From Hesseltinella vesiculosa (taxonomy: Eukaryota > Mucoromycota > Mucoromycetes > Mucorales > Cunninghamellaceae), in NCBI GenBank assembly GCA_002104935.1, contig MCGT01000009.1, positions 372,001-436,000 on the forward strand: a stretch of DNA of 64,000 nt, in the 5' to 3' direction. Each line of letters starts with the position of its first letter. The stretch's first letter is position 1. This document shows positions 1-64,000 of this stretch, piece after piece. The notes beneath the pieces are model-generated. The model did not search any database. It saw nothing but the letters and a program-made list of their open reading frames with translations, and had not been told where the DNA came from. The position numbers were made by a program, and so were the translations under genes.

Positions 1-258
1 ACGCTAGGACTGGATCCTCCGCAAGAAATCAAGGCGCTCCTAACCACAACGGCCAAAGGAAAAAGACAGAACGAATGTTTATTTTTCGGTACCAATGTCA
101 TTTGAAAATAGGATCATAATAAAATTGATATCCAACATGCTCGCAGCAACCGTTTTTTGGTCTCCTCTTTGATTGCATGGTGCCACTGGCCAGCGTTTGT
201 GTGACATGAACAGATTTGAAAAAAAGACACACGGGATTGTTTTATTGAGGCTGGCTGG

Positions 259-3067
259 TTAGACATCGCCAATCTCTAGCACCCGGTACATACAGTTGCT
301 GGCTGCCACAGACATGATTCGGCGACCTTTGCGCCCATTGGTGCCCATGATGGTTTGCTTCATACTTTGTAGTTCAATATACCGCAGGATCACATCCGTC
401 TAAGAAGAGCAAGGTCATCAACAGAAGTGAGCCTTGGCTATTTTTTTTTTATGGGAGGAGTTACCATGCCAGGGTAAGGATCGACCGCTTGCCATTCGTC
501 CAAGGAGGGATAATCCAGATCGTCAAAGGGCAAGGTCAGAAGATAGGCGTGGTCTTGTTGAGGGTCGGCGTCCTCGAATTGCACTAGCAAACCAAGCTCC
601 AGCTCGTCAAAATACTCCATGTCTGTCACTTTCCATCCAGACTCCATCTGGATCAAAGCAAAGCCCAAGTTGACCTTGTCCAAACACATTCGTTTCCAGT
701 CACAGCGCATCAAAATACCTGGGAATGCGAAGCGTCAAGATTTTCTTTCTCGTTCTGTTTCCTTGTATTAACTTACAAAGAGACTCATCTTGCTTAATGA
801 AACAATAGTATTGATGGATGGTGTCCTAAACAACAAAAAACATGAGCGGTCTTTGATTCTCCTGGAGTCGATGCCTTGCCTTTGACTCCAAACAAAACGA
901 GGCTACCGGTCGTCCAGACACCGGGAATTCAAAAGGCACCAGGGTCTCATGCACAGGCTGGACTTGTTTGATCACAGTCAGGAGCGAGTTGTCTAATAGG
1001 TCACGGCACGCCACCTGGACTTCTTCAAATCCACACAAGATGGATGGTTCCTGCCCTAAAAAGCCCAGGAAAAAAAAGTCAGCCAAGAAAAAAAAGGCGA
1101 CCTTGTTTACCTGTGGTGGGCTCGGCGTCGTGGGGTACAAAAAATGCAGCCAGGCTATCTTCTGTAAAGTCGTTCATGAGGTAATCCGACAATTGCCTTG
1201 GATCTTTGTAAACTGGGCCGGGATTGTCGTTTTGGTAGTCGGGTGGATTTTTGTCCGTCAGCCGCTGGATCACTAAAAGTGGTAAAGGAGAATAAGACAG
1301 ACACATCTGACAACCTAGCCTTGAGCTCCACTGCGGTTTACCTTTGGCAACCCACTGGATGAATTCTTCAAAGCGTTTGGAGACCACGCCGATGCTGAGA
1401 AGAAGTTTTTGCAGCGAAGATAGCATGAATTGTACACTTTGGACGGCCCGCTGGATCGTGTCCATGCTCAGCAAATCTCCCCAGCGCTGTTTCCTAGACG
1501 CCATAAGAATAACCATTAAAAAATAAGTATGAGATCAAGTATGGGGTTGTTCAAGCACAGACCATTGTGCGTAGCCTTTGAGTTTGCTGAGCTGGAGCAG
1601 CAGCAGGGTACAGGGCGGCTGCAGAAACTCGATGATGATGCGTTGCATAGCGGCGTAGCTGTGAGTCGATCGCGATTCCCATCGTTTAGCTTGCTGCAAT
1701 GTCAGCTGGTTTGTAAAGTAATCGTGGGTTTCGCCGGTGATGTTGCCTGTGGCCAGCAATCCAAGCAATTCCACATGCGGGAGAGGCACAGTGTCGCCTA
1801 CAAAGAGAAAAAAAATGAATGGCCGCCGGCTTCCTCATTGGTTCATTTACTGTTTTCATCCTGCTGGAGGGCGGCAATACGCAATGCGCTGTTGTGAGCG
1901 AGCGAGAAGACGACTTGGTGGTGGCTGCAGAGGGTGGCGATGCATTGCTGGATGTAGGCCAGTAAATAGTCGACTTTGTTGTGGATTTCGGCCATTTGAC
2001 ACACCTGGCGGTTCTTTTGCTTGCAAGGGCGACTGTCCAGCACGACAAGCTTCGACGCGACCGTTTGCTTGGAGATGGGCATCTGCATGACGGCTTGGAT
2101 GCTGGTCAAATCTTTTGTAACATCGATGGATGTGATTGTTGCGCCGAGTTTATCAAAGCCGTCGGTGGTTGCACAGGGAACTGTGCCAATATAATAGGAG
2201 CCATTCACACTACAAAAAAAAGGAGGGAGCGTCGGCGCTGCGTGTCTATTTGATTTAGCAGCATCAAAAAACGCGATTTACCAAAAGTGAATTCTGCCAC
2301 GCCGATCGCCAATCAGCATCAGTGACGGTTTGTCTTTGGAAGGGTATGGTTCCTGTGGCAAGGTGCTTTGTATCGGACGTCGTCCGGGCTCAGGTCTAGG
2401 CAAAGAAAGGAACAGACGTCAGCGGCTGCGTAAAAAAAAAAAAAATGACGCGAGGCATTTTTACAGAGGTGCTGGTGGAGGTGTGGTGGAAAGTCTTGGC
2501 AAGTACTGCTCCATATCAAAGGCGTGGGGATCAAAGGCTTTCTGCAGCGAATGAAGAAAAGGCAAGTGGCCATGATGCGTTGCGTCAGTAAAATAGAGGT
2601 AAAAAAAAAAGTTGTCATTTACCACAGAGTTTTCCAGGTGTTCAGGGATATAATCAATCCATCGAATGCATGTGATGGCTGCACGGGAAGGCTCTGGGAT
2701 ATCAAACAAGGGCCAGGTTTTTTCGGCTTGAGGCGTGGGCAGGCGGGTATCGACAAGGTGAACGGCACCTTGTTCACAGCCAAAAGCAAATTGCTGTCCT
2801 AAATGAAGCAAGGCGGGATGAGATCAGCAGTAAACATTGCAGATCTTTACCATTGGGGTGCCAGCTGATGCAATGGATAGGTGATTTCCAGCTGGGCTGC
2901 GTCCAGATGGTGGTGATGCCCATGCGACAGAGGCTCAGCGAATCATCGTCAAACAGCAAGACACACAAGTCATTGGCAGGGCTCCAATGAATCGAGCGGA
3001 TCACTCGAGGGTATATAGTCTGATCGTACTGTGGAAATGCATCAGGCTGAGGATCTGACGGGAACAT
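259..3067 (-). CDS. APC4: Anaphase-promoting complex subunit 4 (APC4)
   Basis: Scaffold subunit of the anaphase-promoting complex, the nuclear ubiquitin ligase that drives chromosome separation and mitotic exit. The N-terminal exons give WD40-like blades (IHWSPANDLC, IHCISWHPNG, then FGCEQGAVHLVDTR), a further blade LIGDRRGRIHFW lies near 2280-2310, and a long helical part follows between about 2200 and 1080, the order seen in APC4. The protein ends in RVLEIGDV with TAA at 259-261. About ten short introns interrupt it; the first (donor at 2850, acceptor before QQFAFG) joins in phase. The start at 3067 lies 66 bp beyond the POP5 stop on the same strand. An extra upstream coding exon is not excluded, because many APC4 proteins have a few more residues before the first blade. 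The family call is firm; inner exon borders were not all resolved. Confidence 0.82.
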
Positions 3068-3133
3068 AAAAAACAGTCAGTTAAAAAACGGAAGAAGAAA
3101 TAGACAGTTATTTTTTATTTTTATTGGTAAAGG

Positions 3134-3746
3134 CTAGGCAATGGCGTTGATGAGGGCTGTGGATTTTTGAATTTTCTCGATGACGCCAAGCACTTTGCCC
3201 TGTTTTTCCACTCTGTCTTGCTCTTCTAGGTACAGTCTTTGATCACGCTCAATAGCGTATTTTTGAATATGAATCAAGGTGCCTGTTTGAAGAAAAGCGT
3301 CAGCCTGAAAATGACTTTTTTGGTAGATTTTTTTTTTACCAGACGATTGCAAGCAGCGAAAATGACAAGCAGCCGAGCCCACTTTTTTGATAAAAAACAG
3401 GCTAGAAAGCACCATATCCACAGGGTCTCTCGGTGCACGCAGGATGCCTGTCCTTGTATCTGGATTGAACCATTTCACTTCCAGCATTGATAAAAAAAAA
3501 AAAACAAAGATCGTTATGTCAAGGGTATTCTTTATGGTGACATGTTGCCTTACGCTGTAATGATTTCAAGATGCCACTTCCAAAGTCGCCGTAGGTAGTG
3601 GCCATCGCAGCCCGCATGGCATGGACAATATCGGCATCGCTGACATCGAGGGGTATCTTGGAATCAGTAGGCGTGTTGGTTTGTGATGAGATGACAGGAT
3701 CCTGTTCTAATTCAAACAGGATCCACCGATGCTTGAAACGGACCAT
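3134..3746 (-). CDS. POP5: Ribonuclease P/MRP subunit POP5
   Basis: Protein subunit shared by RNase P (tRNA 5' maturation) and RNase MRP (rRNA processing), acting in nucleus and nucleolus. The start MVRFKHRWILFELE is the typical POP5 opening. It is followed by GDFGSGILKSLQ, KWFNPDTRTGILR, an LSSLFFI strand and GTLIHIQKYAI, all in family order. Three exons fit: 3746-3554, an acceptor in GGAAG just after 3487 giving L-K-W-F, and a second intron from the GT after QSSG to the CAG before GTLIH; all join in phase. The second intron begins with a long A run. The acceptor of intron 1 is GAAG rather than the usual CAG/TAG, so that border is less sure. The protein is about 140 residues, the normal POP5 size. 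It sits between THR1 and APC4 on the same strand. Confidence 0.85.
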
Positions 3747-3868
3747 GGATCAATTCGATGAAGGAATGTACAGGGGAAAAGAAAAAAAAAAAAAAAAAAA
3801 AAGGAAAAAGACGTTGAGGGGAGGTTTTTTTTTCTGCGCCGCTCAGGCAGACGCTCATCTTCTTCTCT

Positions 3869-5035
3869 TTATTCTATAGGGTGTTCTTCAAACGTGGCAC
3901 CATCCTCTACTAACTCCAAGACTTTGTAAAAGCTATCTTGAATGCCGTGCTTCTTGAACAAGTCTTGCACAGCCGCGGCAATGGTATCAAAGTTGTGCGT
4001 GGCCAAGGCCAGGATCGTGGGCCCCGCGCCTGACAGACAGATGCCTAGCAACCCATCATATTTATCCAGCGTGATGGACGACAAGATTTCAGGCAAGCCA
4101 GGAATCTACGGCCACAGAAGATCAGTCACTCCATCGCTCCTTTCATCTCTCTTCCGGTACGCTTACCAAGGTTTTTCGGTAGGGCTGATGCACCTTGTCT
4201 TGCATGGCATTGTAGATCAAGTCAGGGTTTAGTGGTGATTGGCCAACAGCAGAGGTTAGCACAGACAAGCGTTGGAAGTTGAAGATCTACATTAGACAAA
4301 GCGTCAGCCATGGCAGGCTACGGGCTTTCTTCTTACCATGTCTTGGCGGTCAAAGGTGGTAGGGACAACGGCACGGGCTTCGACGGTGGCAACCTTGAAT
4401 TGAGGTACAATGGCAATACATTTGATGTCCTTGTTCCAGTTCAGGCGGATGTGATGGGCAATGCCGACAGGAGGTTGGGGGGACACCTTGTTGGGGATCA
4501 CGTCCAAGAAGGATTCGGATTCAGGGATGCCCTTCATGTCTTCCGGCGACAGTTCACGTAGATAAGAGGCCACAAAGCCACCAATCAACGCAGCAGCAAC
4601 GTTGTCGGGGTGGCGTTCGATCATCAGTGAGTAGTCGAGCAGGCGTTCCTTGGGCAAGTGCAGCTGGCCGAGAGCGTCACCCAGAAGAATCCCCGCGACC
4701 ACAGCCGCGCCCGAAGAACCCAGGCCGCGGCCAAGAGGGATGGGATTGTCGACATGGATCTTGAGAGGCGAGGGCAATTGTTGAATGCCATTGGCAGAAA
4801 GAACGTAGAGAGCGGCCTTGGTGATCAAGTTGTGCTCTGGCGTAAGTGGAACATCCGTGGCTCCTTCACCAGCATAAGTCATTTCAAACAGTTTGTCTGT
4901 GGCTCCTTCTCCCACATGCACATCCAGCTTCAAGTACATGGACAGCGACATGCCCAAGGTATCATAGCCAGGCCCAATGTTGGCTGACGAGCAAGGGACG
5001 CGGATCGTAAAGTGACGTTGTGACGAGGTGGCCAT
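3869..5035 (-). CDS. THR1: Homoserine kinase (threonine biosynthesis)
   Basis: GHMP-family kinase that phosphorylates homoserine with ATP, the penultimate step of threonine synthesis in the cytosol. Exons 5035-4337, 4286-4167 and 4105-3869 join exactly in phase to 351 residues, the usual length for fungal Thr1. The N-terminus has VPCSSANIGPGYDTLG, the classic GHMP phosphate-binding loop follows as PLGRGLGSSGAAV, and the C-terminal exon has LLGICLSGAGPTILALA, the third GHMP motif. Both introns have standard GTAAG donors and TAG acceptors. The ATG at 5035 (MATSSQRHFTIRV) is the first in frame. No disabling change is seen, so it should be functional. The only realistic alternative is another GHMP kinase, but the motif wording fits homoserine kinase best. 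Confidence 0.93.
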
Positions 5036-5416
5036 GGCTAAGCAAAACTAGATCTAGATCAACTGAAAATAAGACAGAAAGGGAGAGAGAGAGAGATCAA
5101 AAGAAAAGGAAGTATACAACAAGCTTTGTTTTTTAAAATGTCTAACAGATGCCTTTCCGCAAATATTAAGGAAGCTTGGTGGAATGGAACAAAGGGAATG
5201 AAAGAGGGCGCAAAAAAAAAAAAAAAGACTTTTTGACAAGTTTGGCTGGTGTGACTCATTGACACTCTATCCAAGGCGTTCAGCCAATCAACGTCCACTC
5301 CTGCATTGACGGATCAACCCTCCTCTTAAACCTTTTTGATCTCCATCCACCCATTCTAGGTTTCCCTCGTGGTTGCAAAATGAAGGCATTTATTCAGACC
5401 AAGGGTATCAGGGGTA

Positions 5417-6640
5417 TTACTTGGTGTGCTGGGAAACCATCCAAGAGGTTGCACAGCCAGCACCAAATGCTTGAATGGGGCCAGCAGGAGTGTCCAGCCG
5501 CAAAGGATCTTGCACAACGGGCTCAGAGGAGGTGCAATTGCCATGCTCATTCCATCCCCAAGCAATGACCGCCTCTTTATCGGGTCCCTCAGCCAATTGG
5601 ACCTTGGCCAGCGTATGCTCCGATCCACAGCACACTTCCAGCACACGGAAAGTCGGTTGCGCAGGCGAGGTCTGCAGCTGTCCGTGGTCGTTGCGGCCCC
5701 ACATGAGTAGACCATGGTTGTCCAGCAGCACAGCACTGTGGTGCCAGCCTGCGGCAATGCTGACAATACGCGGCTGGGGTGGCTGCTGGGCTGGAGGCTC
5801 TGTCGTGAAGAGGAGTAGCTTAAAGGTGGATGGGGCGGTGGGCGCAGGGGCTGTGGGCTTGGCGATCAAAGGAAAAAGGGGGTGGTCGGGAAGGGTGAGC
5901 TGACCATATTTGTTGGAGCCAGCGGCCCAGAGCTGCTGAGAGTGCTGTGAGGTTTGGCGGCCGAGGAAGAGGCTGTGCAGATGACCGCAAGCGATTTGAT
6001 GGATAGGCGACGGCAAGGGAAGCAACGTGGGGGGCAGTTTGCTGGCACTTGTTCCTGGCAGACCAAGCTGTCCATACTTGTTCCAGCCCCATCCATAGAC
6101 TGTGCCGTTGGCGGCTAGTGCCAGGCAATGGCGCCAGCCGATAGCCACCTGGACGAAGCCTTCAGACAATCCTGGTAGTGGCACCGGCGACAGCATGTCC
6201 GTCTTGGCGACACAGGCTAGCTCACCAAACTGCGAGCTGCCCACGCCAAAGACAGCGCCATTATCGGCGCAGAGCAAGGTCGTAGCCCATCCGCAAGCCA
6301 CGTCGGTCCATGTGTGTTCCGGCCAGAGCTCGCGATAAACTGTCCAAGGGCGAGGGTCGGTCGGGGAGGTCGATCCGGCAGCATGGCCTTCAGCAGTATC
6401 GGCCTTTTCCCATTGCTTTTGTTGAGCAAGGCCAAGTTGCGATGATCCTGTCACAAAGACTCGTCCACATGTCGTCAAGATGGCCGAATGGTTGCCACCG
6501 CCAGCGATTTTCTGAATGCCAACATCCGAAGGAAGCCCAATCGCGAGCTGTGGGGTGCTGCAATCGTCTGTGTGCCCTATGCCTAGCTGTCCTCCTCCAT
6601 TGGATCCAAATGCGTACACAAATGTCTTTGCTGAAGCCAT
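5417..6640 (-). CDS. RCC1-repeat protein, ATS1-like
   Basis: Single-exon gene of 407 residues made almost entirely of RCC1-type beta-propeller repeats. Repeat signatures are visible at VYAFGSNGGGQLGIGH, VFVTGSSQLG, VFGVGSSQFGELA, VYGWGWNKYGQLG, WAAGSNKYGQLTL, LLMWGRNDHGQLQ and VIAWGWNEHGNC, giving about seven blades. The opening resembles yeast Ats1, a tubulin-related RCC1 protein also linked to tRNA wobble-uridine modification; that link is by resemblance only. RCC1 repeats often bind partner proteins or act as exchange factors, but no GTPase partner can be inferred here. The lack of introns contrasts with the intron-rich neighbours. The ATG at 6640 is used because the first blade begins directly after it. 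Confidence 0.8.
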   Translation of the reverse strand: MASAKTFVYAFGSNGGGQLGIGHTDDCSTPQLAIGLPSDVGIQKIAGGGNHSAILTTCGRVFVTGSSQLGLAQQKQWEKADTAEGHAAGSTSPTDPRPWTVYRELWPEHTWTDVACGWATTLLCADNGAVFGVGSSQFGELACVAKTDMLSPVPLPGLSEGFVQVAIGWRHCLALAANGTVYGWGWNKYGQLGLPGTSASKLPPTLLPLPSPIHQIACGHLHSLFLGRQTSQHSQQLWAAGSNKYGQLTLPDHPLFPLIAKPTAPAPTAPSTFKLLLFTTEPPAQQPPQPRIVSIAAGWHHSAVLLDNHGLLMWGRNDHGQLQTSPAQPTFRVLEVCCGSEHTLAKVQLAEGPDKEAVIAWGWNEHGNCTSSEPVVQDPLRLDTPAGPIQAFGAGCATSWMVSQHTK

Positions 6641-7610
6641 TGGCTATGTATAATTATATAAACTGCAAAAGAGGGGACGAGAATAAAAAGTTGTTTTTTT
6701 TTTTAAAAAAAAAAAAAAAAAGAGCGTGCCTGTGTTTGCCCTTAACGATTTTGCACCTGCGGTTTTGGGTCGTTGCGACGTCAGGTTGCATATGTCCTTC
6801 AGGTGTTAGCTCTTTGTCCAAGACATGTTTACAAGTATCACTTCACACAGCCACCTTCTCTTTGCACAACTTGCGGAAGAGGTAGAATTATTTTGCGCGG
6901 CAATGCGCCTCAAACTGGCCATCGTTTACTGGTTTTTCTTTTTTTTTTTTTTTTCGCTGGGGAGATCCCGAGGCTTGAAAGCAGCAACATGCTGGCTAGA
7001 CAAACTTTGATCCAGCGTCTTGCGTGTTTCCAACATCAACATCACTCACGCTCTATTGTACCACGCCGTTGATCCGATTCCTCAAAGGCGCCATGCAGCA
7101 CTTGCTTCCTTTTCACGCTGGTTAATTTTTGCCCCAAGTCGGGCGAAAAAAGTCAGTGGCAATGGATTGCTCGAAATTTTGCAGCCGAACACACGACAAA
7201 AAGTGGACATCTGGGAGAGCGTCTCTGTCTCAAACATGCGAGGACCGGCCATGCGCAGCAAAAATAAAAAAGAAAGAGAAAGCGCGACCATGGCAGAGTT
7301 TGGCCCATCAGTTTGACCACGAAAACTATGTACCGGTTTGAAAAGTGCAAAGACACTTGGCAATAGACAAACCATATTCGTTTGTCATCGAGATGGTGTA
7401 TGGAATTTGCGCGAAGATGAGAGAAGCCTATCCTTTTTTTTAGGGCCGACTCCCTCCGCTGACAAATTCTTTCAGCGGGTAAATTATTGAGCATCCCATC
7501 GCCACCCAGCCAAAATTTGACGGTATTTAATCCGCGCTGTTTTTTGTTTCCACCTTTCTTTCTTCCCATTTTTCCAACACATTTTACTTTATCTTACAGT
7601 ATTTTCAGCC
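6641..7610. other. Divergent intergenic region
   Basis: About 970 bp between two divergently transcribed genes. It has homopolymer runs (T/A near 6690-6720 and T near 6940-6955) and no convincing coding exon on either strand. The last 100 bp before the oxidoreductase gene are rich in C and T (around 7540-7605), typical of fungal promoters and leaders. It presumably holds both promoters; no specific operator was recognised. Confidence 0.5.
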
Positions 7611-8579
7611 ATGAGTCAAACACAACCATCACCACTGCATGCCATTGTTGGCATTACTGGGAATCAGGCCGGCGCAACAGCCCAGCACCTGCTAGCGAAT
7701 GGTGCACGTGTGCGAGGCATCTCGCGCAACCCGGCCAAAGCCACTGCCTGGAAAGAAGCTGAAGAACTGGTCCCCGGCAGCTTGGACGATGCTGCATCCC
7801 TAGTGGAAGCTCTGAAGGGAGCCGACAGTGTGTTTTTTGCCACGCCTATGATGCTTGATGACGTTCGTGAAATAGATGGCAAACGTCTTTTTTCGCCCAG
7901 ACTCACCTTTTTTTTTTCTTTGACAGGCTGAGATCCAGATGGGCAAGAACGTGGTGGATGCGGCCCTACAGAATGGGGTGCGTCATTTGGTGTTTGCCTC
8001 GGTTGGCATCGTCGAGCAGTCGCGTGTGGTGCCACATTGGAACACCAAGTACGAGATCGAGCAATACATTCGAGCTAGCGGTATCCCATTTACGATCGTA
8101 CGACCTGGTCTCTTCATGGATAACTACCTGCCTACTGGTATCTTCCCACCCAATGGTGCCAAGATGATTGGCATGCTGGAGCCCGAGACAAAGGCCCAGC
8201 TTGTGAACGTGGACGACATCGGTTATGTGGTGTCAGAGATCTTGCAGAACCGAGACAGATATCTAAGCCAGACCATCGAGTTGGCAAGCGATTATCTCAA
8301 TGGTAGTGAAATGGCTCAGATCCGTGCCAAGGTGCTGAAGCTTGACGAGCCTGGCACATATGCAAGTAAGTCTCTCGGCGTGGGGGGGGGGTTCGCTCAA
8401 TTGAAGTTGTTACTCATTCCCACGCTTTCTTTCTCTTACCAGGCATTGATATCACGAAAGAATTCATCCAGGAGATGGTTGACTTTATTAGCACTCACGA
8501 TTACGAGGCTGATATCCCCAAACTCAAAAAGGAATTCCCAAAATTGCGCACTTGGGAACAGTTTGTTGCGAGCCTATAA
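7611..8579 (+). CDS. NmrA-like NAD(P)-binding oxidoreductase
   Basis: Atypical short-chain dehydrogenase of the NmrA/quinone-oxidoreductase type. A dinucleotide-binding opening AIVGITGNQAGATAQHLL (a GxxGxxG variant) comes near the N-terminus. Then come RVRGISRNPAKA, GADSVFFATPM, KNVVDAALQNGVRHLVFAS, the substrate-pocket stretch IPFTIVRPGLFMDNY and LVNVDDIGYVVSEIL. Exons 7611-7862, 7927-8365 and 8443-8579 join to 275 residues. The first donor would be GTTCGT, unusual but also used in the RING gene at 48717-50825; no canonical donor keeps the frame. The protein may be a redox sensor or a reductase of an unknown small substrate; the family does not settle this. An AATAAA lies at 8651-8656. Confidence 0.8.
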
Positions 8580-8650
8580 ACAACAAAGCATTTAAAACAA
8601 GGGACACGATATTTCATTGGACACAGTTTTTTATTTTGTGTATTTTTTTT

Positions 8651-8656
8651 AATAAA
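8651..8656 (+). promoter_or_regulatory. Polyadenylation signal
   Basis: AATAAA 71 bp after the stop of the NmrA-like gene, in AT-rich DNA, the expected place for its poly(A) signal. Confidence 0.5.
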
Positions 8657-8744
8657 GGGTTTGAAAGGAGAAAGTGGATAGAGATGCAAAGCAACAGGAA
8701 TTTTTTTGGTGTGTGCAAAAAAAAAAAAAAAAAAGAGGCGGGGT

Positions 8745-10070
8745 TTATTTCTTTTCATCCAATTTGAGATGGCCAAAGGAGGTCTCCAGGACTTCAGGAG
8801 GAGGAGCAGAAGAATGGTGATGGTGAGGCTGCTTATGAGCAAAAGCGTGGCAAGGACCAAAAGGGTGCTGCATAAAAGGAGGCGGGTGGTGGTGGTGGCC
8901 ATGGCGGTGCGCCTTGGCAGCTTGCTTCCAAAACTTGCGCTCATACTTCGGTTGGTTCATCATCTTGGCAAGATGCTTGTTCAAGCGGTCCTCATCACTG
9001 GACGTGCTGGAGCTGGAAGAGGACGAAGAGGATGACGAGCTTGGGGACAGGGATCGACCACGGCGGTGATGGCGACCACGGCGGCCGTGGCAGTGGCCAC
9101 GGTGGTGGTGGTCAGCACTCGGCTGGTCAAAGGCTTCGCGCATGGCATGCTTGCATTTGTCGGCAATGTGCTGGTAGAATTGGGCACCTAAGGCAGCAAA
9201 AGGTGGAGGCACAGCGGTGGAGGAGGAGGGCTCATAGGAAGGGCCCGCGGGAGGGGCGGGAGGGGCTGGAGGGGCTGGCACATGATGAGGATGGTGGTGG
9301 CGGTGGTGGCGGTGGTGACGTCCATGATCCCAAGGAAAGAAGGGTGGTGGCATAGGAGGAGCAGGCGCGGCACTGGTAGCTGGACCGCGATCACGGCCGC
9401 AGCGGCCACGACGGCCAGAACCGTGTTGCATAATGTAGCCTAGGATGTCCTGCGGCAAGGCGTCGAAAAAGGCACGACGGGCATGTTTGGGATGGCAGGA
9501 GCCAGAGGTCGAGGGTGGCGAATACGTCGTGAGCCACTGATCGACAGACGACAGGATCTCAGGGCTGGGGTTGGTTACATAGGTGTTGCAGAAGCGCGCC
9601 ATGAAGATACCGAGGTGAGGGTGGGTTTGGATCTGGGCAACATGCGAATCCATCAGCTGGCCAAGCTGTTCATACATCGAGGCGTAGCTGGGAGAAGAGG
9701 GGTCGGTCGCAGTGGCCGTGGCATCAGCCGTGTTGTTTTTTTCAGTCACAGGAACGTCGATGTGTTCCGGGGCAAACACCCATTCCATCACCGAGGCATC
9801 GATCGCATCGACATAGTAAAGGCGCACGACGGAAGGACGGGTGGTGAGCAAGGCATCGAAATCAGAGGCACTGGTCACTTTGTGCGTCTGCTGCTGGTCA
9901 TCCAGATAGTACAAGGCCATTTCCCCCGAGGCTTTTTCCGACACAGGCACGGTTTCGTCGAGCAGAATGGAGAAATCCGTCCAGGAGCAGCTGGCAGCAT
10001 CCAGCACCAAGCGGTAGTCGGTGTTTTGATGCGTGACAATAAAAGTAATTGTATTCAACAGGCTAGACAT
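8745..10070 (-). CDS. PB1-like protein with His/Ser-rich tail
   Basis: Single-exon gene of 441 residues, convergent with the NmrA-like gene. Residues 1-90 look like a PB1 fold: strands TITFIVTHQNTDYRLVLD, then MALYYLDDQQQTHKVTSASD and FDALL, ending VVRLYYVDA, the pattern of the acidic OPCA segment. The middle (about 120-215) is ordinary globular sequence. The second half is low-complexity: histidine clusters near residues 245-265, proline-rich repeats, a run of serines around residue 355, then more His/Pro. PB1 domains mediate hetero-dimerisation in signalling and autophagy adaptors; the tail could bind metal or drive condensate formation, which is inference. No ZZ, UBA or kinase domain accompanies it. 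A TATATA-like sequence (10130-10136) lies about 60 bp upstream of the ATG. Confidence 0.65.
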   Translation of the reverse strand: MSSLLNTITFIVTHQNTDYRLVLDAASCSWTDFSILLDETVPVSEKASGEMALYYLDDQQQTHKVTSASDFDALLTTRPSVVRLYYVDAIDASVMEWVFAPEHIDVPVTEKNNTADATATATDPSSPSYASMYEQLGQLMDSHVAQIQTHPHLGIFMARFCNTYVTNPSPEILSSVDQWLTTYSPPSTSGSCHPKHARRAFFDALPQDILGYIMQHGSGRRGRCGRDRGPATSAAPAPPMPPPFFPWDHGRHHRHHRHHHPHHVPAPPAPPAPPAGPSYEPSSSTAVPPPFAALGAQFYQHIADKCKHAMREAFDQPSADHHHRGHCHGRRGRHHRRGRSLSPSSSSSSSSSSSSTSSDEDRLNKHLAKMMNQPKYERKFWKQAAKAHRHGHHHHPPPFMQHPFGPCHAFAHKQPHHHHSSAPPPEVLETSFGHLKLDEKK

Positions 10071-10356
10071 GTTAAGAAAGCTTGAATTTGTTAATGAAGC
10101 TCTAAAAAAAAGGACGGATGAGTGCAGTTTATATACTTTTTATTTTTTTTATTTTCTTGGCATGGCCAAGTGTTTCTTTCCTAACCACTGCGCCAACAAC
10201 ATTCCTGCAGGATCTATCCGTGTTTCCGCCTTTTGAGCCAATCATGATCCACCGTTGGGCCGCGCAAAATCTGTTAGGTAGTTTGCCGAGCTTCCCCACC
10301 CGCGGTTTCTGGTCCAGCTTTTTTTATTTTAATATAATGCCGAGTCTGTACAGGTT

Positions 10357-12505
10357 CTACCGATTGGCTTCCAAAAGTCGCTTCACAAAGCCCTTGACAC
10401 CTTCATGGCCACTAGAAAGATGAGGAAAAAAAGTCAGGGAAAAAGATGTGTGATGCCAAGTCCTTCGCCAAAACTTACACTTGTGTAATGACCATGGTTC
10501 GTTTCTTGGGATTCGACCACAGCAAAGCGCCAAGATCTCGGGCATGTTTTTCAGAGGCTTCAAAGTCGGATTGCACATTGAAGTTGAGGTATAAGTAGGC
10601 TACAAACGGAGCGTCAGTGGTCGTCTTTGATGTGCATTTTCTCTGCCAAAGACTACCTGGTGTTGCCTTGAGTCTATTGCGTTCCATTTCCCACAGTCGC
10701 ATTTGATCCACCACCGTCAAGGGCAGGATGGGAGTCTAAAGTCAGGAAGAAAACATGAGTCATAGAGGTCTTGGAAGAACGACAAGGGCTTCTTACCTTT
10801 TTACGCATCTGGGGATGGGCATGTGATTGCATATACGTGATCATCTAAAAACAGAGAACAATGAAGCCAAACTGTTGCACAAGGCCTTTCCTCTTTTCTT
10901 ACCTGGTCAGCCGTAATGCCTTTGATTAATGCATTTCGTACGCTATCGCGTGTCACTAAGCCGGTCACCATGTTTGGGAATCTGGACTGCAACTGCACAA
11001 ACAGGTTCAGGACAGCAATTTGCAATGGTGAATCTACAAGAAAAACGGGGGCAGTGTCAGCTCTCGGCGTCTTCCGTCATTTCCATGGTGTCCCTTCGCT
11101 GATTTACCTGTGTAGGCATAAAGCCGGTAGTTTGTTTCCAAGATGATAAACCCTTGCTCTTCATCCTCTTCGCTGGCCATGGCATTGGCGGTCGCAGCAA
11201 TAGCCAGATCGGTCGTAGGTGAGGGCTTCCGGATCAATTTTGCAGAGTTGCCTGATGTCAGGGTGGTGGCAAGGCGTGTGGGGTAGTATCGTCTGGAACC
11301 ACGCTATTTCGTCGGTGATAAAAGGTCAGCATCATTTGCACTCTGCCACGATCGTCCATTACCTTTCGCTGGTAGACAATGCCATAATCACGTAAATCCT
11401 CGAGCATCTGTCGTTGTGTGTTGGTGAGGGTTTCGACAGAGTAGTTCTAAGCAAAGGAGAGATCAGCGCCTTTACCAGGTCGTCAAAAACGGGGCTGCAT
11501 CTTACCTCGCCCAATTCAGAAGCACCCAGCTGAAACAAAAAGTTCAGCACCTCCACCAAGTCCATTTGCAGCATCTGAAAGGACAGACGATCTATTGAGT
11601 ACCCTGGGTGGCTATTATTTATCCTGCTTACCTCGGCCATGCCCAGGTATTGGAGCAAAAACGCCCACACCTGCGTGTTCACATCCTGTAGCAAGAATTG
11701 GAAGCCTTTGTTGGTGATTTCCAGATGATCGTTGCCACTGCAAAAAAAAAAAAAAAAAAAAAAAAGCTTGAGAACTCGGAGTTGATCCAGAGTGAGCTTA
11801 CGCTTTGTTCATGAGCTTGCTTCGCTCCAACAGATTCAGTACACCGCCGCTGGGCTTCTTGGTCATGGAGGTGCCCACCATATAATGCAGAATAGCTTCC
11901 CATTGTTGCGTTGAATATTGATCGAGAAAGTTGATGTCTACCTGATGCTTGTCGACCGTCGTGCAAGGCAAGCCAAACGACTGCTGCGTGCCGCTAAAAA
12001 AAAAATAGGATATCAATCGCCATGGGTTGTTGATCAGCATCGTGGCGACTTACCCGCCCGTCAATGCATTCTTGAATTCCAGGCGAAAGGTCTCATTCAT
12101 CACCAACTCTGCGCCTTTCTTCTCCATGATCCGTAGCCGCGTGAGTTTCTCCACTGCCTCAGAGAGCTTTCTATGATGCGAAGGATAAAACGTGAGCCGA
12201 AAGGTAAAGTGCCTTGGTCTGAGCTTTACCTTTGACCATCTTTCGTGACCCATTGTTTTAGATCTTGCTCAGTGATGGATTGGTCGACGTATAACAAAGA
12301 CATGACAATCTGGCGGCCGATGCTGGGCACCAGTCTATCAAGGAGTCATCCGTCAAAATGAGACCATACGCAAGTGAATTCAGAGCATCAATTACCTAAA
12401 GATGGCGAGACATGTGGCAGGCTTTTGAAACAAACGTAAAAACGTAAAGGTCGGCAAGGTTTCCAGGTATTCGTAAATGTTCGTTTTAAAGTTCTCGATC
12501 GACAT
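10357..12505 (-). CDS. TFB2: TFIIH core subunit TFB2 (p52)
   Basis: Subunit of TFIIH, which opens promoter DNA and works in nucleotide excision repair, where p52 anchors the XPB helicase. The first exon (12505-12396) reads [17 protein letters not shown] and ends LAIFR. Later exons give [83 protein letters not shown] and the p52 tail [24 protein letters not shown] and [17 protein letters not shown], in the family's order. About a dozen short exons make roughly 460 residues, a normal length. One intron near 11741-11765 contains a run of about 24 A (T on the coding strand). It is transcribed divergently from DUS1, with about 320 bp between. Confidence 0.9.
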
Positions 12506-12827
12506 GCTGTAAGAAATGTGACGGATGGGAAAGGACGGTGGGTGAGAAGGGAAAGGGGAATCAAATCACTCTTTTGGAGTAATAAAGACGTGATATAAAA
12601 AAGGGCTCTGTGGTCGATTGAATGGGACAAAAGAAACACGCAAAGAAAAAGAAAAAAGTGGCAAAGGGGAGCATGCAGCGCCAAAAAGAGAAAAGGAAGA
12701 GTTGAAGGCCCTGATTGGCTCAGTGGCAAAGCCAGGCTTCTTTTGGTTGGTTCTCCCTTTTTTCTTTTTTTTTTTTCTCGTTTGTTCTTCCTCTTCATTT
12801 TTTTTTTGATCAAGTCTACAGTAACGC
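12506..12827. promoter_or_regulatory. Shared divergent promoter TFB2/DUS1
   Basis: The 322-bp gap between two divergently transcribed housekeeping genes must hold both promoters. It is T-rich on the DUS1 side (12760-12805). No TATA box or named factor site stands out. Confidence 0.45.
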
Positions 12828-14196
12828 ATGTCCTCCGCTCCGATCAAGTTAAAAGGGTACGACTTCTTTCGCCAAACATTGAAATCGCCAAAGTTTGTGT
12901 TGGCGCCCATGGTCGCTAGCTCGGAACTGGCCTATCGAGCTCTGACCCGCCGTCATGGGGCTACCCTTTGCTACACCCCCATGTTCCATGCCCGATTGTT
13001 CAGTGAACCTCCTAATCATCGGTACCGCAAGGAGCAATGGAGCACCAATGCCGAAGATCGTCCAGTGATTGTTCAGGTAATCAACTGAGCTCACAAGATC
13101 ATCTAGGCAACCATTCACACTCTTTTTCCATCCCCAAAAATTTAGTTTTGCGCCAACGATCCCGATGTCCTGCTCAAGGCTGCTCGCATGGTGGAAGACG
13201 ATTGTGATGCTGTGGATATCAACCTGGGCTGCCCTCAGAACATTGCCAAGCGAGGCAAGTACGGCTCGTTCTTGCAAGAAGACTGGCCTCTGATCGAAAA
13301 GCTTGTCAAGACGCTCGACGAGAACCTCAAAGTGCCTGTTACTGTCAAGATCCGCGTGTTCGCCGATGTGGAAAAGACAGTGGCCTATGCCAAGATGGTC
13401 GAAGCTGCGGGTGCTCAGATGCTAACGGTGCATGGCCGCCTGCGTGAGCAAAAGGGCCATGTCACCGGCCTGGCCGATTGGGACAAGATCAAGGCTGTCA
13501 AGGAAGCTGTCAACATCCCTGTGTTGGCCAACGGCAACATCCTGTACTACGAAGACATTCAGCGCTGCATGGACTACACTGGCGTTGATGGGGTGATGAG
13601 TGCCGAAGCGACATTGTACAACCCAGCCATCTTTGACGAAAAGTACAAGGACATGCCCCCCTACAGCTGGGAAATGGCCCTCGAATATCTGGAGATTGCC
13701 AAGGAAGTCGAAGCCATCACACCCTGTATCAAGGCTCATTTGTTCAAGCTCTTCCAGCCCGCCCTGCCTATCCACACGGATCTCCGACACGCCATGGCCG
13801 CTGCCAAAACCTGGGACGACTACTACGCAGTCACTCTCAAGCTCAAGGAACGTCTGCAGCAAGATGAGGCTACCATTGGCGAAGAGAATCTCAAGGGCCA
13901 AGTGGATGACCGTGGCGTGCGGCAATATGGCCACTGGAGATGCCAGGTAAGACGAGAGAAAAGGCTAAGGAATGACCTCATCTTTTTTTTTTTCTCATCT
14001 GCAGCCTTACATTCGCCCCGACAAGTCAGTGGAGACTGAAGCCAGCAACGACAAGAAGCGAAAGCTGGAAGACGTCTCCGACAAAAAGGAAGCCAAGAAG
14101 CTCAAGGAGGCACCAGCCGACGACAAGGAGCCTACCGCCCTGGCCACGCTCATCGATGACAAGGAAGAGATTCCCGTCGAGCAAGTGGCGGCATGA
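12828..14196 (+). CDS. DUS1: tRNA-dihydrouridine synthase, DUS1 type
   Basis: FMN enzyme that reduces uridine to dihydrouridine in the tRNA D-loop (positions 16/17 for Dus1). Exons 12828-13076, 13146-13946 and 14005-14196 join in phase to 413 residues. Signatures are [18 protein letters not shown] at the N-terminal flavin site, RPVIVQFCANDP, the DINLGCPQ motif, GKYGSFLQ next to the position of the catalytic Cys loop, [11 protein letters not shown] and [19 protein letters not shown] for phosphate binding. The last exon is a Lys/Glu-rich tail with KKRKLED, a likely nuclear localisation signal. [13 protein letters not shown] is the eukaryotic Dus1 wording, which separates it from Dus2-4. It is divergent from TFB2. 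Confidence 0.92.
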
Positions 14197-14401
14197 TCCC
14201 CCTTTTTTTACACCTCTTTTGCATTGATATCCACTCCATCCCCTTCTTATAGACTTTCTCATAATATCGCTTACTGTAGAATGCCTGGGATTGTCCTATA
14301 AAATCATTCTTCTGTTTTTGGCAACAAAAAAAAATAATGGGGGATACTTGTTTTTTTTATCACCTTTTCCTGATATTTCTTTCTCTTCCCTATTTCTTAA
14401 C

Positions 14402-15095
14402 ATGACATCACACAATGTTACGCGCCTGGATATTGCCTCCATTGAACGCTTTATTGCAAGTAACTGATCAAGTGCCCATCGCTCAAACGACCTCTTGTGT
14501 ATTTTGAAGGACGCAGATGCTGGTTCCTCACTTGCATCCGCTGCTGAAACAGTGCCACCCGCCAACGATCTCCCCCTTCTGAAGCAATGATTAACTGGGA
14601 TGACCTAGATGAATTTTATGGCCAGTTCCGTCACAACCCTGCTCTGTCTAAGTTGTTGTCAATACTCGCTTGAGCTTGTATAGGAAGCGTAAAAGGCGAT
14701 AACTGAGCGTCTTGAAGGGTCATGGATAAGATTCAATAGAACATGAAGCCAGACGTTTCATAGAGATGCACAATGAAATGACGCACAATGTCGCCAACTG
14801 GCAAGTCGACAAGGTTGTCTGGAAGATGCGTTGCAAAAAAGTCCGACTGTGCGCCATTGACTACGCAGGCTTGACCTGAAATCGACGTTGCGGCAAGCTG
14901 AAAAGTATCAGGAAAGAAAACACTGATATTGAACATCGTCTGTTTAACAATAGTTTATACAAATCAATCAAAGAAGTTGTTATTGATCACGGTAGCCATT
15001 TGGAAGTACTTGATCGGCATATGTTATTGACAAACAGGACATTTCTCAACAAATTCAAGAGCCGAGTTGGTTACATCGTTCGCTCCAGAATTCAG
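14402..15095 (+). pseudogene. Coding-like relics, unknown protein
   Basis: No intact gene is seen here, but three stretches look like former exons on the plus strand. At 14402 a start reads MTSHNVTRLDIASIERFI and could splice through a GC-AG intron (GCAAGT donor) into a Ser/Ala-rich end. At 14587-14673 a short frame reads MINWDDLDEFYGQFRHN and stops. From about 14722 to 15095 one frame reads EHEARRFIEMHNEMTHNV, a TGA near 14877, and then KEVVIDHGSHLEVLDRH up to SRVGYIVRSRIQ. The residue mix is protein-like and the frame is broken only once. I do not recognise the family. It lies just before the KDZ-type transposase relic and may belong to the same element. Confidence 0.35.
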
Positions 15096-15160
15096 TAGAT
15101 CTTGTTCATCCTGATGACACGAATCTCACCATTTTATGCTGTTCCCTTATATTTACACAT

Positions 15161-15196
15161 TCATACCCACGTGCGCTTTCATACCCACGTGCGCTT
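15161..15196. repeat. Perfect 18-bp tandem duplication with E-box core
   Basis: The 18-mer TCATACCCACGTGCGCTT occurs twice head to tail. Each copy carries the palindrome CACGTG, the E-box bound by bHLH factors such as Cbf1 or Pho4. It lies about 80 bp before the first codons of the transposase relic. It could be a small regulatory array or chance slippage. Confidence 0.5.
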
Positions 15197-15277
15197 ATGA
15201 TTCACTTTTTTCTAACACGCTTGCATATCTGCTCCTTATCATCAATTATCCTTTGTAAATAAAGCTACCCATGGAAT

Positions 15278-16856
15278 TTGAAGAAGTTCTCAATCAGGAC
15301 ATGCAGATCTTACGCAGTATATGCGTCTTATCTTAACCAAAGCCCCTACTCAGCCAAAGTGGTCCCCTTCTCAACTGTGGCTCAAAAAATTCAGCCCATT
15401 GCGCTGAGAGCGGATCTTTTAGCTGAAATTTTGGCCGCGTTATTTTTCTTGTCCGTCCCTTTCTTCAATCACTTTTTTTTTCGCATTTACTTGATTTATC
15501 CTGCCTTTACTACCACACATGGGAAAATTAACAGAATTATGAAGGGTGCATGGCCTGAAGAGTTCTATGTCGAAACGACAGCCGAAGAGATTGCCCAAGC
15601 CACCCGGCCAAGCGACATGACTCCTGAGGTGTACAGGGCTACTGATGTGTACATCACGATGAGACGTATTTCAGCTCGTTCTGGACAACACCAGTAGCAG
15701 CACACATCGACCCCACGTCCCCAACAGCCTTCTCCAATACTGGATAATGATTTCGACTTCGAAAGTTTCTTAGACGATCCTTTTGGTCCTGACGAAGAGG
15801 GTCGATCACGGTCGAATGCCGCGCGAGATGCCTGGCGAACGATGTATCCTTCGATTAGAAAGGCGTACTTTCACTTCCTCGGTGCGACTTCCCGTGACGA
15901 CGTTGATGTGAACGACTTCGACCTGACAATGCATGCCTCTCAGCTCATGTCCATGACTTTTTGCGATTCCCCTGAAGCACACCGTCACGCCCACGAAGAA
16001 ACACCAGAGTTGCATATTTATTTCTTCATGACCGATGAAAAATGTCAGCTGAACGTGTGTCGGCTGTGTGACGCGCTCTCGGCATGCGACCCTCCTTTGA
16101 TCCCAATCGCACTGCTCAAGCGGTATGGGATCCTTATTGCGACTCGTACCAAGCCCAAGGTTGGATTTCATCTCAAGTTCTTCATTAATTTCAGGTACAA
16201 TATCGACTTAGCGCAAATGTCCAGGCAGGAAGCCTTGGAAATTGTATGCAAATGGACCAGGAACCTTGAGGTAAAATCAAATGAGAGGACAGTGCCAGCT
16301 ATTGAATTGACCTGCTTTTTTTTAGCTCCCCCCCCAAAGTCGATGTATCAATCTTTCATGGTTTATCTCGGGATGGTTATGGTCATCCAGTCTCAAGCTC
16401 TTGCTTATCTTCAAGTACCACGTGGTGGGTGTTGGGCTTGCGATTTGAAAAATCCGCTCATTTGCATTGACGGGAACTTTCCCCTCAGCCAGATCTTCCC
16501 TGAATTTGAAACTTGGTGTTTCAACGACAAGGACCCGAGAATGTTCCTGTCTTCCACTCGCTCATCCTCCTGATCCGTGGTAAACACCCATGCTTTGTTT
16601 TAGGACATCACGTCTCATCGTTGCGATTTTTTTTTTTTTTTGTGATTTAGGATACATCAGACCGATCAGGCGACGTGTGCCACTCAACCTTTAAAGCCGG
16701 TGAAAATCCGGGTAACAAGGTTGAGCTGTATTCCACCACTGGTCTGTTTGGTAGTGCGTGTGCTGCGCATGGTGCGCCATGTACTTTCGCGCCTATGGAC
16801 ACGCCTGGTGAAAGATATGTAGCCCTCAGTGTGGCATGCGCCCTAGCTAAGACTTG
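15278..16856 (+). mobile_element. Broken KDZ-type transposase (Kyakuja/Dileera/Zisupton)
   Basis: Remnant of a DDE-type transposase of the KDZ superfamily found in fungal genomes. One frame runs from about 15278 to 16573 and is interrupted by TAG at 15695-15697. After the stop it continues DNDFDFESFLDDPFG, then AWRTMYPSIRKAYFHFLG, a Cys-bearing stretch, and IALLKRYGILIATRTKPKVGF followed by LKFFINF, the pattern before the KDZ catalytic core. ICIDGNFPL (codon Asp at 16469) matches the first catalytic Asp motif DGNF. A probable intron of about 80-110 bp leads to 16655-16856, with CHSTFKAGENPG, ELYSTTGLFGSACAAHG and MDTPGERYVAL, matching the second core block. There the usual acidic residue before T-G appears as Ser/Thr. 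The C-terminal core is missing and no terminal inverted repeats were recognised. It is almost surely dead. Confidence 0.6.
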
Positions 16857-17125
16857 AACGGTGTATAGAATGCCTTGCTCTTTCGTGCGTATTAGCGTCA
16901 GGAAGAAAGAAATATGCAAGCTGAGGGAGATCCACTGTGCGGAGACTTGATCTAGAATTAGTCAAGTGCACGAGTAAACTCCGCACCTAGTCGTATTGCT
17001 TAAATCCTTTTTTTTTTTATTTTCCCTTAGTTTCTTTTTCTTCTTCATTCGAATTTTCGAAGTACTAATAAACCTGAAAAGATTCTAATTGAATTACTTG
17101 CTGCGTTTATTAGCTCAAAGTTTAC
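16857..17125. other. Gene-free gap before minisatellite
   Basis: AT-rich DNA with a T run near 17009-17018. No coding exon, inverted repeat or RNA gene could be supported. Confidence 0.4.
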
Positions 17126-17579
17126 ACTTTGGCTGAGAAGTGGACCACCTGCTGAGAAGAGGACCACCTGCTGAGAAGTGGACCACTTTGGCTGAGAAGT
17201 GGACCACTTTGGCTGAGAAGAGGACCACTTGCTGAGAAGAGGACCACTTTGGCTGAGAAGTGGACCACTTTGGCTGAGAAGAGGACCACTTTGGCTGAGA
17301 AGTGGACCACCTGCTGAGAAGAGGACCACCTGCTGAGAAGTGGACCACCTGCTGAGAAGTGGACCACCTGCTGAGAAGTGGACCACTTTGGCTGAGAAGT
17401 GGACCACTTTGGCAGAGAAGTGTACCACTTTGGCAGAGAAGTGTGCCACTCTGGCAGAGAAGTGTTCCACTTTGGCAGAGAAGGGATCATTTTGGTTGAG
17501 AAGTGGACCACTTGCTGAGAAAGGGACCACTTTGGCTGGGAAGTGGACCACCTGCTGAGAAGAGGACCACTTTGGCTGA
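17126..17579. repeat. Minisatellite, about 22 units of 19 and 21 bp
   Basis: Head-to-tail repeats of the core GCTGAGAAGTGGACCAC. Two spacings alternate: 21 bp where units are joined by CTTTGG and 19 bp where they are joined by CCTG. A block near 17410-17480 has CAGAGAAG in place of CTGAGAAG. Because 19 is not a multiple of three, the phase shifts from unit to unit. All three frames of the minus strand are nevertheless free of stops, so a 230-codon open frame (17045-17737) arises by chance. It reads as PKWSTSQ-like repeats and lacks credible unique flanks, so I treat the tract as non-coding. It lies between the transposase relic and the membrane-protein pair. Confidence 0.85.
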
Positions 17580-18603
17580 TGTGACATCTCTTTTTCAACA
17601 GCGATCTCAAGCACAACCTTTGCCACGAACCAGTTTTCGACCTTGCGGAACAACCAGAGTAGGAGAAAGGAGCAGGAACATTGAGTGATCGTCCTAAGAG
17701 CAATGCCCAAGCAGAACTTGCTGGTCAAAGCAAGCAAGGCGGATCGAACCAGCCCGCCACCTCTTCCTCTTCCCCCACCGCGGCTACGGAGACGATGCTC
17801 TTCACTCCCCCACGTTCGGTCATCTGGCTATGACTCAAACATCACCTGTTTTCAGCTTTGGGCTTCTTCCTTCTCCCAACGTCACGTTAGCGCTGACCGA
17901 CTACCACCTGACTAACCAAGCCAAACCCCCAGCGTCAAAATTGCCACCCAAAAAGCATGCAGAGCCCGATAGCAAGTTGGATGGTCATTGGCCCTAAATC
18001 AGGCTGCCACCCGATTGGGTCTATGCACGCATGCATCCGGTTCACAAGGAAGAGGTCAGTTTTTTTTTTTTAGGCTGAGAGATCGGCGGTGTTCCTGTAT
18101 ATCAAAAATTGGCTGCTACGTTAGGCAACCATCACCCATCGTTTTGATTTTGTAAACACCAGCACCATTGAATGAGATCATGCACATTACACTATTCATG
18201 TCAATCTACACGTTCAAAAAAAAAAAAAAACGCTGTACACTATAACCAATTATATTTCAAATTGGGGTTTTTTGGGGGAAAGATACTATGGGCTGGATCA
18301 ACAAAATTCCATGTGCCCCAACAAATGCAGCACATTGCCAAGAGTCGAGCCAAAATTGTGTAGTAACCTGCAGCATAATTGATAGATGGCATTTTGAGCA
18401 TCAGTTGTTTAAATTTAGGGTCGCGTGGATCGCATGAGTTCATCCCAAGAAGAAGTATGGAAGGAATTCAAGAATCATTCCTTCGGCTGAGTCCGTGCAT
18501 CGAATAAAAAATATAAAAAAAGACGACTCTACCTTTTTTTTTTTTATCTTTGCCATCCGCTTCCCTCTCACTTTCTCTCTCCAAACATTTTTATCCTGTG
18601 ATT
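17580..18603. other. Gene-free region upstream of membrane-protein gene
   Basis: About 1 kb without a convincing gene. It holds T and A runs (18060-18072, 18216-18229, 18534-18545) and a C/T-rich leader just before the next start codon (18545-18600), which is probably the promoter and 5' leader of the following gene. Confidence 0.4.
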
Positions 18604-19719
18604 ATGAACGCCTCCGGTAGCTCGTCGCTCTCCAGTGAGAGCCAAAACCAACCCGGTCTGCATGCTTTGCATGATGGCCAATCCATCAACTTGAAGCTTG
18701 TCAGCAACCCATTTCCCTTGCTTGTGTGCCTAAGTTTTGTTCCTTCCGCCTTCAGTTGCATTGCCTACCTGGAAGATGAACTGACGATGTATTGGATTAT
18801 CATGGCTCTGCTGATCTACTGCATCACCTTCATTTTCATGCTGGTGCTGCGGTTAATGCTGAGTGGTTTTTTTTGCTGGAACGTCATCTTCTGGGCTCAG
18901 TTTCGAAAAATGTGGGCTATTCTCCTTCAAGCAGAGAAGAATATCAAAAGCTGCAGGCCAAACATCTCCCAGCTTTCGCAAGAAGACAACAACGGGAAAC
19001 TGTACGAGACCGGCGGTGTGGATGTAGCAACCTCGCCTACGTTGGGATCGCTAGTTCCACAAAAAAACCGCATCCGGGTTTGGTTTGAATATTTTATCTT
19101 CACCATGGTTTACGGCGTCCCACTCATCCATTACTTTATCATATTCGCTCTGACTGCCTACATTGCTGTCGCCTTTTTTATTCTTCCAAAGAACAACGCC
19201 TACGACCGATCGGCTCTTGGCCAAATGATTTTCCTGCTTTGGCTCGTCATCATCAATCCTCTGGTCGGCTTCGCAAGCCATCTCCTACGTGTCGGGGACC
19301 GAAATCAGGCCATCCTGCAAGACACGCGCCGTGCTGCTGTTTCCACTAGGCTCGACAAGCTGCTGCGTGATTTGGACAGACTCTCCAACCTGGCCCGCGA
19401 AAACACGGAAGTAGCACCCACAGCTGGGAATCGCAGTAAAGGTGGACCGGAGCAAGGTGAGAGCAGCAAAGATGGAGCCATGCATGATGCAGCCAATTGG
19501 CAGAGGTGTTCTCTCCGCGCCTTATCAGATATTATGTGTATTCTCTGCATCATGCGGGATGGCACTTTTGAATCAAGCGATGCTCGCATCGCCAACCCAT
19601 CTCCTCCGGAATCCATAAGCACTGTCACCCGGGCTCCCAATTCAAACGATGCCAACAACAACGCCTCCAACGAAATCAGCTTTGCGAATAGCCTCAATCA
19701 AATTATAATAAACCCATAG
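18604..19719 (+). CDS. Four-pass membrane protein, unknown (paralog A)
   Basis: Single-exon gene of 371 residues that I do not recognise. Hydrophobic segments appear at about residues 37-58 (PFPLLVCLSFVPSAFSC), 64-90 (WIIMALLIYCITFIFMLVL), 160-193 (a long stretch including LIHYFIIFALTAYIAV) and 205-225 (MIFLLWLVIINPLVGFAS). A Ser/Asn-rich soluble tail of about 140 residues follows. The gene at 20998-22170 is a clear paralog: LSFVPSAFSCIAYLE against LSFVPTAFSCIAYLE, WIIMAL in both, and LGQMIFLLWLVIINPLVGFAS against RGQMLYLVWLMVINGLVGYAS. The ATG at 18604 is preceded by a pyrimidine-rich leader; no earlier in-frame ATG is seen. Likely a lineage-specific family; function unknown. Confidence 0.65.
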   Translation: MNASGSSSLSSESQNQPGLHALHDGQSINLKLVSNPFPLLVCLSFVPSAFSCIAYLEDELTMYWIIMALLIYCITFIFMLVLRLMLSGFFCWNVIFWAQFRKMWAILLQAEKNIKSCRPNISQLSQEDNNGKLYETGGVDVATSPTLGSLVPQKNRIRVWFEYFIFTMVYGVPLIHYFIIFALTAYIAVAFFILPKNNAYDRSALGQMIFLLWLVIINPLVGFASHLLRVGDRNQAILQDTRRAAVSTRLDKLLRDLDRLSNLARENTEVAPTAGNRSKGGPEQGESSKDGAMHDAANWQRCSLRALSDIMCILCIMRDGTFESSDARIANPSPPESISTVTRAPNSNDANNNASNEISFANSLNQIIINP

Positions 19720-20997
19720 CCGTCTTTCTCGGCTAGCAGAAAACGTGAGAGCATGGGTATAAAATGATTGGTTTACCTGGTGTTGAGCTAGAGTGAGAGT
19801 GGCCACATGCCTACTTAAAAACGCACCCCCAGGCTGCTGAGAATGAAGCGTTTTCCAGCAAGAAGGCTGCTTGTTATTCATCACTGATTTTTCTTCTGCC
19901 TCCGAAAATTTATCTGCTAGCATCCTACCTACCATGACATCATCCTGGCTGCTGGCTTTTTTTTTTTTTTTTTTTTTTTGGATATGCTAGAGTGTAGCGT
20001 AATGACGATAAATCCACGCTTGAGCTGCAGCACTGAAAATAAGCACGCTTCAAATTAGTCTGGTTGTTGCCAAACGCCTCTGGGTCAATGAAGCTGTTCG
20101 AAAGCAGAAACCTAGCATTCCACTTCCATCTCACGGCCAGCCTTGAAAAAGCTGACGCCTTTCAAAAACCGACTCCCACTTTTTGCATGCCCCAAAAATC
20201 ATGTACAGTTTCAACGTCCTCGATACTTTACTTGGATCACTGCATTAAAGGTTGACGTTTACTTCAAGACGGCTTCCCTGAAAAAAAAGGTGTTGCCTGC
20301 ATCTGTTGCCAGCAAAAGCTACGGCCTAAATCTCTTTCAGCCTAGGATCAAGGGCGATTCAAGCTCAGCTCATCATCAGATAGTAAAATAAAACATTGAG
20401 GATGGGGATGATGTCAGATACAACAATGCAGGGAAATGACGAAAATGGTGGAGGACATCATAGGGCTAACTCCCTGGACGACTACTTGTCCCACAAGATT
20501 TTATTGGATATCTCTGCGATGGCTACGGTGTCGCAAAAAAAAAAAAAAATTGCACAGGTCTTTTTCACCATTACACAGGACCAGCCCTTGCATTATTATT
20601 CTCAAGTCCGCGTGGAACAACCCAAGGACAGTGTGTTCAATGGATTATCTCGGGTAGGACAAACGAGAGGAAAAAATGTGGACTGGGGTGCTCATTAGAC
20701 CGTCTGGATCTGATCGAAACGGTTGCAAGCATCTTGACAAGACTGATCAGCTTGAACAATAAGCAAGGGCATTAAAAAAAATCCAACGTTGAACTGATCA
20801 TTTTCCTCTGTGAAAGTTAGTCAGTCACCAGGTGTAAATCCAAGTGACGAAAGTTTATCGTGTTACCTAACCGAGCCAGTACTTCATTCTCGCTTATAAA
20901 AGCAGCCTGTTGGCATCCACATGCTTCACATTTTCTGTGATCCCCTAAAACCTTTTCCACTCCTCTTTTTACCATCGTAGAGATCTATTATAAGCAC
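19720..20997. other. Gap between tandem paralogs
   Basis: About 1.3 kb with an A/T-rich composition and a T run at 19959-19979. A short frame around 20396-20698 with ANSLDDYLSHKILLD and QDQPLHYYSQVRVEQ looks faintly protein-like, but it is interrupted by an A run and has no good splice borders. TATAAAAG at 20896-20903, about 100 bp before the next start, is a plausible TATA box for paralog B. Confidence 0.35.
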
Positions 20998-22170
20998 ATG
21001 AGCAACGCCTGCGATTCTCTTATCAGTCCAGATAGTGATGTTTATCAAGAAGTGGCTGACAAACATGAATGGGTCACCCTATATGAAAAAACTTGGCTAG
21101 ATCAAGAGAGGATATTTTATTACGGCATACTATTCGAAAACCTGAAATCTGTTGGTAGCCTGTATCCGCTGCTGGTAAGTTTGAGTTTTGTACCTACTGC
21201 CTTCAGCTGCATAGCGTACCTGGAAGGTGAAAGGCCTGCGTTTTGGATCATCATGGCTCTTCATTTGTATTGCTCTGTTTATCTACTGTTATTGGCAGTC
21301 TATCTTGGTCACCAGTATTACACACTGAAGTACTTGCGAGAAATACGCATTCGAAAAGCAATTCGCAATTTTCGAGAAGTATGGCCTAGCGTCATGAACA
21401 AAGTCCCACCGAGCAAACGGTTATCGGAGTCGGAATGCAGTGCCAGGCTTCAGCGGACCAGTGGCATACTTACAGGCAGTGAAGATTCTACCTTGATGCG
21501 ATGGTCCGACGAGCCGTTGACTTCCTGTTTTAATCTCCTCCTGTTCAGTCTGCGCCTCGTGCATGGTGGTGCAATTTTCATAATGACAGTTTCAATAAGC
21601 ATAGGACTATTCTTTTTCCAGAAGAATGACACCTACGATGATTCTGCTCGGGGGCAAATGCTCTATCTTGTTTGGCTCATGGTCATTAATGGACTGGTTG
21701 GATACGCTAGCGTTTTATTGAGCATAAGTGAAAAGAAGAAGGTCGAAGATAAAGAATTGCTCCCAAATCATTTTCTGGTGAATTTCAATCGATCTGAACG
21801 ACGCAGGGTGATATTTTTTGCAGAACATCTCAAAGGCTGTCTCCAAAAAAAAATCGTTGATCTTGAGAACGAAAGCGAACCAAAGACATCCGAAAATGAC
21901 AAGAGTGGCTGTGACCTCGTTTCCAGTCTTCACGCTTCAGTCCTCATCTTATCTGAAATCTGCGACTTAATTCGGAACAGCGATAACTGGACGACTGGTG
22001 CCGTCCTTCCTGCCATGCGGCATGTCACCTGGAATCCCGTGACAACACCGCCCGCATCTCCCCGTCCATCTGTTAGCAGAAACAATGTCTCCGCCCACAA
22101 CCATGTTTCGAGCCATCCTTCCCAACACGACGACCATAGCGCAATAGACATCCCTTCCACGTCAGAATAA
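20998..22170 (+). CDS. Four-pass membrane protein, unknown (paralog B)
   Basis: Single-exon gene of 390 residues, a diverged tandem paralog of the gene at 18604-19719. Predicted membrane segments are at about residues 58-80 (LYPLLVSLSFVPTAFSC), 82-110 (FWIIMALHLYCSVYLLLLAVYL), 180-207 (a stretch including GGAIFIMTVSISIGLFF) and 220-243 (MLYLVWLMVINGLVGYAS). The loop between segments 2 and 3 is basic. The tail carries ALPAMRHVTWNPVTTPP-like and Ser/His-rich text with no known motif. Topology and spacing match paralog A, while loops and tails are poorly conserved. That argues for selection on the membrane core. It is not an obvious transporter or receptor of a known family. Confidence 0.65.
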   Translation: MSNACDSLISPDSDVYQEVADKHEWVTLYEKTWLDQERIFYYGILFENLKSVGSLYPLLVSLSFVPTAFSCIAYLEGERPAFWIIMALHLYCSVYLLLLAVYLGHQYYTLKYLREIRIRKAIRNFREVWPSVMNKVPPSKRLSESECSARLQRTSGILTGSEDSTLMRWSDEPLTSCFNLLLFSLRLVHGGAIFIMTVSISIGLFFFQKNDTYDDSARGQMLYLVWLMVINGLVGYASVLLSISEKKKVEDKELLPNHFLVNFNRSERRRVIFFAEHLKGCLQKKIVDLENESEPKTSENDKSGCDLVSSLHASVLILSEICDLIRNSDNWTTGAVLPAMRHVTWNPVTTPPASPRPSVSRNNVSAHNHVSSHPSQHDDHSAIDIPSTSE

Positions 22171-23085
22171 ACTATCAAAAAAAAAACTCGTTTCCTGTCA
22201 TGTCGTTACCGATGTATCGCTCGGTCATCTTTTGTGTTGCCGTAAGTGCGAGGAAGGGCAGCAATGCAGCTTGAAGATCAAAACATGTGGACCCCTTTCT
22301 TGCCGTGCTTCTAGACGTTAAAAAAAATAGCAATGTGAGGCTGGCGTGTATTGAGGATTGCCATGCGTTTCGTTTTCAATGTCGCTGGAAGGGTGCTGAA
22401 GCACTGTCCATAAAAGAGCTTTTCATGGTGTTTGGTAGGTGATAGGGATGGCGGAAAAAAACAAGAGATTGAAAAGGAAAAAAAAAATCCAGCAGCAAAA
22501 GCTCAAAGCAATGCAGATTCCAAATTCATCAGCAAAAAAAAAAAAAAAAAAAGCGTACCAAGCTTAGGCACTTGCCGCGCCTTTTTGACAACTTGGCTGG
22601 ATATGGATCCACATACCAATGACCACACAAACATTTAACAAGATGACCGTCTTATCCCAAATTTCGCACACCTGTAGAAAATGTTAATGAGAAAGGTCTG
22701 GCTAGGACGCATTATGCTGCTGTGCTGCGGGCGAAGGATGAGTTTGAAATTTTGGCTGTGGATTTTTTTTTCGATTTTTTGAACATTTTTAAGCGGGGGA
22801 ATGGGATGTTTCAAAACGTCCTCGACGAAAAGTTGGCTGGGCGACCTTTAGCAATCGACCTTGTTTTTTCAGTATCGTGAATATTCGTGATTTACTGTAC
22901 TCATGCCAAATTTCAAATGGATCTAGTCACTCAAAAGTGCTGTGGAGCATCGCTTTTTTTTTCAAGATGGCCAGGGGTTCCCCAGGCAAATGGAGCAAAA
23001 TTTAAGCTTGGTCAAAAATCGGTCAAAAATCGATTTGCCCTAAACTTTTCTGGTAGGTAAGACATAGTGATCTATGGCCTAGGCT
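22171..23085. other. Gene-free region with short repeats
   Basis: About 0.9 kb with no supportable gene. It has A runs (22534-22551) and a short direct repeat of GGTCAAAAATC at about 23011-23032. Confidence 0.4.
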
Positions 23086-23300
23086 CTAAGCATTTGGCTT
23101 TCTGATGCCGTGTGGCCGAGCCAGGGCTGCTTGAATGAGCAATAGAAACTCTGTCACGTCCTCATCCACATCGGCTGTGCCGTCTGGCGAGGTAGCAGCT
23201 AAAAAGGAGATTAGCGTGCGTGTTTTTTATGTATTCTTTCTAGTAGGTCTAACCTTCATCTTCCCCTATTTCCAGTCCCTTTCACCTGCTCCAATGAATG
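23086..23300 (-). pseudogene. Orphan 3' exon pair, unknown
   Basis: On the minus strand a TAG acceptor at 23199-23201 opens a frame of about 37 codons reading ATSPDGTADVDEDVTEFLL and ending RPHGIRKPNA with TAG at 23086-23088. Before a GTTAGA donor near 23254, a short in-phase piece reads GLEIGEDEA. The residue choice is coding-like, but no first exon with an ATG could be joined without a stop. It may be the tail of a small or decayed gene. Confidence 0.3.
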
Positions 23301-23646
23301 GATCAGAATGAACCTGGCAACCGTCATTGCAGTGGCTTAAAAATGAGCGCATCTCACGTGTGGTTTTAAAAAAGGATGCTACTCCTCAAAGCGTGAATTG
23401 ATAGTCTTTTTTTTTAATTAATACGTAAGGTTCCTCCTTTTGTTCTTTTTGTGTGCTCACTCACATGGCCTTGAAGGTGGTCCCTTTATAGAAACGGGAA
23501 GTAGGGCAGGGTAAAGAAACTCGTTGTGCGCCAGCAACTCCGCTAAGCCTCTCTCTAGAGCAGCGCTTTTTTTTTTTCTGGCCACTTTTTTTTTTCTTCT
23601 CTACCACGAGTATTCGACCTTTTTTTTTGATTGCATCGATCTCCCA

Positions 23647-25312
23647 ATGTCCAAACACGTACGAGAGTTACTTGCCGTCAAGGAAGCCATGCGTGTGGCG
23701 GCCGAAACCATGCCTGAAGGACAAAAGCTGGTGGCTCAATTCAAAACGGAAGAAGGCGAATCCACAGGCCCTCCCTTGCACCTGCCTGCCAATGTCACGC
23801 CTGAGCAACTCCAACTGTTGCTGAATCAGCTGCTGGAACAGGTAAATGACCAGCAATGAAGAGATCATGCCTTCAGCAGATGTGCTTATGTTTCTTTTCT
23901 ATTTCCGGGGGCTAGAATGACGATCCTATGCCTTATTCATTTTATGTGGACGAAGTTGAGATCCGCAAGAACCTGTGGGATGACCGCAAAGACAAATCCA
24001 CCGAAGATACCATCACCATTGTTTATCAGCCACAAGCCATTTTCCGCGTGCGTGCCGTCACCCGCTGTACCTCGACCCTGACCGGTAAACACATGAAAAA
24101 ATCGTCGACGACCTGCCTGGCGCTGACACCTGGCTTTTTTTTTCTTAGGCCACACGGAAGCAGTGCTGTCGGTGTCGTTCAGTCCAGACGGATCACAGCT
24201 GGCGACAGGATCGGGCGATACGACCGTGCGAGTTTGGGATCTCAACACTGAAACGCCCCAGTTCACACTCAAGGGACACACCGGCTGGGTGCTGTCGATT
24301 GCGTGGGCGCCTGATGGCAGGACACTGGCTTCGGGCAGCATGGACAACACGGTGCGACTGTGGGACCCCAAGACGGGCAAGCAAATGGGCAATGGGCTCA
24401 AGGGCCACACCAAATGGATCACCAGCATGGCGTGGGAGCCTTACCATCTCAACAGCAAAGCCAACCGCCTGGCCAGCTCGTCCAAGGACGGCACGGTGCG
24501 AGTGTGGGACACAACACTGCGGAAGAATGTGTTCACCATCTCGCAGCATACCGCGGCTGTCACATGCGTCAAGTGGGGTGGCGAGGGCCTGATCTACACT
24601 GCCTCGCAAGACAAAACCATCAAGGTCTGGAACAGCAACGGCATGCTTGTCAAGACCCTGCAGGGCCATGGCCATTGGGTCAATACGCTCGCCCTCAGCA
24701 CCGACTTTGTCCTGCGCACCGGACCTTTTGATCACACCGGCCGCCGTCACGGCACCGAAGAAGAAGGTAACCAAAAAAAAAAAAAAAGATCTGCCGACCC
24801 GCCTAAGCTCACCTTGTTTATTTCTAGCAAAAGCGGCCGCTTTGAAACGATACCAACAGTTCAAGGGCAAGAACCATGAACGACTTGTGTCTGGCTCGGA
24901 TGATTTCACCATGTTCTTTTGGGAGCCTGAGACCAGCAAAAAGCCACTGACACGCATGACAGGGCATCAAAAGCTTGTGAACCATGTGTGCTTCTCCCCC
25001 GATGGCCGGTACGTAGCCAGCGCTTCGTTCGACAACTCGGTCAAGCTCTGGGATGGTCAGACCGGCAAATTCTTGGGCAACCTGCGCGGCCATGTGGGTG
25101 CGGTGTACCAGGTGGTGTGGTCCAGCGACTCGCGCATGCTGGCCAGCTGCAGCAAGGACACCACACTGAAAATCTGGGACATCAAGAAACTCAAGATCAA
25201 GCACGATCTGCCTGGCCATCTGGACGAAGTCTTTGCCCTGGACTGGTCCCCTGGTGGTGACAAGATGGCCAGCGGGTCCAAGGACAAAACCATGCGCATC
25301 TATAGACATTAA
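23647..25312 (+). CDS. RSA4: Ribosome assembly WD40 protein RSA4/Notchless
   Basis: Nucleolar assembly factor of the 60S subunit, target of the Rea1/Midasin AAA ATPase. Exons 23647-23841, 23916-24084, 24149-24766 and 24828-25312 join in phase to 488 residues, close to yeast Rsa4. The N-terminal NLE domain (about 1-110) includes PMPYSFYVDEVEI, which is followed in other Rsa4 proteins by the Midasin-contacting segment. WD40 blades then follow, with GHTEAVLSVSFSPDG, GHTGWVLSIAWAPDG, RLVSGSDDFTMFFWEPE, GHQKLVNHVCFSPDG, GHVGAVYQVVWSSDS and GHLDEVFALDWSPGG, ending in SKDKTMRIYRH. The wording DDFTMFFWEPETSKKPL is diagnostic of Rsa4/Nle1. Introns are 60-75 bp; intron 3 contains a 14-base A run right after its donor. 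Confidence 0.95.
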
Positions 25313-25549
25313 TTTTTTCCCCTCTCTTTTGCATCCCAATACACAGCATCATTCTTCACTTTAAAAAAGCAGCCTTACTGTAAAAGATGCCAGGTTCTTT
25401 TCATTGAACTGGCCGTGCCAAATGATTGGTGCGGCCAGTCAACCCGTTGCATGAATGAGAGAAGGGGGAGGCATTTTAAGGAGTCGATCAGAAAAAAAGG
25501 ATGTCATTGCTTCTCTTTCCAATTTTTTTTCTTCTCCAAAGGTTGACTG

Positions 25550-26661
25550 ATGAGTTTTCTGTAAGTTCCCCAGCTTTTGCAAACATCCGTTGATTGATCT
25601 CCCTCGCCTTTCATGGCAAAACAGAACGGGCTTCAAGAAAAATCTCAATCGCGCTGGTCAGTCGGTAAGCAACCTCTTAGCTATAGGATGACGTAGGGCA
25701 TGACCAAAGTAAAAACCGAGCTGACTCTCTTCCTTTTGTAAGTTTAGATCATGCAAAAGACAGGCATGGTGGACAAGACGGTCGATGATGATTTTTCTGA
25801 AGAATATGAACGCTTCAAACTGTAAGTTAGGTCGTGCACTTACGGGGATGCCTGATTTTTTTTTTCCACCTAGTCTTGAACAAAAGATGGAGAAATTGAC
25901 CAGGCATGCCAAGGATTACCAGAACGCAATGCGAGGTATAAAAAAAAATGAATGGATGAAATGAAAATAACTGTTTCCTTTTCTTTATTGTTTTTGTGTG
26001 CGTGATAATCCAAAAAAAAGGCGTGGGTGCTTCGCAGATGATGATCATGCAGACGATGGAGCAATTTTACGAGACCGAAGATGCGAATTTTGCGATATAC
26101 AAGCAAACGATGCAGCGGCTAGATGCAGCCTATAAAACAGGCGTGGACGAGGTGTATACCGAAACTGTGATGGCCCCCCTGGCCAAGTACTGCTCGTATT
26201 TCCCTCAGGTCAACGAGGCCATCAAGCGGCGACAAAAGAAATTGCTGGACTATGATACCCAGCGGGCCAAGGTGCACAAACTGGTGGAGCGGTCGGCATC
26301 GGGCTACGACTCAAGCGTCAGCAACAGCAACGGGCTGCGCCGCAGCGATCTTCCATCGGAGCCCACCGGCATGGACAAGCTATCCCAGGCCGAGCAGATG
26401 GCCAATGTCGCGCGGGAGATGTACGAGTCGGTCAATACGGTTCTGATCAACGATTTGCCCCAGATCATTTCACTGCGTGTGCCCTACCTCGACCCGACCT
26501 TTGAGGCTCTGGTCAAAAGCCAGCTCACTTACAACCAGCTTGCCTTTGACCACCTGTCGTCCATGCAGAACGTGTTCCCTCAGGACGAGCAAGATCAACA
26601 AGCCCGAGTCGAAGATATCCTCCAACAGATGCGCTCGCTGACAATTTGTGGCAATGTGTGA
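25550..26661 (+). CDS. BAR-domain protein HOB3/RVS161-like
   Basis: N-BAR protein that senses or bends membranes at endocytic and cell-fusion sites, usually paired with an Rvs167-type partner. Five exons fit: 25550-25560 (only 11 nt, ATG-AGT-TTT-CT), 25625-25664, 25748-25821, 25874-25935 and 26021-26661. They join in phase to 275 residues. The N-terminus GFKKNLNRAGQSIMQKTG matches the amphipathic helix of Hob3, followed by DDDFSEEYERFKLLEQKMEKL and MRGVGASQMMIMQTMEQFY. The core has YPLD-type helices (for example APLAKYCSYFPQVNEAIKRR) and ends FDHLSSMQNVFPQDEQ. There is no SH3 domain, as expected for this class. AATAAA directly follows the stop (26663). Confidence 0.88.
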
Positions 26662-26848
26662 ATAAAGAGGGACGATGGCCATTTTTAATGGATGACTTTT
26701 TCGAGGACAAAATTCATACGAAAAAAAACTGAGGAGGGTAAAATGCCAAAATGAAGGAGTGAAAAAAAAAAAAAAAAAAAAAAAGAGCAGGCATGAATCA
26801 AATGACAGGATGAAGGGATGCAGTGGGAGGTGAGTGAGGTGAAAGAGA

Positions 26849-29765
26849 TTAGTCGTCCAAGATCCAGTCCTTGCTACGTTTGATCCACTTGCTGAGGAAA
26901 AGATTAAAGTCGCGCATGACAAAGCCGCACACGGTTGAATGGAAGGTGCCGGTGCACATCATGGTCTTTTGCAGCAAATGATCGTAGAGATAGCTCTTCT
27001 CCAAAGACATTGACTGGCTCAGTTCCATATAACGATTTCGCCAGTCATCTAATATCCAGAAAGAAAAAAAAGAAGGTGAGCGTTCTGGATGGCCAGCCGA
27101 TCTCTGATGTTTACCAAAGACATAGGCCAAGGCAAAGATCTTCATTAGAGTTTCGATATACAGGGTCACTTGTTCACTCCTATGAAGCAAAGAGATGAGC
27201 TGACCATGCTCTGAAACTAAAAAAAAAAAAAAAAAGAGGGGACTTACGAAGAGACGGCGGTGGTTTCCAGCTTCATGCGCTCCATGGACTTTGAGAATTT
27301 GCTACTCCAGGTAGACAGGGTGTCGTTGTCGGATGAGGGTTGCGTAGAAGGCACGGCCAGTTGGTCAGAGGGGTAGGAAGAGGCGGGCTGGGCTGGGTGG
27401 GTGGAGTTGGCGTGGGCCGAGGCTTTGCCAAAGGATTGGCGGATCTGATCGAGGACTTGTTCCAGACAGCCCAGATCGTACAGACAGTGGTGGTGGTCGA
27501 CGAGGTTGCGGGTTTGCATGCGTTGGAGGATGACAAGGAGCTGGTCGGTGGTGGACAGTTTGGCTTCGATGGCGGGGACACGCAGGTGGGTTTGGTACCA
27601 GAGTTCCTTGGGGGCATGGATGCGGTCGGTGATGTAGCCACCGTACTGCATGGATTGGAGGAGGCGCGCCATCAGTTTGGGCTGTTTGTCGGGGTTGGTG
27701 TGGGAGTCCATGGCGACAGTCATGTCGACGCCACGGTAGAGCGGGTTGTGTTTGAAGTGGAAGGTGCGAGGGGTGGCAGGGGCGGATTTGGTGGTAGAGG
27801 TGGTGGCGGTGGGGACAGGAGGCGAGCCGGGCTCGGTCAGGGCATCGTCGTGCTCCTGCAAGGGCGGGTGGATGTGTAGGGCGTTGGGTCGTTTGCTGCG
27901 CATGATGGATTTGTTGCGTTTGAACCAAAATTGTTTGCTGCCGGTGGTGGAGGTGGTGGGGGTAGGGGAAGGCAGGCTGCCGAGGCTGCTGACGTCAAAG
28001 GGGTCATCGCGGGTGGCGACGGTGCTGGCCGTGGTGCTGACGATGGTCATGGCGTCGTCGTCATCGTGATCCTGCAGAGGCAGGGTGGGTAAAGTGTTGG
28101 CAGCAAAGGCAGCCATGACGGTATCGACGGAGAGTGGATGGGAGCCCATGGACATGGTTAAGTGTGCGGGTGGTGACCAAGGCGCAGGCTCGGAGGGCGG
28201 GAGGGCTGGCAAGGCCCGCTCGGCAGGGCCAACGGGATCAACGGAGGTGGGGTGGGAAGAGGTGTCGGCCAGGAGTTTGGCGAGGTTGTCCATGGCATCG
28301 TCGGTTTCTGAGAGGAAGCCGTTGGTGAACATGGAACTGAAGGAGACGTCGTTTTGCTGGATGTCCAAAAAGGAGGAGGTGGAGAAGGCCAGGTTGGTCG
28401 GCAGCCGGGCTTGGGTGGGGGGAGGGCTGGTGGAGACGGAGGTGGTGGTCATGATGGACGAGGCAGATGAGGCAAGCGTGGGAGGGGTGCTGGTGTTGCT
28501 GCTGTGGCTGACGGTGCTGTTGGTATGTTGCATCTTGCTACTGGCAGAGCGGGTGGGAGGAGGGCTGGTGCGATGCGGGTGCTGAGAGAGGGTATCCTTT
28601 GGAGTGGCTTGCATGGCTTTCTTGACACTGAGGGGGGTGGCCTGCATGGGCAGCTTTTCTTCGAGCGACAGGGACGAGGCACTGGACGTGCAGCTGGAGA
28701 GAGAATCGCGAGGTTTGTCGTGTTTGTCATGCAGATCTCGCATGGATTCCAAAACCGGGGTGGGTTGGGCGTACAGCAGCTGGCGGGTGCCCTCGGACAT
28801 GTGCAAATCAAAGTAGTCTTCTTCGGGCTTTGCTTGAGTCAGCTCTTCGGGCAGGGTCAGCGTCAGGGTCGATTGGGTGGGCGAAGGGGGGGCTTCTAAT
28901 TCGATCGAATGCCGATTCTTCTTTTTGTCTGGGAAGAAAAGAGGAGTCAGCCACTCTCCTTTTTTATGTCTATCTCGTAAAAGCGTCTTACTTTGCTTTT
29001 TCCAAGTGAAGGAGGGTCGGTTGAGAGACAGGGTGGGTGTGCTCTTGGAGGGTACAGCCATGTTGAAGAAAGAAGAAGAGACGGAGGCGTTTGACGGAAG
29101 AGGAGGGGAAGGATGTGATTTGGCCTCTCGCTTTTGAAACATGGTGGCAAAGATGGAAGGTGATTTAGGTGGCAATTTGTCCTTTTTGGGTGGGTTGGTG
29201 GGTACCGAGCGAGAGGAGTCGACGGTGGCGGTGGAGGGTCGGCGGAAGCGGCTGGAAGAAGACGAGATGGAAGGCGCTGGTTTGGGAGGATCTTTGGCGG
29301 GAGGCGGTGGAGGTGGAGGTGAGGCACTGGTGGGAGTAGAAATTTCAAGGATGGGTGCCGGAGCAGCGATAGGGATAGCCAGGGGTGAGGCAACCAAATC
29401 AGCATCCGTCAATTGTTGTCGCAGCTGAACGATGCGGTCCCTGTAAGTGGCATACTAAAGAAATGCAGGTTAATAAAAAGATGATTGAGGGCGGTGGAAC
29501 TTACGATTTTTTGTAACCGGGTATGGTCTTCATGATTGTCAGATTGTCGAAAAACCTTGTCCAGCAAGTCGACGGCTTCTTGATATGCGTCCAAAGCTTG
29601 TTTTGGGGCGCTCGTGTAGTCAAACAGGACTGCGGTGTTTGCTTTTTGTAGGGCTTGTTCAATCCATCGAGCCGATTGTTCATCCGGAACCTGTGGCGTT
29701 GGCAACGCTTTGGGTGGTGGATCTTGTCGAGCCAATGACGATTTGAAGAATTTCTTTTTTGCCAT
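26849..29765 (-). CDS. MIT-domain protein with long disordered middle
   Basis: Exons 29765-29505, 29454-28992, 28928-27248, 27179-27115 and 27048-26849 join in phase to 889 residues. Residues about 30-100 form a MIT domain (ARWIEQALQKANTAVLFDY, then APKQALDAYQEAVDLLDK and YATYRDRIVQLRQQL), the three-helix module that binds ESCRT-III tails at endosomes. A very long Ser/Thr/Pro-rich segment follows (about 105-680), with polyproline near SPPPPPPPAKD and basic PKKDK stretches. The C-terminal part is ordered: AIEAKLSTTDQLLVILQRM, LYDLGCLEQVLDQIRQSF, DDWRNRYMELSQSM and FVMRDFNLFLSKWIKRSK. This conserved end is characteristic of a fungal MIT protein family of unclear role. A second base-rich intron with a long T run was placed at 27247-27180. 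Confidence 0.72.
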
Positions 29766-31673
29766 GGTTCAAGTTGTTAAAAAAAGTGGGAACCAAAATA
29801 ATCAACACCAATCACACGCCTTGACGATCTTTGTAATAGAGTGAGTTTAATCGTCAAGATTAAGGTTGGATGTATTTGTTACCAAAAGCTATAACAAGCA
29901 AAAAAAGAAAAAAAGTAGAAGAAGAAGAAAAGATGCAAAAAAAGGGGAAAAGAAGAATAATATGAGAAGGGTAAAGTACAGAAAAGAAGAGGGAAAAGAG
30001 CGTATTAGTCTGGGATTGAAAGTGAGTGGTGTGTACGACATGGGCCAATCTTCATTCAGGCACCAAGGTATGAAAATTTCATCTCGGTGTTTCAAGCCAA
30101 AAGGAAGGTTGAGCAAAAAGGAAAAAGATCAGCTATTTGGGTCTTTTTCAACAAACAGAAACCTTTTTTCACAGATCTCTCTCTCTCTCCAGCCTCTCTT
30201 TTCTTCCTCCACGTACCTTTTTTATTTCGCGCGCACTAAAAATAGCCATCGTTTTATATTAATTGTGACCAAGATTTCTTGACAAGAGCATTGCTCATTG
30301 CCAACCATTAAAATATAAACCCTTGGGATTCACATGGCATAGGTAATGAAAAAAAAAAAAAAGCGCCTACCCAAAACGTACAATGAGAACCGGATGACCA
30401 AGGCTTTTTTTCATTTTAAAAAAAAAATAGAAGAAAAAGAAGTCTCTCCTCAGTCCCCCCCCCCCAACCCTCGGATTCCCTGGGAAAAAAAAAAAGATAG
30501 GATTCCAAATCAACAGAAAAACTCTAAATGAAAATAAATTATCCAATTCCTGAACAAGTTTCATCGGGTGAAAAGGAGACGAGGAGACGCCAACAATGAC
30601 GAGACTTGATTCTTACACGTTTTTTTAAACATGATCGGATGATGTGGTACAAAAACCTGCAGCCCTGCCCTTTGATTTTGGCAATCAATAACGGGGCATC
30701 TGAACAATAAGAAAAAAAAAAACAACCTTTCACGCAAAGACCACTCCCCCACACCCACAAAAAAAGTTTTTTTTTCTCCTTGACGTCCTCGACATTGCCA
30801 TGGCAACCACCGCCATAGAATAAAAATGAAACTTGAAAGTCTTTCTTTTTTCTGTGCTTGGCTAGTTGAAAAAAAGTGCTTCTAAAAAGTGCCTCCGCAG
30901 GCAAAAAAACGTGCTCAGTTCTAAAGCTGACGTTGCACCCGCCTTCTCATTGCTTCTCTTTCTCTTCTTTTTTTATACTAAGCTTCATGCTCCTCTGCTT
31001 GGCAACCTGGACTTGATCGGCCCACCTGTCTTTTTTGGTTTTCAGGGTTCGCCAAGAGAACAAGAAGGCTGCTGTTAAATGGGAGACGTAAGTTGCTTCT
31101 TGGGGAAAACTGCATTCCACCAAAAGGAGAGCCCATGCAGCTTCATCGAGAATAAATAACGAACCCTTGGTGCAAACGCATTGGAGCTGCAGCTCCTTTA
31201 GCAACACAAACGAATCCGTGGACATGGTTCGCTTCAAAAAAAAGGATCAAATGACCTCTGTACAAACAAACAGTCCCTTTCCAAAAGAATAGACCTGTTT
31301 TTGTATAACCATGCACGTTTTCGATAACTTGGGTTGGACCCCAAATGAACCCGGTCTATCCAATGCGATGTAAAAAATCAGCTGACGCTGCATCGAGATT
31401 CCCTCCTTTTTTTGAGACACTTGTAACAGATATTATCATGTTTCCCACTCTTTGCCTGAAAAAAAAGAAAGGGGGCAGGAGAAATAAACTTATTTCATTT
31501 ACTGCTTTATGTCAAAGATTCATGTACATCAAGAGGATATCTGGGAAAGTGAGAGAATTCAAAAAAAAACTGTATGTATAAGAGAGTGTGGGGAATGCTT
31601 TAAATACTTGTAAAGATGAAGGGTAAAAAAAGAGCGGGTGCAAATCCCCTAAAACAAAGGATGCAGTTGCTCC
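29766..31673. other. 1.9-kb gene-free region
   Basis: No credible gene on either strand. It contains purine-rich DNA (29896-29960), C-run and A-run tracts (30355-30500, 30709-30722) and scattered T runs. The part next to the MIT gene probably carries its promoter; the rest shows nothing I can name. A tRNA B-box was looked for by eye and not found. Confidence 0.4.
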
Positions 31674-32250
31674 CTATCGCACAGTCACATCGTATTGAGA
31701 AGGCAACAAAGGCTGACCAGTAGCAGGATTGATGATGGGAATGCAAGTGGAGGGTTGCCAGGAATAATGAGAGGACTGGGCTTGATAGTACACGGGCGTC
31801 ATGTTTTCAGGGTTGATGATAGGGATGGCTCGGCCTTGCTTACTTGACGGTTGGCTACCACTATAGACCGAACCATTCGTCGATAAGGACGGCGATGACA
31901 CCACTGAGGGATGGTAAACAGGTGGAGAATTCCTTGGTGACGAATAGGGTGATCGCTGTTGAATGCGGCTACGGTGAGCTTCCACCTGTGAAAAGAATAC
32001 GTGTTAGCTCCACGTTGTGTCGTCTCTTTCCAATGTACCTCTTCCGAGCTGGCAACAGGACAGAATTCAATGTCATCATAGAAGTTTCTTGCTAGTTCTA
32101 ATTGGGTACAGAACTGTTCAAGTCTGTTGCCTATGACATTTAAAAAAAGAAGAGTGAGTGAGGGGTCCATCACCAAGTGACGTTTTAGATAGGTCTTTTT
32201 TTTTTCTCTTTACCTGAAGAATAACCATTATCATAACTATACATGGACAT
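31674..32250 (-). CDS. Small IPIINP-motif protein, unknown
   Basis: Exons 32250-32214, 32130-32039 and 31985-31674 join in phase to 146 residues. The N-terminal third is helical (NRLEQFCTQLELARNFYDD). The rest is Ser/Pro-rich and contains two copies of a short motif, AIPIINPENMTPV and CIPIINPATGQPL. Similar isolated I-x-I-(I/V)-(N/D)-P motifs occur in eIF4G-like and related translation proteins, which hints at a small linear-motif protein; this is inference only. Splice borders are canonical and the start has ATG at 32250 (MSMYSYDNG), so I believe it is a real gene despite its size. Confidence 0.55.
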
Positions 32251-32723
32251 GTTATAAAGAGGAGGGGAATATGAAATAAGATGAAGATACAGAGGGATAT
32301 ATGGGATGGGTTAGATGTTTTTTTTTGTTATTTTTTGAATGAGAAAAAAGAAGAAAAAAGAACGTCAACCAGCTTTTTTTTCTTTGCATTTTTTGTCGGG
32401 GAAAATTGCTTTGTGTCACCATCCTAAAAACCTCGCATACATCATCGACAAAGGAGAACCACCCCAAAAAGAATAGCTGCCATTGGCTTAAACTTAAAAA
32501 ATGAGGTGAGACTTTTTGAGTTTCTCCCCAAAAGCATCCACAGGACCGTGATGAGTTGCACAGAAATGCCGTATTTTGTTTGTGCACCTTTTTCCCTAAA
32601 ACAGGTTTAGCATACCCTCTCTTTTTTTCACTCTGTCAGCTGCCTTGGCCTCGTTTGAAAAAAAAAAAGGAGTTCCTTTGATGATGGACTCTTTAATTTT
32701 GTACACTAAAATAAAGTCTATGG

Positions 32724-34760
32724 CTAGGCCATGGCTTGACGGAAAGCCACTAATTTTTCGCCCTTGATTTGACCTGAAAAGAAGATAAAAAAAGATCCAT
32801 TTAGAAAAAATGGAACCTCCGAGGCAATGGGGGTAACTGAGCGTTTTAAAAAAAGGACACTTACTTTCTTTTTCTACTACATAATCATTGGCCACTTCAC
32901 AATCTTTGAGAATGGTTTTTTCCAACACTTTAGCATGGTTACAAATAATACAGCCATCCACCTTGACACTGAAAAGCGGGTGAGTCAAGGGCTAGATTTT
33001 TTTTTTTTTTGACGATCGAGAGCCTGGCTATCCAAAAATGGCAGCCAGCAACGGTCTTGCTTCCATGTGGTATAAAAAAAAAAAAAAAAAACTTACTTGT
33101 CACCAATGACGACAGAGTCCATAATGACGGAATTAGCAATTTTGACGTTTTTGCCAATGATGCAGTGAGCTCCCACCGAGGATTTTTTGACGGACGATCG
33201 TTCATCAATCTTGGTATGTTCACCAATAATTGAGTCATTACCCACCTGCGTCTTGGGTGCCACTTCAGAGGTAGGAGGCACGCGCATGATAGGCGTACCT
33301 TGCTTGATGACCTAATAAAAAGGAGGCATTGAAACAATAAAAAATGTGAATCCATTTGGGCATTCATACCGATCTCACCAATGACCCTCCTCGTCTTATC
33401 TAACGATGCCTCCTTTTTTCCCGTTGCTTCTGACTTACATGTCGATTCAATTCAGCATAATTATCCAATGTATTACCGCGACCGCAAAAGCCGTCCCGAT
33501 ACACATACACTTGGGTGGTCACAGGGCTCTTGAAGGAGCTATGGATAGGATCAGGCATAAAGACGTCTTCATCCACATCATTGGAATAAGTCGTTGACAA
33601 GGCCAAGGCGGTTTGTAATAGGCCCTGATACCCCGAGGCATCTTTTTTTAAAAAAAAAAAAGTTGAGCGAAAAAAAGGAGGTGAGGAAGGAGGTCTTACA
33701 CTTGTTCACTTGTTCCCGGTCGACCATTTTTTTCTGATATTGACACTTGACCAGCATTGGTATCAAATCGTCCGAGATACTGGCAATATATTCCTTGTCG
33801 GCCAACATGTCCAACACCCATCGTTTGAAAATATACAAATGAGCATCTTGTAAATTGGTATGCAGACGCACGCGAGGGAACCTAACAAAAGGTCAGACTG
33901 TGTCGTTTCTTCCCATGTTCTTGCCTACTTTGTCAACAGAGACATGCGGATGGAAATATCATCATCTTCCATGGGTTCGCTTTTGTATACCAAAGCTTGT
34001 CGGGTAGGATCAATCCCCACAAAAGGTAGAGCCTCTATAAGAAGCATCAGCACGTGTCCATCGCGCCCTTGTCCTTACCATCGTCCTTTGCTGATTCTCC
34101 TGGTGCATAAAACAAAGCTGTCAAGGTGGTATCTCTTAGTCGATGTTGATCCAAAAGGTTGCGTGGGTCCAACTCTGTAATCAAATCACAAGGAACGACA
34201 ATAAAATCGTGCTGGAAAAAAAAAAGAGGTCAGTTGGTTTGCATTAGCTTTCGAGTTGGGGGGGCTCACAGCGATTTTATCCTTGATGGCTCTTAGCGCT
34301 TCGGCTGTGCCACAGTCTTCAGCAACACCCACAACATTGCAGTGGACATTGCCAGTATAGTTTCGAGTGATGTAGCCTGACAGCTTCTGTTGTGCATTGC
34401 CAGTCGATTGGATCACAACAATCGCATCTATGAAAGTCCTGATTGAGATTTGCTCCACCCAAAAAAATGGAGTGCTTTCTTACCAAAAATACCGGCCATT
34501 TCCAGCCAGTCCAATGTGTAAGCAATCATAGGTCGGTTGCCGACAGGGAGCAAGGCTTTAGGAAGGTTTTCATCTTCTGAAATGGGATATAATCTATAAG
34601 GTGTAATGAGACATGCGTGTTTATTTTTTTGGTGTTCAGTGTGGGGCTGCCCATGTTTTTTTTTTTTTTTTTACTTGTTACTGCTTCCATAGCCAGCAAG
34701 AATGACGGCTTGAAATTCGCACTGGCGTTGGTGCTTTGTCTTTTCAAATAACAAGCTCAT
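32724..34760 (-). CDS. GCD1: eIF2B gamma subunit (GCD1-like)
   Basis: Catalytic-arm subunit of eIF2B, the guanine-nucleotide exchange factor for eIF2 in translation initiation. The N-terminal nucleotidyltransferase-like part reads CEFQAVILAGYGSSNKLYP, ENLPKALLPVGNRPMIAY, DAIVVIQSTGN and HDFIVVPCDLITELDP. The C-terminal left-handed beta-helix has the hexapeptide pattern VGNDSIIGEHTKIDERS, then GAHCIIGKNVKIANSVIMD and CIICNHAKVLEKTILKDCEV. The end reads QIKGEKLVAFRQAMA. About nine exons with 50-90-bp introns give roughly 500 residues, normal for fungi. The order and wording fit gamma rather than epsilon: no C-terminal W2 domain is present. A GDP-mannose pyrophosphorylase is the main alternative, but the LPVGNRPMIAYTLDWLE-type start and divergent loops favour eIF2B gamma. 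Confidence 0.85.
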
Positions 34761-35097
34761 GTCGATAAATGGGAAAGAGGTAAAAGAACAAAAAAAAAAA
34801 AAAATTGTAGGCGGCAAAGCAAAAAAAAAGAAAAGCCCAGCGCTGACAAACTGTGACTCTTCAAGCCACTTCAGCTGCTCTGCCACCATTGCCGTCCTAG
34901 CAAGACCATTTTTTTATGACGCATAAACGTGATTCTCCCTTGGCAACCTGGATCCATCTTCTATCATGGTTTTTGCAAAATAGTAAAGAAAAGCGTAAGC
35001 TGAACGCCATGCCGCCTTTTTTTTTTTTTATATTTTTTGGCCCCGTTCCCTATTTTTTTTTTTTTTTTGCTAGTCTTTTTCTTTTTTTTTAAAAAAA

Positions 35098-35871
35098 ATG
35101 AGTCAATCAGAAGTAGAGCAATACCAGTTCCAATTGGACCAAGTGGACTTGGCATTGGTAGATGATCCTACAAATGAAGAACTGCTGAAGCTAAAGAGCG
35201 ATTTGCAAGAACTCATTTCGCTGACGTCGCAATACGAAAAGGCAGGCGATCAAGATGAACCGACGAAAAAAGAAGAACCTCAACCCCAACCGATACCCTC
35301 GATGCGCACCGCACTCAAAACCCATCAATTCCACATTGGCCAAGAGGTTCGGGCCAAATGGTCGCAGGACGGGCAGTTTTACCGAGCCACCATCACCGCC
35401 ATTGGTGGGGCCGATCAGATCTTCTCGGTGCAATTCCGTGGGTACAAGGACATTGAGGTCGTGCCGGTCAGCGACATTCAACCGCTCGAAAAGGATCTAC
35501 GTAAAGGCATCTTTGAAGGCATCAAGGGGGTCGACACCAACACCAGCTCGGTCTCCATCGGGGCTAATGCCGAGGACAAGAAGAAGAAGGACGTCAAAAA
35601 GGTCAAAAAGGTCAATGTAGCCGAGGTCAAGAAGAATTCTTGGTTGGATTTTGCAAAGGATAAAAAAGGCAAACGCAAGAAAGCCATCAACACCAAAAGC
35701 ATCTTCCGCACTCCCGACAGCTTGGATAGCAAAGGTAAACAGATCGACATGCGGATGATGACTGATGCTTTTCATTTAGTGGGCGTGGTGGGCAGTGGCC
35801 GAGGCATGACAGGCTATCATCAGCAAGGCAAGCATTCCTTCCAATCTGGTGAACCAGCAGATGACGACTAA
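35098..35871 (+). CDS. SPF30: Tudor-domain splicing factor SPF30 (SMNDC1)
   Basis: Splicing factor needed to build the mature spliceosome; its Tudor domain binds dimethyl-arginine on Sm proteins in the nucleus. Single exon, 257 residues. An N-terminal coiled part (DQVDLALVDDPTNEELLKLK) precedes the Tudor domain at about 80-140, where QEVRAKWSQDGQFYRATI and FSVQFRGYKDIEVVPVSD give the aromatic-cage region. The Lys-rich segment and KNSWLDFAKDK followed by SIFRTPDSLDSKGKQID are specific to SPF30 over SMN. It ends GRGMTGYHQQGKH. AATAAA overlaps the stop (35871-35876). A long T and A run lies directly before the ATG. Confidence 0.93.
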   Translation: MSQSEVEQYQFQLDQVDLALVDDPTNEELLKLKSDLQELISLTSQYEKAGDQDEPTKKEEPQPQPIPSMRTALKTHQFHIGQEVRAKWSQDGQFYRATITAIGGADQIFSVQFRGYKDIEVVPVSDIQPLEKDLRKGIFEGIKGVDTNTSSVSIGANAEDKKKKDVKKVKKVNVAEVKKNSWLDFAKDKKGKRKKAINTKSIFRTPDSLDSKGKQIDMRMMTDAFHLVGVVGSGRGMTGYHQQGKHSFQSGEPADDD

Positions 35872-36171
35872 ATAAAGCCTTTTTTTGACTTGTAAAAAAA
35901 AAAAAGCGAAATGTGGCCTTGCAAAAGAGACTGTCTTGTGATGCGTTGCGGTTGTTGTGTAACAAAGAAACCCTCCCGCCGGTGGCTCCCCCCCCCTTTT
36001 TTGGCGATTGAAGGAGGAGCGGGCCAATTTTTTTTTTCTTCTTGTTTCCTCTTTTTCTCCATTCCTTCATTCATCGTCCCTCTTTTTATTATTATTCTCT
36101 TCCTTGTTATTTGACGTCCCTGCTGATCTACAAAAAAAAAATAACACGATCCAACACCTTCTGCACTCAGC

Positions 36172-37551
36172 ATGCTACCACAATTAAGTTATGTTGTTGC
36201 ACAGGCAGGCGTGGATGCATCTACAGGCCCATCCCTCCCTCCAACACGCTATCCTCCTCCTTATGACAAGGCTACATTCACCTTTGCCAGTCCAACCTAT
36301 TATCCTAGCCAAACTACGCCCTTACCAATGTCGTCTTCCACGCGACGCTCTCCTTCGCCTTCCTATGTACACCATTTCCAATACGCATCGCCTCCACCAT
36401 CTTCGTCTTACTTATACCCATCCCCCAACCCTAACTATTACAATCCATCGCCCATGGCCAATGCTGCTCCTGCTCCACTGACGACATCCGCTCCTCCATC
36501 TTACTATTCGCCTCTGCAGCAAAAACTTCCCCGGGGCTTCGTGGTACCTGAACCACGTGAGGATCCCCATGCCTACACGTCCAGCTTCTATCAAGACGCT
36601 TCTCTTCAACGTTTGGACCAAGCCCAAGACTGGACGCACTCCCTTACCCAGCTTGATCAAGCTTTTTGGACGGAACGAGAAAAGTAAGTTAAAAAAAGGG
36701 GGGGGGACTTCTCGTCGGACTGGAATGAGCAAAAAGGCAGCTCACTCATTTTTTGATAGCCTCTATCAAGACAAGCTTGTTTTATTACAACAAGAACTGG
36801 CCTCGATACAAAACGGTACGTTGTTTTCAACCCGCCTTTTTTTTTTTTTTTTTTTCTTTTTTACCAAAATGGATCAAGCTCACCTTTTTTTTAGATACTC
36901 ATGAGACGTTGCGCAATTTGGTGGCGGACCTGGATTCCTGTAAGACCAAGACGATTCAAGATGCCGAATGCTTTTTGAACTGTCAGTTGGCATGGATGGA
37001 TCATGTTTATCAGGAAGAAATCCGCCTGATCGAGGAAGAATTCAATGTAAAGATTCAAAAAATTCCTGCGTGCATCAAACTCATGCACCAATTTTTCTAC
37101 AGAACGAGCAGCGTCACTTGCATGACACGTTGATGGCCGTGATTGAAGATAGAAAAAAGCAAATCAAAGAAGAACGCGATGATGGGCTAGGCATCAAGGG
37201 TAATATTTTTTTTCTGCACCGTTTTCATCGTTCACCCCTTCTTTTTTCATCTAGACTTATTCAAAGAAGCCTATGCCCGGGTGGCCAATAAACGATCTCT
37301 GCGTCGCCGAGCTGCCGAAACATCACGGAACGAAACACGAAAACGGCACCGAAATCAAACAGGTACTACTGATAGCATAAGAAGCGCGGACTTACTCATT
37401 TCTTAGACGGCCATGCCTTATTGAAAGAAGAAGAAGATTTGGAAGAAGAATATCAAACCATGAAGGTACCTCCCAAAAAAAGAAACGTAACACAGAAGCA
37501 CTGACGGGTTGTCCTTTCAAATCTCAGGCTGCAGCTCGTTCTCGACGATGA
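36172..37551 (+). CDS. Sds3/BRMS1-like HDAC-complex subunit
   Basis: Probable component of the Sin3-Rpd3 histone deacetylase complex. Seven exons (36172-36683, 36760-36815, 36895-37046, 37103-37199, 37255-37362, 37407-37465, 37528-37551) join in phase to 335 residues. Residues about 1-135 are Pro/Tyr/Ser-rich and disordered. The Sds3 coiled coil begins near 165: LYQDKLVLLQQELASIQND, THETLRNLVADLDSCK, DAECFLNCQLAWMDHVYQEE and HLHDTLMAVIEDRKKQI. The end is basic, with RRRAAETSRNETRKRHR as a likely nuclear signal. This helix spacing is the Sds3/BRMS1 pattern. The tract before exon 3 has a 17-base T run. Confidence 0.72.
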
Positions 37552-37710
37552 TTGCCGAGCCCCTTTTGCCATCTACGCCTAATGCCATAAATTTTGTTTT
37601 AGAAAATTGCAATGGTGTGGTTTATTGACACAATGGTTTTCTTCTGGCTCTCTTGACAAGAGGGAGATGTGCAAATGACTAGAGTAGGGAGAGGTGAGGT
37701 GAGCGACTGT

Positions 37711-38984
37711 TCATGGCACCAGTAATAAGGGGGTATTTTCATTGACATCCTTGTGACAAACATCATGTTTACACACGGGGCACTAGTAAATAAAATAAGT
37801 GGATGTCCAAAAAAAAAAAAAGAGGCAACACTTACGAATTTCTTGTGACCGGTCAGCCAGGCATCGACACAACGGGTATGGAATTCATGCTTGCAAGGTA
37901 ACACACGCAGCAGGTCGTCGTCGACATAATCCTCGAGGCAGATGGCGCATTCGTCATGGGCATTGTCATCCGGATGTTCCTTGTCCAGCTTCTTGAACGA
38001 TCGTGCAGGCAGATTGGTGACAAAATCTGTGGGAGCCAGGTCTTCCTTTTGTCTCTGGCGTTGTCGCATACGCCACGTGGTATAGATAAAGATCATCATG
38101 ACAGCTGGCGATAGAACAACCACCAATAGCATGTCTAACAATGGCCTAACCTCCACAAAAAAAAAGTTTTTCTATCAGCTGACGTTCCATGACCTCATTG
38201 CTCCACTCTCCTATTTTTCTCTCCACCTTTCCACCATTCCACTTACCAAGTAAAGATATCATCTTTTTCCAACCGCACTTGTAATGGATCTCCATAAGCG
38301 TCAAGAAGATCAGCCAAGACATGGTATTGGCGCTGTGCTACAAAGACACTTGGGATGTGGACATCCGAGGTGTCACCTGATCAGGAAATGAAAAAAGTTA
38401 GTTTAGAATAATAAAAAAGATCCTTTTTTTTTTTTTTAAATCAGTACCTGGAGCATACATTGTCACCCATCCATTGTAGTAATTATCTAAATCCAAAGAG
38501 TAAGAAAGGTCTATTTTTTTTTATACGCCAAAGCCCTAACCTCCGACCACAACAGCGATGGCTCCACTTTTCTGCATGGATCTGACTTTGTCCTATGGTT
38601 AAAAAACGAGCATCCAAAAAAAATGAGAAAGGTGAGGTCATAAAAATCAAGGGTAGCTTTACAATAAAAGAGCAATTGCCTCGCTCAACAAATGCAATCC
38701 AGTTATCACAAGGGGCAGCCATCACTTCACACCCATGGCGCATGTTGTGGTCGGCTGGTGGTGATAAATATCCTACTAGCCCATCCACTGTATCTGGCAT
38801 CCTCGGCCCAAATGCTGCTATTCGATCAATCAGGGTTTCGTTTGTTGCCTAGGTCATTTTTGTGAGTGACATGGAAATAAAAGGCGGTATTTTTTTTTCT
38901 TACAACCACAGTGATAGTGCCTTGGCACCGCTGGACCAGGCATGTAACGAAGAGTACCAAAAAGGTAAAGGTATAGCGAATCAT
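37711..38984 (-). CDS. PA-TM-RING ubiquitin ligase 1
   Basis: Membrane-anchored E3 ligase of the PA-TM-RING class (RNF13/GRAIL type), expected in endosomes or the vacuolar pathway. The signal peptide MIRYTFTFLVLFVTCLVQ starts at 38984. The PA domain follows, with IAFVERGNCSFI, DKVRSMQKSGAIAVVVGG and VHIPSVFVAQR in separate exons. A membrane segment follows (LLDMLLVVVLSPAVMMIFIYT), then a RING-H2: CAICLEDYVDDDLLRVLPC, HEFHTRCVDAWL and CPVCKHDVC. The final exon ends ENTPLLLVP with TGA at 37711-37713. About seven exons are needed, and each one resolved joins in phase. All metal ligands of the RING are present, so it should be active. A second gene of this class lies at 48717-50825. Confidence 0.85.
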
Positions 38985-39172
38985 AACGGCGCTGAGTCTC
39001 ACAATGTATCAAACAATAAAAAAGGATGGGGTTGTTGTTTATCAATGGAAAAAGGAAGAAGAAGAAAAAAAAAAGGTGAGGGGGGAAGAAAGGGAGAAAC
39101 AAACACGCCCAGAAAAACTTTTTTTTTTTTTCAACTCTCACACTTTTTCAAAAAATCACACGACGAGTGCAT

Positions 39173-39726
39173 TCAAATCATTAGGCAGTGCCATTTTATT
39201 TGCTCTTTCGAAAAGCTTGGAACCGGCTTGTCATTTAAATAGAAATCAGGGTACGCTTTTAATCTTAGAAGCTGGTCTTGTTCTTGCTCGATAATTTCCC
39301 ATTGCTGCTGGTGCCCTTGTGCAACGTCTTGCCGTTGGCCTTGAATCACTTGTTGCTTTGCAACCGACGATTTTTTCGACACAGACTTGACCATCAGCAC
39401 TAAATTTTAAAGAACCATCAGCCCCAACCGCAGGCCAGCCGACGCTTAAAAAAAAAAAAAAAAGAGCCCATTCTCTTTTTCGCAGCCTACCACACCCACT
39501 ATGACGATTGATCAAATAGCCATAGGCATCGTAGGTCCATTGTTGATGATGCCCTTTGACATTAGGAAGCAGTTCCACACGTGTCAATGGCTAGTAATAA
39601 ACAAGCATGTCAATGCCTTGTCGTCTTGTGTTTACTTCTTTGTACCTCGAAAGAACTACCCACTACTGTCAATACATGATCGTGTTGACTCGGCGAAACT
39701 ATCTGGATCCAGCCTTTGGGAACCAT
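39173..39726 (-). CDS. Small beta-trefoil (QxW) protein
   Basis: Exons 39726-39646, 39590-39491 and 39399-39173 join in phase to 135 residues. The wording is that of beta-trefoil carbohydrate-binding folds of the CBM13/ricin-B-lectin-like type: GWIQIVSPSQHDHVLTV in repeat 1, HHQQWTYDAYGYLIN and SGCVLMVKS in repeat 2, and QGHQQQWEIIEQ in repeat 3. QQW occurs twice as the QxW motif. No signal peptide and no catalytic domain are present, so it looks like a stand-alone intracellular sugar-binding or structural module; similar small proteins are common in Mucoromycota. The middle intron contains a 14-base A/T run and joins only if the acceptor is TTTAG before TGCTG. Confidence 0.6.
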
Positions 39727-39922
39727 GCTGCAAAGATCATAAACGAGAACAAAGTGAAAAACTGGCCAAAGGCACACGAAAAAAAAAAAAAAAAAAAAAG
39801 TAAAAAACACCGCCATGCTGCCTCTGATCACATGACCTATTTGACACTTCCAAATCGCTCGGAGAAAATCCTCCAAGAGGATCTACTGCCAACAGCTTGG
39901 CCCAAGGAATGAGGGTTCCTTC

Positions 39923-39946
39923 CACACACACACACACACACACACA
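39923..39946. repeat. (CA)12 microsatellite
   Basis: Twelve perfect CA units between the beta-trefoil gene and the MFS transporter gene. A simple repeat with no evident function; potentially polymorphic between strains. Confidence 0.9.
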
Positions 39947-40516
39947 ATATACACATATGAGATTGCTGGCTTCTTTGCTTGCTTGGTCGCTTTGTCTTCT
40001 CTCCCACTGCCAGCGGTCCCTTGATCCATGGAACAAAGTAGGTCTGGTAAAAAAAAAAAAAAGTACGGAATGAACGCTTCAGCCTACTTTGAGATGTCTA
40101 AAGAGCAAGACCGGATGAACGATGTGCACCTGGATCGATCCTGCTGCTTCCGTGATCTCCAATTCTGTCGGCGCTTCGCATATTACTTTTGCCTGTCAAG
40201 TCCAGTGCCTGCATTAGACAAGCAGTCGTCGTCTCTCGCCCTCACCCTCTCTCTCTGTTCAAATGGTCACGGTCGATTGAGCCACATTGCACCACACGCT
40301 CATTTTTATTCAAGGAAACTGTCAGAGCTTCATGCGATAGCGGGCAACGCAAAACCCTGTGCAATGGAGGTCTGACGCCCGCTCGAGTAAACGATGAACC
40401 GAAGAGCGAATAAAAAAAAAAAGCGCAGATTCAAAAAAAGTATAAAAATCAGCAAACCGTTTTTTTTTTACACAGCTTGAACACTTTACCCTCCCCTCTT
40501 TTCTATACTCATTACT

Positions 40517-42259
40517 ATGGAAAAAAAGCAAGATTTTACTGTCACCACATCTATACCGGATGACACAGATTACCCTATCGCCACCACCATGGCCCGCACC
40601 CTGACCACCCAAACCGAAGTCAGCTTGATCCGTGAAGAGATCTACCAAGCCCTGCCTGCAGGCATCGTCACCACCCGTGTGCCAACCCTCACCAAACTGA
40701 CTACAAGACACTCCACCCTGGAAGAACGCATCACTGGCCAAGACGAAAAGGACAAGACGGTCCACTATGTCAATTGGGAAGAAAACGACCCTGAAAACCC
40801 ACACAATTGGAGCCCCCTGTTTCGATGGTCCTATACGCTGCTGGTAGCCTTTCTTGTCATCTCTGCTGCCTTTGGCTCCTCTTGCATCACGGGTAACATG
40901 AATGGTGCCGTCAAAGCCTTTGGCGTGTCCATGGAAGTATCCACTCTTCAAGGTAATACCGAGAATAAAAACGAGTCGCGGCGCTAACCCTCCCCCTTTT
41001 TCTTCATCGTTCGCAGTGTCTTTGATGGTGATCGGGTTCATGTGCGGTCCATTGCTATGGAGCCCTCTGTCTGAAATGATTGGCCGCCGACCTGTTTATG
41101 CCGTCGCTCTTGGGATCTACACCCTGTTTAACATTCCCTGTGCCTTGGCTCAAAACATCGCCACCGTGCTTGTCTGTCGATTTTTCTCTGGTTTCTTTGG
41201 CTCCGCCAGTCTCACTCTGGCCGGTGGTTCCATTGCCGACCTGTTTCCCCCTGCCACCCGAGGCACAGCCATTGCCTTCTTTGCCAGTGCCCCCTACAGT
41301 GGCTCTACCCTGGGTCCCCTGATTTGTGGCTGGATTACCGACTGGCGCTGGATTTATTGGGTAAGCCAAGCAAAAAAAAAAAAAAACTGCAGCTCACTTT
41401 TTTTTTTTTTTTGCAGGTCAACATGATCGTGTCTGCTGTGTTGTGGGTGGCCATTTGTCTGATGCCAGAAACCTACGCGCCGGTGTTGTTATCGCGTCGT
41501 GCCAAACGGATGCGCCAAACCCTCAACGACGACAGCTACGTCACTGTCGAGGAAGAATTCCCTATCCCCTTGTCCGAGGTCGTCTACTCCAATCTGATCC
41601 GTCCTTTTCAAATGCTGCTGACCGAACCGATCCTGCTGCTGATGTCCTGCTACATTGCCATCATCTATGCCCTGCTGTATGGTTTCTTCTTTGCCTACCC
41701 TGTGGTCTTTAGCGAGCTGCACCACATGAACGACGGCCAGATTGGCCTGATGTTCATTGGCGTGCTCATCGGCACGGCCTTTGCATTGATCACCACGCCT
41801 CAGCTGGAAAAACGCTACCGCAAAACGGCTGCAAGCCGCCCCAACAAGCAAGCCTTGCCTGAAGATCGTCTGCCTGGCATGATGCTGGCCGCCCCTTTTA
41901 TCCCGATCTCGCTCTTCATCTTTGGCTGGACATCCTTCCCCTGGGTTCACTGGACTGGACCAGCCTCTGCTGGGATCCCCTTTGGCTTTGGCATGGTGCT
42001 CGTCTACTACGCCGCCAACAACTACATCATCGAATGCTACCCTCGCTATGTCACTTCAGCCCTGGCCGCCAAGACCGTCGTGCGTAGCGGTGGCGGTGCC
42101 GCTTTTCCTCTTTTTATTGTGCAAATGTACCATGGTCTCGGTTACAACTGGGCAAGCACCCTCTTGGCCCTCGTCAGTCTTGCCATTGTTCCTATTCCCT
42201 TTGCCTTTTACAGATGGGGAGCCCGAGTGCGCCAAAAGAGCCAGCTCTGTGTCCACTGA
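40517..42259 (+). CDS. MFS multidrug/polyamine exporter (DHA1 type)
   Basis: Twelve-pass drug:H+ antiporter of the fungal DHA1 family, expected at the plasma membrane. Exons 40517-40952, 41017-41360 and 41417-42259 join in phase to 540 residues, the usual size. A soluble N-terminus ends in NDPENPHNWSP, the hallmark lead-in of fungal DHA1 transporters. Motif A appears as SPLSEMIGRRPVY between TM2 and TM3, and the antiporter motif C as APYSGSTLGPLICGW in TM5. The central loop after ETYAPVLLSRRAKR is typical. The last helices contain FGFGMVLVYYAANNYIIECY. Substrates cannot be read from sequence; relatives export polyamines, azoles or mycotoxins. AATAAA lies at 42350-42355. Confidence 0.9.
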
Positions 42260-42355
42260 TGGCGACTTTTTTCTCTCTTTTTCTCCTCTATACCTTGCTT
42301 GCATTCTCTATCTATTGACCCTTTACATACTACCCTTTCATTCATAATCAATAAA

Positions 42356-43080
42356 CATTGTAGACTTCATATCTCTCAACTGTTCTATCACCTGTGCAAG
42401 ATGATAGTAAAAAAAAATCGAGGCAGCATTCTTAAAGGCTTCTGCCGCACTGCAACATAATGCTGATCAAAATGGCTCCCTAATGAAACGATGTGTACCA
42501 CGTTTATCTTTGATAAAGAAATGATGAATAATGAGCGTATTCACGCAAGTAAAAAAATCAGAGGGGTCACATCACCCACTTTACCAACCAAAAAAGCTCG
42601 ATCAGTGGACAAAACGCTTGCGCCAGGCTTGTGCATCCATTCATATGTGGTCAAACTGCATACAAAATTTCGATGATAGTGACTTGATGAATGGGTTTAT
42701 TCCTTAAACGGAGGCGCGCTTCACTCTGGCCAAGGGCTCCGCTTTATTTCTTTTTCATGCTTAGTACACTTCGTGACCTCACCATATGAAGATTCAGGCG
42801 GTATGAGCGTGGCTTGCGATATCGCACTATTGTCATGTTTAGACATCTAGGCCCTGCCTCTTTTTTTTCTTTATCCAAATTTGGTGACGATGATGGCCGC
42901 CCGTTTTTTACTCGACGGCTGCATCGCTCCGGCCGAGGTCTCCTATTCAAATCTTTGGCGTTTTGCACTAAAAAATGATAAGATTTATTGAGGTATATAC
43001 ACTAAGAGGGGAAAGAAGGGAGAGATTGGGGTGGGGTGTGGAAATGGCGAAAACAAGCGATTCCAACATCTCCGCCAAGT
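42356..43080. other. Gene-free gap downstream of MFS gene
   Basis: About 0.7 kb with no supportable gene. A short minus-strand frame at 42744-42968 is very basic but has no family features. Confidence 0.4.
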
Positions 43081-44208
43081 TTATGGCGAGCAATCAGAAT
43101 CACCTCGTGGATTGGAAGGGCGCTGGGGTTGAATCCACGGCCCTTCAGCTGGGACTTGAACACCGCAAAGTTTTGGCTTGCTTGTTTTCATGGTGATGGT
43201 CATGTCACTCGGACAGCTTGGCATGGGCTCTGGGTGGTAGGAGAAGAAATCGCGGCGACAGGGAAGGCAAAGGTTGGCGAAGTAAGGGTCACCAGGCGAC
43301 GGTATGAAAAATGCTGGGGGGATGGGGATGCCTTCGTTATCGATATCGGTGTATCGGGCATGAAGGATGGGACCGATAAACACCGGGAGAACCGCCTGGG
43401 GTCCGTGTTTGGATGCAGTGAATTTCGGGTAGGTGAAGCAGTTGTCGCACATGAAACGCCCATTGACATAGGAATTCAGCAAGGAGTGGAAGGGTAGAGT
43501 GGTGCATAGGAGGCCAGTTGTATATCGGTTCACTCCAAAGTATCGATTTCGCTGGGCAGGCCACATGCGATGGAACCAAGCGGGCGATCGTTGAATGACA
43601 TAGTTCCATCGGTAGGACACAAGGCGACAATGGACGGCAGTGCTGAAGGGAAGGTACTGGAGGATGTGAGCCCACAATAGCTCGGGTAGCTTCGAATGTC
43701 CAAGTACGTCGGGCAGCTGAGTTCTGCTATCGATTAAAGATTGCGGGTTGTACTTTTGGATAATCGTTTTGATAACTGGTTGGAAGTTGCCACCGCTTAT
43801 AAGGCTTTTACCGATATCATTCATAATGTTAGAGGGCGGAAGAGGTTGGGGTTTGTCCAATACAACATTAAACATGGCAGCAGCATCGGTGTGAGCCTCT
43901 GATCGTTCACCAGGGTTATTGTCAGATGACTCAAGACCGTGTTTGACTTTCTTTCCTTGCGATTTAGGATATGTGATTCAGCCCTCTTCACCGACCAATC
44001 GTTTTCCTAGGCCCATTTGGCTAGTCTCAGGCTGTTCAGGTGGATAGGTGGCAATCGTGTTGGCATGTTCATTCTCTCTCCCAATGATGGGTAACGGGTT
44101 GGGCTCAACTGCAGAGAGATGGCGATTTTGAAAGGCAACGCTCTCTTCATATCGCTTATTTGATTCCATGAATATCTCCAATAACTTTGCATATACTGGA
44201 GGGGCCAT
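43081..44208 (-). pseudogene. F-box protein gene with one in-frame TGA
   Basis: One continuous minus-strand frame of 376 codons broken by a single TGA at 43978-43980. The part before it starts MAPPVYAKLLEIFMESNKRY and ends GLGKRLVGEEG. After the stop the frame continues through KSQGKKVKHGLESS, then FNVVLDKPQPLPPS. An F-box follows at LPELLWAHILQYLPFSTAV, with VSYRWNYVIQRSPAWFHRMW. The C-terminal part contains CxxC pairs (CDNCF, LCLPCRRDF), perhaps a zinc-binding element. In the decayed neighbouring copy the stop position is a TGC (Cys) codon, so TGA looks like a point mutation. Alternatively, translation could begin downstream at 43875, giving an intact 264-residue F-box protein. F-box proteins recruit substrates to SCF ligases; the substrate is unknown. 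Confidence 0.6.
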
Positions 44209-44291
44209 CAGGTAAAAAAAAAAAAGTAGGGAAGAAAAAAAAAAAAAAACTTGTCGTGGGGCCGCCAGTTTTTATTTTCCCAGTATTATGC

Positions 44292-44590
44292 TTAAAACCA
44301 TAAAGTCACTACGCTTTTTCCCACAGCATTTACAAGGAGCGAGAATGGGGGAGGCTGAGGTTTGTCAAGTACAACGCTAAACCAGGCAGCAGCAGCGCTA
44401 AGAGAAAAGATGTGTATTCCATCCAGGGGAGAATTGAGCCGTTGGGACGGCGCCAGATGGTTCAGGATGATGCTTGGCTTTCTTTCCTTGCCTAGTTGGA
44501 GAGATGCAGCCATCATTACCGACGTGTCGTTTCCCTGGGCTAGGTGTGTCCATCTGGGCTGTCTCCGGCTGGCGGCTGGTAAAAAAAAAA
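44292..44590 (-). pseudogene. Decayed tandem copy of the F-box gene's 5' part
   Basis: The minus strand here repeats the upstream half of the neighbouring F-box gene. QPETAQMDTPSPGKRHVGNDG matches QPETSQMGLGKRLVGEEG, and RQGKKAKHHPEPSG matches SQGKKVKHGLESSD. After a frame shift, FSVVLDKPQPPPFSLLVNAVGKS matches FNVVLDKPQPLPPSNIMNDIGKS. The F-box itself is missing and the copy ends in TGA-rich sequence beside a 24-base A run at 44581-44604. It is a partial, dead duplicate in direct orientation. Confidence 0.65.
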
Positions 44591-44649
44591 AAAAAAAAAA
44601 AAAAGCAGTGTCACGGATGAAGTATTTTTTTTTCTTCTCTACTTTATTT

Positions 44650-45900
44650 TTTATTCAGTGCATAGCTCTTCGAAGCATCTCACACCGAAATCGCATCTGC
44701 CGCTTCACCCATCTGTGTGTGGGCCGGATGGCCCATTCGTCATTGTCGATGGCGATACAGCCGTTGTTCCTCCAGCGCGAATCTGATCGCCAAAGAAGAC
44801 GAAGAGCTGCGGCTGCAAATCATGACCGTCATTCATGGAACCGACCCTGGCTCTGAGCTTCGCAACATATCAAGGACATGTTCTATGTATACGGTCTATT
44901 CCCTTTTATTCCTGTCATTTCCTCTACAATGGCCTGATACCTGTTTTCAATACGATGGCGGAGGACCGGCAGCACCTCCTCATACACCAACCGATTGGAC
45001 CCTTCGTGCGTAGACCCTCTGGACAAAATACACCGTGCTGGACATGGAGATAGTTCTACCTGGGCACGGCTTGATCATGGATGCGCGAGATATCACCAGC
45101 AAACGCAATGCAAAGCTGCCAATGCAGCCCATGTGCTTTGATAAGGCTTGCTCACCAGAAACCTCTGCTCGTTCTGGTACTGTGAACGCAACATCCCACA
45201 TGGCCACTACAGTGCCTTCAAATTCGAGGTGCTAAGCACAACCTTGTCTCCTCAAACCAACTTGTGCCTTGGCTCTATGACGGAACATGCCCCGTGACGA
45301 CATACCTGTAGGGACCAGCTCAAGCCTCGCGTCTTCGCCATCCTGAACCGAGCCAAGTGACGGCGCATCCCCGATATAACCGAGTTGATCACAGCCTTAC
45401 GACAAACATACCCACACGATGTGACCCGTGAGATATCGATTCGACGACGGATGTGACATGTGCAGCTCAGCTGAGCTCATCAAGGACGTGGACTGATTGC
45501 CTTTGTTCAGAAACGGCCACGACCCAAACTCGTCCTTTGTCTTCTCTTTCCTCTGCTACAGTCCCGCTAGATCAAAGCAAGTTCACAGAAGAAAAAAGAG
45601 AATGTTGGAAGGAAGCGTTCTTAATATCCAGCCTGGCTTTTTGTGCCACCCGAGTATGATTCCGCCTTGTTGGCTCTTCACGAAGATGAACGCGAAAAAC
45701 AACCATCCCTGAGCGACATGGCCGCTGCTATTAGCGCATGGGAGCATACTATGGTTGGGCCAAGGAGGGCAGAGACGGACTGCATGGGATTACAATTTTC
45801 GTTAGGAGCCAAAGGAACCAAGCTGCACAGACAAAAAAAAAAAAGGGCTCGTGGCAGTTGGGTTTTGTCGAGGGGAAAAGTGGATGAGGTCATTTTTTTT
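44650..45900 (+). pseudogene. Stop-riddled coding-like relic, unknown
   Basis: A stretch with GC-rich, coding-like composition but no open frame longer than about 100 codons. Pieces such as AKEDEELRLQIMTVIHGTD (44780-44840), FWYCERNIPHGHYSAFKFEV (45170-45230), PDITELITALRQTYPHDV (45375-45425) and YDSALLALHEDEREKQPSL (45656-45712) read like protein in shifting frames. This suggests one or more decayed genes or a transposon body. I cannot name the family. Confidence 0.35.
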
Positions 45901-46212
45901 CCCTCTTAGTGATAAGTGTTATTTATTCAGGCAGGTTAAACTTCATTTACAGTAGCCTCCTAGTACCCCCTTCAAGTAGTTGAAGCCTGCAGTGGCAAGA
46001 TCGAGACAAGGAGTAGAGGCCAGGGGCTGAACAGTTTTTTCTTTTTGCCAAAAAGAGGATTTTCTGACCGACTTTTGTCTGGCTGCGGTGGTAGCTGATT
46101 GCTTCTTTTCCCCATTTTTTGTCTTTTTCTTTTTTTTTCTTTTTCCTTTTTTCTTGTATCATTACGGTCACCTGTCCCCTTTTGTCTTGTTCCCCTACCT
46201 TTTCAGTATTAG

Positions 46213-48573
46213 ATGCCCAGGAAAACGACCAATCAACTTTGGCAGCGATTCCTAGACAATCGACAAGGGCCAGCCGCCGAAGTGCAGGAGCTTGATGATG
46301 CCAAAAAAGCCAAGCTCCAGAAGAAACTGTACAAACAGCTCAACCAGGCTTACAGATACAAATACTGCAAGATGTTCTTAAAGTTTGCCAATTGGGACCT
46401 GGATCAAGCCTTTATGGATGTGCAATCGTTCAGGGATGCCACCGATGGGATTCTCTACCCCCCTGCCATTGCCACCGCCATGGAACAGCAGGGCACTGTC
46501 CTCAAGGGATTTCAAAACGATCGAGGGACCAGCTGTTATATCGATGCGCTCCTGTTTGCAATGTACATGGGCCTTGTGTGCTTTGATCCAATGCTGCTTG
46601 GCGAGCCTTTTGACCCTCGGCTCTTGTCTGTGCCCACGTCTCCCACTTCACCAACCTCGCCTACCAACCCAACTTTCCTTTTACACCAGCCGTCGACCTC
46701 CACCGTCCCACCGTCACCTGCTCCACCTCCACTTCCTCCTCATACCTTCAGCTCCACTCCTTCCTCGGGCCACCACCGACGTCATTTCTTCCGACACCAT
46801 CATCACGACGACCTGCACTACCCTCACCTCCGCCGCCGCCATCGGCTGCATCGCTTTTTCACGTCGTACCGATCCTCGTCCGCCACCACCCCGTCTGCAT
46901 CCCACCCAGCGTCACCCACCACCACCCACCGCTCGAACGATCTCGTCAATCCAGACTCGCCCCGCCTGACCACATCTCTCACCAACGACACCATTGCCAC
47001 CATGGCCATGCACACAGACGAGAAACAGCCTCCGAACCCAAGACATGAGCCTCCACTGAAACGGCTCCAATTTGAGCTGCGGTTCACCGTCAACAAGTTT
47101 CGCAAAGGTGGCCTGATAACAGCAACCTTGATGCAGCGACTGCGCGAGACAATGAGGGACGCTGGCTGGTTCCAAGACGCATCTCAAGAAGATGCGAGCG
47201 AGCTGTTCTTGTTCCTGACCAGTATCTTTGACCACCCTTATCTGCCTGTAAGAACCACTTTTCGTGAAAAAATCATGTTGCTCACTTGTATGTCGTTCTA
47301 GTTCCAGCTTCGTTTATTTCATGGCGGCAATCGTGACGCAGACGACGATCGCATGACGACGGACCGGCTGCTGCCACTTTGTCTGCCCGGCGAGTCTGAG
47401 CGGCAGGACGAGGAGCTGCGGCTGGAGTCGTTGCTGGTCGATCACTTTTACAACAGCATCATCACGGGACTCCGTCGCCAAGTCGATACCCCCTCCACCA
47501 CATCTACCATCCATGAAGATTCCCAAGACAACCACCCCTCCCAGCCGTCGACCCAGGCCTTTGTCAGTGATGATTCTGACGGCGACTCAATAGCCGATGA
47601 CAAAGTGCAAGTGACGACCGTTGAGTTTAGCAACAAGTCGCTGACGCAAGAGGACCCCGGCGATGGCCAAGAAAACGAGCCGACCGATGCCACGGACAAC
47701 ACCAATGACCCAAGCCTGCGACCTTCGACCACCAACACAAGCTCTGCCGAAGAAATCCAGGTCGATGCCTGGCAGGCCATGGAGCTGCTTCCTTTTTACA
47801 GCAGCAGCAATGAGCAAGGCGACACCATTGACCAGTTCCAGGGGAGCTTTCCTGATTCCTACCTGCTGCTGCCGATCGTGCTCAAACGCTACAAACTGCA
47901 AGACGGCAACTTTGTCAAGGACAACCGCGTGGTCTCCATCCCCGACACGATCCCATTCAAGCGCTTCATCAACCAAAATACCCATGCCACCTGCCTGCAG
48001 TGCCACAAGGACATGGACTACCTGCTTCGGATCCGCAGCGTCCTCTGCCATTATGGCTCGTCTCCGCAGTCTGGCCATTACATTGCCTATGCCAAGACCT
48101 TTTGTGACCAAACCGTCGGCTGTCAGCAAGAAACCTGGCTTCGCTTTGGTAACCATGAAAAAAAAAAAGCATGAAAAAGACGTCCATTCCATATTAACCC
48201 TTTCCCTCTCTTTTTTTTTTAACAAGATGATATGAATGTCGTTCAGCGAGTCGCCAAGGTCAAGGCAGAAAATGTGTTTGAAGATGCAGGGCTCCATGGC
48301 TATTTGTTTTTCTACGAGCTGCTGTGTCTGTGCGTCGACTGTTTGGAAGCCCCAGGCTCCGACTCGGACTCCGAACATGTTCTTGCTAAAGTTCAAAAGG
48401 ACCAACTTGCACCCCTGCCACCCCTGCCACCCCTACCGTCCGTCAACACATCCTCCACATCCATGCCCGCACCCTCCCAGGACCTCCCTCCTTTACCCAC
48501 ACGGACCCAGCGACCTACTGCCGATGAATTACGCACCAAACTGGCCAAGCGAAGTTCCTGCCGAATGATGTAA
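46213..48573 (+). CDS. CYLD-like ubiquitin-specific protease
   Basis: Deubiquitinating cysteine protease. Exons 46213-47247, 47302-48148 and 48227-48573 join in phase to 742 residues. The Cys box is FQNDRGTSCYIDALLFAMY with catalytic Cys108; its wording (SCYIDALLF) is closest to the CYLD branch of USPs. The His box is SSPQSGHYIAYAKTF, followed by WLRFDDMNV, which supplies the third catalytic position and ends the USP fold at LHGYLFFYELL. A zinc pair CLQCHKDM precedes the His box. A low-complexity Ser/Thr/Pro/His segment (about residues 138-260) and an acidic, Thr-rich one (about 435-510) are inserted in the catalytic domain. A short proline tail follows. Substrate and partners are unknown. 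AATAAA lies at 48622-48627. Confidence 0.78.
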
Positions 48574-48716
48574 AACGAGAAACCCCTGCCAGACCTCCCA
48601 TTCTTGGCATTGTGCCAATTTAATAAAGACAGACTTTCCAAAAAAAAAAAAATACAAGTATGATACAGACAGTGTGGATGGGGAGGATTAAAAAAAATAA
48701 GGCTGTGGCATCTTTC

Positions 48717-50825
48717 TCATGACCGCCATTGGCGGGGCAAGGACGGGAAGAAGCGACGAGAAGAGGTGGAGGGGGGGTCGATGGGGATGGAGGTGTGGTT
48801 GCCATGAGGAAGAGCAGGGTCCGGGGAGGCATCGGTGGGGGATTGCATCATGCGTGCGGGCAGTTGCATGGCTGGCTCTTCTTGCTGCTGCTGGGCCAGG
48901 TGGGCTTCTTGAATGGCCTGGCGGATTTGACGACGCATGTTTCGAGGTAGGCTACGGGCCATCCACGACTGGCTAAAGGCTTCGGCTTCTTCGATGGAAA
49001 AGGTCGGGCCAAAGGAGGACACGGTGGAGGAGGGCGCGCGCCGCGGAGCTGACATGCCTTGGTCCATGCGACGGCGAAGCGACAGCGAGAAGCCAGACTG
49101 GTTGGTCATACGGCGCGGGCGGTCGACGGCGGGCTCTGGCCGTTCCAGCGGATCCTGATCATCCACCACCACATGAATGGCACAGTCATGTTTGCACAAG
49201 GGACAGCTTGCTGATTTAATGGTGAGCCAGGGATCTATCGAAAAAAGAAAAAGTGAGTTTCATCCTTGAGGAGATGGAGCACGAACCGATGCATTCACAA
49301 TGGTACTCATGGCCACAGGGGAGCTTGCGTACGGTGTCGCCTTGGGTAAAGTCATCGAGGCAGATGACACAGGCGTCTTCTTGCTGACCGGAGGCAATGG
49401 AATGATGCAAGGATGCGAGGGACGCCGTGGGCTGGTCGGTGGCGAGCGTCTCAGCCTCAGCCAGTTTTCTTGGGTGGACAATGGTGGCGGCGAGAGCTTC
49501 AGCATTTTCCAGCGCTCGTTCGGTGCGGATGGACAGCGCAGACAGCGGACGATTAGGCACAGGCGTTCGGCCAATGTCTTGGTGGTCGGCTTGGTCTACA
49601 GGCTTGGTGGTGTCGAGTTGTCCGATGATACGGGTAGGAAAGTGTGGTAGGTAGGCTGGGTCAATCACATGCTTGTTGGCTTGCGGGCGACCAGCCATGG
49701 TCACCAGCGACATACCATGGTCGTCGTACATGCGCTGTCTTCGGCGGACACGCCAAAGGTGCCAATGGATACCGACTTTTTTCAACAATGACATGGAAAA
49801 GCAAACGAGAACAATGAGGGTTGTAAGAAGGTAAAATAAAATAAAAAAAAAAAGAGAGTAAAATAAAAAAAAAATAAGGTTAGACCCGAATCAGCCAGTT
49901 GCCATATATGCAATAGCGATAAACAGCTTACCAGAAATTAAAATGCTGACAAGAAAGAGTGACATCACAATCAAAAGGGTGAATTCCCAAGCGTTCGGAA
50001 AACCCCCGACGGCCGGATAAAGGGTGATTTTCAAGGCAGTTTGGTAACTGACATTGGAAGCTGGGTCGAGGCTGACAGGCTGAGGCTGTCGAAGAAGCTG
50101 CAAGACCTGTTTGCCGATATTGATGTCGACATAATATACGGTGATGTTGATGTAGTTTTCGACGGAGATCGTTGTCTACAGGAGAGGGAGTGCGTGGGTG
50201 AGTGCTACAAAAAAACAATGTAAAGACTTGTATAACTTACATCAGTATAGACACCTTGATCAAAGGCGCCATAGGCAACAACAGCTTGGGCGCCATCCAG
50301 AGCAGAAAACCAAGCTTTTTCGGTGAGGTTGCACTCGCCGCCGGCCTGGACAAGGGCTATTTTGGGCTGGTCGGTCAATAATGGTGGTATAATGTCGGTC
50401 GTGTTTAATTGACAGGACGTGCCTCGATCGTATAAAATGCCCTGAAAAGAAAGACTGAGTGAGCACTCTTTTTTTTTCACGTGTCATGTGACTTTTAGAG
50501 GACCCTTTCCTCCCCATTTTTTTTTCAGAAAACACATGCTACCTCTAGACCAGATTCAGGAGGAGTGACGTTATTGCATTGAATGATGTTGCGATCATTC
50601 TTTTGGGTATTTGTTCCATTGGCAGCAGGAATATCAATGTTGGATGTGTTGGTGTAAAGGGTAATAAATGCTGTCGCAGAGAAACGAGCAGGTGAGATTT
50701 TAAACTTGTTCATTTTTCCTTACTTTACATGTGGATATATATGTATTGGTGGAAGTGAATAATGCCGCCTGTATGGCTGATGATTGGAGCAAGATCAACA
50801 AACATAGAAACAAAAAGAGACCCAT
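48717..50825 (-). CDS. PA-TM-RING ubiquitin ligase 2
   Basis: Second membrane RING ligase in the window. The start at 50825 gives a signal peptide (MGLFLFLCLLILLQSS). PA-type exons follow: GILYDRGTSCQLN, KIALVQAGGECNLTEKAW and GAQAVVAYGAFDQG, with predicted N-glycosylation sites (NVSY, NITV). The membrane helix is WEFTLLIVMSLFLVSILISG. The cytosolic part has a basic stretch (HLWRVRRRQR), then a RING-H2: CVICLDDFTQGDTVRKLPC, HEYHCECI, then DPWLTIKSASCPLCKHDC. A GTTCGT donor splits the RING; the exons join in phase. A Gln-rich tail (AHLAQQQQEEP) follows and ends RRFFPSLPRQWRS. All RING ligands are present. Joining the TM exon to the cytosolic exon needs an AAG acceptor, so that border is less certain. 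Confidence 0.8.
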
Positions 50826-51167
50826 GTAATGAAAAATGGAAAGAAAGAATAAAAAGGCTGGAAAAAAAAAAGTAAAAGGGGGAAGTCGCTCACAAAAAAA
50901 AAAAACCCCCCCCACTACGCAAATCAGCGTAGAGTATCCCTTCTTAAAAAATGACTACCTTCTTATTTTATATCATTAGAACGCTATAGTAGCAAACTAC
51001 CAAAAGTAATTTATTTCATGTTGCTATCTCTCATAACCATCGAGCAACTGTATTCAAATTAATGTAAGACTTTTAACTTTTTATTTATATGGATGTCGTG
51101 GGATGAAGTTGGGATGAAAAGAGAGAAATCTATTTGAAATAGAGTGTCTACGCAGAGGAAACAGGCT
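50826..51167. other. Intergenic region
   Basis: 340 bp between the second RING ligase and the AT-1 transporter stop. It contains A and C runs (50897-50914) and otherwise AT-rich DNA. It should hold the RING gene promoter; no specific element was recognised. Confidence 0.4.
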
Positions 51168-53151
51168 TTAATCGGACAAGTTCAAACGCCAAAGGGATTT
51201 CGGCAGCTGTTCTAATTGGCGCACCACCGGCTTGATGTAGGTCACCAACAATGCTAACCCAACGAGAACACACAGCGAGCCTGCATAATAGTAACCATCC
51301 CGGTTAATCAAACATGTCCCGTCTAAATCTTTGCACAAAGAGTTGCCGGCCTCGGACGTGCACGAGAAAACTAGAAAAAAGAATAGAGCATGAGACTTCT
51401 CCTTTCAAAAGAACCCAACCGTTGCCCTTGCCTTGGTCTTGAGCATTGGTGATAGAGCAGCGCGACAGTGTAAAATAATCCACAGCCTTCAGCACAAAGA
51501 ATTTGGGCCAAGTCCCGCCAAAGTTACTAAACGTATTCAAAAGCTAAAAGAGCATCAGGACAGTTCGTGGCAAAGCATCACAAATCATCTTACTGTCATG
51601 TACGTGCCGCCAATGACGGGGTCAGCAATGCTGGTCATAAACGCCGAGATGCTCACAAATTGGACCGTGGACATAAATGAGCTCAGCACGGTGGAGGCCA
51701 TAATGATCCCAAAATAGACCAACCCCACGTCATGCTTGCCTTCAGGGTATCCAGCCACAACCAACATGCCCAATGCTGAAAACAACAATCGCCCATAAAA
51801 GGCGTACAGCCACTAATAATAACAGAGTCAGCCTTTTTTTTTTTTTTTGTTCCGAGGACTCATCCTTACAGGCTTCAATGGGCGGCTGCCCGTGGACCAC
51901 TTGGCAGCATAGTAACCAAAGAGAATCTGCAGAGGAAAGTCTAGCAGCACAGACAGAGCCATGTCTTCCTTGGAGAAGCCCTTTTCCACCAGCTTGAGCG
52001 AGGTGACGGCTTCGTGGCAAATGAAGCCAAGCTTGGCCACCATCAAGACAAGCACAAAATTCTTCATGTGGGGCAGCTTGCAAATCTTCCAGATGGTCTG
52101 GTACACGTCTCTGATGCCGAGTTGTTCCTCGTCTGTCGCCTTGTCTTCACGTTTGCCAAAGTAGAGCCACACAGTCACGACAAAGTACATGAACGCCCAG
52201 AACTTCATATAGGTGCTGAGCGGCAGTACGCCGACCAAGTTGTTGGGCTCGGACCGAAGGTACTTGTTACTGAATTCGGGAGAGTTGAAGGCCAAAAACA
52301 CGGTGAAGGACAAGAAATAGCCAATGTTCAGGCCAATGGTTTGTGCTGTCGAGGCATACGACAAGGACTCCTTGGACAGTAGCGTCAACGCCCAGCCTAA
52401 ACAAAAGAGGGGAAATGATGAGGACGATTCCTTGGCCCACTCTTTTTTTTTTTCTTTTTACCATCGACGGCAATATCTTGGGTTGCACAAAAGAACACGG
52501 TGAGCAAAAAGGAGGCGGTCAAACGGTAGACGGGGATATGTTCTTCTTGATCCATGATGCTATCAATATGGCTCCCCAGCCAATAAAAGAGAACGCCAGT
52601 CAGGAGTTGGATAGGGATGATCCATGATTTACGGCGGCCCACGCTGGGAGAATACACTGCATCGACCACCGGTGACCAGAGCAGTTTGAGAGAGTATGGC
52701 CAAGACGACAGCGAGAAGATGCCGATCTGAGAATAGGACAGATGAGCCTTGAGCAAAAATGGGATGGATCCAAAACTCAATCCCACAGGAATGCCTTGTA
52801 GTAAATCTACGGACAAGGTACAAAAAAAAAACATGAGACGTGCATCAAAAACAAAAGATGACAGATGGCGCAGGACAGCATGAACTTACATAACACGACG
52901 AGGAGAGCAAAGTTGGCTTGATCACGTTTGCTGAGAGGAGCATTGCCTTCTTCATATTCCGTGACGTGTACTGATTTGCCGTTCATCGTCTGCAGTTCAT
53001 GTTCTTCCTTGTCCAGCGGCGTGGGCATGGCATCTTTTCGTCGATGCGTCGCTCCGAGTGTATTATCCATGGCTGTGGTTTTTGCTTTCGCTTTTGAGGG
53101 TACACCTGGTTCATTATCCCGCGCTGGAATAATATGAGCTGTTGCAGGCAT
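51168..53151 (-). CDS. Acetyl-CoA transporter (AT-1/SLC33A1 family)
   Basis: Multi-pass ER membrane protein of the acetyl-CoA transporter family, which carries acetyl-CoA into the ER lumen for protein acetylation. Exons read NFALLVVL then DLLQGIPVGLSFGSIPFLLK, SSWPYSLKLLWSPVVDAVY, GRRKSWIIPIQLLTGVLFYWLG, FFCATQDIAVDGWALTLL and AQTIGLNIGYFLSF. Later come MVAKLGFICHEAVTSLKLVEKGF, LQILFGYYAAKW, and DPVIGGTYMTLLNTFSNFGG followed by TWPKFFVLKAVDYFT. The wording TQDIAVDGWALTLL and YMTLLNTFSNFGG is diagnostic of this family. The C-terminus ends SLWRLNLSD (stop TAA at 51168-51170). The start is set at 53151 (MPATAHIIPARDNEPG); MDNTLG further in is an alternative. Confidence 0.9.
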
Positions 53152-53283
53152 ATGAAAACCGAAAGGAAAAAGAAAGGAGAAGAGGAGCAAAAAAAAGGGG
53201 GGGAAGGTTTTTTTTTATTTCTTTTGACTTGCGGGCAACCAATTCGCATGGAAGGGTCCAATGGAGGTCATCCACAAATTGAA

Positions 53284-55547
53284 TTAACCTTTGTGTCCCA
53301 GGCGCACGGTGTTGACCTAATTTGAATAAAAAACGATAAATGGCCTGTCCTTTTCTTCTTCTTCTTCTTTTTTGTTTCTACCTTTGATGCAAACCGTAGC
53401 GAACAAAGAGTCTCGCCAATATGGTCCGTCAAGGGCGAGATGTTAACGAACATCAATGTCTTGCTGTTGCCTCCTGTGGAACGTAAAAGAATGAGAAGGG
53501 TCAAAAAAACTACGGTGTTTTTTTTTCTTACCAAGGGAGTTTTGCAATAAATAGGTCAGCTTGGAATTGCGATAGGGAATGTAGGTGCCTTCCTTGTTGT
53601 TGGCCAGGGCATGGATAACATCACCCAAGCAGCTCAGACTCTTGTTGATCGCCTTGGTTTCGGTCAAGCGATCGCCGGTGGAGCCAGACAGAGCCAGCCG
53701 CTCGGACCCAGCCAGGTCGATCAAATTCAGCACACCCGACGTACGCTCGTTGGTCTTTGGGTTATGGCCGGTCAGGCGTAGGATAAACACGCTATGGCTT
53801 CGAGAAGAACGCTCATTCAACAATGTTGCACCCGTCGCCCGGTTCTGGCTAGCCTTGTGTAGCATCATCTTGACTTTGGTCGGTGAATCCAGATGCACTG
53901 AAGGCGTGGAGAAAGTCAGTCGCTTGTATTTTTTTATTTTTTTGACGTTCTACTTACCACTTGTCAGGTCGGTGACTATGGTGTTGCCATTTTTCTCGTG
54001 GCGGATGTCGTGCTTGATCTTGCCATAGTCGGCGGCATTGCCCAGCAGATCGTGGATGGTTTCATTATAGATTTCCAGAAACTGGCCATGCATGGTGTAG
54101 TGCCAGCCACGGTCCGCCAGCTGCGTAGTGACGTCGTAGATCTGGTGGACAGCGCGCGGGATCATGCCCCACTGCTGGCGAGGCTGCGAGGGGCCTTGCA
54201 TGGTATAGGTCTTGCCGCTGCCGGTTTGGCCATAAGCAAAGATGCAGACATGGTACCCGTCCAAGGCAGACTGGACGAGCTGGCTGATTTCTTCAAAGCA
54301 TTCTTCTTGCGAGGCCGACGGCCCAAACGCTCTGTCAAAGTGAAACTGGTGCACTTTGGTGCTGCGCTTGCCTGTGAGGTTGCTGGTCACCACTTGCTCC
54401 GTCAGATCCATTCGGTCTTGGTATTCGCCATGGAAGTGGGCTTGGACTGCACCGTCGCGCTGCTGCTCGGATGGGATTGTCGGCCGCATACGGCAGAACA
54501 CACGAATGTTGCCCTTGAGTTCCTGCCAAGTGTTGTGCATCTTGCGCCGTACTTTTTCTCCGTCCAGTAGCTGGCTGTCGATATCGAAGCGTCGCTTGCG
54601 GTTGCTTTCTATCGATTTCGTCAGAGCTTCGAGCTTGCTTTGTCGGTCTGCCAATGTCGCATTTGTCTCCTGTCAGGTGTAACATAAATGAAGCGGTTCA
54701 ATGGGTCGATCGACCACCGGCTCCTTTTTCTTTTTTTTTTTTACCTCTAGCTTTTTGGTCGTGGCCGTCATTTTTTTGATTTTGTCTGCTCGCTGGGCCA
54801 TCAATTCCTTCAGTGTGGTCTAATGGATCAGTAAAAGAAGGCTGAGTGTTTTTTCTCGAGGAACTGACTGGGAAGACAGGTACCTGCAAATCAACCAAGG
54901 CTCTGGATTTGGTATCCCATTCTTGCAGGAGTTGTGTGGTTTGCAAGCGGGTGCTATTGATATCATGGTCGATGGTTCCCAACTGACGTTCGTATTGTTG
55001 GTTGCTTTCCTCTAGTTGTTGGTTCTGTCGCTCGTGGCTCAGGCGCAGGTTTTGAAGCGCAAGGGCGTGTCGCTGTTGCTTGGCCTGCCAGGTAGACGGA
55101 ATCATATGTGAGTGGTGCAAGAGGGCATACATCACAATAAAAAGACGAAAATGAGTTACCTTAACCATGGCTTCCAATTCATACACTTTATCTTGAGCAT
55201 CCTTGGTTGCGGAAGCGGTGCTGCCCAGGGTGGACTCTAATTCATCGGTCAGCTTTTGCACGTTTTCGACTACGCAAAGGGAGAAACTCGTTAGTCTAAG
55301 GCCCTTGCATCTTCCATGGCCAATGCCGACTCACTCTCGCTCGCCTGGTCACTCGTTCGTTCAGTCATGTCTTCAATGCGTTCCTAAAGAGAAGCAAAGT
55401 TAGCACAGCCAAATGGGTGATGAGGGATGGTACTTTGAGAGTCTTTCGTGCTTGAGGAGGCTTGAATTGTGTTGTTTGCTTTTTCTTGGTGGACGCACTG
55501 GCTTCATTGGACAGCTTCCGTTTGAGATTGCTGTTAACAGAGATCAT
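53284..55547 (-). CDS. Kinesin-14 (C-terminal motor, KAR3/KLPA-like)
   Basis: Minus-end-directed microtubule motor for spindle assembly and nuclear movement. The N-terminal exons give a basic head ([17 protein letters not shown]) and long coiled coils (about residues 60-270: [55 protein letters not shown]). The kinesin-14 neck [19 protein letters not shown] leads into the motor. The P-loop is [13 protein letters not shown], switch [14 protein letters not shown], switch [16 protein letters not shown], and the end has [16 protein letters not shown] with TAA at 53284-53286. Motor at the C-terminus plus the [11 protein letters not shown] neck define kinesin-14. About nine exons; the start at 55547 is the first ATG in frame, and a further short upstream exon was tested and did not fit in phase. 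Confidence 0.92.
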
Positions 55548-55868
55548 GGGTTTGCGAATGGATGGTATCGTTTGGCGTGGTAAACTTGATGACTACAAAT
55601 ACTATCAGCTCTTCCATTCCGCCCTCTTGTTCGCTCACTTACATTGGTCATCAACGGTTTAAAATGTAATAAAATGTGAGGGAAAATAAAAAAAAAAAGG
55701 GAGAAAAAAAACAACGCGGTCGGCCAAAAAAAAAAAAAAAAGGAAAGACACCTAGAGAAAGGTGACCGATGAGAGGACTTGTGATTGGTGGAATGCTATT
55801 GCAGCAAAAAAGGAACAGCTCTTTCGAAAAAAAAGGCTCTCTTTTAACTCGTTACTCTCAACGAAAGG

Positions 55869-56969
55869 ATGACCCAGGCCAACCAAGACACTGATCCCAC
55901 TGCCCTCTTGGGCACGTATCTGCTTCAAGGATGGGTAAATGCAAAGACGACAGCGGCAGCTTGATCTGACTTTATTTTGAAACAGGTCATGACCGATGAA
56001 ATCTGCTCCGTAGGTGAATGCTCGGTGCCATTGATGCGATCCAAAGACAAATCGCTCAAGTTCTGTGTCGCCCACGATACGCTGCCTACCAAGGGACCCT
56101 ATGTGACGTACACCAAACCTAGTGCAACACCAACGCCACAGCGATCCATCCAACCATCCTCGACTCCCACAGCCTCGCCATCGGCCGCTGCCCCTACAGC
56201 AGCCGATTGGAAGCAAGATCCGGGTTTTATGGACAGACGACAACGAGCCTCGGAGCTATTAGGTCAAAAAATGTTAGCACAATGGGCTTTGCTGAATGAT
56301 GTTTGCCCCAACGATGCATGCTCCGTAGGTTGATCAAGCTCGACGTACAGGACGCCTCACCCTCCCTTTTGACTTTATGCTAGGCTCCTCTCGTGCGCCA
56401 CCCGGTCGAAAAGTACCTGCACTGTGTTGTTTGTGAACGAGACTATGACCTGGAAGAAGGCCAGCTCCGGCCCCGCCCGCTCACAGCCGCCCCCCAATCT
56501 CTGGCCAAGTCGCATACCACCGCTCAAGAAGACATGGCTACTTCGGCATCCCAAACGGAACCACCAAACACTCGTGCTTCGCTCCATCAACCTCCGGTCA
56601 AGTTGCATGGAGACGACACCAGCCTGCCAACCTCGGCCGAGCTTGAACAGCTGGTCCATTCACCCATGACATCACCTGCCACGGATCGACGTCAAAAGCG
56701 CCACAAGGTAGAATATTCTTGGAGACGATGATGGATCTGATTTTTTTTTTTTGGCTTAGACACTTGCCACTGCTGCGGGTAGCACGAGTGTGGCGGCGGC
56801 TTCAGCAAATGTCGTCACTGCCATTGCCGTCTCTACCGATCGGCTGTGTCAAAAACTCTTGGCACTGACTGAGCAGCTGGAAACCTGTGAAGACCTTCAT
56901 GATTGCCAATTACTTTGCCAGTCCATCGAAGCCTGCTCCAATGCCATTGCTGCCTGCCGAAAGGTGTAA
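55869..56969 (+). CDS. p27 autoantigen (ZNRD2/SSSCA1) family protein, two zinc ribbons
   Basis: Exons 55869-55934, 55986-56324, 56384-56707 and 56760-56969 join in phase to 312 residues. The family motif appears twice. The first is LLGTYLLQGWVMTDEICSVG with ECSVPLM, and the second is LLGQKMLAQWALLNDVCPND with ACSVAPLVRHP and LHCVVCERDY. The second copy has the full set of Cys pairs; the first keeps C-x4-C and a later FCV. Family members have been linked to the mitotic spindle and microtubule binding, but biochemistry is thin. The segment between and after the ribbons is Thr/Pro/Ser-rich, and the last exon is helical (LTEQLETCEDLHDCQLLCQS), looking like a coiled-coil end. Transcribed divergently from the kinesin-14 gene 320 bp away. 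Confidence 0.75.
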
Positions 56970-57185
56970 GCAAGCCCCATCCTACGATCTTTATTTGTAC
57001 CATTTGCCGCGATAATGATAAAAAGAGTGTGTTCCAGCTTTTTAGCAGGGTTGCACAACATGGCTCATCGTCCCTTTCCCTCGGTAGATCGCACCTTGGC
57101 AAATTCTGCTGTTAAAAACCCGTCGGTGTTCCTTTTTTTTTTTCGTCTCCTTTTTCCCACCCATTTTCTCGCCACAAACCTTCGG

Positions 57186-57749
57186 ATGAGCATACGCTTG
57201 ATCAAAACAGCGATTGAAGCGGCGGCAGGGGCGACTTTCGACTTGAAGGATTTTACAAAGGTATCGGTGGGCCAGTGCAAGGAGATCATGGACCGCTATG
57301 TCGACCTGACGATGAATGAAATTCACTGCCGAGACCACTTGGAAAACGGCGCTCGGGTCCTGCACGACATGCAGCTGTTGCTGAGCAAGAAAGACAAATT
57401 GGACTACCTGGAGCTCAACCGTTTGATCCAGGGCGCCGGTCAGCTCGAGTACATATGTGGTCTGGTAAAGAATGCGAAAAAGCAAGCCATGGACGGCTAT
57501 CTGCGCTACCAGCGCGAACAGATGGCCTATATGACAGCCGACGTGCCTCCTTTCCAGCATTTCCCTGCGCCGCCTCTGTCCGACGACTATCTTTCCAGCC
57601 ATCCTGACTCGTCCTCCACTTCAGAGCCCTATTCACCTTATTTACAGTCTTTCCACTTTCAATGCCGCATGTTGCAGAATAAATATGACGTTTGGGAAAA
57701 CGAATGCCATGGGGTGAGGATAGAAAGACAACGGAAACATAGCAAATAA
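57186..57749 (+). CDS. Helical protein of unknown function
   Basis: Single exon, 187 residues from the ATG at 57186. In-frame ATGs at 57015 and 57060 exist, but the DNA before 57186 is a C/T-rich leader-like tract (57126-57180), so the later start is preferred. The protein is almost all helix: MSIRLIKTAIEAAAGATFD, VSVGQCKEIMDRYVDLTMNE, ARVLHDMQLLLSKKDKLDYL and GAGQLEYICGLVKNAKKQA. A Tyr/Pro/Ser-rich tail includes SEPYSPYLQSF. I recognise no family. It lies 178 bp upstream of the Fanzor-like gene on the same strand; no functional link can be shown. Confidence 0.5.
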   Translation: MSIRLIKTAIEAAAGATFDLKDFTKVSVGQCKEIMDRYVDLTMNEIHCRDHLENGARVLHDMQLLLSKKDKLDYLELNRLIQGAGQLEYICGLVKNAKKQAMDGYLRYQREQMAYMTADVPPFQHFPAPPLSDDYLSSHPDSSSTSEPYSPYLQSFHFQCRMLQNKYDVWENECHGVRIERQRKHSK

Positions 57750-57927
57750 GCTTTTCCATCATACCCCTTCCTGTTGGCCTTTGATTCCTTGGTGTTCTTA
57801 CCAGAGGGTCCTGTGCTCAAGCCCTCTTTTTTTTTTTTTTTTTCCTGGCGATTCAAACTCATCTCTTCGTCCTTTTTCTTTTCCCAGTTTTTCGCGTCTT
57901 TTTTTTTCACTTTATACCTTTGTTCCA

Positions 57928-60900
57928 ATGGGTAAGCGTCGTGCTCAGCAATTGTCAGATCGACCGTCAACAAAACCCCTGCTAAGCATCAGCGATGAAA
58001 TGGAGGCCAAGGAGGCCCTCATTCTCGAAATCCGTCGGCACATCAAGGCGAAACTGTTGACTTCCAAGGACCATGGCAAGACCAAGACCGAGCTGGACAA
58101 TGTTCTACGGCTACCAAAAGGTCTACTGAAGAATATTGATGATGCCTGCCACTGGAAGCCGGGTTTCTTTACCGCAAAATACAACAAGAAGTTCGCGTTC
58201 ATGGCAGTGTGGAAAAGCACGCTGAATGAGTCATTTGCATCTTTGTCCTCTGAAACATTGGCCGAAGTCATGGCTACCTCATCAACAGACCAACCGTCGT
58301 CCTCCTCTGCTGCGTTGCCCTTGTCCATCGATCCATCCTCTTCCTCAACTCCACCTGTCACCAAGTTAAAAGAAGAGATCCGTGGCGTTCACAAGGGCCT
58401 GACATCCATCCTGGCAAGCCATTTCAAATCTGACACAGGCCAATCACTGAAAAATGAGGTCTTTGGACTATTCAAGACAGCGATGAGTGAAGCGACCAAT
58501 TACTGTCAAGAAATGACATTTTTACTGCAAGCAACCATGTTAAAATTTGCAACGACACCGAGCCCTGATTGGTACAATGGTATGATGGATATCAGGCCAC
58601 TTTTCAAAAAAACCAGCTGATCGACTCACCTTATTTTTTTTGGTCAGGTGAACTGAAATACTTGTCTGCGTCCGACCTTGTCCCTGTCGCCGCCCTTCGC
58701 CACTCAGATGAACTGAGTCGAGAAATGACGTTTTTTGCGCTTCCGCCCCCTACTCGTGCGTTGGCGGATGATTTATTCTCCATTGGCCACATACAATACC
58801 TCTTCTCATCAACCTTCGGCAAGACCCAGGCGTCCACAAAAACTAACCGCCCAGTGTGGTCCTATCTTGATGTGGATGTCGCAACTCGTCGTCCTGACCT
58901 TGGCATCATGACCAGTGAACTGCGATCCATCTACAACAATAAGATGGAAACCAACGTTCAAAACCTCCTTTCTGGGAAATCATTCAAAACCATGCTGCGA
59001 TATCTGCTGCGCCTGCTCCTGCGACTTTGGCTTGCCCCCCAGCGAGAAAAACGCCACCATGACGCCAAAGCAAACGCGGCGGCCGCCAAGGCTGCGAAAA
59101 CCAAGGTAGGGGTACACCTCACCTGGCTGTCCATCAAGTAAAGAGTGCTTTTCCTAATTTTTTTATAGGAGGTCGAAGTAAACGAGGTGCGTCAACTGAA
59201 GAAACAATGGTCACATGTACGTACAGCATTGAGGCGCCAGGAATGGCAATTGGCCAAGGACAAGACCAAGGGCTCGTTCAACAACGTGAAACAGCAAGGA
59301 TATGATTCCCGGATCTCGCACTTGAAATCGGTTCTGGTGAGATGTCAAGCTGGCAATGATTGAATGTTGATCTTATGTGCTTTATTTTATGAATAGGAAT
59401 CATTGGATGCTAAACGACAAGCTGCCCGCAAAGCTGCCGAGGAAGAGAAGAAAAAGGTAACGGATCTCAGCGAAAATGAATCACATTGATTTCTCACTTT
59501 TTTCCCTTCGGTCTTTCTAGAAACAATTGAAACCGTTGTCTGCAGCGAAAGCAGCCTCATTGTCTGATGCTGGTGAAGAAGTATATATTTGGAGCATACA
59601 ATGGACGCTCAGGTTATTTCTCTGAAACTCACTCATTTTTTTTAGGACCAAGACAAAGAGGATTTAGCTGCCATGGACGATTTGGATAGCACGGGATATG
59701 ATCTTGACAATTTGCCCTCCGGTGGGAATGCCCATGATCTATCCGCACGCCGGCTTGGCACCATACAGGGTGTTTTGTCTCGATTGCTCTGGGATGAGAG
59801 CCTTCCACCATTGTTGGATGCTACCATGGTACACGAGCAATCGAAAAAGCTCGACCCCACTGGCCATGAGCTCGACGTGCTGAAGCGAATCTACCAGCAC
59901 CTGAAGTCGTACATGGTGTATGATGGGCCGAAGCATCCCGGGCGCCTCAAATACCGCAAAATCAATCTTATCATGCTCGGCAACCAAGTCCTTCGTGTTT
60001 GCGGGTACCACACATTTTGTCAGCAGTACTGCCCAGTTGTGTCGGCCGGTTCGCTATACACCCTTTCCATGAATGCTCCATCCCTGTACGAATTACTCCA
60101 CAAGAGGGTCGATATGCGCTCGAACGGCGTAACATGCATCCGGACAGCACGGCAAAACAAGCACAATGTCTTCTCCACTATTTTCGACATGGATGAAGTC
60201 ACAAAGGCTTGCACGAAGAATGGAACTGAGTTCATCTACCGAATCGACGTGACGCCTGCCTTCGATACGCTGCTCTTTGGTTGTACGATCAAGCCACGTC
60301 AGCAATCGATGTATGAAAAGCGGCTCAAGGCCCCCACTGCCGATGTCGATGCTACTTCCGCGACAACCGATAACGTCCTTGCTCATGACCTCGACACCAT
60401 TGGCGAAGCCATCTCACTTGCCGAAAAAGAACGAGACCGCGTCACCAGTGCCAAGCGAGACATGACGAAGCAGCTGCGCAGCACTCGCTGTGCATTGAAG
60501 ACAACAGCCACCGTCAACCATCCATCAACCTCCAACACAAGCAAAATCAAAGGTGCTCAAAAAGAATAGGGAATGATTCAGGGAAACAGCCATATCATTT
60601 ATATTTATTTCTTTTGGTAGGCAAGACAGAACCCTCCAAGTTTGCGATGGTTCAAGAAGAACGGCGGCTAAAAGCAGCAGCACAGAAGGCTACACGTGAC
60701 GTGCATGCAGCCCAAGATAGTCTTGCCAATTTACGACGCACACGGTATCACTTACAGGAGGTATGTCCAGATGAACTTAGAAAGGAGCAGGAAGGTGCTC
60801 ACGTTCCGATTTTTTTTCCTGCAGGCAACTGACACCAAGAAGCCCAAAAAAACCAAGCCCTCGCCACCCATTCCTCCAACCAAGATTAACAAGACCACTC

Positions 60901-61793
60901 GTGTAGAGGAGGACCCTCGCCATACGCAGCTTGACCTTGATCTCAAGGAATGTATCCTATCTGGTACCGACTATGGTATTGTGACAATGGCCACAACGGT
61001 GACGCACACTCTCGAGGAGTTGGAGAAATTGAAGGCTGGCCAATTCTTCAAGTTACCAAAACCAACAAAGTTGGTTGCAAAGGATATTGCGTGGAAGACT
61101 GGGCAGTTCCAGCTGCAACGACGATTACAACGTGCAAAGGAAAAAGTAAGAAATAAGCAACTCCTAGCCACATTGAGCTTATCTAACTCTTTAATTTTTT
61201 TGAAGACAGGCGCTGGTCAAGAAGTATCTCAAGCTGAAGCCATCCTTGCGCACAATTCCCTGGCCTCAGCCATGACTGTCCAGCAACTGAACGATCGCTT
61301 TGCCCAAACACGCTCTAAAGTAGCAAAACTCCGTGAATTTTACCACCATCCGCAAATCGAGCGTCGACGTCGACACTTACAATGGCGACAATGGCTGGTG
61401 AAGACGAAAATCCCAGTGGATGCCAAGCGAAAGCATGACAAGACCCTCATCCAAGCCATTGGGCATGCGGGCACTGGGGTTGGTTCAAGAGTGGGCGGTC
61501 ATTTTCGACTAGGTGGCAAATGGCACCGACACATATCACGACAACATACCATCGTCCTTGTCACCAATGAAGCCCGTACGTCGATGACATGCCCTTTCTG
61601 CCGCCACCGCATCATTCACCCCCGCAAAACTGTTAATGGCAGGTCGAAACTGAACCTGGGTACCTCTTGCTGCACCAACCCCTCCTGTGAAGCTTACCAG
61701 CAACAAAAAAACTGCTTTGGTCGAGACTCCCTCTCGTGTACGTGCATTGCTTTGCGGTGCTATGGACAGCTGACCAATTGTGAAATCTTATGA
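57928..61793 (+). CDS. Fanzor-like RNA-guided nuclease (TnpB relative)
   Basis: Nine exons (57928-58579, 58648-59105, 59169-59336, 59397-59456, 59521-59580, 59646-60552, 60621-60760, 60825-61145, 61206-61793) join in phase, with canonical borders, to 1117 residues. The C-terminal part carries a split RuvC nuclease and zinc ribbon. RuvC-I is ILSGTDYGIVTMATT (Asp864). HTIVLVTNEARTSMTCPFC has Glu1044 and a Cys pair, CCTNPSC a second Cys pair, and CFGRDSLSCTCIAL the final Asp1096. The order D, E in NEARTS, zinc ribbon and D matches Fanzor/TnpB proteins. The roughly 860 residues before RuvC-I are unusually long. They include Lys/Glu-rich helices (330-430), the YLLRLLLRLWL stretch and a folded region with NGVTCIRTARQ and EFIYRIDVTP. 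No terminal inverted repeats were found. A derived, non-cleaving relative is possible; coding integrity suggests selection. Confidence 0.74.
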
Positions 61794-61821
61794 GCGACTT
61801 TGAAATCTTACCAACGACTTT
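61782..61821 (+). repeat. 20-bp imperfect tandem duplication at Fanzor gene end
   Basis: GAAATCTTATGAGCGACTTT is followed at once by GAAATCTTACCAACGACTTT. The first copy overlaps the last codons and stop of the Fanzor-like gene. In Fanzor loci the guide RNA is often transcribed from this end, so the repeat is noted, but it could be simple slippage. Confidence 0.7.
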
Positions 61822-61832
61822 GTACAATGCAC

Positions 61833-61849
61833 CACGCTCTGTGAGTGTG
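61833..61849 (+). other. Small hairpin downstream of Fanzor gene
   Basis: CACGCTC, loop TGT, GAGTGTG can form a 7-bp stem (one G-U pair) 40 bp past the Fanzor stop. It could be part of a structured guide-RNA scaffold. Stems of this size also arise by chance, so this is weak evidence alone. Confidence 0.35.
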
Positions 61850-62088
61850 AGGCGGCGGCTCTGTCATCAAGACATGAAAACTAGGTAAAGACTTCATAAA
61901 CACATAACTCAGCATCTTCTCATTTTTTTTCTTGTTCACCCTTGTTATCCCTTCCATTTCTCGTATCCATGGTAAGTCCATTTGGTTTCTCTGATTCGCC
62001 CATTCATACTGAACTCACCCAACTTTATTCCATTTTTGTTAGTTTGTTCTGCGACATCTTTCCTTTTGAATTGCGACATTTTTACTTC

Positions 62089-62094
62089 AATAAA
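62089..62094 (+). promoter_or_regulatory. Possible polyadenylation signal of Fanzor-like gene
   Basis: First AATAAA after the Fanzor stop, about 300 bp downstream. If used, the 3' UTR would include the 20-bp repeat and hairpin. Confidence 0.35.
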
Positions 62095-62875
62095 GTGTAT
62101 ACCAGCACGACCCACTTCCACACTCCCCTATCCTTACCAACGGTGACAAGGTCATGAAACCCGACGAAGTCACGTAGCCTTCCGCAAGTGGACGAATAAA
62201 ATTTGATCCGCACCGGTGGAGATTGAATTTGTTCTCTCACTTCCCTGAGACATGGTGTTTCCAAAAGGATTGACACCCACGCAAAATCTCAGGTCCACTG
62301 TTCCATTTTTTTTTTTTTTGCATCGCCCCGTACAGTAAAACCAGACGAATGGATCTGCTGAGATTTTTTTTATTGGGCCGCGGCCTATTATTTAGGAGGA
62401 CAACCCAGATTGCTGGGATTACTGACACAGCATGCGCTGGGTTTTGGGCGGTGGCACGATGAATAATCCAACTTCACAATCCTCATATCAAAAAAAGGAA
62501 CACCAAGGTAGCAGCAAAGAGAGAAAGAGAGACGAGAGGCTTGGCCATCGTTTGCTTTTTTGTCTTGCCATCAGCCACCAGCCATGGGGTGTGTTTCCAG
62601 ATGGATTGGCTTGCTCGCGAGCTTCTTCCTTCTTGGCCAGGGTCGATGCTTTCGAGTCGATCTACCATTGACAGAGCTCTGGGACAAGGGCTATCCTTTT
62701 TCTGCAGCGCAGTTTGGATGGCCGGCAAAGATTTGATGCAAAGATCAACTTGTCAAATTTATTACGTCAAAAAAATGACAAATCCCAAAAATGGTATAAA
62801 TATCGCCAGGTGTTCCTTGATCTAGATTTTCTTCATCTTCAAAAATCATCTACAAACCAAACATCTACACAAACA
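62095..62875. other. Intergenic region
   Basis: About 0.8 kb without a convincing gene. It has a T run at 62307-62320. A TATAAATA at 62798-62805, about 75 bp before the next ATG, is a good TATA box candidate for the Old Yellow Enzyme gene. Confidence 0.45.

Positions 62876-64000
<1,125 letters not shown>

Follow-up and report, generated by a model that had tools for sequence, protein, structure and literature searches.

A young transposon of Hesseltinella vesiculosa carries a predicted, divergent Fanzor1-type nuclease gene followed by a covarying two-hairpin RNA

A long, multi-exon gene in a chromosome of the fungus Hesseltinella vesiculosa, described as Fanzor-like from its letters alone, raises the question of whether a predicted RNA-guided nuclease is kept there as a host gene or travels as the passenger of a mobile element. 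The gene lies on the forward strand (57928-61793) of the 64,000-nt stretch of contig MCGT01000009.1 analysed here, which we refer to as the window. Independent reconstruction yielded nine exons with a coding sequence of 3354 nt, specifying 1117 amino acids plus a stop codon without any internal stop, and all eight introns were of the GT-AG type and 60-68 nt long. Both the open frame and the positions of the key residues given by the sequence-only reading were thereby confirmed: the catalytic-type residues are D864 in GTDYG, E1044 in NEARTS and D1096 in GRD, and the zinc ligands are C1051, C1054, C1078 and C1083. The sole doubtful intron is intron 8, which requires an AAG acceptor and would be stop-free if retained; we prefer the spliced form because nothing is inserted at this junction in P0001 and P0002, both predicted homologues. 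Since the frame is retained in two of the five other full-length copies, and an alignment to an 82%-identical copy (L064) covers all nine exons, the gene structure is not a chance one. The coordinates of all features are collected in Table 1.

Table 1 Features of the element and its surroundings (window positions)
Feature	Position	Strand	Remark
Host open frame, 5′ part	57186..57644	+	Rejoins 62100-62177 when the element and one TA are omitted
TTTA at left end	57641..57644	+	Mariner TA and candidate target-adjacent motif
Transposon CAGTCTTTCC...AAAGTG, TA-flanked (mariner-type reading)	57645..62097	+	Sharp ends common to six full-length copies
Left end with subterminal ATGCCGCA	57645..57669	+	First 10 bases against mariner TIR CACTCTTTCC: 9/10
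Exon 1	57928..58579	+	Residues 1-217; matches other subfamilies
Exon 2	58648..59105	+	Rebuilt gene model
Exon 3	59169..59336	+	Rebuilt gene model
Exon 4	59397..59456	+	Rebuilt gene model
Exon 5	59521..59580	+	Rebuilt gene model
Exon 6	59646..60552	+	Rebuilt gene model; 50 genome matches
Exon 7	60621..60760	+	Rebuilt gene model
Exon 8	60825..61145	+	RuvC-I, GTDYG, D864
Exon 9	61206..61793	+	RuvC-II E1044, Cys4 zinc ribbon, RuvC-III D1096, stop
Two-hairpin RNA ending GAAAAC, candidate omega-RNA scaffold	61819..61881	+	Covariation, covariance model, L064 identity
Splice-donor-like GTAAAG	61885..61890	+	Directly 3′ of hairpins
71-nt intron-like stretch GTAAGT...TTTTTGTTAG	61972..62042	+	86.2% identical to L064 over 61966-62045
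Right end TGCGACAT...AAAGTG	62072..62097	+	AG 62094-62095, possible 3′ splice site at element border
Host open frame, 3′ part	62100..62177	+	Continuation of the 57186-57644 frame

Background on Fanzors is taken from excerpts of PMC10711439, PMC10432273, PMC11423790 and PMC3627910. With 1117 residues, the protein is indeed larger than a typical Fanzor1, for which the PMC11423790 excerpt gives a usual length of 600-700 aa. The suggestion that its long N-terminus may hold extra domains stands in part: exon 1 is conserved across subfamilies in genome matches, but a single-sequence Pfam search with the whole protein returned no family above cut-off. Likewise, a single-sequence PDB search missed Fanzor, whereas a six-sequence profile retrieved the Spizellomyces Fanzor (SpuFz1) at E 2.4e-4, with the next match at E 0.66; the relationship that the sequence-only reading proposed to check by profile search was thus detected by the profile and not by the single-sequence Pfam search. 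Other sequence and profile tests against the solved Fanzor were weaker or negative. In the structural comparison, the RuvC part, modelled at low confidence and with 20 intron-8 residues retained, was predicted to adopt a RuvC/RNase H fold, and four Spizellomyces Fanzor entries headed its matches; the predicted fold of the full-length homologue P0001 had a pLDDT of 57 and a pTM of 0.25. Together with the order of the motifs, profile and fold bear out the original Fanzor-like label.

The published Fanzor fingerprint is matched in some parts and not in others. As excerpted, Bao and Jurka (2013) define Fanzor1 by D-X(125,275)-[TS][TS]-X-X-C4 zinc finger-X(5,50)-RD, which the window protein follows with D864, 182 residues, T1047-S1048, C1051/C1054/C1078/C1083 and R1095-D1096. 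The alternative glutamate Ealt, placed six residues ahead of the zinc finger in the Yoon 2023 excerpt, corresponds to E1044, six residues before C1051, and is an E in all six rows of alignment A8. The same source has DPG at RuvC-I "near exclusively" in Fanzors; here, RuvC-I reads DYG in six of six rows of A8, with DSG in L052 and DCG in L019 as exceptions. Pfam Cas12f1-like_TNB, the OrfB zinc ribbon, had no match to the window protein at E values up to 10 and matched one of the four members of alignment A2 (E 0.016). By sequence, the DYG clade therefore falls outside the published DPG-plus-Ealt fingerprint, and the DYG reading is new here. Overall, the protein looks like a distant, unusually long Fanzor relative and, by motif order and modelled fold, a predicted RNA-guided nuclease. 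In the open-licence literature covered, no paper was found that links Fanzor with Hesseltinella or with Mucoromycota, and one was found for Mucorales.

As expected of a Fanzor1, the gene is encoded within a transposon, recognisable by sharp ends shared among copies. The element spans ~4.46 kb, its ends falling at window positions 57640/57641 and 62100 with unrelated flanks outside. Six full-length copies are present in the H. vesiculosa assembly, with pairwise substitutions of 0.16-0.65%, i.e. 99% identity; window, L059 and L060 keep the frame open, and small indels disrupt it in L062, L063 and L065. On C50, a seventh copy is truncated at the contig end, and an eighth on C18 has an identical exon 1 and differs in the first three bases of its left end. 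Exon 9 is identical at five genome places and near-identical at C7 and C34. Within the window, no second copy of the DYG family was found, exons 1, 6 and 9 each having a single match on the window contig; the right-end motif likewise occurs once in the window. The small divergence between copies, their sharp ends and their unrelated flanks indicate that the element is young and recently mobile, so that the host-gene reading loses support.

The borders are uniform (slashes mark the element edge). All six full-length copies have TA at both ends, as TTTA/CAG and GTG/TA, TTTA being preceded by A in five of the six. The whole right-end word of the young family occurs at seven places, reading AAAGTG/TA in each. 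More widely, AGTGTA followed by T or C lies within 500 nt 3′ of the stop codon at 26 of the 29 places that extend past it, the exceptions being L031 (one base off), L034 and L036; a further right end, at C15, is also one base off. When the element is left out together with one TA, the reading frame is continuous over 57186-62177, which is consistent with TA duplication and falls short of proof, because an alternative placing of the boundary would likewise delete a number of bases divisible by three. The frame holding the 5′ part of this interrupted host open frame has no Pfam family at E 0.001. A subtelomeric location of the family was considered and rejected: relatives often lie near contig ends, but seven of nine such ends break inside repeats, as judged by eye. 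None of the five telomere words looked for formed a run in the family loci analysed, and the rejection covers these five words.

Shorter relatives also exist. Eight places (two on C12, one each on C26, C13, C35, C3, C62 and C51) match exon 1 up to residue 64 and no further, at 77-82% identity and with three TAG codons in each, and are probably short, internally deleted derivatives. C29:159881-161215 is a deletion derivative in which 1.3 kb accommodates a leader, some of exon 1 and a right end; it is perhaps a 'ghost' locus able to supply RNA in trans.

Two hairpins followed by GAAAAC align 3′ of the stop codon in the window copy, where they lie 26-88 nt past it, and in six loci diverged from it and from one another (L015, L017, L018, L019, L022 and L029, the last with GACAAC instead). 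For the structure, drawn by hand from these loci and their predicted folds, 95.1% of cells pair across 12 pairs and seven sequences, as compared to a shuffle mean of 84.7% (0 of 500 as high), and slid structures reached at most 57%. Two-sided changes occur in 5 of the 12 pairs, a count attained by 13 of 500 shuffles. In a set of 11 sequences, which includes the close pairs L022/L035 and L029/L036 and was aligned to the model and hence biased toward it, pairing was 92.1% (shuffle mean 82.7%, 0 of 500), with two-sided changes in 6 of 12 pairs, a count equalled or exceeded in 10 of 500 shuffles. A covariance model gave 40 strong matches at E 1.5e-11 or better, one per source in 40 of 50 sources, many of which are overlapping or near-identical copies; L034, L036 and L054 were matched from outside the model, L036 being close to L029. 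None of the eight canonical Fanzor loci of the same genome matched the covariance model, nor was there a strong match in L052 or in L033, which a contig end truncates; another 13 hits, at about E 0.9, appear to be random. Positions 57000-62500 contained no Rfam match. Relative to L064, the hairpins are 93.4% identical (61821-61881), more than any exon (73-88%) or intron (55-90%). This covarying two-hairpin RNA next to the stop codon is new here.

Of what is expected at the right end of a Fanzor1, a structured, covarying RNA is thus present, while its transcription and a guide drawn from the flank are hypothetical. We consider the hairpins a probable omega-RNA scaffold, since two stem-loops also precede the guide in SpuFz1 and PpFz1. 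According to the excerpts, however, the scaffold adjoins the guide in these solved complexes, which lends some weight to an alternative that we regard as unlikely but deserving of attention: the nuclease would be of the Fanzor type, the hairpins would act as an mRNA processing or stability signal, and the true scaffold would be the 50-60 nt that close the right end. Conservation extends to the final 54 nt, which are 85.2% identical to L064. Yet it is the hairpins that are best conserved against L064 and that covary across 11 sequences, their layout is that of the excerpted SpuFz1 and PpFz1 RNAs, and the GCGACAT repeats within the last 54 nt look like transposase sites.

With the hairpins as candidate scaffold, ~215 nt separate their GAAAAC from the element end. 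GTAA occurs 3-9 bases past GAAAAC or GACAAC in six of the seven diverged loci and is absent in L019. A speculative reading, to which we would give rather little credence, has the spliceosome make the guide RNA: the GTAA after the hairpins would serve as donor and AAG/TGTA, exactly at the element border, as acceptor, whereby the transposase-binding right end would be removed and the scaffold fused directly to the flanking guide. Such splicing would explain the layout of the gap, and intron 8 likewise depends on an AAG acceptor. In mononucleotide shuffles, the only null model used, the stretch ahead of the terminal AAG is unusually free of AG in one subfamily (L022, 155 nt, p 0.001; L037, p 0.001; L026, p 0.0015) and, less so, in L029 (97 nt, p 0.03). 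The idea is weak in the window's own clade, because p values there range from 0.13 to 0.57 (window, 0.27). An extra feature of that clade is the intron-like GTAAGT...TTAG of 71 nt; GTAAG with TAG 64-71 nt away is found in L015, L018 and L019 as well. No Fanzor guide splicing was found in titles or abstract openings among the open-licence papers listed, and the locus raises the testable question of intron splicing as a route of guide-RNA maturation.

What mobilises the element? A mariner whose end starts with CACTCTTTCC has at least 50 end matches in the genome, and the copy examined encodes a DDE_3 transposase. The left end of the Fanzor element resembles this mariner end (Table 1), with a TGTCGCA-like subterminal word common to both; the right end matches the mariner TIR poorly. 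In a sister subfamily, that of protein P0004, a mariner-type HTH_32 module lies directly 5′ of the Fanzor leader at 12 of 12 full-length leaders (on C34, C66, C26, C6, C5 (two), C1, C59, C52, C50, C21 and C18; L035, L037) and is stop-free over the matched stretch in ten. Among the matches listed, no adjoining module accompanied the partial leader on C30 or the 78% leader on C29. At the sequence level, this arrangement is a chimera of the DNA-binding part of a transposase and a Fanzor. A 465-aa open frame at C2:722841 carries an HTH 93% identical to the modules. Mobilisation in trans by a mariner transposase, presumably encoded elsewhere in the genome, is therefore the best reading of the mariner-like left end, the HTH modules and the C2:722841 frame.

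Two further ideas about the ends were discarded. A right end common to P0004-type Fanzors and the C2:722841 frame was sought, and the 25-base end occurred at 20 places, none of them there. Similarly, CACTCTTTCC had appeared as a common insertion target beside L063, L037 and L029, which represent three subfamilies; it is in fact a mariner inserted at the right-end TA, whose end is also found in clusters elsewhere, and the target reading was rejected. The DDE_3 mariner ends are tightly clustered at C1:935501-937237 and on C4, C8, C23 and C34.

That the Fanzor-like protein is itself the transposase, acting by RuvC-type strand transfer, with the hairpins merely a 3′-UTR element or a DNA hairpin, strikes us as very improbable. 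While no other gene was found in the window element, profile and fold indicate Fanzor/Cas12, which are RNA-guided nucleases and are not known as strand-transfer enzymes. Moreover, the left end resembles that of a mariner, the genome encodes mariner transposases, the hairpins sit ~215 nt inside the element end, and one of their pairs is G-U in 11 of 11 sequences, which suits RNA more than DNA.

Between the window and the older copy L064, dN was 0.092 and dS 0.488 (dN/dS 0.19; matched parts, five exons), showing the protein to be under purifying selection; for six more distant loci, synonymous sites were saturated and dN was 0.42-0.59. Such selection between older copies fits a mobile element equally well. 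That the host has domesticated the Fanzor gene and retains it for a cellular role, as the former suggestion of possible host adaptation would have it, is hardly credible: the intact nine-exon frame and the purifying selection would suit this reading, but the locus is not immobile, single or fixed, with at least seven near-identical, sharply bounded copies at unrelated sites, so little substitution among them, a broken frame in three of six full copies and an open frame interrupted by the element.

In our favoured explanation, which we hold to be likely, the locus is a non-autonomous Tc1/mariner-like DNA transposon with a predicted divergent Fanzor1-type RNA-guided nuclease as passenger, maintained by guidance from its own flank. 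Its computed support comprises the element borders, the recent multiplication, the purifying selection, the Fanzor/Cas12-like RuvC part and the covarying RNA. Transcripts would cross the two-hairpin RNA and the right end (AAAGTG/TA) and run on into the flank; the Fanzor protein would bind the hairpins, with the flank as guide. The complex would then cut DNA consisting of TTTA plus the flank sequence, that is, an empty allele or an excised donor site, and repair would copy the element back from the allele still carrying it. We propose that the element is kept despite mobilisation in trans because repair from an element-bearing copy restores it. TTTA fits a candidate target-adjacent motif like the CATA reported for SpuFz1 in the excerpts, judged on six copies of one young family, which are few; in these six, the right end shows no mirror-image preference to TTTA.

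Yoon et al., as excerpted, describe a survey starting from the Pfam zinc-ribbon model. The DYG clade may escape surveys that build on this ribbon or on DPG, and eukaryotic RNA-guided nucleases could therefore be undercounted. Being long, multi-exon, recently mobile and co-resident with canonical Fanzors, the family offers a natural test of nuclease-based transposon upkeep. The set-back of the candidate scaffold by ~215 nt from the element end is new with respect to the solved Fanzors, whose scaffold adjoins the guide in the excerpted descriptions.

Protein relatives were found in Hesseltinella, in Halteromyces and as one partial Mycoemilia protein, with ~8,000 candidates scored per search, so rarer ones may be missed. 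P0001 of Halteromyces radiatus belongs to the DYG family and shares 45% identity with the window query across residues 500-1117; P0007 of Mycoemilia scoparia, a partial DYG-family record without the last exon, is 43% identical to P0001, and both are deposited as uncharacterised or hypothetical. The canonical Fanzors L001-L008 of the same genome share the motif order around the zinc ribbon and differ in having DPG at RuvC-I, in matching the Pfam zinc ribbon and in lacking the two-hairpin RNA (R1); in L003-L006 and L008, the open frame contains a few hundred residues' worth of repetitive sequence between RuvC-I and the zinc ribbon. Like the PUl-4-type Fanzor1-only Tc1/mariner elements in the excerpt of Bao and Jurka (2013), the window element carries Fanzor alone between mariner-like ends and TA; in PUl-4, the TIRs are identical to those of confirmed mariners, whereas here close resemblance is confined to the left end's first 10 bases (9/10). 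PpFz1 of Parasitella parasitica, likened to the window protein by description, is also a Mucorales Fanzor; it has a ~100-aa RuvC insertion (PMC11423790, excerpt), while the extra length here lies mostly before RuvC-I. Compared with SpuFz1 of Spizellomyces punctatus (PDB 8gkh), a single open frame with residues up to 627 in the structures contrasts with 1117 aa in nine exons, CATA with the candidate TTTA, and a scaffold adjoining the guide with one set back from it. Common to both are the RuvC core, a glutamate six residues ahead of the first zinc cysteine and the C-x2-C...C-x4-C ribbon with its RD, together with a two-stem scaffold (candidate here) and carriage as transposon cargo, as described for SpuFz1 in the excerpts.
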